Shown: piece by piece, positions 1-64,000 of the stretch | Layout: every line of letters starts with the position of its first letter | Position numbering within the stretch: the stretch's first letter is position 1 | NCBI GenBank assembly: GCA_003280495.1 | Contig: QCET01000001.1 | Location: forward strand, 1 to 64,000 | Length of the DNA stretch: 64,000 bases | Direction: 5' to 3' | From: Pelagibacteraceae bacterium AG-359-E06 | Lineage (GTDB): Bacteria > Pseudomonadota > Alphaproteobacteria > Pelagibacterales > Pelagibacteraceae | Program-made: the position numbers and the translations under genes | The notes under the pieces: model-generated | What the model saw: only the letters and a program-made list of their open reading frames with translations | Database searches by the model: none | What the model was told of the DNA's origin: nothing

Positions 1-848
1 ACATCAATTAATTTATTTTTAAAAATGGAGAAAGTTTTGCCATCATACTCTTTTATAATTTCTTTAACGTCTTTATCCTGCAAACTTGCATAAATTGAAA
101 TTAAATTTTTTGCTTCAAAACGCTTTGAATTTTCATATAATATATTTAATTTTATTGGTTCGTTGTCAGTTTTGGCTTTTCTAATTTTTTGTGAAATTTG
201 ATCATTACTATCTTTGAGATTGATTCTAGATGAGTCTGAAGGATCTGATTTGCTCATTTTTTTTGTACCATCTCTAAGACTCATTATCCTAGAAACGTTT
301 TTAGGTATAATAGGCTCTGGGAGTTTAAAGAAATCTTTAACTTTAAAATCGTTATTAAATTTTTGCGCAATGTCTCTACAAAGTTCTAAATGCTGTTTTT
401 GATCTTCTCCTACTGGTACATGAGTTGCATTATAGATTAGTATATCAGCAGTCATTAGAACTGGATAAGTATATAATCCAACGCTTGCTTTCTCTTTATT
501 TTCACCAGCTTTTTCTTTAAACTGTGTCATCCTATTTAACCAACCTAACCTTGCTACACAATTTAGAATCCATGCCAATTCTAAGTGCGCTGGAACTCTT
601 GATTGTCTAAAAATTATATTTTTTTCATTATCTAAGCCTGACGCTAAAAATGCAGCAGTTGTTTCATATATATGATTTTTAATTTCTGTTTGATTATAAT
701 TAGTTGTTATGGCGTGGTAGTCAGCTAACATGTATAAACAATCAAATTTATTTTGTAAGCTAACAAAATTTTTTATTGCCCCCAAATAGTTACCTAGGTG
801 TAAATTTCCAGTTGGCTGAATCCCTGATAAAATTCTATTTTTTTCCAT
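1..848 (-). CDS. trpS: Tryptophanyl-tRNA synthetase, C-terminus cut by window edge
   Basis: Manual minus-strand translation from ATG at 848: [24 protein letters not shown]...; KMSKSDPSD motif near 250. Missing from the ORF track because its stop lies outside the window. Confidence 0.93.
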
Positions 849-853
849 AATAT

Positions 854-2380
854 CTAAATACTTTTTATTCTAAAATCGCGTATGCTGAAAGACCTAAACA
901 ATAATGAAAGAGCAAAATAAACTACAATAGATGATGAAATAATAAATATTAAATAAAAAAGTTTATAAATACCAGCAGTTTCAAAGTTATAGGAGAAATA
1001 AAAAAATTGGAAATAAAGTATTGATGCCATAATTAAAGTACATACAAAAATTTTTGAAAGTCTCTCAATAAATATTTTGTCAAACTCGTAAAAATTGTCT
1101 TTTTTTAAAAAAAATTTATATATGAATATTGAAATCCAACAAGAAATAGTAGTTCCAAAAGCAATTGATATAAATCCTATTTTGTTAAAAAATAATATAC
1201 TTATAAAAATATTTAAAATAACCGTTATTATTGAAACATGGAAAGGAAATTTTGTATTCCCTCTTGCAAAATAAAAATTGGAGTATAATTTTAATAAAGA
1301 GAAAGCTGGTAAACCATATCCAAAAACTTCTAGCGCCCTAGAGGTTTGCTTAATACTTTCATTATCAAAGGATCCATATCCAAATAAACAAGAAATGATT
1401 TGCTCTGAACCAATTATTAGTCCAGCGGCGGCGGGTGCTGAAAGAAAAAGTGAAAGTTCTACTGATCTATTTTGTAAAAATTTTACAATCTTGTCTGATT
1501 TGCTTTTTAAGCTTTTTGATAAAACCGGTAATATAACCGTACCTACAGCAATACCCGTAAGTGCTAATGGAAGTTGGTAAACTCTATCAGCATAATACAA
1601 ATAAGAAACTGCACTAGATTGAAATGATGCAATAATAGTACCTACTAAAATATTTATCTGCATAATTCCAGAAGAAAATATACTAGGCAATATCCTTTTA
1701 AAAAAATCTTTTATATTTTTTAAATATATAAAATTAAAACCTAATTTAGGGAGAAAGTATTTTCTTGTACAAAATACTAAAATCAAGAACTGAACAATAC
1801 CAGCAAAAAAAACAGCTAATGACATATTTTGTACAAATGATTTGTCATAAGCACTTGATATAAAAATAGAGATTATAAAAAAAATATTTAATATAATAGG
1901 AGCTGCAGCGGAGGCAGCAAATTTATTATTTGAATTTAGTATAGCTGATAAAAAAGATGAGAGTGAGACAAATAGTAAAAAGGGAAATGTAATTCTACTT
2001 AATGTCTTTGCCACTTCAAATTTATTAGGATCCTCTACGAAACCGGGAGAAATAATAAACATTACTCCACCCATGAAAATTTCACACAAGAATACAAATC
2101 CTAAAAGTATTATTAACAAAAAATTGAATATTGAGTTTGCAAACAAATATGACTGTTTTTTATTTTTAAATTTTGTATACATTGGAATAAATGCTGAATT
2201 AAAAGAACCCTCTGCAAAAAGACGCCTAAAAGTGTTTGGAAGTCTGAATGCTACAAAAAAAGCATCTGCTAGATAAGATGTACCAATAAAAATAGCTATC
2301 AAAATGTCTCTAATATAACCAAGAATTCTACTTATTATGGTTAGACCGCCAAATGACCCTACAGATTTTAAAATATTCAT
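854..2380 (-). CDS. murJ: Lipid II flippase MurJ (MviN)
   Basis: 508 aa polytopic protein; N-terminus [61 protein letters not shown] is typical of MurJ. Confidence 0.96.
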
Positions 2381-2452
2381 TTAATTATTGTTTTACAGAA
2401 AAATTCCTCTAAATTAAAAGCTTATCTCTAAAGATTTAGGCAATTCTTTGAA

Positions 2453-4732
2453 ATGAACAAGAAAGATAATATAGAAAAATATAGCGATAAAGAAGCTTTG
2501 GATTTTCACACTGGGGGAAAACCAGGAAAGATAGAAATTATTTCGTCAAAAGACTTAGCAACACAAAGAGATTTGGCTTTAGCATATTCTCCAGGAGTAG
2601 CTGTACCATGTATAGAAATTTCTAAAAATGAGCAAAGTGCATACGACTACACGAGTAAAGGTAATTTAGTTGCTGTTATTAGTAATGGGAGTGCAATATT
2701 AGGTTTAGGAGACTTAGGTGCACTAGCCTCGAAACCAGTTATGGAAGGGAAATCAGTTTTATTTAAAAGATTTGCAGATATCGATTCAATAGATATTGAA
2801 ATAGATTCAAAAGACTCTAATGAGATTATAAATTGTATAAGTAAGATTTCAAAAACTTTCGGTGGTATTAATTTGGAGGATATTGCTGCACCGGACTGTT
2901 TCATAATAGAAGAAAAGCTTAAACAGTTGGTAGACATCCCAATTTTTCATGACGACCAACATGGAACTGCTATTATTACTACCGCTGGATTAATAAATGC
3001 ACTAGATATAGCCAAAAAAGATATTAAGAAAGTTAAGATTGTTGTTAATGGAGCTGGAGCATCAGCAATAGCTTGCACTGAGTTATTTAAAAATAGTGGA
3101 GTACCGAACGAAAATGTAATCATGCTTGACAGGAAAGGTGTTATCTACAGAGATAGGCCAGGCAAAATTGATCAATGGAAATCTAAACACGCGATAAATA
3201 CCAAACATCGGACATTAGAAGATGCAATTAAAAATGCTGATGTTTTTCTTGGATTATCCGCAAAAGACGTGTTGAAACCTGAAATGGTAAAATCGATGGC
3301 AAAAAATCCAATTATATTTGCATGCGCAAATCCTGATCCTGAAATAAAACCAGAGCTTGTTCATGAAATCAGAAATGACGCTATTGTAGCTACAGGCCGT
3401 TCAGATTACCCAAATCAAGTAAATAACTTGATCGGATTTCCATATATATTTAGAGGCGCACTTGATGTGAGAGCAAAAACAATTAATGAAGAGATGAAAG
3501 TAGCTGCTGCAAACGCAATTGCAAAATTAGCTCGCGAGGATGTGCCAGATGAGGTAGTGGTTGCTTATGGCGGAGAAAGACCGCAATACGGTAAAGATTA
3601 TATAATCCCATCGACTTTTGATCCGAGGCTTATAACCTCAATACCTATTGCCGTTGCAAAAGCTGCAATGAAAAGTGGTGTTGCACAAAAACCAATTAAG
3701 GATTTTTCAATTTATGAACAGCAATTGGCTGAGAGACTTGATCCATCTATGAATTTTATGAAAACGATTAACTCATTAATTAAAAGTAAGACAAAAAAAA
3801 TAGTGTTTGCCGAGGGTGAGGATCCAGAAAGTTTAAAAGCAGCTGTAGCTTTTAAAAATAGCGGGTTAGGTGAACCAATTTTGATTGCAAATGAGGAGAA
3901 GCTTAAAAATACATTTAAAAAGATTGGCTTAAACGAAAATTACAAAATTCAAGTTACAAATTCAACTGATAAAGATAAATCTAAAAAATATATTAATTAT
4001 CTCTACAAAAAATTACAAAGAAAAGGTGTTTTGGAAGCTGAGTGCAACAAACTTGTTAAAACAGACCGCGTGACATGGGGTTCGTGTATGGTTGCTTGCG
4101 GCGATGCCGATGGAATGGTAGCTGGTAATACAAGGCATTATGCTGCAACAGTAGATAAATTAATGCAATCTATAGGTTCGAGAGATGATGAAATTGTTTT
4201 TGGATTGTGTGTTTTTGTTAATAGAGGAAGAACAATCGTAATAGCTGACACAAATGTAATTGAATACCCAACATCTGAGGAGCTTGCATCAATTGCAAAA
4301 TCGTCCGCTAGAGTAGCAAAACTTCTTGGTTTAGATCCAAAAATTGCATTTTTATCACATTCAACTTTTGGGCAACCGGAAACTGATAGAACTAAACGGA
4401 TATCAAAAGCAGTCGAAATGTTAAAAGATGAGAAGGTAGATTTCCTATTTGATGGCGAGATGCAACCAGATGTAGCACTTAATAATAAATATAAAGGTAC
4501 TTATTCTTTTTCTAACATTGTAGGTAGTGCAAATGTTTTAGTAATGCCCTCAATACATGCTGCTGCAATTTCCATAAAAATGTTAAAAGAACTTTCACGC
4601 GGTAAAGTATTTGGACCATTATTAATTGGTCTAGCACAACCAATTGAAGTCGCTCCTCTACGATCTTCAAGCTCAGAAATATTAAATTTAGCTTCCATAG
4701 CGGCTTACTCCTCTGAGATTATTAAATATTAA
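2453..4732 (+). CDS. maeB: NADP-dependent malic enzyme fused to phosphotransacetylase-like domain
   Basis: 759 aa; malic enzyme motifs (AYSPGVAVPC, FHDDQHGTAI) plus a C-terminal PTA-like domain. Confidence 0.95.
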   Translation: MNKKDNIEKYSDKEALDFHTGGKPGKIEIISSKDLATQRDLALAYSPGVAVPCIEISKNEQSAYDYTSKGNLVAVISNGSAILGLGDLGALASKPVMEGKSVLFKRFADIDSIDIEIDSKDSNEIINCISKISKTFGGINLEDIAAPDCFIIEEKLKQLVDIPIFHDDQHGTAIITTAGLINALDIAKKDIKKVKIVVNGAGASAIACTELFKNSGVPNENVIMLDRKGVIYRDRPGKIDQWKSKHAINTKHRTLEDAIKNADVFLGLSAKDVLKPEMVKSMAKNPIIFACANPDPEIKPELVHEIRNDAIVATGRSDYPNQVNNLIGFPYIFRGALDVRAKTINEEMKVAAANAIAKLAREDVPDEVVVAYGGERPQYGKDYIIPSTFDPRLITSIPIAVAKAAMKSGVAQKPIKDFSIYEQQLAERLDPSMNFMKTINSLIKSKTKKIVFAEGEDPESLKAAVAFKNSGLGEPILIANEEKLKNTFKKIGLNENYKIQVTNSTDKDKSKKYINYLYKKLQRKGVLEAECNKLVKTDRVTWGSCMVACGDADGMVAGNTRHYAATVDKLMQSIGSRDDEIVFGLCVFVNRGRTIVIADTNVIEYPTSEELASIAKSSARVAKLLGLDPKIAFLSHSTFGQPETDRTKRISKAVEMLKDEKVDFLFDGEMQPDVALNNKYKGTYSFSNIVGSANVLVMPSIHAAAISIKMLKELSRGKVFGPLLIGLAQPIEVAPLRSSSSEILNLASIAAYSSEIIKY

Positions 4733-5337
4733 TTTTTTAATCTTTGATTATTAGTAAGATCAGAAACCAAGAAAATACTTGATACAACTTCTTCAACATC
4801 GTTTATCTGATTTGCTTCATTGATGACAAGCTTTCTTTCTTCCTCATTCCTTGCAATCCCAAAAATATAAATATTTTGATTAACTGTTGTAATCTGAAAA
4901 TTTCCTGATTTTATATTTTTGTCACTCACTAACGCAACTTTTAATTGCGATGTAATGAGTACATCTTTTGCCTTATCTTTCCAGGTCGTTTCATCTTTAA
5001 CTGTTATATTATTTTGGACAGACCTTACGCCATCTGTCTCCCACGCTAATTTAGTCATTAAAATTTTCTCATCTATAGAATTAACCTCTCCTTTAATAAA
5101 AAATCTTCCATCTAACGATTTACCTTTCACAGCTATAAAATATTTTTTATCTGTCTCAGTAATTTTGATTTTAAAAGATTTCTCTATAATATTATCATCA
5201 ACAATCGTCCCAAAAGTCCTTGGGTCTTCAGAAATTTGTACTCCTGTTTTAATAACTCCAACAGTTGCTGTACCTATTACAGGTACGCAACTGTAAAAAA
5301 CTAAAATTATTGGAATTATTCTTAGTAATTTATTCAT
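4729..5337 (-). CDS. BON-domain periplasmic lipoprotein
   Basis: Signal/lipobox-like N-terminus (IILVFYSCVPV) and two BON-like repeats (DVLITSQLKVAL..., IYIFGIARNEEERKLVINEANQINDVEEV). Confidence 0.8.
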   Translation of the reverse strand: MNKLLRIIPIILVFYSCVPVIGTATVGVIKTGVQISEDPRTFGTIVDDNIIEKSFKIKITETDKKYFIAVKGKSLDGRFFIKGEVNSIDEKILMTKLAWETDGVRSVQNNITVKDETTWKDKAKDVLITSQLKVALVSDKNIKSGNFQITTVNQNIYIFGIARNEEERKLVINEANQINDVEEVVSSIFLVSDLTNNQRLKN

Positions 5338-6175
5338 TTAATAATTTAATTACCTTTGCGTATATACTCTTTTTACTCAAATTGTATTTGTTACCTAAAT
5401 ATTCAGATATATCTTTTGACTTCATTTTTCCAATCAATAATTTAATTTCTGCTACGATATCAACAGGGTTATCTTCTTTTTCTTTTTGTTCAGAAAAATT
5501 ATTGTCTATTAAAAGAGTTAATTCCCCTTTATTATTTTTTTCAACATACCTTTGAAGTTTATCTACTTTATCTCTTATATAAGTTTCATGAACCTTTGTT
5601 ATTTCCCTTGCTATAAAAAATTCCATAGCATAAAAATGCTTTATAATTATTTCTTGGTATTTTTTTAAATCCCTAGATGGAATAAAAAAAATTAAAACTC
5701 CGTTGATTTTTTTTAATTTAATTAAATATCTTTCTGCTTCAGCAAGTTTCTTTGGAAGGAATCCAGCAAAATGAAATTTTTCTTGGAAACCTGATACACT
5801 ATAGGCTGCAATAGGCGCAGAGACACCAGGTACTGGAAAAATATTTATTTTATTTTTATGTACCGCTGTAATTAAACTTTTTCCTGGATCAGAAACTGAC
5901 GGTGTTCCAGAGTCAGACACCAATGATATTATTTTACCCTTTTTTAAATCTTCAATAATTGTGTCTTTTGTTTTAGTCTCGTTAAACTTGTGATAACTAA
6001 CCAATTTTTTTGATATTTTAAAATAATTTAGAATTTTTAATGTATTTCTAGTATCTTCACACAGTATATAATCTGAATTAGAAATTGTATCTTTAGCTCT
6101 GGATGTTATATCGTTGAGATTGCCAATTGGTAGACTAACGATGTATAATCCACTCTTTAATATGTTTTTATTCAT
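5330..6175 (-). CDS. rsmI: 16S rRNA 2'-O-ribose C1402 methyltransferase RsmI
   Basis: LYIVSLPIGNLNDITSRA, CEDTRNTLKIL and SDSGTPSVSDPG motifs. Confidence 0.95.
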   Translation of the reverse strand: MNKNILKSGLYIVSLPIGNLNDITSRAKDTISNSDYILCEDTRNTLKILNYFKISKKLVSYHKFNETKTKDTIIEDLKKGKIISLVSDSGTPSVSDPGKSLITAVHKNKINIFPVPGVSAPIAAYSVSGFQEKFHFAGFLPKKLAEAERYLIKLKKINGVLIFFIPSRDLKKYQEIIIKHFYAMEFFIAREITKVHETYIRDKVDKLQRYVEKNNKGELTLLIDNNFSEQKEKEDNPVDIVAEIKLLIGKMKSKDISEYLGNKYNLSKKSIYAKVIKLLNE

Positions 6176-6207
6176 TAATTTATTAATAGCTCAATTACGA
6201 TCATAGC

Positions 6208-7362
6208 ATGAAGGCAATTAAATATATCTTATTTTTTTACCTCGTGGTTTTTTTCACAGTTTCTGCTCATGCTAAAAAAGACAAGTTAAGAATCGCAGCA
6301 ATTTTACCCCTTACAGGCAAATATAGCGATATTGGAGTTAGAGTCATGAATACAATTCAGTTGACCATATTTGAGTTAGATAATTTAAATATTGAAATAT
6401 ATCCTTATGATACAAATAGTTCAAAAGGAGGCACTAAAGATGCCTATCTAAAAGCAAGAGAAAAAAATTTAAATATATTTATCGGACCAATAACTTCAGA
6501 GTCATTGGAAGAAATCAAAAATCTAAAAGATTTTCAAAATTCATTTTTCTTCTCATTTAGCAATAAAGAAACAAAAATACCCTCAAATGTTCTAAATTTC
6601 GGTGTAAATTTATCTTCAGAAATAAAAGCACTAGATGGCTTTCTAAAAAAAAGAAGTGATAAAATTGTTTATTTTGCTAAAGAAAACAATTTTTCAAAAC
6701 TTACATTGGAGCAGTTAAAGTCAAAGGTAAAGATTAAAAAAAAATACTTTTACAGGGATTTTAATGAAATTAAATTGAGATCACTACAAGCAACTAATTT
6801 TAATTACCGAAATAAAAAACATTTAGATCAAATCAAAAGGTTGAAGGCTACTGGAGACGAAGGTGACGCAAATTATGCAAAAGAGTTAGAGAAACACGAT
6901 ACTAGAGAGGGTGTTAATTACAGACGCGTATTTATACCGAATTATAACAATGAACTCATTGCATCAATTTCTTTTTTTGATTTTTACGATGTTAATTATA
7001 AAACTGTTCAATTCATTACATTAAATCAGTGGTTTAATAGAAATTTATTATTAGAACCATCATTGGAAAATATTATTTTTCCATCTATTAATCTCAATGC
7101 TTTTGACAAATTAAATAAAAAATATAAAAAAGTTTACGGTAATAACATTGAGAATATTGAAATTTTGGCATTTGATATTGTTCCTTTAATTGCATCGACG
7201 TGGTTTAATAAAAAAGAAGATTATTTAAGAATTGAGGATTTTCAAAAATCTACTTTTAAAGGTGAGATCGGAAAATTTAAAATTGAAAAAAATAAAGTAA
7301 ATCACGAATTACAACTTTACAAAATTAAAAAAGGTAAATTCATTAAAGTTAAGAAAACTTAA
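6208..7362 (+). CDS. Penicillin-binding protein activator / periplasmic-binding-fold protein (LppC-like)
   Basis: Signal peptide; LRIAAILPLTGKYSDIGVRVMNTIQLTIFEL typical of Peripla_BP_6/LppC proteins next to rsmI. Confidence 0.75.
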   Translation: MKAIKYILFFYLVVFFTVSAHAKKDKLRIAAILPLTGKYSDIGVRVMNTIQLTIFELDNLNIEIYPYDTNSSKGGTKDAYLKAREKNLNIFIGPITSESLEEIKNLKDFQNSFFFSFSNKETKIPSNVLNFGVNLSSEIKALDGFLKKRSDKIVYFAKENNFSKLTLEQLKSKVKIKKKYFYRDFNEIKLRSLQATNFNYRNKKHLDQIKRLKATGDEGDANYAKELEKHDTREGVNYRRVFIPNYNNELIASISFFDFYDVNYKTVQFITLNQWFNRNLLLEPSLENIIFPSINLNAFDKLNKKYKKVYGNNIENIEILAFDIVPLIASTWFNKKEDYLRIEDFQKSTFKGEIGKFKIEKNKVNHELQLYKIKKGKFIKVKKT

Positions 7363-7960
7363 AATATTTCTTAATTTTTTTAAAAGCTTTATATCTATGA
7401 GAGATTTTTTGCTTTTCTCTTTTTTTTAATTCACCAAAAGTTTTTTTTTGACCATAAGGAATGAATATAGGATCGTATCCGAAGCCATTTTTTCCCTTTG
7501 CTGGAAATACAATCCTTCCCTTAATTCTTCCAATAAACTCTCTCGAAGTTCCATCTGGAAGTGCTATAGATAAGCAACATACAAAATTTGCTTTTGAATT
7601 TAACTTATTTTTTTTTTTTAACTTTTTATAAACTTTTTGAATTGCCAAATTAAAATTTTTTTTTCTTCCTGCCCATCTAGCTGAATAAATACCTGGTTGA
7701 TTATTTAATTCTAATATTTCAATACCAGAGTCGTCAGAGATACATACGATGTTACTTGATTTAGCACCATAAAGAGATTTGATTTTTGCATTAGCCTGAA
7801 AGGTTTTTCCATTTTCAACAGGTTCTTTCATGTTAAAATCTTTCGGTTTAAAATAACGAATTTTTTGTGGCAATAACTCCTTAATCTCCTTAAATTTACC
7901 AGGATTATTTGTAGCTATTAAAATTTTCTTTGTCGATTTTAAAATTTTAAACTTATTCAC
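7349..7960 (-). CDS. rdgB: XTP/dITP diphosphatase RdgB
   Basis: ILIATNNPGKFKEIKELL; SDDSGIEILELNNQPGIYSARWAG; FGYDPIFIP. Confidence 0.95.
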   Translation of the reverse strand: MNKFKILKSTKKILIATNNPGKFKEIKELLPQKIRYFKPKDFNMKEPVENGKTFQANAKIKSLYGAKSSNIVCISDDSGIEILELNNQPGIYSARWAGRKKNFNLAIQKVYKKLKKKNKLNSKANFVCCLSIALPDGTSREFIGRIKGRIVFPAKGKNGFGYDPIFIPYGQKKTFGELKKREKQKISHRYKAFKKIKKYFKFS

Positions 7961-8669
7961 TTAATATTTTTTTTTGATATTTTATTATTTCAGATATTAT
8001 GTCTTTTGCTTTAATCAACATTTCATTAAATTGTTTTTCACTGCATGCCTCTTTCTCTGATGTTAATTGTATTTCTATTAAATCTCGTGAACTATTAATT
8101 ACAAAATTTGCATCCACATCAGCTGTACTATCTTCTTCGTAATCTAAATCTATTAGGTGATCACCATTTACGTAACCGCTACTTATCGCTGCAATTTGAT
8201 TTTTTATTGGATTAGTATTAATTATTTTTTTACTTTGCATTATTTTAATACATTCTACTAATGCAATATATCCACCAGTTATAGATGCAGTCCTTGTTCC
8301 TCCATCTGCTTGGATCACATCGCAATCAATAGTTATCAAATTTTCTCCTAATATGCTTAGATCAACTGAAGATCTTAACGCCCTACCTATTAATCTTTGA
8401 ATTTCAGATGTTCGACCTGAAATTTTTCCAACGGACGCCTCTCGTCTCATTCTCTCGTTTGTTGATCTTGGTAACATGCCATACTCAGCAGTTATCCATC
8501 CTTTACCACTACCCTTCAACCACTTCGGTAGTTTACCTTCGAAAGACGCTGTACAAATAATTTGGGTATTACCTAACTTGATTAAACACGACCCGTCTGC
8601 ATTTTTAATGTTATTTTTAACAATTTCGAGGGGTCTTATCTCAAAATTTTTTCTATTTTTTCTTATCAT
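7953..8669 (-). CDS. rph: Ribonuclease PH
   Basis: TAEYGMLPRSTNERMRREASVGKISGRTSEIQRLIGRALR; paired with rdgB. Confidence 0.97.
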   Translation of the reverse strand: MIRKNRKNFEIRPLEIVKNNIKNADGSCLIKLGNTQIICTASFEGKLPKWLKGSGKGWITAEYGMLPRSTNERMRREASVGKISGRTSEIQRLIGRALRSSVDLSILGENLITIDCDVIQADGGTRTASITGGYIALVECIKIMQSKKIINTNPIKNQIAAISSGYVNGDHLIDLDYEEDSTADVDANFVINSSRDLIEIQLTSEKEACSEKQFNEMLIKAKDIISEIIKYQKKILSE

Positions 8670-8729
8670 TTGAACTTGGATTTTTTTAAACCATCATTAT
8701 ATATCCTTTTAACAGATTAAAGATACATT

Positions 8730-9275
8730 ATGACTGACAAAAATGATGAAAAAAAGTCCTCTTCACCGAAGGATACTGAAATAAGCCCTAAAAACTTAGC
8801 TAACAACGATGATAATTCTAATGAAAAAAAAATAAAAGAACTTAACGATAAACTTTTGCGAGCTTTAGCTGAAAGCGAGAATTTAAGAAAAAATCATGAA
8901 AAAGAGAAAGAAGATATTATAAAGTTTGGGGCATCGACGTTTGCTCTACAAATTTTAGCACTTACTGATAATTTGCATCGAGCGTTTAATATTTTTAAAC
9001 AAAACGATAAATTCAAAACTACCGAATTTAAAGAGATTTTAGAGGGTGTGGAAATTATTGAAAAAGATTTAGAAAGCACTCTAAAACAAAATAACATAAA
9101 CTACATCAAATGCTTAGGACTAAAATTCGATCCTAATTTTCATCAGGCAGTTGGGCAGAAAGAGAGCGATAAAGAAGAGGGCACTATAATTGAAGAAGTC
9201 CAGAAAGGTTACACACTATACGAGAGATTATTGAGACCTTCTATGGTATATGTAGCTAAAAACCCTAAAAAATAA
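8730..9275 (+). CDS. grpE: Nucleotide exchange factor GrpE
   Basis: RALAESENLRKNHEKEKEDIIKF... and FDPNFHQAVGQ; immediately precedes dnaK. Confidence 0.95.
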   Translation: MTDKNDEKKSSSPKDTEISPKNLANNDDNSNEKKIKELNDKLLRALAESENLRKNHEKEKEDIIKFGASTFALQILALTDNLHRAFNIFKQNDKFKTTEFKEILEGVEIIEKDLESTLKQNNINYIKCLGLKFDPNFHQAVGQKESDKEEGTIIEEVQKGYTLYERLLRPSMVYVAKNPKK

Positions 9276-9299
9276 GTATTTTTCAAATAAAAAATATTC

Positions 9300-9338
9300 A
9301 ATTAATACCTTGTAAAACTCAATATAATTACCACATCA
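9300..9338 (+). promoter_or_regulatory. Candidate RpoH (sigma-32-like) heat-shock promoter of dnaK
   Basis: AATTAATACCTTGTAA-N15-CCACAT; matches sigma32-type CTTG(AAA)...CCCCAT layout and is nearly repeated upstream of hslV. Confidence 0.55.
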
Positions 9339-9359
9339 TACATTACTAAGGAGAATATT

Positions 9360-11285
9360 ATGACGAGAATTATAGGAATAGATTTAGGTACAACGAATTC
9401 ATGTGTCGCTGTAATGGATGGGAAAGAAGCCAAAGTTATTGAAAATGTAGAGGGAGCAAGAACTACCCCTTCAGTTGTAGCATTTACTGATAATGAAAAA
9501 CTTGTTGGGATGTCTGCTAAAAGACAAGCTGTAACTAATCCAGAAAATACTTTGTACGCCGTAAAAAGACTAATTGGTAGAAAATTTGATGGGGCAGCAG
9601 TTAAGAAAGATATTGATAGCCTTCCATATAAAATTATAAAATCAGAAAATGGAGACGCTTGGGTAGAGGCTAAAAATAATAAATACTCACCAAGCCAAAT
9701 TTCAGCATTTGTACTTCAAAAAATGAAAGAAACTGCAGAAAAATATTTAGGTTCTGAAGTAAAAAAAGCAGTTATAACAGTTCCTGCTTACTTTAATGAC
9801 TCACAAAGACAAGCAACGAGAGATGCAGGAAAAATTGCAGGATTAGAAGTAGAAAGAATTATTAATGAACCAACCGCGGCTGCATTAGCATATGGTCTAG
9901 ACAAAAAAAAAGCTAAAACAGTTGCTGTTTATGATTTAGGTGGTGGAACATTTGATATATCTATACTTGAGCTTGGAGATGGTGTGTTCGAAGTTAAATC
10001 CACTAACGGTGATACAGCTTTAGGAGGTGAAGATTTTGATACAAAGATAGTAGATTATCTTGCTGATGAATTTAAAAAAGACAATGCGATTGATTTGAAA
10101 CAGGATAAGTTAGCTCTACAAAGATTGAAGGAAGCTGCTGAAAAAGCAAAAATTGAATTATCATCTTCTGCACAAACTGAAATTAATCTACCTTTTATTA
10201 CTGCAGATAAGTCGGGGCCAAAACATTTAACTCTAAAGCTAACTAGAGCTAAATTAGAGTCAATTGTCTCTGAGTTAATTGAAAAAACCATAGGTCCTTG
10301 CAAAACAGCTTTGAAAGACGCTGGTATGTCGGCTGGAGAAATTGGCGAGGTGATTCTTGTTGGTGGAATGACAAGAATGCCAAAGATCGTAGAAACTGTT
10401 AAAAACTTCTTTGGAAAAGAACCTAGTAAAAGTGTTAATCCAGATGAAGTGGTAGCCATGGGTGCAGCAATTCAAGCAGGTGTATTACAAGGCGATGTTA
10501 AAGATGTGTTATTGCTAGATGTAACTCCTCTGTCACTTGGAATAGAAACATTAGGTGGAGTGGTTACAAAACTAATAGAAAAAAATACGACTATACCAAC
10601 AAAAAAAAGCCAAGTATTCTCTACGGCTGAAAATAATCAACCAGCCGTATCTATCAGGGTATTTCAAGGTGAAAGAGAAATGGCGGCTGATAACAAGCTA
10701 CTTGGTAATTTTGAATTAACTGGAATACCGCCAGCACCAAGAGGAGTCCCTCAAATTGAAGTAACGTTTGATATAGACGCAAATGGAATTGTAAGTGTTT
10801 CAGCAAAAGACAAAGGAACTGGAAAAGAACAAAAAATTCAAATTCAGGCTTCAGGTGGACTATCTGACGAAGAAATCGAAAAAATGGTCAAAGACGCTGA
10901 GGCAAATAAAGAAGCTGACAAAAAGAAAAGAGAAGAAGTCGATGCAAAAAATCAAGCAGATTCATTAGTAGCCTCTACTGAGCAAAGTTTAAAAGAGCAT
11001 GGAACTAAAATTAGCAAAGAAGAGAAGGCAACTATTGAGAAAGACATTCAGGCATTAAAAGATGCTATTAAATCAGACAAAGTCGAGGATATTAAATCTA
11101 AAACCCAAACTTTGGTTCAGTCTTCAATGAAGCTTGGTGAAGCAATTTATAAGGAACAACAGGCAAAAAGTGGTAAGGCTGGAGCTAAACCTGAAGGTCA
11201 AACGACATCTGGAAACAATAAAAAAGATGATGTTGTAGACGCTGAATATGAAGAAGTAAAAGACGATAAAAAAGATAGCGCGTAA
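9360..11285 (+). CDS. dnaK: Chaperone DnaK
   Basis: [18 protein letters not shown]; full-length 641 aa HSP70. Confidence 0.99.
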
Positions 11286-11309
11286 ATTACTTAACGTTGA
11301 GGATCAAAA

Positions 11310-12449
11310 ATGGCTAAAGCCGATTATTATGAAACTTTAGGCGTTAGCAAAAGTGCTTCAAAAGACGAGATCAAATCAGCATACAGAAAATTAGCTATGA
11401 AATATCACCCTGATAGAAATCCAGGTGATAAAAGTGCTGAAATGAAGTTCAAAGAAGCTTCTGAGGCTTATCAAATCCTATCTGATCCACAAAAAAAAAG
11501 TAGTTATGATCAGTTTGGACATTCTGCTTTTCAAAATGCAGGAGGGGGTGGATTTAGTGATTTTGGTGGATTTGATTCCGATGCTTTTTCCGACATCTTT
11601 GATGACTTCTTTGGCGACTTTATGGGATCTAATAGAGGTCGTGGAAGAAAAGGATCGCGAGCTAACAGAGGATCAGATTTAAAAATAAATGTTCGTGTGA
11701 CCTTGGAGGAGGCTTACAGCGGAAAAAAATCAAGTTTTAATATAAGTTCTGCCGAGAAATGTGGTGAATGTTCAGGATCTGGAGCAGCTACAGGATCTAA
11801 GGCCATGTCATGTGGTACTTGCGATGGCTACGGTAAGGTAAGGTCAAGACAAGGCTTTTTTACAGTTCAACAAACCTGTCCAGATTGTAGAGGTGAAGGT
11901 GAAGTGATTAGCAAGCCCTGCAAAGATTGCAGAGGTGCAGGAATTGTGAAAACAAAAAAGACTTTATCTATCACTATACCTAAAGGTGTAGATGATGGAA
12001 CGAGGATTAGATTAGCTGGTAAAGGTGATGCTGGTTACAGAGGCGGAACTAATGGAGATCTGTATGTTTACATTAGTGTTGTAAAACACGATATTTTTCA
12101 GAGAGAAGAAGAAAATTTATATTTTGAACTTCCTATATCATTGGCTGATGCAAGTTTGGGAACTTCAATCGAAGTGCCAAGTATTGACGGGACAAAAGCA
12201 AATGTAAAAATACCAGCTGGTACACAATCAGGAAAACAGCTAAGATTAAAAAACAAAGGTATGCCAATGCTACGAAGCTCAGGTTTTGGAGATCTATATC
12301 TACAAATCAAAGTTGAAACTCCCATATCATTAAATAAAGAGCAAAAAGAATTACTTGAAAAATTTAGAAAATTGGAAGATTCTAAAAATAATCCTGAAAA
12401 TCAAAGTTTTTTCAAAAAAGCTAAAAAATTTTGGGAAAATATTAATTGA
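11310..12449 (+). CDS. dnaJ: Chaperone DnaJ
   Basis: J domain with HPD, G/F region, four CxxCxGxG-type zinc repeats. Confidence 0.99.
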
Positions 12450-13225
12450 TGAAAAAAATTAAAGTTAGTATCAGTGGCGGTCTAGGTCGAATGGGTTCCT
12501 TATTAGTAAAGAGAGTAAAAAGAGAAAATTCAATTAAATTAGTAAGTGTCACAGAACAAAGAAAAATAAAAAGGGGAAATTTAGTTTATGAAAGAAATTC
12601 AATAGAGTCCCTTAGAAATTCAGATGTCATTATAGATTTCACTAGACCTAAGTGTACTATGGAAATTCTAAAAATTGCTGTAAAGCTTAAAAAAAAAATT
12701 ATAATTGGCACAACAGGATTTTCTGCTACTCAAAATAAAATGATTGCAAGAGCTGCTAAAAAAACAGCAATTTTAAAATCTGGTAATATGAGCTTGGGAA
12801 TAAATATAATGAAATTTTTGAGTAAAATATTATCAAATAAAATCATCAAAAAATTTCAAATTGAAATCCACGATGAACATCACAGGCATAAAGTTGATTA
12901 TCCCTCTGGAACTGCTTTAATGTTAGGAGAGTCGATTTCTGAAGGAAGAAATTCGAATTTGAGAAAATTAAGAGGTAAAATATTCCTTAATAAAAAAGGA
13001 AAAGTAACTAGAAACAAGATAAACTTTTTTATTAGAAGAATAGGAAATGCTCGAGGAATACATTCGGTAATATTTAGAACACCCCAAGAAATTATTGAAA
13101 TTAAACATACTGCTAAAACTCGAGATATATTTGTCGACGGAGCTATAGATGCTGTTAAATGGATATCAAAAAAAAGAAGTGGTTTGTACAACATGTACGA
13201 TGTGCTAAAAATTCGTGATCAATAA
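12449..13225 (+). CDS. dapB: 4-hydroxy-tetrahydrodipicolinate reductase
   Basis: KVSISGGLGRMGSLL, EIHDEHHRHKVDYPSGTALMLGE motif. Confidence 0.95.
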   Translation: MKKIKVSISGGLGRMGSLLVKRVKRENSIKLVSVTEQRKIKRGNLVYERNSIESLRNSDVIIDFTRPKCTMEILKIAVKLKKKIIIGTTGFSATQNKMIARAAKKTAILKSGNMSLGINIMKFLSKILSNKIIKKFQIEIHDEHHRHKVDYPSGTALMLGESISEGRNSNLRKLRGKIFLNKKGKVTRNKINFFIRRIGNARGIHSVIFRTPQEIIEIKHTAKTRDIFVDGAIDAVKWISKKRSGLYNMYDVLKIRDQ

Positions 13226-13880
13226 GTCTGAAAAAATTAAACGAGCAAAAGTAATACAAAAAATTTTAAATAAAATTTATCCTCAAACACCATCACCATT
13301 GGATCACAAGGATAATTTTACACTACTAATATCGGTACTCTTGTCAGCTCAATGCACAGATGTAAATGTAAATAATGTAACTAAAGATATTTATCCAATA
13401 TATAACAAGCCAGTACATTTTGTGAAACTTGGAAGGAAAAAAATTGAAAAATTAATTAAAAAAATTGGATTATTTAGAAATAAATCTAAAAGTGTTTATT
13501 TACTATCTAAAATACTTCTCGAGAAATATAATGGACGAGTTCCTAACACTTTTGAAAAGCTTGAAGAATTACCAGGTGTTGGGCATAAAACAGCTAGTGT
13601 AGTCATGTCTCAGGGTTTTGGATTTCCAGCATTTCCAGTAGATACACATATACATCGATTAGCGCAAAGATGGAGATTAACGAGTGGAAAAAATGTAGTT
13701 CAAACTGAGAATGATCTAAAAGAGTTATTCCCGAAAGGAAGCTGGAATAAATTACATTTGCAAATTATTTTTTATGGGAGAGAGTATTGTACTGCAAGAG
13801 GATGTAATGGCCTAATATGTAAAATTTGCAAATTAGTTAACGCTGACAGAAAAAAAGCCGTAAAATTTAAAAAAGCTTAA
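13215..13880 (+). CDS. nth: Endonuclease III (Nth family), variant C-terminal Cys pattern
   Basis: LISVLLSAQCTDVNVNNVT; HhH LEELPGVGHKTASVV; VDTHIHRLAQRW. C-terminal cysteines CTARGCNGLICKIC differ from C-X6-C-X2-C-X5-C. Confidence 0.93.
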   Translation: MINKSEKIKRAKVIQKILNKIYPQTPSPLDHKDNFTLLISVLLSAQCTDVNVNNVTKDIYPIYNKPVHFVKLGRKKIEKLIKKIGLFRNKSKSVYLLSKILLEKYNGRVPNTFEKLEELPGVGHKTASVVMSQGFGFPAFPVDTHIHRLAQRWRLTSGKNVVQTENDLKELFPKGSWNKLHLQIIFYGREYCTARGCNGLICKICKLVNADRKKAVKFKKA

Positions 13881-13931
13881 CTATAATTTTTGCTTTTTCA
13901 TTAAAAAATTGATTTAATAACAAAAGATATT

Positions 13932-14567
13932 ATGTGTGGTAGATACGTTATTAGAAAACCTGTTACTAGTACAAACAAAATAGTTCATAAAAATGAGGGT
14001 GTGGATGATAATGAAAATTTTAATGCCTATCCAACCTCACTTCTTCCAATAATAAAAGCGAATGAAAATGAAATAATATTAACAAATTTTATTTGGGGTT
14101 TGGTACCTAGCTGGTCTAAAAAAATGTCGGATTTTAAACCTTTAAATAATGCGCGATTAGAAACGGTTACAGAAAAAATAACTTTTAAAAATTTACTAAA
14201 TAAAAATAGATGTGTAATACCTGCCAGTGGATATTATGAATGGAAAAAAGATGAAAATAATAAAAAGACACCTCAATACATTTACAAAAAAGATAATACA
14301 AATCTTTATTTTGCAGGTCTATATCAAAAAAACGAAAATCTAGAGTTCACAATAATTACCCAGGAAGCATCAAGTGAGTTGAAAAATATTCATTCAAGAA
14401 TGCCTGTTGTGCTTGAAGAAAAAGATATATTAAAATATTTGAATATTAAAACTGATTTTTTGACCATGATAAATAACATTGAGCCGCCAAATCTTGGCTT
14501 TCACCCAGTATCAAAAGATGTAAATAATCCCGATAACAATAGAGAAAATTTAATAGATCAAATTTGA
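13932..14567 (+). CDS. SOS response-associated peptidase (SRAP/YedK/HMCES family)
   Basis: MCGRY N-terminus with catalytic Cys2, NARLETV, RCVIPASGYYEWKK. Confidence 0.95.
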   Translation: MCGRYVIRKPVTSTNKIVHKNEGVDDNENFNAYPTSLLPIIKANENEIILTNFIWGLVPSWSKKMSDFKPLNNARLETVTEKITFKNLLNKNRCVIPASGYYEWKKDENNKKTPQYIYKKDNTNLYFAGLYQKNENLEFTIITQEASSELKNIHSRMPVVLEEKDILKYLNIKTDFLTMINNIEPPNLGFHPVSKDVNNPDNNRENLIDQI

Positions 14568-15499
14568 TGCACAAAGTAGTCGGAATAGGAAATGCAATAA
14601 TAGATTTAATTTGTAAAGTCTCAGACGATTTTCTATTCCAAAATAAATTAGAAAAAAGCACAATGAAACTCATTTCAGACATTGAGCTAAAAAATATTTT
14701 AAGAAACCTAAAAATTGAGCAATCCATAGCTGGTGGTTCAGTTGCAAATTCAATAGTTGGTCTTTCTCACCTTAAAAATGATGTTGCATTTATTGGCAAA
14801 ATTAATGACGATACATTTGGTAAAATGTATGAAGAAAGTCTAATTTTAAAAGATGTGAATTATTATTATGAGAAAAAAAGAGGGGAATTTCCAACTGGGG
14901 TTTGTGTTGTATTAATAACTCCTGATGCAGAACGTACAATGTGTACACATCTTGGTATAGCGGGCAAAATTAATGAAAAAGATATAGATGAAAAAGCAAT
15001 TAAGAATTCTGAGATTACATTTTTAGAAGGTTATCTTTGGGATAAAGGTGATCCAAAAAAAGCATTTGATAAAGCCATTTCACTTTCAAATAAATCTGCA
15101 ATTTCATTATCAGATAAATTTTGTGTTGATAGACACAAAACTAATTTTTTGGAATTGGTTAAAAATAAACTAGATATAATATTTGCTAATGAACAAGAAA
15201 TTATGTCATTAATCGATGCAAAGTCTTTTGACGATGTCATAGAATTTGGTAAAAGTTTAAACAAAATCTTAGTAATAACCCGTGGTGAAAAGGGGAGTCT
15301 ATCAATTAATAATGGAAATTTGTATGAGTGTGATAGTAAAAAGAATATCAAAGTAAAAGATCTTACTGGTGCAGGAGATTTATTTGCAGCTGGCTATCTT
15401 CATGGTTTTATAAACAAGTGTGAAGAAAAATCGTGTCTAGAAAAAGGTAATGAATTGGCATCAATAATTATACAAAAAATTGGAGCTAGATTAATTTAA
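14564..15499 (+). CDS. PfkB-family sugar/adenosine kinase
   Basis: GIGNAIIDLICKV, GGSVANSIVGLSHL, and DLTGAGDLFAAGYLHG signature. Confidence 0.9.
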   Translation: MMHKVVGIGNAIIDLICKVSDDFLFQNKLEKSTMKLISDIELKNILRNLKIEQSIAGGSVANSIVGLSHLKNDVAFIGKINDDTFGKMYEESLILKDVNYYYEKKRGEFPTGVCVVLITPDAERTMCTHLGIAGKINEKDIDEKAIKNSEITFLEGYLWDKGDPKKAFDKAISLSNKSAISLSDKFCVDRHKTNFLELVKNKLDIIFANEQEIMSLIDAKSFDDVIEFGKSLNKILVITRGEKGSLSINNGNLYECDSKKNIKVKDLTGAGDLFAAGYLHGFINKCEEKSCLEKGNELASIIIQKIGARLI

Positions 15500-15521
15500 T
15501 ATTTTGAATTAAAATCCAATA

Positions 15522-16535
15522 GTGTCCAAAAAGAAAAATAAACTAATTTTTTTAGGCGTTGGAAGCTTATCTGTAGTTGCTCTATTAATAATTTTCCTAA
15601 CTACAAATCAATCTCATTTCAAAGAAGGCGATAATGTTAATATTAATAAATTTCTTAAAATAGATAGTACAAAATATAAATTCAGTGATTACAGTAAAAT
15701 TATCGGGCAAAATGTAGTGCCTTGGGATAATAGAAAAGCTAGTCTACCTAAAGATATGACAGATGTTAAATCAATTAATGTCTTTTATAAAAAAAAACCT
15801 GCTAAAATTTTAGTATACAAAGTTAAAAATACAGATGATATTGTAATTCGTCTCACAGTCGGTGTTATTGGTAAAAAAAATCTAAATCTAAGATGTGATG
15901 AGTTTCTAGCAACTATGCCTTCAAATTTTTTTAAATCTGAAAATATAAAAAGAGACGCTCCTGATTTTAGTGTAATGAAAATGATTTTCTATACCTTCTC
16001 AAAAGATTTTAAAAATAGAAGAGTTACTGGCAGGTGTATATCTAGTAAAGGAAGAATGGATATTTCTGAGCAACCTGGCTATTCATTTATTAATATATCC
16101 AAAAAAAATGTTTCGTGGGCAAAGAGTGTTACTCCAAAAAAACTTATCACATGCAGATACACTAGGATGGAGGATAAGGGAAGATTTAAAAAAGAGTACA
16201 GCTTTTTAAAAAAAAGTAAAGGAGCTAAGTTTTTTGATGATGTAAAAGAGATTAAATTTTATATAGATGAGACATTAAAAAAACTTACATTTTATGAAAA
16301 TGATCTTTACGCCGGTAAAACCATTAGGTTCGATCAAAACTTTATAGAAGTTGAAAGAGTAAACAAAAAACAAAGATCAACAAGACTCTATAAGATTGAC
16401 AGAATTACGGGTGAAATAATTATGATTTACTCAGGTTCAAATAATGATGCAGGTAAATGGTATATAAATAATAATTTTAGATGGGTTTATAGTGGAAATT
16501 GCAATTCACTAAGCACAACTAAAAGAAAATTTTAA
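15522..16535 (+). CDS. Uncharacterised membrane-anchored protein
   Basis: Intact 337 aa ORF, single N-terminal TM (LIFLGVGSLSVVALLIIFLTT); no family recognised. Confidence 0.7.
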   Translation: MSKKKNKLIFLGVGSLSVVALLIIFLTTNQSHFKEGDNVNINKFLKIDSTKYKFSDYSKIIGQNVVPWDNRKASLPKDMTDVKSINVFYKKKPAKILVYKVKNTDDIVIRLTVGVIGKKNLNLRCDEFLATMPSNFFKSENIKRDAPDFSVMKMIFYTFSKDFKNRRVTGRCISSKGRMDISEQPGYSFINISKKNVSWAKSVTPKKLITCRYTRMEDKGRFKKEYSFLKKSKGAKFFDDVKEIKFYIDETLKKLTFYENDLYAGKTIRFDQNFIEVERVNKKQRSTRLYKIDRITGEIIMIYSGSNNDAGKWYINNNFRWVYSGNCNSLSTTKRKF

Positions 16536-16620
16536 TATTTTATATAATTTACACATATTTTGTTAAAACTAGGACAATCTATCTTTTGAAATAAGTTAAA
16601 TTTCTTTATAGAAAGCCATC

Positions 16621-18372
16621 GTGATTAAAATAGTTAATGAAATTAAGCAATTCGTAAAAGAATTTGACTATTCTTTATTGGATCCAAACCTAGAAGATAA
16701 GGGTCTTTACAAAGTAATTGAAAACTCGAATTTTTTAGATTTCCTGAAAACTATAACCGAGATTGATGTTTACTCACAAGATATTGCTGAAGAATTTAAA
16801 AATGAAGACGCTGTCACTGGATTATCAAGTATTAAAATTTTAAAATCAGCTCTAAATCACAAATCGTATTTTTTTCTACAAAATCTTTCAGATTTAATCT
16901 TTTCTTTTGATGAAGATAAAGGTGCTATTTGGAGTGATTTTGCTGAAAATGTTAAAGAGATTGATCTTGCTGATACAAAAGTTTTAGATTTAGGATTAAA
17001 ATCAAAAGCTAAATCAGATTATGCTGACCTAAGAGATATTTATGAAAAGAAAAACCCACATGCTCTTTATCCAACATCAAGTTACCGTGAAAGCTACGGA
17101 TACACTCTAAGTACAAAAAATTACCAGCACATTGAAGCTGTGATGGGTCTTAAAACATTTACAACTTTAAAAGTTCAACATAATACATTAGATCCAGATG
17201 TTCCTTTGCTGAGAGATATTTACAAGTCTTTAAAAAGGTGTGTATGTTTGGTTGATCAAAATGTTGAAGATAATTTTGGTGATAAAATTACAGACTATTT
17301 TGCTCACCATGGCATCAAATTGGAAAAACTTGTTTATAGAGCTATGGAGATTGATAAATCTTATGAAAATGTTGGAAAAATTTTAGGAGATTTCAAACAG
17401 CTTGGAGTTTCTAGAAATGAACCTGTTTTAATTATGGGTGGAGGTGTTTTAGCAGATATTGGGGGCTTTGCATGTGCATTGTACCACAGAAATACTCCTT
17501 ACGTTATGCTTGCAACATCAATTGTATCTGGAATCGATGCAGGTCCTTCTCCAAGAACATGTTGCGATGGGCATGGATATAAGAATCTTTTTGGTGCTTA
17601 TCATACTCCTATTCTATGTATCACCGATAAATCTTTTTTTAAAACTTTAGAACCAGGATGGTTAAGACACGGTGTGGCTGAAATTATTAAAATGGCTGTT
17701 GTAAAAGATATTGAATTATTTGAAGCTCTCGAAGAAATCGGAACGGACCTTTTAACATCAAAATTTGGTACCTCAAATTGTATTAAGGGAGATGAAATAG
17801 ATAAAGGGTCTGATAAAATTTTAGGCCTCGCATTGAAAAGCTATGTAGCATCAGAATATGATAATTTATATGAAACACATCAATGCAGACCGCATGCTTA
17901 TGGTCATACTTGGTCACCCGGATTTGAAATTAAAGCAGGACTATTACACGGTCATGCTGTATCTGTTGGAATGGGATTAGGAGCATATTTTAGTTACATA
18001 AATAAATGGATATCGTCTGACCAAATGCATAGAATTTTTAAATTAATTAGTAAATTTGAATTAAGTTTGTGGCACGACATATTACTTGATGATGAATGTG
18101 TATGGGGTTCTCAAGTTAAGATGGTTCAAAAAAGAGGTGGTAACTTGTCTGCTCCACTGCCCAAAGGTGAAATTGGAAAATGCGGATATTTAAATGAAAT
18201 GTCAAAACAAAATTTATTCAAATATATAAGAGAATATCAAGCCATCGTTGCCAAATATCCCAGACAAGGAAAAGGGATTGAGCCTTTATGCTCCGATGTT
18301 GGACTAGAGGATCCAGGAACAGTTTATAGAAATAACGAAGAGAAAGTTATAGAAAAAACCAATCTTAACTAA
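16621..18372 (+). CDS. Sugar phosphate cyclase of the 2-epi-5-epi-valiolone synthase (EEVS)-like / DHQS superfamily
   Basis: GTG start; GGGVLADIGGFACALYHRNTPYVMLATSIVSGIDAGPSPRTCCDGHGYKNLFGAYHTP and GWLRHGVAEIIKMAVVKD, the EEVS-type rather than AroB-type core. Confidence 0.82.
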   Translation: MIKIVNEIKQFVKEFDYSLLDPNLEDKGLYKVIENSNFLDFLKTITEIDVYSQDIAEEFKNEDAVTGLSSIKILKSALNHKSYFFLQNLSDLIFSFDEDKGAIWSDFAENVKEIDLADTKVLDLGLKSKAKSDYADLRDIYEKKNPHALYPTSSYRESYGYTLSTKNYQHIEAVMGLKTFTTLKVQHNTLDPDVPLLRDIYKSLKRCVCLVDQNVEDNFGDKITDYFAHHGIKLEKLVYRAMEIDKSYENVGKILGDFKQLGVSRNEPVLIMGGGVLADIGGFACALYHRNTPYVMLATSIVSGIDAGPSPRTCCDGHGYKNLFGAYHTPILCITDKSFFKTLEPGWLRHGVAEIIKMAVVKDIELFEALEEIGTDLLTSKFGTSNCIKGDEIDKGSDKILGLALKSYVASEYDNLYETHQCRPHAYGHTWSPGFEIKAGLLHGHAVSVGMGLGAYFSYINKWISSDQMHRIFKLISKFELSLWHDILLDDECVWGSQVKMVQKRGGNLSAPLPKGEIGKCGYLNEMSKQNLFKYIREYQAIVAKYPRQGKGIEPLCSDVGLEDPGTVYRNNEEKVIEKTNLN

Positions 18373-19331
18373 TGTTAGAAATTGTCATCCCGTTATTCAA
18401 AGTTAATTGGATAACTAAAGCAGTTTTAGAAAGTTTAAATCTTCATTATAGCCCGAGAAAAATTCATATCATTTCTGTCAAAAAAGAGATTGAAACTATC
18501 GAAATGTTAGACTTGGATTTGCCTATTGAATGTCACAATGAAGATAATTTTTTTTTAAAAAAATATAATGTTACTAAAGAGAATCTATTACAAAATCTAA
18601 CTATAAAAAATGATTTGTATTCAAAAGGCTGGTTCTACCAGCAGTGCTTAAAGATTGGGGCCAACGATATTATTAAACTTCCTGATAAATTTATGGTGTG
18701 GGATGCAGATATGTTGCCAGTAAACCCTTGGCCAGTTTCTGATAACAAGTTTGCATTATTGCAAGACAATTCGGGTGGTAATCCAGAAATAGTTAAAAAA
18801 TGGGAAATATGGATAAAAGAAGTTTTAAACGTGGATCCAGTAATAAATTCTAAATCTACTTTTACCTGTCATCATATGATCTTAAATCAAGTTCATTTAG
18901 AGAGTTTTAAAAAACAAATACAAAAGCATTATAAATCAGATGAAAGCTGGCTTAAATTATTAATTAAATCATTTAATGATTATGAAACTTTTAGTGAATA
19001 TTGGGCTTATACATCTTGGGTAAATAAGAAAGCTAAAGATGATTTAAAATATTTTGAGTATGAAGATTACGGAGAAACTCATGAAAGATTCTTTGATGAT
19101 GGGACGGGATTATTTTCGTCTAAACTTAAAAAGCATTTAAAAATTAAAAACGATGAAGTTTTTTATCCATCTTATTCACAAGTCAAAGATTTTATTAAAA
19201 CAACTTATAAAGATAAATTACCTTCAACATTGTCATTTGAGATGAGTAAAAGACATTTAAACAAGAAAGTTGAAACCGTACATATAGAAGAAAAAAGATC
19301 TGTGTGGAATCCAAGATTTAATAAAATTTAA
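18372..19331 (+). CDS. DUF6492-type putative glycosyltransferase-like protein
   Basis: MLEIVIPLFKVNW..., WFYQQCLKIGA, FMVWDADMLPVNPWP. Start codon overlaps the EEVS-like stop (TAATG). Confidence 0.7.
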   Translation: MLEIVIPLFKVNWITKAVLESLNLHYSPRKIHIISVKKEIETIEMLDLDLPIECHNEDNFFLKKYNVTKENLLQNLTIKNDLYSKGWFYQQCLKIGANDIIKLPDKFMVWDADMLPVNPWPVSDNKFALLQDNSGGNPEIVKKWEIWIKEVLNVDPVINSKSTFTCHHMILNQVHLESFKKQIQKHYKSDESWLKLLIKSFNDYETFSEYWAYTSWVNKKAKDDLKYFEYEDYGETHERFFDDGTGLFSSKLKKHLKIKNDEVFYPSYSQVKDFIKTTYKDKLPSTLSFEMSKRHLNKKVETVHIEEKRSVWNPRFNKI

Positions 19332-20731
19332 TTTTTTCGAAGAAAAATTATAGGACTTAGAGACCCAATAATAAAAGACCAGAATAATAAATAATTTGAT
19401 ATGAAAGGAGGGAATATTTCTTTATTTAGCAACCCTCCAACTAAAATACTTTTTGAAAAATCTAGACTTGGAAAAAATAATAATCCAGAGATGACTCCTA
19501 ACAAGATTGAAAAATATACCTTCTTTGACTTAATTTTATTATTATAAAATCCGTAAAATATAGGAATTGCAGCGGAGCAACATAGAAGATCTGCCAATAA
19601 GAACAAATATAATATACTTAAACCTTTCGACGAAACATAAAGTGCAGAACCTGCTAAAATAATTCCAGATGTTAAATAAAGATAATTAATATTTTTAATT
19701 TTTATAAAACTTTGTGAGTGAATAATAAATAAACTTGAAATACTTGCAATTAAAGTATCGAGACTACTCAGTACCAAAGTTAGAGATAGTATAAGAATTA
19801 AAAGATTTAAGAAAATATATTCTTTGTTTACTAAGATGGAAAATATTATCGTGCTTGGATCTTTAACAGCACCTGTTACTGAGGCATAAATACCAATTAG
19901 ACCAAGAAGAAAGATTACACAGAAAACAATGAAGAAACTACCAATGAAACCTTTTTTTAAGTTATCAATATTTTTTGCAGCATACACTCTTTGCCAAATT
20001 CCTTGGTCAAATAAATTTGTTGCAAACACCGCTATAAAGAAAGTTAGACCGGCAGTAAAACCACTGTATTCAATATTTATCTTGGATGGAAATTTATCTA
20101 ATAATTCAAATGATAAAAAGTTAATTTCATTTATGAAAATATAAAATATCATTATTAAAAATATAATAATTATCCAAAACTGAAATTTATCCGTAATGAT
20201 TGATATTTTTAACCCGCCTTTTAGTGAGTAAATTAAAGTTGAGAAAATTATCAATCCAGCTGTAAGCCAAAGTGGTGTTCCTAATATTAGATTTGTTACC
20301 TTGGCTATGGCAGTAACCTCGGCACAAAAATATACATACAGGTAAAGTAACGTAAGTCCTAAAACCAGTTTACAGACTTTAACACTATAACGTTTTGATA
20401 TAACTTCGGTTAGACTTCTTGCATTTGGAAATAGTCTTCGAATTTTAACACCAACCTTTGTAAAATATAAAAAAACAAAACTTTGACCACATGCATATCC
20501 GATTACTGCTCCTAGACCTCCCCAAGTTGAAGCTTCTGCGGGCCCAATCAATATCCAAATACCAAAGCAAGAAGCAGTCAAACTAAAAGTTAGACTTAAG
20601 GAATTTACGTTCCTATCACTTAATAGAAATGAAGTTTGTGAGATACGTCCTCTCGATACATAGTATCCATAAGACATAAAACCTAAGCAGAATGTAAATA
20701 ATGAAAATGTTAAAAATATTTTTTCTGTCAT
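19328..20731 (-). CDS. thiV: Sodium:solute symporter family protein, likely ThiV-like HMP/thiamin-precursor transporter
   Basis: 467 aa SSS-family polytopic protein (WGGLGAVIGYACGQSFVFLYFTKVG) directly downstream of a TPP riboswitch; ThiV assignment rests on that context. Confidence 0.8.
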   Translation of the reverse strand: MTEKIFLTFSLFTFCLGFMSYGYYVSRGRISQTSFLLSDRNVNSLSLTFSLTASCFGIWILIGPAEASTWGGLGAVIGYACGQSFVFLYFTKVGVKIRRLFPNARSLTEVISKRYSVKVCKLVLGLTLLYLYVYFCAEVTAIAKVTNLILGTPLWLTAGLIIFSTLIYSLKGGLKISIITDKFQFWIIIIFLIMIFYIFINEINFLSFELLDKFPSKINIEYSGFTAGLTFFIAVFATNLFDQGIWQRVYAAKNIDNLKKGFIGSFFIVFCVIFLLGLIGIYASVTGAVKDPSTIIFSILVNKEYIFLNLLILILSLTLVLSSLDTLIASISSLFIIHSQSFIKIKNINYLYLTSGIILAGSALYVSSKGLSILYLFLLADLLCCSAAIPIFYGFYNNKIKSKKVYFSILLGVISGLLFFPSLDFSKSILVGGLLNKEIFPPFISNYLLFWSFIIGSLSPIIFLRKN

Positions 20732-20733
20732 AT

Positions 20734-20806
20734 GTTTTCTTCCTACGCCAGCATTATCTGGTTCAGGTTTAAAGGGTGCATCTCAGGCAAAACCGCCCCT
20801 GAAAAC
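20734..20806 (-). promoter_or_regulatory. TPP (THI-box) riboswitch
   Basis: Minus strand: GTTTTCAGGGGCGGTTTTGCCTGAGATGCACCCTTTAAACCTGAACCAGATAATGCTGGCGTAGGAAGAAAAC. Contains CTGAGA, ACCCTTTAAACCTGA and GATAATGCTGGCGTAGGA; P1 = GTTTTC/GAAAAC. Confidence 0.95.
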
Positions 20807-20820
20807 TACGTTAACTTATA

Positions 20821-20940
20821 CTATTTTTTTAATCTTTTAAAGCTACCTTTGCCCTTTTTTGGTTTAACAATTCTTTTTTTGTATTTTGATGTCATTAAAT
20901 CAACAGCTATTGGATTCCCTTTTTTTGGTTTTTTTTTCAT
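20821..20940 (-). CDS. arfA: Short ArfA-like alternative ribosome-rescue factor (39 aa)
   Basis: Manual translation MKKKPKKGNPIAVDLMTSKYKKRIVKPKKGKGSFKRLKK*. Resembles the ArfA core (L..P.FR.RVxKxKKGKGSYxRK). Too short for the ORF track; ATGA overlap with upstream gene. Confidence 0.65.
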   Translation of the reverse strand: MKKKPKKGNPIAVDLMTSKYKKRIVKPKKGKGSFKRLKK

Positions 20941-21476
20941 GAGTTATTTGATTTATAATCTTTCATCCATTTGTTAAAAACTTTTATCGCTTCATTCATA
21001 TTTCTAGTTTTATTAGGATGGTTTTTAGCCCTGCCTAACATAGTAGAAATAACATTAATTTGATACTTAATTGGACGATTTTTGATAGCTTTAATTGTAC
21101 TGATTGCTTTCTCCTTATCTTTAAAACCTAGCCCTGGGGTCGTAGTTGACGGCTTGTAGTCTGAAAATAAAGATAAATTCAGAGGTTTGAGCTTTTTGTT
21201 ATTTACTTCTCCTCCCATCGGCATTTTGTCAACCATATTAAAGATTATTTTATGGTTAATATCTAAGAACTTTTTTTTTAATTTACCGTCAAAACCGATC
21301 AAGCTTAAAAACGGGCCGTTCCTATCAAGTTTAGTGATTAACTTAATAGATCTTTTGTGAAAATCTTTAATTTCCCTTTGATAAACTCCTTTAGTCTTTA
21401 GGTAGATTTTATTTTTATAATTTGGAGTATAAATAACTAATAAACGACACCTCCATTTATACTTATCTAACCTCAT
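20937..21476 (-). CDS. DUF4174-like N-terminal domain plus uncharacterised helical C-terminus
   Basis: WRCRLLVIYTPNY...KLDRNGPFLSLIGFDGKLK fits DUF4174; C-terminal DKEKAISTIKAIKNRPIKYQINVISTMLGRAKNHPNKTRNMNEAIKVFNKW unassigned. Confidence 0.6.
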   Translation of the reverse strand: MRLDKYKWRCRLLVIYTPNYKNKIYLKTKGVYQREIKDFHKRSIKLITKLDRNGPFLSLIGFDGKLKKKFLDINHKIIFNMVDKMPMGGEVNNKKLKPLNLSLFSDYKPSTTTPGLGFKDKEKAISTIKAIKNRPIKYQINVISTMLGRAKNHPNKTRNMNEAIKVFNKWMKDYKSNNS

Positions 21477-21482
21477 TAAAAT

Positions 21483-21833
21483 TTATTTTAATTGCTTTTT
21501 GTTTTTTAAATATAGAAAGAATGCAATTATCTCATACAAATAATGGAACATTACAAATAAAGGTTTAAATTTAAATATTTTTGATAGAAAATGATATTTA
21601 GGAATTTTTGACCAAACAATAATAAATGCTTTAGCTCCACCTACTACCTCCCCCTCATGAATTACATGAAGCCTTCTCAATAGTTCACTTTTTGATTTTG
21701 ACGTTATAGCCTCTGCATCTTGATTATTTGATATATCGACCCAGTCAATTGTTTCGTCAGCATGTTTTTTATAATGATTGATCTCAGCCCTACAAATATT
21801 GCATGAATTATTAAAAAAAACTTTAGTTTGCAT
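21483..21833 (-). CDS. DCC-family (DUF393) thiol-disulfide oxidoreductase-like protein
   Basis: VFFNNSCNICRAEINHYKKHA...IDWVDIS; DUF393 layout. Confidence 0.85.
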   Translation of the reverse strand: MQTKVFFNNSCNICRAEINHYKKHADETIDWVDISNNQDAEAITSKSKSELLRRLHVIHEGEVVGGAKAFIIVWSKIPKYHFLSKIFKFKPLFVMFHYLYEIIAFFLYLKNKKQLK

Positions 21834-23313
21834 CTGTATTTTCTGTAATAAATTTATTTGCGGCCGTAAATATCAATTTTTTTCTTTCCGGTTTCATCTT
21901 TTCCAAAATTCTAGCCATCATAGATAATCTTGGATTTTTTAAGAAAAATTTTTTATTTTTTTCAATGAATCTCCAATATAAACCGTCCATTATGTTGCAC
22001 CAGTCGCCTTTTTTAAAATGCATCATTTTTAAAAAATATGCAGATCCACATATATATGGTTTAGTAGCAAAAGTGCCTCCATCACTAAAGAGCCCCATAC
22101 CATAAACGTTTGGAGACATAACCCAATCTGATGAGTCCATAAACATTTCCATGAACCAGTTAAAAACTTTTTTTGGGTGTATTTCGCATAAGTTCATAAT
22201 ATTTGATAAAATCATCAAACGTTCAATATGGTGCGACCATGCATATTTATTTGCATTATTAATTGCATAATCAAGAGGCGGCAGACCTGTTTCTCCAGTA
22301 TACCAACTTTTTTTCATTTTTCTTTTATGATTAAAAAAATTGGTTTTCTGAAAATGATCATCATAATTCTGATATATCCCTCTCATAAATTCTCTCCAAC
22401 CGATTAATTGACGGATATAACCTTCTAAAGAATTTAGCCTTTTAGTTTTTCCAGATTTTGAAATTTCATCTAAAATTTCTTGAGGTGTCAAAAGACCGAT
22501 ATTTATAAATGGACTTAATGCACTGTGAAAAAGGATATTATCTCTCTCATCGACTGAGTCCTCGTAATCACCAAATAAATTAAGTTTAAAGTTTATAAAA
22601 TTTCTTAATGTTGATCTAGCGTCTTTTCTCTCTGTTCCTATCCAAAAATCTTTAACGTCTCCAGGATGTGTTTTAAATTCTTTATCTATAATTTTTTTAA
22701 TTTTTTCTGTATGTGGTGATTGTGAGTATTTAATCTGCTTAGGTAACTTAATATTTTTTGGTAATTTTTTTCTATTGTCTTCATCGAAACTCCATTTACC
22801 TCCTTTTGGATTTCCATTTTTATCGACCAATATTCCTAGCTTTACTCTCTGCTCTTTGTAAAAGGTGGCCATAAATGGTTTTTTTACTTTTTTTAGATGT
22901 TTTGAAAAGTCTTCTCTAGATGTTAAAAACATTGGTGTTTTTAAAATATTTACCGTTACATTCGCTTTTTTTAAAGTAGATAAAATTTTTTTTTCAAAGT
23001 CTTTATCCTCAATTTCAAATATAGAAACTTGGTCAATTTTTTTTTTATTAATTTCTTTTATTAATTTTTTTTCATATGGAATTTTAAAATTTTTATCTTC
23101 AATTTTTTCATAAATCACTTTCAGTTTATTTTTTTTTAATTCATCTAAATAAGATCTCATAGCAGACAGAAAAAAAACTATCTTCTGCTTATGATGTTTT
23201 TGAAATGTACATAATCCATAATCCTCTGCGATAAAGAAAGTATGATCTTGGTATTTTTTTAAAAATTTTGGGTCAAATAATTGATTACCAAGAATTACAA
23301 AAAGTTTATTCAT
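21823..23313 (-). CDS. Cryptochrome/photolyase family protein (photolyase-related, PhrB-like)
   Basis: LFVILGNQLF...HTFFIAEDYGL; LNSLEGYIRQLIGWREFMRGIY; HHIERLMILSNIMNL; SDWVMSPNVYGMGLFSDGG. Confidence 0.92.
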   Translation of the reverse strand: MNKLFVILGNQLFDPKFLKKYQDHTFFIAEDYGLCTFQKHHKQKIVFFLSAMRSYLDELKKNKLKVIYEKIEDKNFKIPYEKKLIKEINKKKIDQVSIFEIEDKDFEKKILSTLKKANVTVNILKTPMFLTSREDFSKHLKKVKKPFMATFYKEQRVKLGILVDKNGNPKGGKWSFDEDNRKKLPKNIKLPKQIKYSQSPHTEKIKKIIDKEFKTHPGDVKDFWIGTERKDARSTLRNFINFKLNLFGDYEDSVDERDNILFHSALSPFINIGLLTPQEILDEISKSGKTKRLNSLEGYIRQLIGWREFMRGIYQNYDDHFQKTNFFNHKRKMKKSWYTGETGLPPLDYAINNANKYAWSHHIERLMILSNIMNLCEIHPKKVFNWFMEMFMDSSDWVMSPNVYGMGLFSDGGTFATKPYICGSAYFLKMMHFKKGDWCNIMDGLYWRFIEKNKKFFLKNPRLSMMARILEKMKPERKKLIFTAANKFITENTDAN

Positions 23314-23947
23314 TCTTTAGGTAATATTTACTATTTTCCAAATAAATTAAATGCTTATCGTTGAATTTTTTATGGATTTTTTGTCTCAATCTATACAAAT
23401 GTGTCTCGTACGTATGCGCATCAATATTTACACCTTGGGATACTTCTTTTTTAGAGGAGCCATCTTCTTTACCAGATAAGTAAAGTAAAATTTCAATTTC
23501 TTTTTCTGTCAATTTGATATTTTTATTACTTTTGATTAGCAATTTTGCGTTCTTATCAATAACGTAACTTCCAATTTTAATCTGCGACTGAAAAAGAAAT
23601 TTATATTTCATAATGGACAACTTAATTATTTTTTCCATATCAGGATAATTGATCGGCAGCTGAAAAAAATTGCTCATTACATTGTTTTTTTTCAATAGCT
23701 TTAATTGATCATTACTTTTTGAAAAAAAGATTTTTGGATACCTAATTTTTTTTAATTCTTTAATGTTTAATCTCTCAATATTATCAACAAAAAATAAAAA
23801 AATATAAATATCAATTAAAGGTGACTTGAGTATTTCCTTTACCTGTTTAAAAGAACTTAAATTTTGTAAATTATACTCGATTTTTTGCTCTTTTAAGCAT
23901 TGAAAAAAAACTGGAGATCCAACAGTAACTATTGAGTAATTCTGCAT
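23306..23947 (-). CDS. Response regulator-like transcription factor with degenerate receiver and winged-helix (Trans_reg_C) domain
   Basis: C-terminal LTEKEIEILLYLSGK...SKKEVSQGVNIDAHTYETHLYRLRQKIHKKF is an OmpR-type wHTH; N-terminus lacks a clear phospho-acceptor site. Confidence 0.75.
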   Translation of the reverse strand: MQNYSIVTVGSPVFFQCLKEQKIEYNLQNLSSFKQVKEILKSPLIDIYIFLFFVDNIERLNIKELKKIRYPKIFFSKSNDQLKLLKKNNVMSNFFQLPINYPDMEKIIKLSIMKYKFLFQSQIKIGSYVIDKNAKLLIKSNKNIKLTEKEIEILLYLSGKEDGSSKKEVSQGVNIDAHTYETHLYRLRQKIHKKFNDKHLIYLENSKYYLKNE

Positions 23948-23967
23948 ATCATGAAAATATTAATTAA

Positions 23968-24453
23968 ATGATTTTAGTAAATAGTAAAGGTTGGCTTATT
24001 CACAATAAAAAACACTACAAATGTGCTTTAGGCAAAAAAGGTATTACTAAAAATAAACGTGAGGGTGATATGTGTACTCCTCATGGTACTTTTGGCCTTG
24101 GTCCAGTATTTTACAGAAGCGATAGAGTTCAAATAAAAACGAAATTAAAAAAAATAGAAATCAAAAAAGGTATGGCTTGGTGTGATAATCCGAAAAGTAA
24201 ATATTATAATAAGCTTATTTATACTAAAAGGTCTAAAGAAACGTTAATGAGAAAAGATCATCTTTACGACATTGTCGTGTTTGTAAAATACAATTCTACT
24301 CGAGTAAAAAAGAACAAGGGCAGTGCAATATTTATTCACGTCGCAAGAAAAAACTATAGCCCTACAAAAGGTTGTGTAGCTCTTAATGTTAAAAATTTGA
24401 AAAATTTATTGAACAAAATTAATTTAAAAACAAAGATAAAGATTACTTTCTAG
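23968..24453 (+). CDS. L,D-transpeptidase (YkuD-like) family protein
   Basis: TPHGTFGLG and catalytic-like IFIHVARKNYSPTKGCVAL. Confidence 0.85.
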   Translation: MILVNSKGWLIHNKKHYKCALGKKGITKNKREGDMCTPHGTFGLGPVFYRSDRVQIKTKLKKIEIKKGMAWCDNPKSKYYNKLIYTKRSKETLMRKDHLYDIVVFVKYNSTRVKKNKGSAIFIHVARKNYSPTKGCVALNVKNLKNLLNKINLKTKIKITF

Positions 24454-25078
24454 CTCCAAATATCTTACTACCAACTCTTATATAGTCTGCATTATATTTG
24501 CATGCTTTTACATAATCAGCTGTCATACCCATGCTTAGCATTGATAAGTTATTTTCATCAGCCAAAGATTTTAAGTTTTTAAAATGATTTTCTGGATCCT
24601 GATCGAAAGGAGGGATACACATTAAACCAACTACATCTAATTGACCGTCAATAAATTTTAAAAGATCTAATAAATTATTACTATCAATACCAGACTTCTG
24701 AATTTCGCCTCCTGTATTGATTTGAATAAAGTATTTTCTTTTAAGATTTAATTTTTTTTCAGATTTAATGAGTGCTGTAACAAGTTTTTCAGAATCTAAA
24801 GAATGAATATAATCAAATAATTTAACCGCATCATCAGCTTTGTTCCTTTGAAGAGAACCAATTAGATGTAACTCAATATCCAAAATATCTTGTTTTATTT
24901 TTGTCCATTTTTTTTGTGCCTCCTGAACTTTATTTTCACCAAATATTCTATGTCCGAATTCTATTAAAGGTCTAATATGATCTATTGAAAAAGTCTTAGA
25001 TACAGCTACAATTTTAGGATTATAACCTAAAGATGATAATTCGTCTTTTATATTTTTAAAATTTTGTATTATGTTCAT
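24443..25078 (-). CDS. YggS-family PLP homeostasis protein
   Basis: IVAVSKTFSIDHIRPLIEFGHRIFGENKVQEAQKKW, HLIGSLQRNKA, LSMGMTADY. Confidence 0.95.
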   Translation of the reverse strand: MNIIQNFKNIKDELSSLGYNPKIVAVSKTFSIDHIRPLIEFGHRIFGENKVQEAQKKWTKIKQDILDIELHLIGSLQRNKADDAVKLFDYIHSLDSEKLVTALIKSEKKLNLKRKYFIQINTGGEIQKSGIDSNNLLDLLKFIDGQLDVVGLMCIPPFDQDPENHFKNLKSLADENNLSMLSMGMTADYVKACKYNADYIRVGSKIFGARK

Positions 25079-25081
25079 ACT

Positions 25082-25666
25082 ATGATTAATATATTTTTTT
25101 ATATTAGGGATTTAAATGAAATTCAAAAATTAAATCTCCAAAAGCTCAAAAATATTTCAATAATATATAGAAATTACGAAAGAAAATCTTACGAAAAGAA
25201 TGCTTTTGAAATACAGAAAATCTGTAAAATGAAAGGTTTTAAATTCTTTATTGCAAATAATTACAAGTTTGCCATTAAAATAGGAGCAAATGGAATTTAT
25301 ATTCCAAGTTTTAATAAAAAAATGTACACAATCTCAAATTCAAAAATTGATATCATTGGCTCAGCTCATAGTTCCATTGAGATAAACCAAAAGATTGAGC
25401 AAGGATGTAAGAAAATATTTTTATCACCTATATTCCAAACAAAAGAATATAAAAAATCTAAAATATTGGATGTTCATAAATTCAATAATTTAAGAAGACT
25501 TTATGAAAATAAAGCTGAAATTTTCGCTTTAGGTGGGATAAATGAAAAAAAATTTAAATATATAATATCTCATAACATTAAGGGTATAGGATCTATCGGT
25601 ATACTTGAAAAAAAAATAAATAGTCGCTTCTTAAATGTACTAAATTTAATTGCGCGTAAACCTTAA
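25082..25666 (+). CDS. ThiE/TenI-like TIM-barrel protein (divergent)
   Basis: GANGIYIPSFN, IIGSAHSSIEI, IFLSPIFQT, FALGGIN resemble thiamine phosphate synthase/TenI. Likely start MINIFF at 25082, not 25064. Confidence 0.75.
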   Translation: MINIFFYIRDLNEIQKLNLQKLKNISIIYRNYERKSYEKNAFEIQKICKMKGFKFFIANNYKFAIKIGANGIYIPSFNKKMYTISNSKIDIIGSAHSSIEINQKIEQGCKKIFLSPIFQTKEYKKSKILDVHKFNNLRRLYENKAEIFALGGINEKKFKYIISHNIKGIGSIGILEKKINSRFLNVLNLIARKP

Positions 25667-25686
25667 AGTAAGTAAATTAAATTCTT

Positions 25687-28248
25687 ATGAATATTGAAAA
25701 ATTTAACCATTTAGTAATAGATAAAAAATGGCATAAAATTTGGGATCAAAAAAAAACATTCAAAGCCACTAAAAATAAAAACAAAAAGAAATATTATTGT
25801 CTTGAAATGTTCCCATATCCATCTGGCAAAATACATATGGGCCACGTGAGAAACTATACTCTTGGAGATGTTATCGCTAATTACAAGAGGCTTAAAGGTT
25901 TCAATGTATTGCACCCTATGGGCTGGGATTCTTTCGGAATGCCTGCTGAGAATGCAGCTATTCAAAATAATTTGCATCCAAGTGATTGGACAAACCAGAA
26001 TATTAAAACTATGAAAAATCAGCTTAAATCACTAGGTTTTTCTATAGACTGGGAAAGAGAAATATCAACTTGCGATGAAAAATACTACAAACACCAGCAA
26101 AGATATTTTATCGATTTATTTAATAAAGGCTTAGTTTATAAAAAAGAAAGTTTAGTAAATTGGGATCCAATTGATAATACTGTTTTAGCTAATGAACAGG
26201 TCATCGATGGTAAAGGCTGGAGGTCTGGGGCAGATGTTGTCCAGAAAGAGCTTTCTCAATGGTTTTTCAAAATTACCAATTTTTCTGATGATCTTGATAC
26301 TTCATTAAGTGAATTAAAAAGCTGGCCTGAAAAAGTCAAATTAATGCAAAAAAATTGGATTGGTAAATCAACAGGTTGTGAAATTATATTTAAAATAAAA
26401 GGTAGTAAATCAAAAAATCAATTAAAAGTTTTTACAACTAGGCCAGATACAATATTCGGCGCATCGTTTATAGCCATTGCTGTCGATCATCCTTTATGTA
26501 AAGAAATTTCTAAAGATGAAGCGTTTCAAAAATTTAAAGACGATTGCTATAAAACTGGGAATACCGAAGAGAGTTTAGCTAAGACAGAAAAAATTGGTTA
26601 TAAAACAAGTTTTGAAGCAAAGCATCCATTTATTAAAGATAAAAAAATTCCTGTTTATGTAGCTAATTTCGTACTTATGGAATATGGAACTGGGGCAATT
26701 TTTGGCTGTCCTGGACATGACCAAAGAGACTTAGACTTTGCTAATAAGTATAATTTGGCAGTAATTCCAGTAATTTTACCTAAAGATAAGACCGAAAAAG
26801 AATTTAAAGTAAGTGACGAGGCATATGTAGGTGATGGTCAGATTATTAATTCAGATTTCTTAAATGGTTTAAAAATTGAAGAAGGGAAAATTGAAGTGAT
26901 TAGAAGACTTGAGAAAATGGAACAAGGACGTGGTCAGACAATATTTAGGCTTAGAGATTGGGGAATATCAAGGCAAAGATACTGGGGCTGCCCTATTCCA
27001 ATTTTATATAGAGAAGACGGTAAAATTTTAACGGTTCCTGATAGCGAGCTACCAATTAAGCTTCCAAAAGATATAGATTTAACTAAACCGGGAAATCCTC
27101 TTGAGAATCATCCTACTTGGAAGTTTACAAAATGTCCTGAAACAGGAATGAAAGCAATCAGAGAAACTGACACTTTGGATACTTTTGTAGACTCATCTTG
27201 GTATTTTCTGAGATTTTGTTCACATGATAACAAAAATACTGGTTATGATTTAGACGATGTAAAATACTGGATGCCAGTCGATCAATACATCGGTGGTGTA
27301 GAGCATGCAATACTTCATTTGTTGTATTCCCGTTTTTTTTCAAGAGCTATTAGTCTTGGATCAGATTATGAAATTAAGGAACCATTCCAAGGTTTATTTA
27401 CTCAAGGTATGGTTTGTCACAAAACTTATAAAAATAAAAAAGGTGATTGGATTTTTCCGGAAGATGTCATGTTAGAAAAAGGCAGGACTTTAAATAAGAA
27501 TAGTGGTGAGGAGGTATTTGAAGGGCCATCAGAGTCAATGTCAAAATCTAAGAAAAATGTTATTGATCCGGAGACTGTAATAAAACTTTACGGAGCAGAT
27601 TCGGTAAGATGGTTTATGCTATCAGATAGTCCACCTGAAAGAGATATTCAATGGAGCGATGAAGGTATCAGTGGATCATATAAATTTATACAAAAAATAT
27701 GGAATATCTCTGAAACAATAAATAATTTAGATCCTAAAACGAAAATGGATGATGAAACAAAAAATATTTTGGACAAATCTATAAATAAGCTAATTAAAGA
27801 TGTTACATTAGCAATTGAAAGTTTTCACTTTAATGTAGCGGTTGCTAAATTTTACGAATTTATAAATATTTTAAGCAAAGTACTTCATGACAAAAACGAA
27901 GATAAAATTTACTTGCAAAAATTATTTGCAAAATTTTTAATTTTAATATCTCCTTTTACTCCTCATATTGCTTCTGAAAGTCTTGAAAAAATCAATACTG
28001 GTTCAATAGCACACGATCAAAAATGGCCTGAACATGATGAGAAACTCATTAAAGAAGATAAAATTAATATAGTTATACAAATAAATGGTAAAAAAAGAGC
28101 CATAATAGAAGTTAATACTAATGAAAAAGAGGAAAAAATAATTAAAGAATGCCTACAAATAACTAATGTTAAAAAATTTATAGATGATAAAGTAGTATTA
28201 AAAAAAATTTATATCAAAAACAAATTAGTAAATTTAGTTGTAAAATGA
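25687..28248 (+). CDS. leuS: Leucyl-tRNA synthetase
   Basis: [40 protein letters not shown]. Confidence 0.99.
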
Positions 28249-28706
28249 TAAAAAAAACTGCTCTTTTTTTCTTATTCTTGGTTCTTAGTTCTTGTGGTTA
28301 CCAGTCACTTGTAAAAGAAAGCGGAAATGAGATATTTTTTAACGAAATATCATATTCAGGGGACAATAATTTAAACTTTATTATAAAATCAAAAATTAAT
28401 CTCAAAGAAAGGCTATCTTCTGATTATAAAATTTCTATAAGAACATCTAGCAACATTTCAGCCTTAAACAAGAAATCATCTGGAGAAATAGAGTCAAAAG
28501 ATATTTATCTTAGTTCTGATATTGAAATATTTAAAGCAAAAAAATCAATTTATACAAAGGATTTTAAGGCAAAAAAGGTTGTAAAGATTGGAGATAGCTT
28601 ATCAGATAACTTAAATACTATAGAAAGTGCAAAGAATAATCTAGTGAGCGAGATTGCAAATAAAATAAAATTAGACATTCAATTTTTTAGTATAAGAAAC
28701 AAGTGA
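28245..28706 (+). CDS. lptE: LPS-assembly lipoprotein LptE-like
   Basis: Lipobox [12 protein letters not shown]; position leuS-lptE-holA. Confidence 0.85.
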
Positions 28707-29692
28707 TTATTAAAAGTTCCGAAATTAAGAAAAATATCTTCAAATATAAATGTTTCATTCTACACGGTGAAAATTTATCACTCAAAAAAGAGATAGAAGA
28801 TGAATTACTAATTGACTATAAAAAAAATGGTTATTCAACGAAAATATACCGCGAAGAAGAATTAAAAAAAAATCCAGATATTATAAATTTTATTTTTAGT
28901 GAAAATCTGTTTAATGAGAAAGAAGTTTTTGTAATTAAAGATATAAGCGATAAAATCACAAATTTTATAAACGAAGATAGCCTAAAAAGTTTTAGTAAGA
29001 ATTTAATTTTAACATCAAAATATCTTAAAAAAGGATCTAAAATTAGGAGTTTTTTTGAAAACTCAAAATCTTGTGCTGCTGCAGCTTGCTATGAAGATGA
29101 CGATACTCAAATACAAAGTTTGCTAAAAACAAAACTTTACGAAATTGGGATAAAGATTAATTACGATACGATACAAAAACTTGTGATGGACAAAAATCTA
29201 AATAGGAATGACATAAATGAAGCAATTAAAAAATTGTCTATAATAAAAAACGATACAAATATAATTGGGGATGATATTTTGTTTGATATATTTAATGCAA
29301 CAAATACATATGATAATTTTGAAATTGCAAATATCATAATCTCAGGAAATTCTAAAAAACTTAATAAGGCTTTAAACGATATATATAGTGCATCTGGGTA
29401 CTATAACGAACTTATTCCAGCAATTCGATTTAAAGTTAAAAAATTAATCGAAATTCTAGATTATAGCGGAGATGAGACAGATATTAGTAAAATAATAAAC
29501 AATTTTAAACCACCAATATTTTGGAAAGAAAAAAACGAAATAACAATGCAGTTAAAAAAATGGAAAAAATCAGAATTAGTGAAACTATTAAAAGAAATTT
29601 ACAATGTAGAACTTAAATGCAAAGAGCACTACAACATATCAAATATAATTTTTAATAAATTTCTTTTAGATACTTGTTCTAAAAATGTATAA
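28703..29692 (+). CDS. holA: DNA polymerase III subunit delta
   Basis: Follows lptE; HolA-like IKNIFKYKCFILHGENLSLKKEIEDELL; GTG start. Confidence 0.88.
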   Translation: MIIKSSEIKKNIFKYKCFILHGENLSLKKEIEDELLIDYKKNGYSTKIYREEELKKNPDIINFIFSENLFNEKEVFVIKDISDKITNFINEDSLKSFSKNLILTSKYLKKGSKIRSFFENSKSCAAAACYEDDDTQIQSLLKTKLYEIGIKINYDTIQKLVMDKNLNRNDINEAIKKLSIIKNDTNIIGDDILFDIFNATNTYDNFEIANIIISGNSKKLNKALNDIYSASGYYNELIPAIRFKVKKLIEILDYSGDETDISKIINNFKPPIFWKEKNEITMQLKKWKKSELVKLLKEIYNVELKCKEHYNISNIIFNKFLLDTCSKNV

Positions 29693-30547
29693 TTAAAAAT
29701 TCGATTTTATAATTTTAACCAATCTCTCTAACTGATCCAAACTTTTATATTTAAATGATATTATACCTGTATTGTTTTTAGAATTATTAATATTTACTGA
29801 CATGCCAGTTTTTAACGAAATTTTATCTTGAAGGTCTAAAATATTTGTATCTTTTGGTTTTTTTTTAGAAATTTTTTTACTTTTAGCAGATTTAACTAAA
29901 TTTTCAGTCTGGCGAACGGTAAGATTTTTTTTTATAATAGCACTAGCTAATTTAACATTATTTTCCGCATCTATTAAACTTCTTGCGTGTCCTGCTGTTA
30001 AAGAACCTGATATAACTAAATCTTTAATCTTTTGCGGCAGCTTTTTAAGTCGAATTGTATTAGTAATATAAACTCTACTTTTACCTATCATCTCTGATAG
30101 CCTTTCTTGAGTGTAGCCAAATTTTTCAATTAATAAATCAAAACCATTAGCTTCTTCAATGGCATTTAAATCTTCACGCTGTACGTTTTCTAAAAGAGCA
30201 AATTCGGCTGTCAAACCATCATCTGCTTGCAAAATAACTGTGGGTACCTCGTGTACACGAGCTAACTGCGCTGCACGCCAACGTCTTTCACCAGCGATAA
30301 TTTCAAACTTACCATCTTTATCCTTTCTAACAGCAATGGGCTGAATTATACCTCTTGCTCTTATGGATGATGCTAGATCATCAAGTTTTTCCTGGTCAAA
30401 TTTTTTTCTAGGTTGGAACTGATTTGGTTTTAACAAATGAATTGGTGTTAAATTTGTATTAAACTTATCAAATTTCTTTATGTCTACGACATCGTTGTTA
30501 TCTCCTAATAGTGCGGACAGACCTTTTCCTAATCCTTTATTTTTCAT
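29693..30547 (-). CDS. parB: Chromosome partitioning protein ParB
   Basis: GLGKGLSALLGD; FEIIAGERRWRAAQLA; HTH VYITNTIRLKKLP. Confidence 0.98.
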   Translation of the reverse strand: MKNKGLGKGLSALLGDNNDVVDIKKFDKFNTNLTPIHLLKPNQFQPRKKFDQEKLDDLASSIRARGIIQPIAVRKDKDGKFEIIAGERRWRAAQLARVHEVPTVILQADDGLTAEFALLENVQREDLNAIEEANGFDLLIEKFGYTQERLSEMIGKSRVYITNTIRLKKLPQKIKDLVISGSLTAGHARSLIDAENNVKLASAIIKKNLTVRQTENLVKSAKSKKISKKKPKDTNILDLQDKISLKTGMSVNINNSKNNTGIISFKYKSLDQLERLVKIIKSNF

Positions 30548-30548
30548 G

Positions 30549-31343
30549 TTATGCTGCGAATGTATTATTCTGTTTTTCTTGTTCTAAAATTTCGTTAGCA
30601 AGTCTCTCGTAAGCTTTTGTTCCACTGCAATTCTTATCATAAGTAATAACTGGTAATCCATGTGATGGCGCCTCTGATATTCTAATATTTCTAGGTATAA
30701 CGGTTTTGTAAACCTCGTTTGGAAAATACTTTCTAGCCTCTTTTTCAACCTCGTAACAAAGTTTATTTCGTTTATCAAACATGGTTAAAACTATTCCTTG
30801 TATAGATAAAGCAGTATTTAAGTTTTGTTTTATTCGATTTATAGTTTTAACTAATTGTGACAAACCTTCTAATGCAAAAAATTCAGATTGCAAAGGTACT
30901 AACACTGTATCAGACCCTACCAAGGCCATTATTGTTAAAAGACTTAATGATGGTGGACAATCTACCAATATATAATCATACTGATTTGACTGAGCTAAAG
31001 GTCTAAGTACATCATTAAGAAAAAATGCTCGTTTTCCATCCTCAGCTACTTCCGTTTCAAAACCGGATAAATCAACATTAGAAGGTATTACATCTAAGTT
31101 TTTAATTGAAGATTTGTAAATATAAGGATTCAAAATTGTGTCTTTGGAAATCATTAATTCATAAATAGTTTTGTTTCTTTCCTTGACCTCAATTCCTAGG
31201 CCTGTTGATGCGTTTCCTTGAGGATCTAAATCAACCACTAATATTTTTAATTCAGTATTTGCGAATGCACATCCTAAATTAATTGCGGTCGTAGTTTTTC
31301 CGACCCCTCCTTTTTGATTAATAACAGAAATAATTTTAGTCAT
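30549..31343 (-). CDS. parA: Chromosome partitioning ATPase ParA
   Basis: VINQKGGVGKTTTAINLGCAFA; DYILVDCPPSLSLLT. Confidence 0.98.
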   Translation of the reverse strand: MTKIISVINQKGGVGKTTTAINLGCAFANTELKILVVDLDPQGNASTGLGIEVKERNKTIYELMISKDTILNPYIYKSSIKNLDVIPSNVDLSGFETEVAEDGKRAFFLNDVLRPLAQSNQYDYILVDCPPSLSLLTIMALVGSDTVLVPLQSEFFALEGLSQLVKTINRIKQNLNTALSIQGIVLTMFDKRNKLCYEVEKEARKYFPNEVYKTVIPRNIRISEAPSHGLPVITYDKNCSGTKAYERLANEILEQEKQNNTFAA

Positions 31344-31963
31344 GCGCTAATCCTTTTCACACTATTTATTACGAAAACTTTCGAGGCTTTATTTGTAATA
31401 CTATCGTGTAACTCACAATTTATTTCCCAATATTTCTTTGCATCCAAAATTTCATTTTTATATTTTTCACCCTTCAACAAAATCAGTTTTTTAAATTTAA
31501 TGTTGCTTTTATGTAAAATATTTAAAAACGTTCCTAATGGCTTAAAAGCTCTTGCTGTAACTACACTGTAATTTTTATTGCGAACCATACTAACATCAGC
31601 ATTATGTATTTTGATATCAAGATCAAGCAATCTTATTGCTTCTTTAAGAAATTTGCACTTTTTTGGGCTCTTTTCCAATAAATTCACATGAAAATCGAGT
31701 TTTTTATCCACTTTTATTAAATCTAAAATAATGCCAGGTAAACCAGCACCAGTTCCAATATCTAATATATTTTCATCTTGATTGCTTATGTACTCGATAA
31801 TTTGAGCTGAGTCCTCATAATGTCTAATATATGCCTCTCGTTCGGTACTCTTAGAAATTAGAGACATTTTCTGATTATTATTCATCAAGCATTGATGGTA
31901 TTGGTACAATTTTCGAGATGTTTCACGTGAAACAAAGCTGTCTAGGTATTTTGAGCGAATCAT
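31340..31963 (-). CDS. rsmG: 16S rRNA (guanine527-N7)-methyltransferase RsmG
   Basis: NILDIGTGAGLPGIIL; VTARAFKPLGTFL; between mnmG and parA. Confidence 0.96.
   Translation of the reverse strand: MIRSKYLDSFVSRETSRKLYQYHQCLMNNNQKMSLISKSTEREAYIRHYEDSAQIIEYISNQDENILDIGTGAGLPGIILDLIKVDKKLDFHVNLLEKSPKKCKFLKEAIRLLDLDIKIHNADVSMVRNKNYSVVTARAFKPLGTFLNILHKSNIKFKKLILLKGEKYKNEILDAKKYWEINCELHDSITNKASKVFVINSVKRISA
31919..31934. promoter_or_regulatory. parS: parS centromere-like site
   Basis: Perfect palindrome TGTTTCACGTGAAACA, identical to the consensus bacterial parS, inside rsmG. Confidence 0.93.
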
Positions 31964-33823
31964 TTAAGCAGTGTGCTTAAATTTATATCTTTTAATATAA
32001 GTCAACAACAGGGTTATAGCTGCTGGGGTAATTCCTTCTATCCTTATAGCTTGACCTAATGTTGTGGGTTTAATTGATTTAAGCTTAGATTTTATCTCAT
32101 TAGATAGCCCGCTAATATCATCATAAACAAAATTGTCCGGTATTTTAATATTTTCGTCACTTCTGAAAGACTTGATGTCTGCTTCCTGCTTCTTGAAATA
32201 CCCAGAATAATGATATTCTGTCTCTATCGCCTCCACAGCTGCTTTTGAGTAATTTTTAAGCTCATAAATAGATCTTAACGATTGTAAATTTATGTTTTTA
32301 TATTTTAAAATATCTAAACCATTGCGTCTGACACCATCTTTAGAAATTTTAATATTATGTTTAGCAAATTCATTAGGACTAAAAGCTTTAGATGACAATT
32401 TATTCTTTAAAGAGTTTATTTCACACAATTTTTGTTTAAACTTGTTACTTCTTGACTCACTTAATATTTCAATTTGTTTCGCTAACGGTGACAATCTTAA
32501 ATCAGCATTGTCTGATCTTAACGTCAATCTATACTCAGCTCTCGAGGTAAACATACGATAAGGTTCACATACGCCTTTCGTAATAAGATCATCAATTAGT
32601 ACACCGATGTAAGCTTGAGAACGGTCTAATGTAAAAGAATTTTTTCCCTTAGAAGTTAGTCCAGCATTAATACCAGCAATAAGACCTTGTGCAGCTGCTT
32701 CCTCATAACCTGTGGTTCCGTTTATTTGCCCAGCAAGATATAGTGAGTTAATTTTCTTTAACTCTAGAGTTTTTTTTAACTCTCGTGGATCTACATAGTC
32801 ATATTCAATAGCGTAACCTGGTCGAAGCATTTTAACATCAGATAAACCATTGATTTTATTGAGAATCTCAGCTTGCACGTCTTCCGGCAGAGATGTAGAA
32901 ATTCCATTAGGGTATATCGTGTTATCATCCAGCCCTTCAGGTTCTAAAAAAATTTGGTGCCTTGATTTATCTTTAAATTTAACAATTTTGTCTTCTATTG
33001 ATGGACAATATCTCGGGCCTACGCTTTTAATGTTACCGGAGTACATCGCTGACTTTTTTAAATTCTTTGTAATGATATTGTGCACGTCATCATTTGTATA
33101 AGTAATGAAACAAGAAACTTGGTTAGCATTTGCATGGACTGTATCCGTACTGAAAAAATATGGTTCAATATCAGCTTTCTGTTCCTCTAAATTTGAAAAA
33201 TCAATTGTCCTCGCATCAAGCCTAGGTGGAGTACCAGTTTTAAGTCTCGAAATTTTTAAATCATAATTTTTCAGTTGTTCACTCAAACCTTTGGTTGGCT
33301 CCTCCCCGTGCCTTCCGCCTGGTTTCATCTCTTTACCAATATGCATAACTCCATTTAGGAATGTGCCTGTGGTTAAGACAATCTTTTTTGCTCTTAACTC
33401 TTTACCTGATTTTAAAATGACACCCTCAATACTGTTTTTGCTAAAAATAAATCTTTCAACCGGGTCATAAATTATGCATAAATTAGGCTGATTTTTTAAA
33501 GCTTTTAGCATGTATTGCTTATAAAGCTTTCTGTCAGATTGCGTTCTTGGACCTCTTACTGCCGGTCCTCTGCTACGATTTAGAAGTCTAAATTGAATAC
33601 CGGAAGCATCCGCGACTTTAGGCATAACACCATCAAACGCATCGATTTCTCTAACTAGATGTCCTTTGCCTAATCCTCCGATTGCAGGATTACAGGACAT
33701 TTCACCGATAGAATTTTCATTTGTAGTAACTAAAGCTGTTTGAGCTTGCAAACGCGCAGAAGCAGCAGCAGCCTCACAGCCTGCATGACCACCACCAATA
33801 ACTACAACATCAAAATTTAACAT
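31964..33823 (-). CDS. mnmG: tRNA uridine-5-carboxymethylaminomethyl modification enzyme MnmG
   Basis: [48 protein letters not shown]. Confidence 0.99.
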
Positions 33824-33943
33824 AAATGGAATGTAATACTCTTTTGTAATAAAGCAATAAGCTTGAAATAATAAGCCTTTTTTAAGGTATTATAGTATCT
33901 TAAGATTTACATAATTTGGGGTATTCTATAAAAAAACGATAAA

Positions 33944-35683
33944 ATGAACATCTTGAGATATTTTATATTTTTGCTTTATCTAATTATTGCAATTCGGGTT
34001 AATGCTGCTGACGTAGAAATTTCAGGTACTCAAGCGACTAGAGAGGACCTCCAAGACAGTTCTACTCTAACTATCAGTGGTACACTTGATGGCGATCTAA
34101 ACAATATTGTTCGAGGATATATTGCTGCTGGAAATGAAATTGATAATGCTACGGTGGTTGTAGAGTCTGGTGGAGTTATTCAAGGTAAAAGCAACGCTAT
34201 AATGGGGAGAGAGACAAGTGGTTTGACTGTAACTAACTCCGGAACCATTGAAGCGACTTCATCTAAAGCAATTCAACTACAAGACTCTCAAAATGCTACT
34301 ATTACAAATAAATCTGGAGGTTTAATATTTGCCGATACAAATGCAATTGTACAACAATCTGTTGGGACTGAGGATGCTACTGGTGCATCAATTACTAATG
34401 CAGGCACAATTTATAGTGTGGAGAATAGAGCTATATATTTTTATGATGGAGCAACAGATGCAACTTTTACAAATGAGTCTGGTGGAATTATTTACAACAC
34501 ATCAACATTTGCAACAGTACAAATAGATACAAATTCAACATTAGTTAACAGCGGGACTATAGATAATAGAAACAGCCCCTCCAATGCAGGTATAGCAATA
34601 GTAGGTAACAACAACACTATTACACTTAAAGATAAAAGTATTCTAGTTGGAAAAATTGATGGTGGATCTACTACTGGCAACACTTTGAAATTTCAACACG
34701 GTGTAGGTCAAGGTTACTACTATGAAACTGAAGGAAGTTTTACATTACAAGATCTTGATGGTAACCAAGTCGTGAAAGGATCTGCTGGATCGGTCGGTCA
34801 AGGTGGTAATGAAACATTAGACGAAATTTTAAGTTACAAATCTCTAAACATAAGAAATTTTTTTATTAAACATAAAGAAAAGAAAAAATTAAATACTAAC
34901 AACGCTTGGGGAGAAACCTACACTACTTTATTAAACAGGAATGGACATGCCGCAAATTTAGCATTGGAGTATGATTTATACAATTTGGGTGTTAATCTTA
35001 TTTCTCCACTTACAAATTCAGATTTTATAATTGCCTTTGAAACCGGTATTCAAGAATTTGAAAAGGATCACAAAATTACATACCAAAATATTTCATCAGG
35101 AGTTTACCTACCAAATAATAAAAATTTATTTAATTTGGATACATTTATTGTAGGTGGCATTACCCTAAAAGATAGTGAAAGAACAATTTTGACAAACACC
35201 ACAACATCAGGAAAACTAGATATAGACAGTAATTACCAGACATATGAATTACATTCTGGTATAACTAAGACTAATTCTAATCTTATCCCTGATGTTGGTT
35301 TAGCTGGAAGTTTTTCAATCACTCCAAGTTATGACGAAAGTAAATATTATTCATGGAGGAACAGAAAAGTAGGAAATGTATCCATTTTTTTTTCTGATAA
35401 ATACAAATTCATAAATAACAATAATAACTACCTTAATTTAGGTTGGACTTTAGACTTAAGAAGCTTAATAGGAGATAAATCTCAAATTTACTCTGTGAAT
35501 GGCACTAGCGCTACATATAAACAAGATAATGCATTAAGAAAAGAAATATCACTTGTTGCAAATCTCGATTATGAGAAAAAAATTAATAACAATGGCAAAT
35601 TTGCATTTGGTTTGGTTGCGAAGAGCACAAGTCAAGACGTAAAAAGTCTAAGCGGTAATTTAAGTTTTGAATTAAAGTTTTAA
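33944..35683 (+). CDS. Predicted autotransporter-like outer-membrane protein
   Basis: Signal peptide; repeated passenger units (TVTNSGTIEA, ATITNKSGGLIF, ASITNAGTIYS, ATFTNESGGIIY, TLVNSGTIDN); barrel-like C-terminus ending NLSFELKF. Confidence 0.75.
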   Translation: MNILRYFIFLLYLIIAIRVNAADVEISGTQATREDLQDSSTLTISGTLDGDLNNIVRGYIAAGNEIDNATVVVESGGVIQGKSNAIMGRETSGLTVTNSGTIEATSSKAIQLQDSQNATITNKSGGLIFADTNAIVQQSVGTEDATGASITNAGTIYSVENRAIYFYDGATDATFTNESGGIIYNTSTFATVQIDTNSTLVNSGTIDNRNSPSNAGIAIVGNNNTITLKDKSILVGKIDGGSTTGNTLKFQHGVGQGYYYETEGSFTLQDLDGNQVVKGSAGSVGQGGNETLDEILSYKSLNIRNFFIKHKEKKKLNTNNAWGETYTTLLNRNGHAANLALEYDLYNLGVNLISPLTNSDFIIAFETGIQEFEKDHKITYQNISSGVYLPNNKNLFNLDTFIVGGITLKDSERTILTNTTTSGKLDIDSNYQTYELHSGITKTNSNLIPDVGLAGSFSITPSYDESKYYSWRNRKVGNVSIFFSDKYKFINNNNNYLNLGWTLDLRSLIGDKSQIYSVNGTSATYKQDNALRKEISLVANLDYEKKINNNGKFAFGLVAKSTSQDVKSLSGNLSFELKF

Positions 35684-35700
35684 TTATTATTAAAATTAAT

Positions 35701-35805
35701 TTAAAGTATAGATAGCACTACCAAAACAATTAATATAACCACAACTGCACAAGGTAAAACTCTCTTAATATATATCTCTTTAATTTTATTTAAATTTGTT
35801 CCCAT
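35701..35805 (-). CDS. Putative 34-aa single-TM small protein
   Basis: Manual translation MGTNLNKIKEIYIKRVLPCAVVVILIVLVVLSIL*; 16 nt downstream of mnmE on the same strand. Confidence 0.3.
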   Translation of the reverse strand: MGTNLNKIKEIYIKRVLPCAVVVILIVLVVLSIL

Positions 35806-35821
35806 TTTTAATAATAGATAG

Positions 35822-37159
35822 CTATTTTCCTATACAAAAATCCTGAAAAATCTTACCCAAAATCTCTTCAACTCCTATAAATCCTACAATGTGACCTAGA
35901 TTGTTTGAAGCTAATCGTAAATCTTCAGCCGACTTTTCTGGATCCTTTATTGTATCAACTTTTAAAAAACCGTGAAGGCTTTGTGAACAGTTTTTTAATA
36001 AATCACGATGTCTTGCTCTTGATATTAAAGTTGTTGACTGAACTATATTTAATCCAGCTACTACTTTTTTTAATACTTTATTAAGCTTATCAATCCCGTC
36101 ATTATTTTTTATAGAAATTTCAATACAATCTTTTATTTTAAATGATTTTAGGGCTTTCATAATTGGTTTGGCATTGTAGTTCTTCTTATCTTTTTTATTT
36201 ATTACAACGAGCGTTTTTGAGCTTATAAGTGATTTAATATTTTCCGGTATTTTATTTTGAGAGCCATCTAACATTACAACATCCAAGTTAGACTCTTTAC
36301 TTGCAGATAATGCTAACTCGACACCTGTTTTTTCCACCTTATTTTTTGCTTTTCGAATTCCAGCAGTGTCCGTTAATATAACTGGATAATTATTTATTTG
36401 ATATTTGATTTCTATAATGTCTCTGGTAGTTCCCTTCATGCTTGAAACGATTGCAGCTTGACGTTTGATTAACATATTTAAGAAACTAGATTTTCCTACG
36501 TTTGGTGGACCGATAATTGCAATTTTATACCCATCCCTTATTACTTCTCCCATACTATCATCCAGCATCACGTCTATCTCTTTTAATATATTTTTAATTT
36601 TTGAATTATTATTTTTCAGTATATCGATTGGCAAATCCTCATCAGTAAAATCTATGGAAGCTTCGATCTTACTTAAAACATCTAAAATTGTCTCTCTCCA
36701 TTCCATAAATTTTGGTGAACTATTTTTTAGTCTTAAAGCTTGAACTCTTTGTGCTTCAGTTTCTGCATGCAATAAATCAGCTATACACTCAGCTTCATAT
36801 AAATTTATTTTATTGTTTTGTAATGCAGTTTTCGTGAACTCCCCCGGTTCTGCTAATCTACAATCACTTCTTAGATCTAGTTCATCCATAAGTTTTTCAA
36901 CAACTGCTTTACTTCCGTGTGTATGCATTTCAACAACATGGTCTCCCGTGTAACTTTGCTCTTCTGGATACCAAATCATTATACCTTCATCTATTAAATC
37001 TCCATTTTGATCATAAAATTTTTTTAAGAGAGCTGTTCTGGGTTCATCTATTACACCTCTTGAAATTTGATTAGCAATTTGTAAAGCATTTTTACCTGAT
37101 AGACGTACTACTGCTATACCGGAAATTCCTGGCGGTGTTGATAATGCATAAAAATTCAT
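35822..37159 (-). CDS. mnmE: tRNA modification GTPase MnmE
   Basis: GISGIAVVRLSGKNA; GPPNVGKSSFLN; DTAGIR; C-terminal FCIGK. Confidence 0.98.
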   Translation of the reverse strand: MNFYALSTPPGISGIAVVRLSGKNALQIANQISRGVIDEPRTALLKKFYDQNGDLIDEGIMIWYPEEQSYTGDHVVEMHTHGSKAVVEKLMDELDLRSDCRLAEPGEFTKTALQNNKINLYEAECIADLLHAETEAQRVQALRLKNSSPKFMEWRETILDVLSKIEASIDFTDEDLPIDILKNNNSKIKNILKEIDVMLDDSMGEVIRDGYKIAIIGPPNVGKSSFLNMLIKRQAAIVSSMKGTTRDIIEIKYQINNYPVILTDTAGIRKAKNKVEKTGVELALSASKESNLDVVMLDGSQNKIPENIKSLISSKTLVVINKKDKKNYNAKPIMKALKSFKIKDCIEISIKNNDGIDKLNKVLKKVVAGLNIVQSTTLISRARHRDLLKNCSQSLHGFLKVDTIKDPEKSAEDLRLASNNLGHIVGFIGVEEILGKIFQDFCIGK

Positions 37160-37177
37160 GATAGGGTTATAACAAAA

Positions 37178-37450
37178 ATGAAATTAAAAGGAACAACTCT
37201 ACAAATAAAAGTCTGGAAATACCTAAAAACCATACCTAGGGGTCAAATAAGAACCTATAAACAAGTTGCGATTGCTATAAAAAAACCAAAAGCAATTAGA
37301 GCTGTAGCAAATGCAGTTGGTAAAAATCCATATCCTATTGTAATACCCTGCCACAGAGTAATCAGATCTGATGGAAAACTAGGTGGCTACTCTGGGCCAG
37401 GAGGATTAAAACTAAAAAAGAAATTACTTAAGAAGGAATTAAAAGTTTAG
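37178..37450 (+). CDS. Stand-alone methylguanine-DNA methyltransferase catalytic domain (MGMT/Ogt-like)
   Basis: 90 aa; FQ-like TTLQIKVWKYLKTIPRGQIRTYKQVA, intact PCHRVI. Confidence 0.88.
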   Translation: MKLKGTTLQIKVWKYLKTIPRGQIRTYKQVAIAIKKPKAIRAVANAVGKNPYPIVIPCHRVIRSDGKLGGYSGPGGLKLKKKLLKKELKV

Positions 37451-38518
37451 TCCCTTATCTGCTACTTTGATTAATTCTCTTTTTAATTCAGGCAAAGTAT
37501 CCAGTCCATTAAAAAATTTTTTTCTTCCTCTTGAAAAATTTTTGTTTTTAAATTTAAAAGACCGTCTTATTAAATCTATTGATGATGCAAAAACAAAATT
37601 ATTAAGTTTACACTTTTTATCAAATTCTTTTAATATCGAGTAATCATTCAATTTATAACCATATTTAATTTTACTTTTATAAATTTTTGTTAAATTATTT
37701 ATATCTCTAACGGTCATATTCCAGCCTTGTCCAGCGATTGGATGTATTCGGTGAGCAATATCTCCAACATAAATTTCATTGTTTTTAAATGTGGAATTTA
37801 AAAATTGAAATTTTAAATCATAACTTTCAACGTCTGAAAACACTTTTATATTTTTAATAAATTGGAAATTTTTACTTAAATACTTTTCTAAAACGTTTTT
37901 ATCATCTAACGTTTTGATTAATTCTGACTTTTCATTAATTGAAAAGACGACAGATGTTGTATTTGAATTTAACGGAAGAAATGCTATTGGGCCTTCCTCC
38001 AAAAATATTTGTCTTGCACAAAAATTTAAAGTTTTAGAATGACTGATTAAGAAAGTGAAAGCTTTTTCGTGATAATTCCATTTTAATTTTTTATTTGGAG
38101 ATGAAACAGTATTAAGTGTTAGTGAACTGTCTTGTGGTTTTGTTTTTGAAATTTTTATTTCTTTATTGAGTGATTGATCTAAAATTTTATCCAAATCACT
38201 CTTCAGAATTATATGGGATAAAGGTTGTTTTTCTGTCTTATTATAAAAAATAACATCTTCTCTACCACTATACTTATTTTCGTATAACTTAATCGCGTGA
38301 ACAGGATTAGCCTTTTTTATTACCTGAATACCGTTTTGTTCCAAGATATTAGCCGTATTGTTGCTTATGGATATAGTTGCATGGCTCACTGGTTTATTTT
38401 TTCTTTCATTTACGATTAAAACTGGCTCTATTTTTAGATTTTTAAACATAATAGCGGCCAGTTTTGCAGTAATTCCGTCTCCTATAATTGCAATCTTACC
38501 AAAAAAGTTGTTTTTCAT
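37439..38518 (-). CDS. UbiH/UbiF-family FAD-dependent monooxygenase (divergent)
   Basis: IYVGDIAHRIHPIAGQGWNMTVRDI motif; N-terminal FAD-binding region. Confidence 0.8.
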   Translation of the reverse strand: MKNNFFGKIAIIGDGITAKLAAIMFKNLKIEPVLIVNERKNKPVSHATISISNNTANILEQNGIQVIKKANPVHAIKLYENKYSGREDVIFYNKTEKQPLSHIILKSDLDKILDQSLNKEIKISKTKPQDSSLTLNTVSSPNKKLKWNYHEKAFTFLISHSKTLNFCARQIFLEEGPIAFLPLNSNTTSVVFSINEKSELIKTLDDKNVLEKYLSKNFQFIKNIKVFSDVESYDLKFQFLNSTFKNNEIYVGDIAHRIHPIAGQGWNMTVRDINNLTKIYKSKIKYGYKLNDYSILKEFDKKCKLNNFVFASSIDLIRRSFKFKNKNFSRGRKKFFNGLDTLPELKRELIKVADKGLNF

Positions 38519-38580
38519 TTTTTATCAATTGTACAAAAAATGTTAAAAAGTAATAGATAATGATTCGTTAAAATTTAAAT

Positions 38581-40710
38581 ATGATGAACAAATTACTTAG
38601 TTTTTTGAAACTGCGACTGATTGAAACCATAGGAATAATAACAATTCTATGTTCATTCATATATATTTTTACCTTAGCAAATTATTCTGCTGATAATTCG
38701 CTGTTAATATTTACGAACCAAAACATAAATATACTGTTCTCAAACTACCTGTATTCACTTTCGGATTTCTTACTTCAAGCATTCGGAATAACTTCATTTT
38801 TAATATTTGGAAACTTATTTTTTTGGGGATTGTTATTGATTTTTAAAAAAAAGATTACAAATTTTAGTTTTAAAATTTTTTTTGTTACATTGTATCTAAT
38901 ATTTGGATCATTATTTTTTAAGTTATTTGGTGACAGTAGTTTTTGGTTGCCAGATAATGGATATGGTGGCTTTTTAGGAAAATATTTAATGAGTCTGATA
39001 CCAATAGAGCTTTATCAATTCAAAACTGAAATTTCGTATACCTGTTTAGCAATAGGAATTTCTTTTTTCTTTCTCAGCCTTGGGTTAACATTTATGAACT
39101 GGATGAACTTAATTAAAACTTTTTCTAGTATAATTATTAGTTTTGTTTCTAGAATTTTTAAGAAAAGGAAAAAGGAGTCCCCTGATATTGTTGAAGACCT
39201 TGGTCTTTCTGAGGAGGTTCCATCTATAAACAAAAGTTTTAAACCAAACACATCAGAGGCTCAAGCTAGCTTGAATCTTAATGATAGTTTTGACGAACAA
39301 ACAGACTTTACAAAATTTGAGTACAAACTACCTTTAAAATCTTTCTTAAATGAACCAGAAGAAAATAAAATTCAGAAAGAACTTACAGAAACATATGAGA
39401 AGCAATCAAAATTTTTAGAAGAAACATTACTAGATTTCGGTATTATGGGGAAAATAAAAAGAGTAAGCCCTGGACCCGTAGTAACGCTTTATGAACTTGA
39501 ACCTGCCGCAGGTATAAAAACTTCAAAAATTATTAATTTATCCGATGATATTGCAAGAAGCACAAGTTCTATATCTACTAGAATAGCGACTGTTCCTGGA
39601 AAAAATACAATTGGTATTGAAATACCCAATAAATTTATTGAGCCAGTTAATTATAAAGAAATAATCAATAGCAAAGAATTTAATAACAAAGAGATCAGAC
39701 TTCCAATAACCTTGGGCAAAAGTATATCTGGTTACCCAATTATTGGGGACTTAGCTTCAATGCCGCATTTATTAATAGCGGGTACGACTGGATCGGGAAA
39801 ATCAGTTTGTATTAACACCTTAATATTATCAATTTTATATAAGCATAAACCAGAAGATTGTAAGTTAATTTTAATTGATCCAAAAATGCTTGAGCTATCA
39901 GTTTACCAGGGGATACCTCACTTGTTGTCACCAGTGATTACGGAACCAAAAAAAGCTAAGTCAGCTTTAAAATGGACAGTAAATGAGATGGAAAATAGAT
40001 ACCGACAAATGACTGAAGAAGGTGTGAGAAATATATCTAGTTATAATGATAAAGCCAGAAAAGAAGGAAAGAAAGTAATGCCTTATATTGTTGTAGTAGT
40101 TGATGAAATGGCAGACCTGATGCTTTCATCTGGTAAAGAAATCGAGAGTTACATTCAAAGATTAGCTCAAATGGCAAGAGCAGCAGGTGTTCATATAATC
40201 ATGGCAACGCAAAGACCAAGTGTAGATGTCATTACCGGAACAATAAAAGCAAATTTCCCCACAAGAATTTCTTTTCAAGTTACTTCAAAAATAGATAGTA
40301 GAACTATTTTAGGCGAACAAGGAGCTGAGCTTTTACTCGGGAAAGGAGACATGCTATTTATGTCCTCCGCAAGTAGAACTATAAGAATTCACGGTCCTTT
40401 CGTTTCAGATAGAGAAATTGAGAAAATTTCGACATTTTTAAGATCTCAAGGGTCACCAGAGTACATTGATGATATTACTAAAATGCAAACTGATGAAAAA
40501 GAAGATAGCAATGCAGCTTCAAAAGAAAAAGATGAGTTATTCAGCCAAGCAGTTAGTTTGATTAAATCAGAAGGCAAAGCTTCAACAAGTTTTTTACAAA
40601 GAAAATTGCAAATAGGTTATAATAGAGCTGCTAGAATTATAGATCAGATGGAAGAAGCAAAGATAATAAGCCCAGCTAACCATACAGGCAAGCGTGAAAT
40701 ATATACTTAA
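38581..40710 (+). CDS. ftsK: DNA translocase FtsK
   Basis: Four N-terminal TMs; LIAGTTGSGKSVCINTLILSILY; VVVDEMADLM; C-terminal gamma domain. Confidence 0.98.
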   Translation: MMNKLLSFLKLRLIETIGIITILCSFIYIFTLANYSADNSLLIFTNQNINILFSNYLYSLSDFLLQAFGITSFLIFGNLFFWGLLLIFKKKITNFSFKIFFVTLYLIFGSLFFKLFGDSSFWLPDNGYGGFLGKYLMSLIPIELYQFKTEISYTCLAIGISFFFLSLGLTFMNWMNLIKTFSSIIISFVSRIFKKRKKESPDIVEDLGLSEEVPSINKSFKPNTSEAQASLNLNDSFDEQTDFTKFEYKLPLKSFLNEPEENKIQKELTETYEKQSKFLEETLLDFGIMGKIKRVSPGPVVTLYELEPAAGIKTSKIINLSDDIARSTSSISTRIATVPGKNTIGIEIPNKFIEPVNYKEIINSKEFNNKEIRLPITLGKSISGYPIIGDLASMPHLLIAGTTGSGKSVCINTLILSILYKHKPEDCKLILIDPKMLELSVYQGIPHLLSPVITEPKKAKSALKWTVNEMENRYRQMTEEGVRNISSYNDKARKEGKKVMPYIVVVVDEMADLMLSSGKEIESYIQRLAQMARAAGVHIIMATQRPSVDVITGTIKANFPTRISFQVTSKIDSRTILGEQGAELLLGKGDMLFMSSASRTIRIHGPFVSDREIEKISTFLRSQGSPEYIDDITKMQTDEKEDSNAASKEKDELFSQAVSLIKSEGKASTSFLQRKLQIGYNRAARIIDQMEEAKIISPANHTGKREIYT

Positions 40711-41267
40711 TGAAAAAATATTTAAGTATCTTTTTTTTCATTTTATTTTTTACAACAACATCACACAGTAAAATTATAGACAACATTGCAAAAAATCTAA
40801 TGGAGACTGAAAATATTAGTTTTATATTTTCTCAAAAAACTGGTGAAATAGTTGAGGAGGGTACTTGTATTATTGTTTTTCCAAAAAAAATGAAATGCAC
40901 CTATATTAGTGATGATGGAAAAGAGTTTTACGTGAAAAATAATGATGCCGCGATCATCAAACATAAATACAAAATTAAATACAATTACCGAATAACTAAT
41001 ACACCGTTCAACGTAATTTTGGATAAAAATCTTTTGCTTGATAAGATTTACCAAGTAAATAATGTAACAGTTGTTGGTGATGATATTATTGCGCAAATTT
41101 CACTACCTAACGGCAATGACTTAAAAGTTATATTTGATCAAAACTCTAAAAACTTAAAAGGTTGGGAAACAACTAGTATGGACCAAAAAAAAGTTGTTTT
41201 TAGAATAAATGAAGTTAAAAGAAACTTAATAATTAACGAGTCTTTTAATATTCCAGACTATAATTAA
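40710..41267 (+). CDS. lolA: Outer-membrane lipoprotein carrier protein LolA-like
   Basis: Signal peptide; ENISFIFSQKTGEIVEEGTCIIVFPKKMKC; follows ftsK. Confidence 0.85.
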   Translation: MKKYLSIFFFILFFTTTSHSKIIDNIAKNLMETENISFIFSQKTGEIVEEGTCIIVFPKKMKCTYISDDGKEFYVKNNDAAIIKHKYKIKYNYRITNTPFNVILDKNLLLDKIYQVNNVTVVGDDIIAQISLPNGNDLKVIFDQNSKNLKGWETTSMDQKKVVFRINEVKRNLIINESFNIPDYN

Positions 41268-41770
41268 ACTACTTTTATATTTTCTTTTTTAAAAATATTC
41301 ATACCTCTAGCAATATAATTTCTAAGCGCATTAGGATGATCTAGCGTACAAGTATGAACCCAAACTCTTTTAGGATTATGACTCCAAGCATTTTTAAGAG
41401 CATGAGATAACAAATATCCTCCCAGCTTTTTCCCAAAAAATTTTTTAAAAATACCAAAATATGTCAATTCAACTTCACCTTTGTCAGAATGATTTAAATA
41501 CTCATAATAACCTGCAGGTTCATCACCAACATAGGCGGTATAAAATTTTAATTTTTCACTACTTAAATAATTTTTCCACTGTTCAACAGACCAAAATAAT
41601 CGGTCTTTCCAATGAAAATCTTCGCCGATCTTTTGATATAAAAATTTACAGAATGCAGGATCTTCTTTGCCAATTTCTTCTACCTTTAAATTAAAAATGC
41701 CACACTCTACAGGCATAAGATCATTTTTAGATTGCATTTCTAGAAAATATCTTTGGACGTTCTCTGGCAT
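41264..41770 (-). CDS. GNAT-family N-acetyltransferase
   Basis: AYVGDEPAGYYEYL...GKKLGGYLLSHALKNAW...VHTCTLDHPNAL. Confidence 0.85.
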   Translation of the reverse strand: MPENVQRYFLEMQSKNDLMPVECGIFNLKVEEIGKEDPAFCKFLYQKIGEDFHWKDRLFWSVEQWKNYLSSEKLKFYTAYVGDEPAGYYEYLNHSDKGEVELTYFGIFKKFFGKKLGGYLLSHALKNAWSHNPKRVWVHTCTLDHPNALRNYIARGMNIFKKENIKVV

Positions 41771-42147
41771 TAATTTTTTCTCAAACCTCGTAGTCCCAAA
41801 GCTTCTCCTCCCATCACATGCAGATGAAAATGAGGAACCTCTTGCGAACCATCTGATCCTGTATTTGCTAAAGCTCTAAATCCTTTTCCACCTTTGCTTT
41901 CAGAAACACCGGTTATTTTGAAAACTTCGCTTACCGCTTTCGTAAAGCCTATTATTTCTTCTTCAGATGCATTAGTACAAAAATCATCAATGTCTTTATA
42001 AGCTCCTTTTGGAATCACGAGTACATGTATCTTGGCTTGAGGACTAATATCATTAAATGCCAAGCTATGTTCGTTCTCAAATACTTTATCACAAGGTATT
42101 TCACCTCTAAGTATCTTTGCAAAAATATTATCTTTGTCGTAACTCAT
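41770..42147 (-). CDS. HIT-family protein (HinT-like)
   Basis: NIFAKILRGEIPCDKVFE, QEVPHFHLHVMGG. Confidence 0.95.
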   Translation of the reverse strand: MSYDKDNIFAKILRGEIPCDKVFENEHSLAFNDISPQAKIHVLVIPKGAYKDIDDFCTNASEEEIIGFTKAVSEVFKITGVSESKGGKGFRALANTGSDGSQEVPHFHLHVMGGEALGLRGLRKN

Positions 42148-42416
42148 TTTTGTCTTTTTTTTAATTCCTCCATGACATCCTCGATTTTTATACCATTTGA
42201 CTCCAATAAAACCATCAAGTGATAAATAACATCTGCAGCCTCATGTATTTTATTACTATCCTCCTCAACAGCTTCTATTAACTCTCCAATTTCCTCTTTT
42301 ACTTTGCTAATACAAAGTTTTTTATCGTCAAAGAGTTTTTTTGTATATGAGGCTAGTTCAGGTTTTTCACTTCTCTCACGTATTGTTTTAATTAATTCTT
42401 CTAAAGTTTTGAGCAT
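42144..42416 (-). CDS. hisE: Phosphoribosyl-ATP pyrophosphatase
   Basis: KVKEEIGELIEAVEEDSNKIHEAADVIYHLMVLL; adjacent hisF. Confidence 0.94.
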   Translation of the reverse strand: MLKTLEELIKTIRERSEKPELASYTKKLFDDKKLCISKVKEEIGELIEAVEEDSNKIHEAADVIYHLMVLLESNGIKIEDVMEELKKRQK

Positions 42417-42417
42417 T

Positions 42418-43176
42418 CTATACTCTTACAGAAACATTTTTAGACTTCAAATATTCTTTTGCCTCTTTAATTGAAAATGTACCAAAATGAAAAATAGAGG
42501 CTGCTAAAACTGCACTTGCTCCACCTTTAACAATACCATCTTTAAGGTGGTCTAAGGTTCCAACCCCACCTGATGCTATAACAGGAATATTTATAGCTTT
42601 TGTAATTTTACTTGTGAGTTGAATGTCATACCCTGACTGAGTACCGTCTTTATCCATAGACGTTAGAAGAATTTCCCCAGCTCCATTGCTTTCTGAAATT
42701 TTGGCGTATTCAATTGCATCAATATCAGTTCGTTCTCTTCCGCCGTGGGTATACACGCTCCACTTATTCTCATCAGTTTTTTTTGCATCAATTGCTACAA
42801 CAATACATTGGGATCCAAATCTTTTTGCAGCCTCTTTTATTAAATTGTGATTTTGAACAGCTGCAGTATTGATAGATACTTTGTCTGCTCCACAATTTAG
42901 AAGTTTATTTATATCCTCAATGCTTCTAACACCGCCTCCCACGGTTAAAGGTACAAAGCAATTCTTAGATGTTTTTTTTACAACTTCGTAAATCGTTTCT
43001 CTGTTTTCATTTGAGGCAGTAATATCTAAAAAACAGATTTCGTCAGCTCCACTATCACTGTAAACTTTAGCCTGCTCAACTGGATCTCCAGCATCTTTAA
43101 GCTCAATGAAGTTTATACCTTTAACAACTCTCCCATTTTTTACGTCAAGACAAGGTATAATTCTATTTTTAAGCAT
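42418..43176 (-). CDS. hisF: Imidazole glycerol phosphate synthase subunit HisF
   Basis: [32 protein letters not shown]. Confidence 0.98.
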
Positions 43177-43894
43177 TTAGCTCCTTTGCTAATTCATCAA
43201 GTTTAATATCACCATCATAAATAGCCTTTCCGACAATTATTCCTTCAATTTTCTTGTTTTTAAATGCTTTTGTTTTTTTAATATCATCGATTGAGGAAAC
43301 ACCACCTGAAATTACAATAGGGGAATTAGAAACTTCTGTAATCTTTAAAATTTCATCAAAGTTAGGACTAGTTTTCATTCCATCTTTATTTATGTCTGTG
43401 CAAATTATACGACTAATACCAAAATCATTTACTTCTTTAAGATAATCTAAAGTTTTAATATTCAAATTTTCGGTCCATCCAGAAACTGATAGTTTTCCGT
43501 TTTTTGCATCTAATCCTAAAGCAATTTGGTTATTAAATTGGCCACAAGCCTCTTTTAAGAACTTTTTGTTTTTAATTGCAGCGCTACCTAATATTACTTT
43601 TTCAATTCCTACATCTATATATTCTTTGATGCTATCTATTGATCTAATACCGCCACCAACTTCTATATTAAAATCAAACTTATTCGCTATATCCTTAATA
43701 AGATCTATATTGACTGTTTTGCCAGAAAGTGCACCGTCCAGATCAACAATATGTAAATTTTTAAAACCATGATCATAATATTTCTTGGCTTGTTCAATTG
43801 GTGATGAACTGTATACAGTTTTTTCATCAAACTTACCTTTAATAAGCCTCACACATTTTTTATCTTTTATGTCTATCGCAGGAAAAATTTTCAT
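43169..43894 (-). CDS. hisA: HisA isomerase
   Basis: [31 protein letters not shown]. Confidence 0.98.
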
Positions 43895-44521
43895 CTATAA
43901 ATTTATAAAATTTTTAATAATTTGTAATCCTAATTTATCACTTTTTTCAGGGTGAAATTGTGTACCAAATAAATTTTCTTTCTCAATTGAACAAACAACT
44001 CTAGTCGAATAATCAACTGTTGCTGATATTACCGATTTATCTTCAGGTATAAATTCGTAACTATGTACAAAATACATATGAGACTTATTTTCTATACCAT
44101 TATAAATTTTGCTATTTTTCATAAACTCTATCTCATTCCAGCCAATATGTGGAAGTTTATATTTCCCATTCTTATTATCAATTTTAGAAACTTTACCTGG
44201 TATCCAACCAAGTCCTTTTGTTTCAGCTTCTTCATAACCAACGTCTGCAAACATTTGTAATCCTACACAAATACCTAGGAGAGGTTTTTTATTAACTAAC
44301 GCGAAATCTTTTAAAGTATCGACAAGACCACTAATACTATTTAAAGCATCAACACAACTTTTAAATGACCCTTGGCCTGGTAAAACTATTTTATCACTAG
44401 ATTTAATTTGATTTAGATCTTCTGTAACGTTAATATTAATATTGTTTTGTGCCACAGCTTGAAATGAATTTATTACAGAACTAATATTGCCAGACTTATA
44501 ATCGACAATAGTTACATTCAT
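43895..44521 (-). CDS. hisH: Imidazole glycerol phosphate synthase subunit HisH
   Basis: PLLGICVGLQMFAD; FGTQFHPEKS. Confidence 0.97.
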   Translation of the reverse strand: MNVTIVDYKSGNISSVINSFQAVAQNNININVTEDLNQIKSSDKIVLPGQGSFKSCVDALNSISGLVDTLKDFALVNKKPLLGICVGLQMFADVGYEEAETKGLGWIPGKVSKIDNKNGKYKLPHIGWNEIEFMKNSKIYNGIENKSHMYFVHSYEFIPEDKSVISATVDYSTRVVCSIEKENLFGTQFHPEKSDKLGLQIIKNFINL

Positions 44522-44527
44522 TTAAAT

Positions 44528-45115
44528 TTACAAAGCACCTTTTGTTGATGGTATTTTATCTTTCATTCTACTATCTATTTCAACAGCCGACTTTAAAGAT
44601 TTAGCTAATCCTTTAAAGCAAGACTCAATAATATGGTGACTATTATCACCATAAAGATTTTCAACGTGTAATGTTGTGCCAGAGCTTTGGGCAAAAGCGT
44701 GGAACCACTCTTTAAATAATTCCGTATCCATCTCACCAAGTTTTTCAACTTTTAATTTTACATTCCAAACCAAATAAGGTCTGTTTGAAATATCTAGTGA
44801 TACCCTGCTTAAAGTTTCATCCATTGGAACCGTTTCGCTTGCGTATCTTTTAATTCCTTTTTTTTCTCCAAGTGCTTTTTTAATAGCTTCACCAATCGCA
44901 ATGCCGGTATCCTCAGTTGTGTGATGCAAATCAATATGAAGATCGCCTGTTGCTTGGATTTTAAGATCTATAAGGGAGTGCTTGGATACTTGCTCAAGCA
45001 TGTGGTCTAAAAAACCTACACCAGTTTTAATATCATACTCTCCGGTACCGTCTAAATTGACGTCTACAGTTATAGAGGTTTCTTTTGTTTTTCTGACGAT
45101 GTTTGCGGTCCTCAT
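44528..45115 (-). CDS. hisB: Imidazoleglycerol-phosphate dehydratase
   Basis: [48 protein letters not shown]. Start placed at 45115; the longer track ORF overlaps hslV antisense. Confidence 0.96.
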
Positions 45116-45147
45116 AAATAACGTTGTTTTTACAATAATCCGTTTAA

Positions 45148-45186
45148 AATTAATACCTTGAAGATTTGTAATTAATAACCACATAC
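45148..45186 (+). promoter_or_regulatory. Candidate RpoH (sigma-32-like) heat-shock promoter of hslVU
   Basis: AATTAATACCTTGAAG-N15-CCACAT; same 13-mer, same 15-nt gap and same CCACAT as upstream of dnaK. Confidence 0.6.
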
Positions 45187-45200
45187 CATCTATAAGTAAA

Positions 45201-45752
45201 ATGAAGCAAAATATGGACAACAATAATTGGCATGGAACAACAATCGTTCTTATACGAAAAGGGAAGGATGTAGTTGTAGCAGGAGATGGACAAGTAAGTA
45301 TTGGAAACACAGTCATCAAGAAAACAGCCAAAAAAGTCAGAAGAATTGAAAAAAGAGGAGTCATCGCTGGTTTCGCAGGATCAACGGCCGACGCCTTTAC
45401 ATTATTTGAGAGATTAGAAGCAAAATTAGAAAAGCACGGGGGTCAATTAACTCGAGCTGCTGTTGAGTTAGCTAAAGATTGGAGATCGGATAAATATCTT
45501 AGAAGATTAGAGGCATTAATGGCAGTTGCTGATAAAGAAAAAAGTTTCATAATTAGTGGCAATGGAGATGTGTTGGAACCTGAACATGGAATTATAGCAA
45601 TTGGAAGCGGTGGGAATTATGCACTAGCAGCTGCTAGAGCAATGATAGATGACAAAAGTAAAAATGCTGAAGAAGTAGCAAAAAAATCTGTAGAAATTGC
45701 AGCTGATATATGTGTATTCACAAATAACAATATTACAGTAGAAAAATTATAA
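45201..45752 (+). CDS. hslV: ATP-dependent protease subunit HslV
   Basis: [31 protein letters not shown]. Start may be 45213 (MDNNNWHG). Confidence 0.98.
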
Positions 45753-47071
45753 TGGAAGTAGAGCACAAGATAGTTTCATTCTCTCCAAGAGAAATTGTTT
45801 CGGAACTCGATAGATTTGTAATTGGTCAAGCTGAGGCTAAAAGAGCTGTGGCTATAGCTTTGAGGAATAGATGGCGAAGACAAGAGCTACCTGATGATAT
45901 GAGAGAAGAAGTGCTTCCAAAAAATATATTAATGGTTGGTCCAACAGGTGTTGGTAAAACTGAAATATCAAGAAGACTTTCAAAATTAGCACAAGCGCCA
46001 TTTATAAAAGTAGAAGCCACAAAATTTACAGAAGTTGGCTATGTTGGAAAAGACGTAGAGCAAATTATTAGAGATCTTATTGAGATTGCAATATCGCTGG
46101 TCAAAGAGAAAAAAAGGAAAGAAGTGAAAGCAAAGGCACAAGTTTCTGCAGAAGAAAGAGTTTTAGACGCTCTTGTTGGTAAAAATGCGAGTGTAGCAAC
46201 TAGAGAAAGTTTTAGAAAAAGATTAAGAGCTGGAGATTTAGATAAAAATACTATCGAACTTTCAGTTCAAGATAATCCTCAAATGCCTTCGTTTGAAATT
46301 CCAGGCATGCAAGGAGGTGTAGGCATGGTCAGTATTGGGGATATATTTGGTAAGGGTTTAGGTGGTAAGAAAAAAAAGAAAAAAATGACAGTCAACGAGT
46401 CTTTTGAATATTTAATACAAGAGGAGTCCGACAAACTTATTGATCAAGATCAGATATTAAAAGAAGCAAAATTTGCAGCAGAAAATAATGGAATAGTTTT
46501 TTTAGATGAGATAGATAAAGTTTCTGCACGAAGTGATAGGACTGGAGCTGATGTTTCTAGAGAGGGTGTACAAAGAGATCTATTACCTTTAATTGAAGGA
46601 ACAACCGTCAATACAAAACATGGTCCGATTAAAACTGATCATATTTTGTTTATTGCTTCAGGTGCTTTCCAACTGGCCAAGCCGTCTGATCTTTTACCTG
46701 AATTACAGGGTAGATTGCCGATAAGAGTAGAATTAAAAGCGCTAAGTAAAGAAGATTTTGTTAAGATTTTAAAAGAGCCTGATAACAGTTTAATAAAACA
46801 ATATAAAGCATTAATGAAAACTGAGAAAGTGAATCTTAAATTTACTGAAGATGGTATTGAAGCTTTAGCAGATATTTCAACGCACATTAACTCAACAATA
46901 GAAAATATTGGCGCAAGAAGATTACATACAATTCTTGAAAAAGTTTTAGATGAGATAAGTTTCACTGCTCCAGATAAAGCTGGCGAAGAAATCGTGGTGG
47001 ATAAGAAATATATCGAGAAACATTTAGGGGATATTACAAAAGATAAAGACTTGTCTAAATTCATTCTCTAA
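45752..47071 (+). CDS. hslU: ATP-dependent protease ATPase subunit HslU
   Basis: [48 protein letters not shown]. Confidence 0.99.
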
Positions 47072-48831
47072 TTGTTTGAAATCCATAGAGTTTCAAAAGG
47101 CTTTAATCTAATACTGTTTTTGCAATTAATTTTTGTTTTAGGGTTGATCAAATCTCTCCAAGTTTCATTTTTAATTAAATTTAATCTATTAAGATTAAAT
47201 TCAACACTCTCTGAAGTTATATTTGTAACTGAGAATATACTTTGTCTTTTATCCTTGCTTTGTCTCCACAAACCATAGATTTTTTTTCCGAGATCTAAAG
47301 TATATTGCGTAGCATTTGGGTGGAAGGCTTCTTGATTTTTTCTTATTTTAAGTAATCTCATTATCTCACTAAATACAATGCTTTCTTTTGAGTTTTTTTT
47401 TCCAAGTTTTTTTTGTAGATTGAAAAGGTCCCACTTATGTCTATTTAAATCACGATTTTTTTTAGAAATCTTAAACTTAGATATGTCATTTGAGGTTCCA
47501 AATAGTGAATTAAAATAAATACCAGGTATCCCTTCTAGGGAAAACATAATGGCATGTGCCGCTAAAAATCTTTTTATTTTATAATTTCCTTTTTTGTCAT
47601 AATCAGTCCTGCTCAAAAGATCAAATAACGTAATGTTAGCTTCATAGATTTTTTTTCCTTTGCCTTGAATTTTCCTGTATGAAAATTTACCATTGTTCTT
47701 CTTAATTCTTGAAAACATTTTATTCGATTGAAGTTCATTAAGAATCCCTTCGATTGGTCTCATGCCGATACCGTCATGCGATGCTAAAAAATTTAAATAA
47801 GTGTTTCCATTTCTTGCAGGTGGCATCGATTTGCTCCAATTCGACATTTGAGAACTGTCTTCAAATAATAATGTGTAAGCAACTAGGGGAGGCAAAGAAA
47901 AGTTATAAATCCAGTGAGCTTCGTCATTGTTTCCAAAGTAGCTCAAATTTTGTTTTCCTGGAAGGTTAGTCTCTGTAACAATCCAAGATCTAGTATTTAA
48001 TCTCTCCAAGATTAATCTAAAAAGTTTTATAATTTGATGCGTTTGAGGTAGGTTTACGCACTCTGTGTTAGTTTCTTTCCAAAGGTATCCAACTGCATCC
48101 AATCTAAAAATTGAAATTCCTTTACTTATGAAAGTCATCATAATTTTTACAAAGTCTATTAAGACATCTGGATTTTTAAAATTAAGGTCAACTTGATCTG
48201 GACTAAAAGTACACCAAAGTTTTTTTTGACTGTCATACATTTTAAATTTTTGCAGTAAAGGATGTTCTCTTGGTCTTATAACTTTCTTAGTATTAAATTT
48301 TCTATCAACAGAAAAGAAATAGTCTTTTCCTGGATCTTTATTCTTAAGAAAATTCCTAAACCATACACCTTTCGATGAGGCATGATTTATAACTATATCG
48401 GCCATTATATTTGCATCCTTTGACAATCTTTTAATATGATCCCAGTTACCGAACCTTTTATCGATCACGTTGTGATCTTTGACTGCGAAACCACTATCGC
48501 TACTCGATGGAAAAAAGGGGAGAAAATGAATACAGTTAAAATTCTGTTTAAGCCTTTTTTTAAAAAAACTATTGAATATATCTAATGTATTTTTTTCTCC
48601 TTTTATCTTAAGATTGTCCGCATAGCATATTAATAAAATAGTTTTTTCTGAACAAATATCTTCTTTCTTACTTAACTTAATATTTTGATTAAAGTCTTTA
48701 ATAAGTTCGTTAATTTTTCTTGTATAGTAATAAGTATTAATTTCTGGATCTACTGATTTATATATTTGGATTATTTTTGATTGAATATCATCCTTAATCA
48801 ACTGAGATACTTTACTTGAATTTTTCATCAT
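47068..48831 (-). CDS. GH13 sucrose phosphorylase-like enzyme, probable glucosylglycerate phosphorylase
   Basis: [49 protein letters not shown]; overlaps GpgS-like gene. Confidence 0.82.
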
Positions 48832-50032
48832 CTGCTCTCACGGCCTCTTTAAGATTTGATAAAGTTGAAGGTAATGCACTACTTACTCGACTCCAAGTTG
48901 GTATGAAGGGTGTTTCCATCGGATTTTCAAAAAAACTTTCACCCGCTTTCATGATATTATAGGCAAAAAGTTCAACAGCTTTTTCTTCTGAATGTCTATC
49001 GAAAGACAAGCCATTCATAACTGCATCGCTTTTGTAAATATCAATCATATCTAAAGCAGATCTGTAGTAAGTTGCTTTAATTGATCTGAATGTTTCCAAA
49101 CTGAATGAGTTTCCCTGAGTTGCTAATTTTCTTATTAATGTTTTAATAATATCAATAGACATTCTTGACAATCCCTTGCTATCGTCCTCTGTTGATAAAT
49201 CTTGGTGTTTGTGGTCATAGGCATCCGCTAAATCAATTTGACATATTAAATTAGATGAGAAATTTCTTTGCATTTCTGATAAGATTCCTATTTCCATTCC
49301 CCAATCAGTAGGAATTCTTAATTCCCTTAGTAAATCTTTTTTAAGAGAAAACTCTCCAGCAAGTGGATATTTAAAAGATTTCATAAATTCCAAATACTCA
49401 TTTTTTCCGATTGTTTTTTCCATTGCTACTAATAGAGGGTAAACCAATAATCTTGATGCCCTGCCATTTAATTTGCCTTTAGCATAACGTGGATAATATC
49501 CTTTGCAGAATTCATAATTAAAATTTGGATTGGCAACTGGATAAAATAACTTAGCCAATAACCTTCTCTCATAAGTAATGATATCGCAATCGTGGAGCGC
49601 TATTGCATCTGCTTCACCTCTGGCGAGAGCCATGCCTACGCAATACCAAACATTTCTTCCTTTCCCCATTTCTTTAGGAGCCAATCCTTTGACTTTAAGT
49701 TCATTGTCAATTTTCTTTAAATTCGGTCCGTCGTTCCACAATATTGAAAAAGGCAACTTTAATTTTTTAAAAAAACTCCAAGCTTTTTTAGCTTGGCTTT
49801 CGGTTGCTTTGTCCAAACCAATTATAATATGGTTAATATAATCAGTTTTATTAATTTCATCTAATATTTTTGGTAATGCTTTTCCTTCTAACTCTGAAAA
49901 TAAACACGGCAAAATTAATTCCATGTTAGTTTTTTTTGATATTGTAGACAGCTCTTTTTCTAATTCTTCTGTTTCTCTAATTTTGAAATCATGTAAATTT
50001 GCAACTATTCCATCTTGTGAAAAATCTGTCAT
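48812..50032 (-). CDS. gpgS: Glucosyl-3-phosphoglycerate synthase (GpgS/GT81-like)
   Basis: LILPCLFSELEGKALPKIL, GKGRNVWYCVGMALARGEADAIALHDCDI, PLAGEFSLKKDLLRELRIPTDWGMEIGIL. Confidence 0.88.
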   Translation of the reverse strand: MTDFSQDGIVANLHDFKIRETEELEKELSTISKKTNMELILPCLFSELEGKALPKILDEINKTDYINHIIIGLDKATESQAKKAWSFFKKLKLPFSILWNDGPNLKKIDNELKVKGLAPKEMGKGRNVWYCVGMALARGEADAIALHDCDIITYERRLLAKLFYPVANPNFNYEFCKGYYPRYAKGKLNGRASRLLVYPLLVAMEKTIGKNEYLEFMKSFKYPLAGEFSLKKDLLRELRIPTDWGMEIGILSEMQRNFSSNLICQIDLADAYDHKHQDLSTEDDSKGLSRMSIDIIKTLIRKLATQGNSFSLETFRSIKATYYRSALDMIDIYKSDAVMNGLSFDRHSEEKAVELFAYNIMKAGESFFENPMETPFIPTWSRVSSALPSTLSNLKEAVRADDEKFK

Positions 50033-50049
50033 ATTTTAATTTTAAAGAA

Positions 50050-50850
50050 TTAATGTATTTTTTCCAGAACCATTTTGACTACTTCCATCCATCCAATTGG
50101 AGCTTCTTTAGTTGATATTGTGTATTTATCTCTATTTAATAGATTTTGATTATTTTTATTTTTTATAAGACATGGAAAATCAACATAATCTAACATTTCT
50201 AAGTCATTTGGACTATCTCCAATTCCAATTGTAATGACATCTTTAAAATCTTGAAAATTGCTAAGTACATTTAAGGTTTTTTTAACAGCAATTGATTTAT
50301 TAACATTATCTCCAATTGAAAAAACTCTTCCACCTTGATTAATTGCGAGACCCAACTTCTTACAAGCAATATTTAATTGTTCAATTGCCTCTTTTCCTCC
50401 ATTAAAATTAATTAGGAAAGTATAATTTCTATTCATAGAAGCTTCGAGTTTTTTTTTATTTAAACCTAAAATTTTAGTTTGTTTTTCAATATCCATTTCA
50501 GATAACAAACTGCAATATGATAATAATTTAGTATTAATATTTTCTACGAAAATTTTTTGAATTTCAGCTAAAGGTCTCGCAAGAATAATTTTTTTTGAAA
50601 TATCTGGTTTTAAAATATCTAGATTATGTATAGAAGATCCATTTTCTGAAATATATGGTATGTTATAATTTAACTCATTAATAAATTGTTGTATCTCCAG
50701 TTCTGTTTTGCTTGAGGTTGGGATCAGTTTTATTCCACTATTCAAACACTTTAAAAGAAAATTTTTAATTTCGTCAAATTTAAAGGTTTCATTATTTAAT
50801 AAAGATCCATCTAAATCTGTAAATATAAAAACTTTTTTTTTTTGACTCAT
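50050..50850 (-). CDS. HAD-IIB phosphatase, mannosyl/glucosyl-3-phosphoglycerate phosphatase-like
   Basis: FIFTDLDGSLLN; IPTSSKTELEIQ; YISENGSSIH; TIGIGDSPNDLEML. Confidence 0.85.
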   Translation of the reverse strand: MSQKKKVFIFTDLDGSLLNNETFKFDEIKNFLLKCLNSGIKLIPTSSKTELEIQQFINELNYNIPYISENGSSIHNLDILKPDISKKIILARPLAEIQKIFVENINTKLLSYCSLLSEMDIEKQTKILGLNKKKLEASMNRNYTFLINFNGGKEAIEQLNIACKKLGLAINQGGRVFSIGDNVNKSIAVKKTLNVLSNFQDFKDVITIGIGDSPNDLEMLDYVDFPCLIKNKNNQNLLNRDKYTISTKEAPIGWMEVVKMVLEKIH

Positions 50851-51281
50851 TTTTTTAAAAAAACAATTATGGCTCCATCACCTCCATATTTTTGTGGTGC
50901 TTCATTTATGCTAACGATTTTATCCCTATATTCATTTTTAATAAACTCTGGGATAGCATATTTAAGAAGTCTTAAATCTTTTGATGCGTAAGGATCTGCT
51001 TCATAATTAGAGTGTAAACCTTTCCCAGTGATAAATAAAATTTTGCGCTTTTTTGTATTAATCGCTAAATCAATGGACTCTGATACTTTTTCAAATGCAT
51101 CCTTAACTTTAAAACCGTGTAAATCAATTTTTATATCAAAAAAAAAATTATTATTAACGATAAGCTTTTGATCTTTCAAATCTTTATCTTCTACAGATTT
51201 AATGTTTTTGATAAAATCTTGCCAATCTTTTTGATCTTGTTTAGTGATTTTAGTGCTTGGTTTCTTTTTCGTCACCATCAC
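50847..51281 (-). CDS. Smr-domain protein
   Basis: IDLHGFKVKDAFEKVSESIDLA; ILFITGKGLHS. Confidence 0.9.
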   Translation of the reverse strand: MMVTKKKPSTKITKQDQKDWQDFIKNIKSVEDKDLKDQKLIVNNNFFFDIKIDLHGFKVKDAFEKVSESIDLAINTKKRKILFITGKGLHSNYEADPYASKDLRLLKYAIPEFIKNEYRDKIVSINEAPQKYGGDGAIIVFLKK

Positions 51282-51861
51282 TTGAAAGTTCTGTTAAATA
51301 CCAAGTTGGATTTTTATCTTTTAAATCTTTTTCGAATATCCAAACGTCTGTAACAGTCTTAATCTTTTCAGGATCGCCTTCTATTACCATACCAGAATTG
51401 TTTTTTAGACAGTTAACAATTTCACTAGTAAACTTTGTTTTTATTTTATAATGTGAGTCTTCTTTGTCTATCTTAGCAATTTTTGTTTCTTTGATACCAA
51501 TAAAAGTTAACTCAGAGGTAATTTGTTTTGTCTTTCTTTCATCTATAATTTTAGAAAATTCACTATAAAGATTTTCTGTAAGGAGAGGTTTTAAGGAATT
51601 TTTATCACCTTTTGCAAAAGCTCCAATGATCATTTCATATGCAGCTTCAGCACCTTTTATAAAATCTTTTTTATCAAAAGTTTCTTTGTCTTTTTTTAAA
51701 TTAGTTGGGTTAATTGAAAAACTTTCTTTATTTTCATTAAACCTAGGCTTTATCGGAATATCGTCTGCACCTTTGCCAAGAACGTTTCTTAAACGTAAAA
51801 AAATGAAACCAGCTAACATTGCTAGAAGAATTATGTCGATATATCCAAAATTTTCAGTCAT
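51250..51861 (-). CDS. Tim44/TimA-domain protein
   Basis: N-terminal TM IDIILLAMLAGFIFLRLRNVLG; FIKGAEAAYEMIIGAFAKGDKNSLKPLL. Confidence 0.9.
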   Translation of the reverse strand: MTENFGYIDIILLAMLAGFIFLRLRNVLGKGADDIPIKPRFNENKESFSINPTNLKKDKETFDKKDFIKGAEAAYEMIIGAFAKGDKNSLKPLLTENLYSEFSKIIDERKTKQITSELTFIGIKETKIAKIDKEDSHYKIKTKFTSEIVNCLKNNSGMVIEGDPEKIKTVTDVWIFEKDLKDKNPTWYLTELSSDGDEKETKH

Positions 51862-51912
51862 TACTTGTAATTATAAAAAAAATAATTATCTCTTGATAAT
51901 AGATTAAACACA

Positions 51913-52326
51913 ATGCAATTTACACTACTATTTTTAATATTTGTTCCATTAATAGAGATCTACTTTATGATTAAAATAGGTGCTTTTATTGGAGCTTTCA
52001 ATACCATAATGGCGACGCTTTTAACCGCAGGTATAGGGTTATATTTTGTGAAACAACAAGGTTTAGCAACTGTTTACTCCGCTTTAAATTCAATTGGACG
52101 AAACAATTCACCTATATTTGAAATTCTAGGTGCCTTCTGCTTAGTAATTGCAGCTATATGCTTGATCATCCCTGGATTTATAACGGATGTTCTCGGCGCT
52201 TTGCTTGTAATACCAATAACTAGAAAAATTTTTTTAAGATTTTTTGTTAAAAAGAATTCCAACAATCAAAACGACAAAAGTAAAGTTATAGATATTAATC
52301 CTGAGGATATTGATGAACGAAAATAA
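51913..52326 (+). CDS. fxsA: FxsA-family membrane protein
   Basis: LLFLIFVPLIEIYFMIKIGAFIGAFNTI; LIIPGFITDVLGALLVIP. Confidence 0.92.
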   Translation: MQFTLLFLIFVPLIEIYFMIKIGAFIGAFNTIMATLLTAGIGLYFVKQQGLATVYSALNSIGRNNSPIFEILGAFCLVIAAICLIIPGFITDVLGALLVIPITRKIFLRFFVKKNSNNQNDKSKVIDINPEDIDERK

Positions 52327-52750
52327 CAATAACAAATACGAAGTAATTGCAAGATATATAAAAGACGTTTCTTTTGAAATTCCAACACCAGAAGCTTTCG
52401 TAGATGCAGCTAAAAATCTTGGAACATATATTACAAAAATAGATTTTAAGAGTAACCCTTATAAAGGTAATTTAGTCGAATTAAATTGCAAACTTATAAT
52501 AGAAGCACCGGAGAACATAAAAAACAAAATAAGATCAGAAATTGTTATGGCGATTGTTTTTAAAATAATAGATACTAAACTAACACCTGACGAAATAAAA
52601 AAAATCGTTTTGGTAACAATACCCTCTGAAAACTTCGATTTTATTAAGAGTGTAGTGACCGATTTATTTCAAAAATCAGGATTTAAAAACTTTAATTTCA
52701 ACAAAGAAATTAATTTCGAGGCTTTATATAACCAACAAAAAACTAACTAA
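52310..52750 (+). CDS. secB: SecB chaperone (start at first or second Met)
   Basis: Position fxsA/secB/dnaQ and IARYIKDVSFEIPTPEAF motif. Confidence 0.88.
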   Translation: MMNENNNNKYEVIARYIKDVSFEIPTPEAFVDAAKNLGTYITKIDFKSNPYKGNLVELNCKLIIEAPENIKNKIRSEIVMAIVFKIIDTKLTPDEIKKIVLVTIPSENFDFIKSVVTDLFQKSGFKNFNFNKEINFEALYNQQKTN

Positions 52751-53414
52751 GAATAAAAGACTTTGGGATATTCTTTTTCAAAAAGCTTTTATGTTCTTTT
52801 ACTTCTTCCTCTGAAATTTCTACAATAATTCCTTTTCTGTTTTTTAGATCTATTAGATCGTTGTTTGATGTATTTGTATCCTTAATTGATAAATCAAATG
52901 TTGGTTCTTTTTTATCAAGTAAATCAATGTATACTTTTGTTAATAAGTCACAATCAAGGAGTGCAGAGTGTTTCTCTCTTCTGGAATTATCAATTTTAAA
53001 TCTTTTGCATAAAGCATCTAAACTATTTTGTAGACCTGGAAATTTATCTCTTGCTATAAATAAAGTATCAACCACTCTTTCCTTGCCTAGCACTCCTAAA
53101 TCTGCATCTTTTAATTCTTTATTTAAAAATGCTAAATCAAAATCAGCATTATGTATTACCAATTTTGAGTCTTTGATAAAATCCAAAAATTCTTTAGCAA
53201 CCTCTTTAAACTTAGGCTTGTCGTTTAGAAACTCACTTGTAATACCATGTGTTTGATAAGCTCCTTCTGTAATTTTCATTTCTGGGTTTATAAACGTATG
53301 AAACTTTTTACCTGTGGGAGTGTGATTATCAAGTTCAATACACGCAATTTCAATAATCTTATCTGTGGAAGGAGTAAGACCTGTAGTCTCGGTATCAAGT
53401 ATAATTTCAATCAT
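52743..53414 (-). CDS. dnaQ: DNA polymerase III epsilon subunit
   Basis: IILDTETTGLTP; VIHNADFDLAFLN; HSALLDCDLL. Confidence 0.97.
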   Translation of the reverse strand: MIEIILDTETTGLTPSTDKIIEIACIELDNHTPTGKKFHTFINPEMKITEGAYQTHGITSEFLNDKPKFKEVAKEFLDFIKDSKLVIHNADFDLAFLNKELKDADLGVLGKERVVDTLFIARDKFPGLQNSLDALCKRFKIDNSRREKHSALLDCDLLTKVYIDLLDKKEPTFDLSIKDTNTSNNDLIDLKNRKGIIVEISEEEVKEHKSFLKKNIPKSFILS

Positions 53415-53983
53415 ATTATAATTTCTCTAATAATCTCTTTAACTTTTTTTTTAGCATTTTTTTTATTAAAATCATTTTTTATTATTAAATCTGAACGCAT
53501 TTTTTTAATATCTGTGGATAGCTGAATACTTTGTAATATTGAAATTAATCTAGAGTCATAATTTTTTCTTTTTTTTAAATGCGTTTGAATTTTACTCTTT
53601 TTAGCATCCACATAAATAAGGACATCGTTTGGTAAATTTATTTTATTTTCTAAATATAGAGGAATATCTAAAACTACAGCTTTTTGTTTATTATTTTTTT
53701 TTAAAAACAATTTCATCTTAGATCTTACAGCCGGATGTACAATTTTAATTATCTTTATTAAGTTTTTTCTGTCTGATTTTATCGCTTTTGATAGTTGTAC
53801 TTTATCTATTGGAAATTGCTTAATATATCTTGGCAAAGATTTATTTAATTTTCTAAAAATTGATTTATCATTTTTATACAAAAACGATACTTGTTCATCT
53901 GCATTAAAAATTGGAAAACCAAATAATCTTGACACGTAAGATTTGCCACTACCAATTTCTCCAAGCATAGCTAGCCTAATCAT
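53411..53983 (-). CDS. coaE: Dephospho-CoA kinase
   Basis: LAMLGEIGSGKSYVSRLF; FNADEQV; HPAVRSKM. Confidence 0.93.
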   Translation of the reverse strand: MIRLAMLGEIGSGKSYVSRLFGFPIFNADEQVSFLYKNDKSIFRKLNKSLPRYIKQFPIDKVQLSKAIKSDRKNLIKIIKIVHPAVRSKMKLFLKKNNKQKAVVLDIPLYLENKINLPNDVLIYVDAKKSKIQTHLKKRKNYDSRLISILQSIQLSTDIKKMRSDLIIKNDFNKKNAKKKVKEIIREIII

Positions 53984-54758
53984 TGATCAATCCTATTACC
54001 TTTTGGTCTATTTTTGGTAATACTCCGTGCCAGATTTCGAAGGATTTTTGTGCTTGATAAATAAACATCATTTTACCATCAATAATTTTATTGTTTTTTT
54101 CTGCGTTTATTAAAAATTTTGTTTTTGGTTTATATATTATATCGTAGAAAACTTTCCCCTTAACATCATTAAAATTTATTCCTATTTCCTCGTTATTTAA
54201 TCCAAGGCTTGTGCAGTTTACTACAAGATCAAAATTAATCCTTTCTCCCCAGTCTCTCACTTCAATATCATCAAATATTTGCTTAATGCTCAAAGCTTTA
54301 TCTTTGGCTCTGTTCATTAGGGTGATTTTAGGTACACCTAAATTTTTAAGTGCGAGAATTACAGAGGTTGATACGCCTCCTGCGCCTAAAACCAAGGCTT
54401 GTTTATTTTTTGCATCGAAACCTTCGTCAATCAAAGGTGTCTCAAAACCAAAAATATCAGTATTATCCCCGTAAATTTTTTTTTGGTTCATGTAAATAGT
54501 ATTAACAGACTGAGTTATTTTCGCGTTCTTCGTTAGTTCATCAAGATAAGGAATAACCAATCTCTTAAATGGTATCGTAACATTCATTCCAAAAATGTTA
54601 CCCTTTTTGATCTCAAGAATATTCTTTTCTAACTCTTCTTTTTCTAAGAACTTTTTGTCATAAATAGCTTTGACTTTTTCCTGTTGTATCCAATAATTAT
54701 GTAGCTTTGGAGACAAAGAGTGACTAATAGGATTCCCGATGACAAGCAGTTTTTTCAT
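53976..54758 (-). CDS. aroE: Shikimate dehydrogenase
   Basis: VIGNPISHSLSPKLHNYW; GMNVTIPFK; LVLGAGGVSTSV. Confidence 0.97.
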   Translation of the reverse strand: MKKLLVIGNPISHSLSPKLHNYWIQQEKVKAIYDKKFLEKEELEKNILEIKKGNIFGMNVTIPFKRLVIPYLDELTKNAKITQSVNTIYMNQKKIYGDNTDIFGFETPLIDEGFDAKNKQALVLGAGGVSTSVILALKNLGVPKITLMNRAKDKALSIKQIFDDIEVRDWGERINFDLVVNCTSLGLNNEEIGINFNDVKGKVFYDIIYKPKTKFLINAEKNNKIIDGKMMFIYQAQKSFEIWHGVLPKIDQKVIGLIND

Positions 54759-55342
54759 TTTAATTGCTCTAAATATTTATTAATTTGCTTAATAGGTAAA
54801 CCCATTATCGAATTCATATCTCCATTAATTTCAGCGAACAATTCAAGCCCACCGGCCTCTATCTGATAAACTCCGTATTTTTTCATTATCCCTAAGTCTA
54901 ATCTACTTAAATAATCATTAAGTTCTTTGTCAGACAAATTTTTCATCACAAGCTTACAAGACTCATGAAAATGAGAAATCATGCTTCCACCCTTACAAAT
55001 ACAAGCCGCAGTATGAAGATAATGTGTCTTATTATTTAGTTTTGATAATATAATTTTAGCTTCCTCTTTGGATTTTGGTTTGCTTATATTTTTTCCATCT
55101 AAATCTAACAGCGAGTCTGCGCCTATAATAATATCTTGAGGATATTTATTACTAATTTTTGAAGCTTTAAGTTCTGCTAAACTTTTAGCAATTTGAAGGC
55201 ACGTTGCATTTTTAGCTTCCATTGAAATTTTAATTTCCTCTTCATCTATTCTCGAAGGTTCTTGCTTAACCTGATATCCATTTTCTTCTAGAATTTTTTT
55301 TCTTATTCCACTTTGGGAAGCTAAGATCACGTTTTTTATCAT
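54755..55342 (-). CDS. maf: Maf-family nucleotide pyrophosphatase
   Basis: VILASQSGIRKKILEENGY; DIIIGADSLL; GVYQIEAGGLELF. Confidence 0.95.
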   Translation of the reverse strand: MIKNVILASQSGIRKKILEENGYQVKQEPSRIDEEEIKISMEAKNATCLQIAKSLAELKASKISNKYPQDIIIGADSLLDLDGKNISKPKSKEEAKIILSKLNNKTHYLHTAACICKGGSMISHFHESCKLVMKNLSDKELNDYLSRLDLGIMKKYGVYQIEAGGLELFAEINGDMNSIMGLPIKQINKYLEQLK

Positions 55343-56154
55343 TATTTTTTTGTAATCTCGTAAATTTTAATTATTGATGCGGCTGTTTCTTCAACAGATT
55401 TACGCGTAACATCTATTATTGGAATTTGTCGTGATTTAAACATTTTTTTTGACTCTTTGATTTCGTTATCTATCGTAGGCTGATCAGTATAAGTGGAGGA
55501 TTTTTTGTCATTTAGAATATTAATTCTTGTTTTTCTTATATCAGTTAAACGCCCTGTCTCTATTGTAAAACCTATTTTAACGGCTTTACTATTAAAAACT
55601 GTTTCTGGAAGTTCTTGATGTATAACTAGCGGAATATTTGAAACCTTATAACCCCTTTCTCCTAAATAAATAGAAGTAGGTGTTTTACTCGTTCTACTTA
55701 CGCCGAGGATAATAATATCTGCGTTAACAGCGGTATCGAGTTTTTGCCCGTCATCGTGCGCTAGTGTAAATTGCATTGCTTCTATTTTTTTGTAATATTC
55801 TTTATTAAGAGCATGTTGCCCACTTGGAACATGTGATGCCTTGGTTTTAAAAATTTTTTCGAAATCAGGGATAATATGATCAAGAATACCAAAGCATGGT
55901 ATTGATTTTGACTTGCACTCACTAATTATGTGATTTGTGGTCTGCTTTTCAACCAAAGTATAAAGAATTATTGGATTTTCCACTTCTTTGCATTTTTCCA
56001 TTAATTGAGCTGTCTGTGCACTAGTCCTCATGAATGCAAAATGGTGAATTTTGTAATTAAACTTTGGAAACTGAGCTTTTATAGCCAGAAAGATTCTATC
56101 CAGCGTTTCTCCTGTTGAGTCAGATACTAAAAAAAAATTATATAACTTGTTCAT
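55342..56154 (-). CDS. ppsR: PPDK regulatory protein (DUF299/PpsR)
   Basis: NFFLVSDSTGETLDRIFLAIKAQFP; ILGVSRTSKTPTSIYLGERGYKVSNIPLV. Confidence 0.96.
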   Translation of the reverse strand: MNKLYNFFLVSDSTGETLDRIFLAIKAQFPKFNYKIHHFAFMRTSAQTAQLMEKCKEVENPIILYTLVEKQTTNHIISECKSKSIPCFGILDHIIPDFEKIFKTKASHVPSGQHALNKEYYKKIEAMQFTLAHDDGQKLDTAVNADIIILGVSRTSKTPTSIYLGERGYKVSNIPLVIHQELPETVFNSKAVKIGFTIETGRLTDIRKTRINILNDKKSSTYTDQPTIDNEIKESKKMFKSRQIPIIDVTRKSVEETAASIIKIYEITKK

Positions 56155-56423
56155 AAAGTTGTTGATTGATTTATATAACTCAAATTTATCCCTAGGCTAT
56201 CAAAATTAATATGGTTTTATAAATATTTCTCAAATTTTATCCATTATTTTACTAAAAGTATAAAAGTTATTAATAGTTACTGAATATGGTTATTATTTGT
56301 TTAAAATAGTTATAAATTCACCATTTTGGATGTTAATAGTTTTGTATATAGTGTTTATTAAAAGTTAGTCACACAATTAACCATGCCTAATAATACTAAT
56401 ACTTTAATACATATATATTTAAT
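56155..56423. other. oriC: Candidate chromosomal replication origin (oriC)
   Basis: Divergent 269-bp very AT-rich gap between ppsR and hemE; two CTCAAATTT(T)ATCC repeats with DnaA-box cores (56186-56194, 56237-56245) and three AATAGTT repeats (56272, 56305, 56335). Confidence 0.7.
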
Positions 56424-57437
56424 ATGAGTAATTTAATTTTAGATAAATTCGATAAAAACAAAATCAACGAAGACGCAGTACCTATTTGGTTAATGAGGCA
56501 AGCAGGAAGGTATTTACCAGAATATAAAAAAATTAGATCTAAAAATAAAGATTTCATAAATTTTTGTTTAAATGTCAAAGATTCAAGCGAAGTAACATTA
56601 CAACCAATAGAAAGATTTAATTTTGATGCAGCAATAATATTTTCAGATATACTTTTAGTTAATTATGCAGCTGGTCAAGATGTAAAATTTAAAGAAAATT
56701 TTGGACCAGTATTAAAAAAACTAGACAACAAAGCTTTTCTAGCAATCGAAAAAAATATTTTTATTGATAAACTTTCTAATTGTTACAAAGCAATAAGAAA
56801 TGTACGTAATCTATTACACAAAGACAAAACACTTATTGGATTTGCAGGGTCTCCTTGGACATTACTGGTATACGCTCTAAATTTAAAATCTCCAAAAAAT
56901 GAATTTAATATGGATTGTAAAGAAGATGTAATATTAGAATTATTAAATAAGTTTATAAATCTTGTAAGTTGGCATTGCATCGAGCAAATAAAAAATGGAG
57001 CAGATGTGATACAGTTGTTTGATAGCTGGGCGGGTATTATTAAAAGAGAGAATCTTAGTCTTTTTTGTGAAAATCCGAACAAGAAAATAATTGAAAACAT
57101 AAAAAGAGTATATCCCTGTGTTCCCGTTATATGTTTTCCACGAAATATTAAGGATAACATAAATTCATTTGTGGCTAACGTTAAGCCAGATGGAATAAGC
57201 ATAGATTTTAATACAAATATTGAAAAACTAGATATAGACTCTAACGTTGTCTGCCAAGGAGGCATGAGACCAGACCTTTTAACCGCGGACAATGAAAGTG
57301 AAATAATTAATGAGGCAAAAAAATATTTAGATTTCTTTAAAAATAAAAGATATATCTTTAATCTAGGTCACGGAGTACTACCACATACTAAAATTAAAAA
57401 TGTGGAAAAATTAGTTAATTTTGTTAAAAATTATTAA
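56424..57437 (+). CDS. hemE: Uroporphyrinogen decarboxylase
   Basis: PIWLMRQAGRYLPEYKKIR; FAGSPWTLLVYAL. Confidence 0.98.
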   Translation: MSNLILDKFDKNKINEDAVPIWLMRQAGRYLPEYKKIRSKNKDFINFCLNVKDSSEVTLQPIERFNFDAAIIFSDILLVNYAAGQDVKFKENFGPVLKKLDNKAFLAIEKNIFIDKLSNCYKAIRNVRNLLHKDKTLIGFAGSPWTLLVYALNLKSPKNEFNMDCKEDVILELLNKFINLVSWHCIEQIKNGADVIQLFDSWAGIIKRENLSLFCENPNKKIIENIKRVYPCVPVICFPRNIKDNINSFVANVKPDGISIDFNTNIEKLDIDSNVVCQGGMRPDLLTADNESEIINEAKKYLDFFKNKRYIFNLGHGVLPHTKIKNVEKLVNFVKNY

Positions 57438-57440
57438 TTA

Positions 57441-58439
57441 ATGGAAAATGATAATCATCCAAAAGTAAATTTTGGAAAAAACGGTGTTTTGCTAGTTAAT
57501 CTAGGCACTCCAGACTCAACGTCATGGTGGGATATTAGAAAATACTTGAGAGAGTTTCTTTCAGATAAAAGGGTTATTGAAGTCAATCCAATACTTTGGC
57601 AAATAATTTTGAATCTTTTTATTCTAAACTTTAGACCGTCTAAAACTGCAAAAGCTTACAAAGAGATTTGGATGACTGATATAAATGAGTCCCCATTGAG
57701 ATATTACACAAAGCAGCAAACTCAAAAATTAAAAAAAAAATTTAACAATCAAAATATAATAATCGATTATGCGATGAGATATGGAAATCCGAGTATAAAA
57801 TCTAGACTTCAAAAGCTTCAATCCGAAGGCTGTGAAAATATTATACTTTTTCCACTTTATCCTCAGTATGCAGCAGCTACGACAGCTACAGTGTGCGATG
57901 AGGTTTATAGATGTTTGATTAAAATGAGATGGCAACCAAGTCTGCAAGTTATTCCACATTATGAATCTAATGAAGATTATATTAATGGACTAGTTAATAG
58001 TATAAAAAAAAAATTATCCGAAATCTCTTGGAAGCCAGATTTAATCGTGGCTTCATATCATGGTATTCCACAAAAATATTTTGATAAAGGAGATCCTTAT
58101 CATTGTTATTGTCAAAAAACATCTAGACTAATTAAAGAAAAATTTAATGAGATACCAATTGAGACAACGTTCCAATCAAGATTTGGTCCAGAGAAATGGC
58201 TGCAACCATATACTGATAAAACTTTAGAAAAGCTTCCAACAGAAGGAAAAAAAAATATTTTAATGATTTGTCCTGGTTTCTCCTCAGATTGTGTTGAAAC
58301 CCTAGAAGAAATTGCCATCCAAGGAAAAGAAACTTTTATTGAAAGCGGAGGTAAGAATTTTGATTTAATAAGTTGTTTGAATGATAATGACGACCATATT
58401 AAAATGATGGAAAATATAATTAAAACCTATATTCATTAG
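57441..58439 (+). CDS. hemH: Ferrochelatase
   Basis: GVLLVNLGTPDSTSWWDIRKYLREFLSDKRVIE; SYHGIPQKY; CPGFSSDCVETLEEI. Confidence 0.98.
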   Translation: MENDNHPKVNFGKNGVLLVNLGTPDSTSWWDIRKYLREFLSDKRVIEVNPILWQIILNLFILNFRPSKTAKAYKEIWMTDINESPLRYYTKQQTQKLKKKFNNQNIIIDYAMRYGNPSIKSRLQKLQSEGCENIILFPLYPQYAAATTATVCDEVYRCLIKMRWQPSLQVIPHYESNEDYINGLVNSIKKKLSEISWKPDLIVASYHGIPQKYFDKGDPYHCYCQKTSRLIKEKFNEIPIETTFQSRFGPEKWLQPYTDKTLEKLPTEGKKNILMICPGFSSDCVETLEEIAIQGKETFIESGGKNFDLISCLNDNDDHIKMMENIIKTYIH

Positions 58440-58441
58440 TT

Positions 58442-58870
58442 ATGTATTTAACCTTAAAAGCTTTACATTTAATAGCAGTTGTCTCCTGGATGGTCGGACT
58501 TCTTTATCTGCCGAGAATATTTGTTTACCATGCCGATGTAAAACTTGAAAGTGACACCTATGAAATTTTTTCATTAATGGAGTTGAGATTAATGAAATAT
58601 ATTATGAATCCTGCAATGATAGCCACTTGGATTTTTGGTATTTGGTTGGTATATTTGGCGGGCCATGAAATTGCTATGCAACTGTGGATGCAAATAAAAT
58701 TAATTCTAGTTATTTTACTATCAGGCTTCCATGGTTTTTTATCTAAGTGTAGAAAAAACTTTCAAAACAAGCTAAACCTTAGAACTGCAAAATTCTACAG
58801 AATAATAAATGAAATCCCTACCGTAATGCTAATCATCATTGTTTTTCTTGTTATTTTTATGCCTAATTAA
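58442..58870 (+). CDS. hemJ: Protoporphyrinogen oxidase HemJ
   Basis: LKALHLIAVVSWMVGLLYLPRIFVYHAD; follows hemH. Confidence 0.93.
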   Translation: MYLTLKALHLIAVVSWMVGLLYLPRIFVYHADVKLESDTYEIFSLMELRLMKYIMNPAMIATWIFGIWLVYLAGHEIAMQLWMQIKLILVILLSGFHGFLSKCRKNFQNKLNLRTAKFYRIINEIPTVMLIIIVFLVIFMPN

Positions 58871-58928
58871 TATTGATAAATTTTAAAAAAAATACTATAA
58901 TTTAATCTTCTAACAAATTTCCCTACAT

Positions 58929-60200
58929 ATGAATCTTCAAGAACTAAAAGACAAAACACCAGCAGATCTAATTTCTGAAGCTGAGAAGCTTGGCGTTGAA
59001 AATCCTAGTACAATGCGTAAACAAGAAATATTATTTGCAATTCTTAAAAAATTTGCGGAAAAAAATGAACAAATCACTGCTTCTGGAGTATTAGAAACAT
59101 TGCAAGATGGTTTTGGATTCCTTAGAGCCATGGAGTCAAACTATTTACCAGGTGCCGATGATATTTATGTAAGTCCAAGCCAGATTAGAAGGTTTGGATT
59201 AAGAAAAGGGGATACAGTAGAGGGAGAGATAAGGGCTCCGAAAGATCAAGAAAGATATTTTGCTTTGTTAAAAGTTAACAAAATTAATTTTGAGGATCCT
59301 GAAAAGACAAGAAATAAAATTAACTTTGATAACTTAACCCCCCTATATCCTGAAGATAAAATTAAATTAGAAGTAGAAAAAAACAAGGCTGAAAAAAAAC
59401 CTGATGTTACCGCAAGACTAATAGACTTAGTTTCACCGATTGGAAAAGGACAAAGGTCGTTAATTGTATCACCACCTAGATCTGGTAAAACAGTTATACT
59501 ACAAAATATTGCTCATTCTATAACTGCAAATCATCCAGAAGTATATTTGATAGTTCTTCTGATTGATGAGAGGCCAGAGGAAGTTACCGACATGCAAAGA
59601 TCCGTTAAAGGAGAGGTAGTTAGCTCTACATTTGATGAGCCAGCAATGCGTCACGTTCAAGTCGCTGAAATGGTTATTGAAAAGGCTAAAAGACTAGCAG
59701 AGCATAAAAAAGATGTTGTAATACTTTTGGATTCTATAACTCGTTTGGGAAGGGCTTATAATGCAGTTGTACCTAGTTCAGGAAAAGTTTTGACCGGAGG
59801 TGTGGATGCTAACGCGTTGCAAAGACCTAAAAGATTTTTTGGTGCTGCACGAAATATAGAAGAGGGCGGTTCTTTAACAATTATTTCAACGGCCTTAATA
59901 GAAACAGGATCAAGAATGGATGAAGTAATATTTGAGGAATTTAAGGGTACTGGTAACTCAGAGGTAATCTTAGACAGAAAAGTTGCAGACAAAAGAACAT
60001 TTCCTGCAATCGATATTACTAAATCTGGCACTAGAAAAGAAGAGTTGTTATTTAAAAAAGAAGAACTTCAAAAAATGAATGTTTTAAGGAGAATTATAAA
60101 TCCAATGGGCACGATGGACGCTATAGAATTTTTGATATCTAAATTAAGAGAAACAAAGAATAATAACGAATTTTTCGACTCAATGAATAAAGGCTCTTAA
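58929..60200 (+). CDS. rho: Transcription termination factor Rho
   Basis: [50 protein letters not shown]. Confidence 0.99.
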
Positions 60201-60854
60201 TTAATGGATAATTCTCTCATCACTTGTTGCTTGACCAAGTAAGTAAAAGTTAATTATTTGATTTAAGACCTTGTTTCTATCATCGAGCGTGTCGGTTTCT
60301 AACAGTCTTTGTTTTTCACTCACAGTAAATGGACATATCATTGATAATGAATTTACAAGCTGGTCAGGTGACACTTTTTCAACGACTTTCCAGTCCGTAG
60401 AAAGTTGATTAAGTTTAAAAAATTTTTTGGTTTTATCTATTAATTCATTCACATCTACTTTTTTTAAGTCCTCCCTAGTTATCTCTTTCTTGAGGTCCAA
60501 GTAATTAACTTTAAATTCGCGATATAAACAATCATTATTAATCTCATCGATTATTTTAAATCTAGATACCCCTTTTAAATTTATAAGATATCTTCCATCA
60601 GGGGTTTTATAATGGCTTTCTATGTATCCGACACACCCTATGTTAAATAGTGATATTTTATTTTCTTCTTCTTCTATTTGTTTGGCTTGTATCATTCCTA
60701 TTAGACCTTGTTTTTTTATAGCATGCTCTACCATTTGTTTATATCTTGGTTCAAAAATATTTAAGGGAAGCACTGTCTTAGGAAAAAATATTGTACTAGA
60801 AAGAGGGAAGACAGGTATTTCCTCTGGCATCTCGTTAATATTCAATTTTTTCAT
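60201..60854 (-). CDS. LON substrate-binding domain protein
   Basis: IPVFPLSSTIFFPKTVLPLNIFEPRYKQMVEHAI; GCVGYIESHYKTPDGRYLINLKGVSRF. Confidence 0.93.
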   Translation of the reverse strand: MKKLNINEMPEEIPVFPLSSTIFFPKTVLPLNIFEPRYKQMVEHAIKKQGLIGMIQAKQIEEEENKISLFNIGCVGYIESHYKTPDGRYLINLKGVSRFKIIDEINNDCLYREFKVNYLDLKKEITREDLKKVDVNELIDKTKKFFKLNQLSTDWKVVEKVSPDQLVNSLSMICPFTVSEKQRLLETDTLDDRNKVLNQIINFYLLGQATSDERIIH

Positions 60855-60908
60855 AAAATTAGATATTATACTAATTTGTTTTGTTGCAAAACCTAAGATT
60901 AAATGATG

Positions 60909-60937
60909 TTGAAAAAAATTAAAAAAAGGATTAGTAT
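60909..60937 (+). promoter_or_regulatory. Putative sigma-70 promoter for the 65-aa gene
   Basis: TTGAAA-N17-TAGTAT about 77 nt upstream of the ATG. Confidence 0.5.
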
Positions 60938-61014
60938 TAACTTACCATCCACATGGATACAAAGTGGCCGATCTACATCGGTTAAAAGTAGGTTAAAACA
61001 TAACGGAGGAAAAT

Positions 61015-61212
61015 ATGATGCAAAGAATGCACCAAATCCTCGACAGTTTTAGCCGAAAAGTATCAAAGGCTAAACGTGCGAGGACATTAAATCAGTCTGT
61101 TAAACCAGTTCAAGTTAATGGAAATGGTACAAACGGATATTTGATTAAGTCAGGAAAAAATAAAGGAAAGATTCTTGGCTATAATAAGGTTCAGCCTAGG
61201 AACCCATTTTAA
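61015..61212 (+). CDS. Small basic protein of unknown function (65 aa)
   Basis: Good SD (GGAGG), intact ORF, terminator immediately after; MMQRMHQILDSFSRKVSKAKRARTLNQSVKPVQVNGNGTNGYLIKSGKNKGKILGYNKVQPRNPF. Confidence 0.75.
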   Translation: MMQRMHQILDSFSRKVSKAKRARTLNQSVKPVQVNGNGTNGYLIKSGKNKGKILGYNKVQPRNPF

Positions 61213-61223
61213 ATTTACCATGT

Positions 61224-61255
61224 GGGCAGCGCATAACGCGCTGCCCAAATTTTTA
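61224..61255 (+). terminator. Rho-independent terminator
   Basis: GGGCAGCGC-ATAAC-GCGCTGCCC perfect 9-bp stem followed by AAATTTTTATCTTTT. Confidence 0.9.
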
Positions 61256-62314
61256 TCTTTTACTCATAAGCCACAAAGCACCAGGGCCGTTACTTAATAA
61301 ATAAATTTTACCACTACTATCAATTTTAAAGTCACGGATTCTGCCAATATCACCTTTAAAAATTATTTTTTCTTTCCCTATAATGCTATTTTTAAAATTA
61401 ATTTTTCTTAGTGATTGATCTTTAAGTGATCCTATTAAAATATGATTGTTTAGATTTTTAAATTCATTGCCCTTGTATATTTGTGTTCCACTTACAGCAA
61501 TTGAAGGGACCCAAGTTTTAAGAGGTTTAGTAAAACCAGGCTTCCATGCACTGCCATCTCCAATTTTTGTAAAATCGTAATTTGTTCCACCCCATGCGAT
61601 AATTTTCCAACCGTAATTCTCCCCAATTTTTACCTCGCCAAAAAAATCACCACCCCTGGGACCGTGATTAGAAATGTATATTTTGTTATCATACGGAGAT
61701 AAAGTCATGCCTTGGGGATTTCGTATCCCAATTTGGTATATTTCAGGTAACCATTCCTTTTCTTTATTAAATTTAGGGTTTGATTTAGGAGGTGATCCAT
61801 CGAGATTTATTCTTATGATACTTCCTGGGTGTTTGGATGCATCTTGAGCTATCATTCCTTTGCCTCTCTCACCTATAGAAGCAAATAGCATGTTATTTCT
61901 TATAACCATTCTACAGCCAAAATGATATCCACTATCTATTGGCGGCTCTGCTCTAAATATATTTTTAAATTTTATTTTATTAGACTCTAAATAACCTGTT
62001 GCAATAGAAGTGCTTGTTCCTCCAATTCTTTTTTCTGTATAACAAATATATAATTTTTTATTATTATTAATTATATCTAGTAATCCCCCTTGCCCAATTT
62101 CTAAAAAATTTAAGTTATGACTAATTTCTCTTTTTGATTTTTCAGATAACCCTAAGTAAAAAATTTTCCCACCTTGTTCTGTTACAATCAAATCAGAATT
62201 AAAAAATGTAAGCCCCCAAGGCTTCGATAAATCATAAAGTTTTCTCAGCTTAAATTCTTCTGCATTGCAGTTAAGAGCTAGAAAAAAGCAAATTATTGTT
62301 AATATTTTATTCAT
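61253..62314 (-). CDS. PQQ-dependent sugar dehydrogenase-like (GSDH) protein
   Basis: Signal peptide; KPWGLTFFNSDLIVTEQGGKIFYL; IGIRNPQGMTLSPYDNKIYISNHGPRGGD; YGWKIIAWG. Confidence 0.88.
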   Translation of the reverse strand: MNKILTIICFFLALNCNAEEFKLRKLYDLSKPWGLTFFNSDLIVTEQGGKIFYLGLSEKSKREISHNLNFLEIGQGGLLDIINNNKKLYICYTEKRIGGTSTSIATGYLESNKIKFKNIFRAEPPIDSGYHFGCRMVIRNNMLFASIGERGKGMIAQDASKHPGSIIRINLDGSPPKSNPKFNKEKEWLPEIYQIGIRNPQGMTLSPYDNKIYISNHGPRGGDFFGEVKIGENYGWKIIAWGGTNYDFTKIGDGSAWKPGFTKPLKTWVPSIAVSGTQIYKGNEFKNLNNHILIGSLKDQSLRKINFKNSIIGKEKIIFKGDIGRIRDFKIDSSGKIYLLSNGPGALWLMSKR

Positions 62315-62370
62315 TTTGATGTTATAAAATATTTGAATTTAGAAAACTATACATCTATAATTAGAATTAA

Positions 62371-62445
62371 GCGGGTGTAGCTCAGTGGTAGAGCGAAACG
62401 TTGCCAACGTTTAGGTCGTGGGTTCAATTCCCTTCACCCGCTCCA
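62371..62445 (+). tRNA. tRNA-Gly (GCC), CCA encoded
   Basis: GCGGGTG...TAGCTCAGTGGTAGAGC...GTTGCCAAC...GGTTCAATTCC...CACCCGCTCCA cloverleaf with GCC anticodon. Confidence 0.97.
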
Positions 62446-62502
62446 AAATGCGACAATCTAAGGGTATTTTAATATTAAAAATTGTGTATTTTTCTAAATA
62501 TT

Positions 62503-62787
62503 ATGAAACTAAAGATTTTGTTAATTATATCTTGTCTATTTTTAATAAGCTGCGAAAGCGCAAGGTACGAATATATTGATAAAAAAACCAGAATTAAAAT
62601 AGTAGAAGACAAAGGCGTAGTAGTGAAAAAAAGTTTTCAAGTTTATGTATCTGATATGTCAAAGAATATAGACGACTGGTATGATGCAAAAAAACAAGAC
62701 GGTAAGTATGTCGTTTCTAAAAAGGGATTACAGCAAATTGAGTTGGATGCACAAACTGATAGCGGTGGATCTGACGGAGGATATTAA
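62503..62787 (+). CDS. Small uncharacterised lipoprotein
   Basis: MKLKILLIISCLFLISCESARYEYI lipobox; ATG at 62503 preferred to the track start at 62482. Confidence 0.65.
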   Translation: MKLKILLIISCLFLISCESARYEYIDKKTRIKIVEDKGVVVKKSFQVYVSDMSKNIDDWYDAKKQDGKYVVSKKGLQQIELDAQTDSGGSDGGY

Positions 62788-63126
62788 ATGAGCGAATTAG
62801 CAAAAAAAAAATGTATTCCATGTAGTGGTGATATTCCTGCTTTAAAAGACGATGAAATCTCAGAATTGAAAAAGGAACTTAAGAACTGGGAAATAAAAAA
62901 AACGATAGACGGATATAACTGTTTAAACAAAAATATAAAGTTTGATAATTTTTTGGAAAGTTTAAACTTTATCAATAAAGTTTCTAAAGTTGCTGAGGAA
63001 GAAAATCATCATCCTGACCTTAAATTTGGCTGGGGATATGCTGATATCACAATCTTTACACATGCTATAAAAGGTTTGACAGAAGGTGATTTTGTTTTAG
63101 CTGCTAAGATTGACGTAATAAATTAG
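62788..63126 (+). CDS. Pterin-4a-carbinolamine dehydratase family protein
   Basis: WEIKKTIDGYN...FINKVSKVAEEENHHPDLKFGWGYADITIFTHAIKGLT. Confidence 0.95.
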   Translation: MSELAKKKCIPCSGDIPALKDDEISELKKELKNWEIKKTIDGYNCLNKNIKFDNFLESLNFINKVSKVAEEENHHPDLKFGWGYADITIFTHAIKGLTEGDFVLAAKIDVIN

Positions 63127-64000
63127 TGTTTAAAATTTCTACGGTTAGAAAACACCATTGAGACATTTCTTTTATTTGCCTCTTCGATAACTTCTTCATC
63201 TCTGATTGACCCTCCAGGCTGGATAATAGAAGTAACTCCTAAATCGATCAATTTTTTTATACCATCCGCAAATGGAAAAAAGGCGTCAGAGGCAGCAACA
63301 CTACCAGCTACATCTTTTGTTGATGTAAATTCTAAAGAGTTATCTACTGCAATCTTACAAGATGCTACTCTACTAGTTTGTCCAGCTCCAATTCCAATTG
63401 TCTTATTATTTTTAGCTATAACTATTGCATTTGACTTTACATGTTTACAAACTCTTTCAGCAAATAATAAATCCTCAAATTCTTTATCACTCGGCTTTTT
63501 ATTTGTAACAATTTTTAAATCATCTTTATTAAGGGAAAATTCATTATTATCTTGCGATAAAAGAACACCTCCCAAAATTTTATAATCTAAATTGCCTTTA
63601 ATTTTAGTACTAGAAGTTTTAATAACTCTTAAATTTTTCTTATTAGATAATATAGAAATCGCACCTTTAGAAACATCTGGAGCTAATATTACTTCATAAA
63701 ATGTTTTAACTAACTCAGATGCAAGATTTTCTTCAATTTTAAAGTTAAACGCTACAACACCCCCGAAAGCACTTTTTGGATCAGCGTTAAATGCATTCAA
63801 ATAACTCTTAAGTCCGTCATTTTCGTAGGAACAACCGCATGGGTTATTATGTTTTATTATTGCCGTTGCAAAACCATTTTTAAATTCAGAAATTAGTTCA
63901 AAGGCATTAAATGCATCTAGGTAATTATTATAGCTCATTTCTTTTCCCATTAGTTGATCAAAATTCGAGAAATTATTATTTATAACAGAGTATAGAGCGC
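63123..64000 (-). CDS. purH: Bifunctional AICAR transformylase/IMP cyclohydrolase, N-terminus outside window
   Basis: Reading frame stays open to the window edge (ALYSVINNNFSNFDQLMGKEMSYNNYLDAFNAFEL); IIKHNNPCG motif; SDAFFPFADGI. Confidence 0.95.
   Translation of the reverse strand, partial: ALYSVINNNFSNFDQLMGKEMSYNNYLDAFNAFELISEFKNGFATAIIKHNNPCGCSYENDGLKSYLNAFNADPKSAFGGVVAFNFKIEENLASELVKTFYEVILAPDVSKGAISILSNKKNLRVIKTSSTKIKGNLDYKILGGVLLSQDNNEFSLNKDDLKIVTNKKPSDKEFEDLLFAERVCKHVKSNAIVIAKNNKTIGIGAGQTSRVASCKIAVDNSLEFTSTKDVAGSVAASDAFFPFADGIKKLIDLGVTSIIQPGGSIRDEEVIEEANKRNVSMVFSNRRNFKH

Follow-up and report, generated by a model that had tools for sequence, protein, structure and literature searches.

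A predicted chromosomal origin of replication in the ppsR-hemE gap of a SAR11 bacterium, with a candidate DnaA-box/DnaA-trio module

The ppsR-hemE gap and its described counterparts

Among the alphaproteobacteria, the origins of Caulobacter crescentus (Cori) and Rickettsia prowazekii are both flanked by hemE and COG1806 (PMC1914354), while in Bacillus subtilis the basal unwinding system of oriC has been described as tandem DnaA boxes 6 and 7, a GC-rich spacer and a run of DnaA-trios, with a search rule, here called the basal unwinding rule, of at least three N-A-N triplets no more than 16 bp from a DnaA box that carries no more than two mismatches (PMC8287927). The divergent gap between ppsR and hemE analysed here shares with the Caulobacter and Rickettsia origins the flanks hemE and COG1806 (DUF299), the richness in AT and the presence of DnaA-like boxes (PMC1914354). 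It differs from them in its length (269 bp compared with approximately 385-400 bp or more), in lacking a TTAA-N7-TTAA CtrA site, a match to the IHF consensus of E. coli and GANTC, and in its boxes, which in SAR11 gaps are of the TTATNNACA kind and mostly not TTATCCACA. We do not treat the absence of a CtrA site as disqualifying, because in several accepted alphaproteobacterial origins of the hemE/COG1806 kind such sites vary or are missing (PMC1914354).

On the evidence set out below we consider it very likely that the gap is the oriC of this SAR11 subclade III bacterium, and that it is of the alphaproteobacterial hemE/COG1806 kind. SAR11 ranks with the most abundant groups of marine bacteria. 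In the papers that we searched, no SAR11 oriC has been mapped to the base level; predicted-origin databases such as DoriC were beyond the scope of that search, and a prediction for Pelagibacter may exist there.

The window, by which we mean the whole 64-kb stretch of DNA analysed, is the first part of contig 1 (105,300 bp) of an 842-kb draft genome that comprises 34 contigs and is 79.6% complete. Judged by ppsR identity its nearest named relatives are AG-894-A09 (98%), HIMB114 (78%) and Fonsibacter (approximately 60%), and we take the organism and these relatives to be SAR11 subclade III. dnaA was not found among the 34 contigs, probably owing to incompleteness, and for this reason the skew evidence was taken from relatives, namely the single-contig sequences of the Fonsibacter-like G009 (almost whole) and 400 kb each of the HIMB114-like G001 and of G003 and G015, which are Pelagibacter. 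The divergent layout reported in an initial annotation of this DNA, made from sequence alone, was confirmed by coordinates and by the families PF03618 and PF01208: ppsR, maf, aroE, coaE and dnaQ run leftward, and hemE, hemH, a UPF0093 gene (hemJ) and rho run rightward (Table 1). Here DUF299 is taken to be the same as PF03618, the ppsR family. All ppsR-hemE gaps measured across the family were 246-289 bp long, and the AT content of the window's gap is above the genome average, at 19% GC compared with approximately 24-37% in 2-kb windows.

Table 1. Coordinates of the predicted origin, its elements and neighbouring features in the window
Feature	Position	Strand	Remarks
Predicted oriC, divergent intergenic gap	56155..56423		269 bp, 19% GC; skew switch at about -1 kb (relatives)
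ppsR	55342..56154	-	PF03618 kinase/pyrophosphorylase; COG1806/DUF299, flank of Caulobacter and Rickettsia origins
hemE, uroporphyrinogen decarboxylase	56424..57437	+	PF01208
Left-end box position by ppsR, TGTTGATTG, eroded	56160..56168	-	homologous to TGTTTATAA, TGTTAATAA and TGTGGATAA (L009) in relatives
TTATCCCTA, first box of the initial annotation	56186..56194	+	aligns with TTATACA/TTATCCATA in most subclade III relatives
TTATCCATT, second box of the initial annotation	56237..56245	+	TTATCC core kept in own genus only
DnaA-like box CTATTAACA	56331..56339	-	one mismatch from TTATNNACA; aligns with TGTTTATAA/TGTTAATAA-type boxes of some relatives
DnaA-like box TAATAAACA	56352..56360	-	one mismatch from TTATNNACA
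Putative DnaA box A of tandem pair, TTAGTCACA	56365..56373	+	one mismatch from TTATNNACA; TTAACCACA/TTAACCCCA in relatives
Putative DnaA box B of tandem pair, CAATTAACC, degenerate	56374..56382	+	position-homologous; TTATTAACA/TTATAAACA/TTATTCACA in relatives
4-bp spacer ATGC, boxes to trios	56383..56386	+	within spacer range of PMC8287927
Predicted DnaA-trio run CTA ATA ATA CTA ATA CTT	56387..56404	+	complement 3'-GAT TAT TAT GAT TAT GAA-5', middle A in 6/6
Almost pure AT stretch, trios to hemE start	56405..56423		probable unwinding region (role inferred)
Perfect parS TGTTTCACGTGAAACA	31919..31934		24 kb left of gap, beside parA
parA-like gene	30549..31343	-	sequence motif NQKGGVGKTT; adjoins parS

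DnaA boxes and a putative unwinding module

Boxes of the form TTATNNACA, that is, a DnaA box in which any base is allowed at the two central positions, occurred 83 times in 34 gaps, compared with 10.3 +/- 3.1 in dinucleotide shuffles, a count that overstates the significance because related gap sequences are not independent. They were present in 32 of the 34 gaps; the two gaps without an exact copy, those of the window and of L097, both belong to the window's genus. No TTATNNACA cluster was denser than that of the gap in the 400 kb of G003 and G001 or anywhere in the whole G009 genome; in G015 the gap was not the densest. Box-cluster or profile matches away from the gap in G003 (-51 kb) and G015 (-49 kb) were rejected, as they fall within or between coding genes of unrelated function.

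The window's own gap contains no exact TTATNNACA and no TTATCCACA, only sites with at least one mismatch, and its box positions are recognisable yet eroded (CTATTAACA, TAATAAACA, TTAGTCACA, CAATTAACC, TGTTGATTG). Domain IV of DnaA, which binds the box, is intact in the sister species G149, the nearest relative, and matches that of G001 at every residue of the recognition segment. In the window's genus either weak boxes may suffice or the specificity of DnaA may differ slightly. We raise as a tentative possibility that this genus has lost the exact DnaA boxes and kept the module of tandem boxes and trios, initiating via low-affinity boxes together with the unwinding module, or with a shifted DnaA specificity; this streamlined bacterium would then have a naturally minimal oriC. 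AATAGTT, GANTC, GATC and TTAA-N7-TTAA showed no excess, or a weak one only, over the 34 gaps, the CtrA site TTAA-N7-TTAA being in weak excess in the relatives and absent from the window's gap. Likewise, the IHF consensus WATCAANNNNTTR had no match in the window's gap, although this is the consensus of E. coli and may not hold for the bacterium studied here. We also rejected TTAACCAT, presumably a CtrA-like half site, which is present once in the window's gap, where it overlaps box B, but was found in just 4 of the 34 gaps.

A conserved block lies beside hemE and consists of two abutting 9-bp boxes, a spacer of approximately 4 bp and a run of CTA/ATA triplets; the window's copy of it is at 56365-56404. 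This arrangement is like that of B. subtilis oriC in the abutting 9-bp boxes, the spacer and the at least three N-A-N triplets beginning 3'-GAT-5' (PMC8287927), and unlike it in that the boxes of the window are degenerate and the predicted trios alternate GAT and TAT instead of repeating GAT. Under the basal unwinding rule the window qualifies by way of box A, which differs from TTATCCACA at positions 4 and 5, and not by way of box B, which differs at more than two positions; the run of six triplets is 13 bp away from box A and 4 bp away from box B. A 40-bp profile trained without the window's genus gave 23.4 bits at 56365, with 9.0 for the next site in the 105-kb contig, and under the same leave-genus-out training the block ranked first also in G149, in G001 and in the whole G009 genome; with Pelagibacter removed from the training, it came only third in one of the two Pelagibacter genomes and fifth in the other. 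Taken together, these features suggest that 56365-56404 is probably a DnaA-box/DnaA-trio unwinding module, and footprinting and marker-frequency tests could be aimed directly at this 40-bp element.

By analogy we infer that DnaA binding, strand opening and initiation occur at the gap. DnaA would bind the box-like sites across it as well as the tandem pair at 56365-56382, from which a DnaA-ATP filament would extend onto one strand of the triplet run at 56387-56404 and pull the duplex open towards hemE, into the AT-rich stretch. Helicases would then load and two forks would leave, one along hemE-rho and the other along ppsR-dnaQ. As judged from the sequences compared, the gap is almost certainly an origin; its hemE-side location is already usual for alphaproteobacteria, and its working parts would be the conserved module for DnaA binding and DNA opening. 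Kept at approximately 270 bp over an order of AT-rich genomes, the predicted origin also provides a natural series in which to follow the drift of DnaA boxes and trios.

The initial annotation had likewise placed a chromosomal origin in this gap, and strand-corrected skew and gap elements conserved across the order support that placement, although the motifs on which it relied are not those that we find conserved. Its direct repeats, CTCAAATTTATCC at 56179 and CTCAAATTTTATCC at 56229, are present, but are no more than chance would give and are not conserved, and the three copies of AATAGTT are found at 56272, 56305 and 56335, but 34 related gaps hold 10 copies against 9.5 expected. In 2,000 shuffles of the gap, some 7-mer occurred at least three times in 71%, and an exact repeat of at least 9 bp in 75%. 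ATATGGTT does occur twice, at 56284 and, rather than at 56211, at 56209. Its two box matches, TTATCCCTA and TTATCCATT, start 51 bp apart at 56186 and 56237 as described, but of the two TTATCC sites the first alone has a box-like TTAT(A/C)CA site aligned with it in most subclade III relatives. The one relative with CTCAAATTT(T)ATCC intact is the nearest (L001/L097); the third genus member has it in eroded form. Since the cited repeats are at chance level for such AT-rich sequence, the motif argument as written is weak, while the conclusion nonetheless appears right. The annotation itself had named lack of conservation of the repeats as evidence against an origin, and these repeats are indeed not conserved; the alignment of the gap in relatives that it proposed instead revealed conservation of the TTATNNACA-type boxes and the DnaA-trio module beside hemE. 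It is these elements, differing from those cited, that would bear the mechanism.

Loss of hemE in one genus bears on the question of whether the gap is merely a divergent promoter or regulatory region for ppsR and hemE, its motifs being sites for transcription regulators. By position it is a divergent promoter gap in which transcription of hemE must start, and promoter-like -10 hexamers are possible in the triplet run. However, the locus of the HIMB114-like genus no longer contains hemE, and the ppsR-proximal segment of approximately 270 bp, with its end boxes and triplet run, is still kept before rho, which favours an origin, as a promoter for hemE is dispensable there and an origin is not. 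The sister family, where ppsR was not found, keeps the module beside a different left-hand gene, in the homologous place and in canonical form (e.g. TTATAAACA AATTCACAG GAC CTACTACTACTACTA). As a regulatory function would moreover leave the skew switch and the inversion pivot described below unexplained, we regard this reading as very unlikely. An origin at this locus finds a parallel in the predicted origins of Wolbachia, Ehrlichia and Anaplasma, where a hemE-adjacent origin was likewise kept after one flank was rearranged (PMC1914354); there it was COG1806 that was lost from the locus, whereas in HIMB114-like SAR11 hemE was lost and ppsR stayed.

The sole hemE-like match in the HIMB114-like genomes (L003-L007, L016 and L017) is remote, at 31-32% identity (e.g. 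G001:C1:718106-719044), and suggests that a gene of another lineage has taken its place. At the order level, several genera of the sister family (L171-L182) carry a near-perfect CTACTACTACTA trio run upstream of hemE, and a TCCACCTG or TTCACCTG element recurs in this family approximately 170 bp upstream of hemE.

Position relative to GC skew, dnaA and parS

Cumulative GC skew described a V in four relatives, with a broad floor reaching from 0 to +32 kb from the gap. The raw minimum lay at +18 to +32 kb in all six sequences, including the window's own contig (approximately 20 kb right of the gap), and could be taken to indicate an origin elsewhere within approximately 35 kb to the right. Gene direction is itself a source of skew; we therefore modelled the third-codon-position skew of each gene with its strand and side as covariates, and the break then fell at -1 kb in G009 (interval -6 to +7), at -3 kb in G001 (interval -18 to +3) and, broadly, at -11 kb in G003; G015 gave no usable signal in this fit, and four-fold-site skew was uninformative. 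The combined optimum was -1 kb, with penalties of 4.9 at 0, 19.5 at +18 kb and 28 at +31 kb. As the fit resolves only to about the size of a gene, it can hardly separate -1 kb from the gap. The rightward offset thus vanishes in the informative complete genomes once gene strand is modelled, and the region to the right holds neither a recurrent box cluster nor, by profile, a conserved origin-like block, making an origin there highly improbable. Two contigs of the window's own genus, too short to decide, gave strand-corrected fits that were uninformative or favoured other positions, that of G149 penalising position 0 by 6.8 to 9.5. Location at the skew switch, as in an oriC of the hemE/COG1806 kind, was found for the gap in the complete relatives after strand correction; this was the GC-skew check that the initial annotation had proposed, and the switch is at the gap and not at dnaA.

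That the origin should instead lie near dnaA, in line with many SAR11 genome maps, is scarcely credible: although oriC sits beside dnaA in many bacteria and published SAR11 alignments begin at DnaA (PMC12421898), dnaA is found on opposite sides of the gap in different genera, at approximately -70 to -86 kb in subclade III and g7 and at +62 to +75 kb in Pelagibacter, either dnaA position is heavily penalised in the combined strand-corrected fit (approximately 66), and no leading box cluster was found at dnaA in G001, G003 or the whole G009 genome. Published SAR11 maps are rotated to dnaA, yet dnaA would lie 62-86 kb from the origin proposed here, on a side that differs by genus. At least one growth-rate tool, GRiD, assigns fragments that carry dnaA to the origin.

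Bacterial inversions commonly centre on the origin. Between SAR11 genera, approximately 150 orthologues have swapped side and strand around the gap, over at least 100 kb of flanking sequence, and the position sums of the swapped pairs, mostly -9 to -28 kb, place the inversion axes within approximately 5-14 kb of it. Skew and synteny in the relatives thus agree in showing the location. Between G001 and G003, a core of approximately 18 kb (about -16 to +2 kb) that holds the gap has the same orientation while both flanks are inverted, implying what would be two nested inversions between SAR11 genera. parS sites with at most one mismatch lie 7-25 kb from the gap in 6 of 6 sequences, the window's perfect copy among them (Table 1). 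parABS is found left of the origin in subclade III and right of it in Pelagibacter, seemingly as part of the origin-centred inversion.
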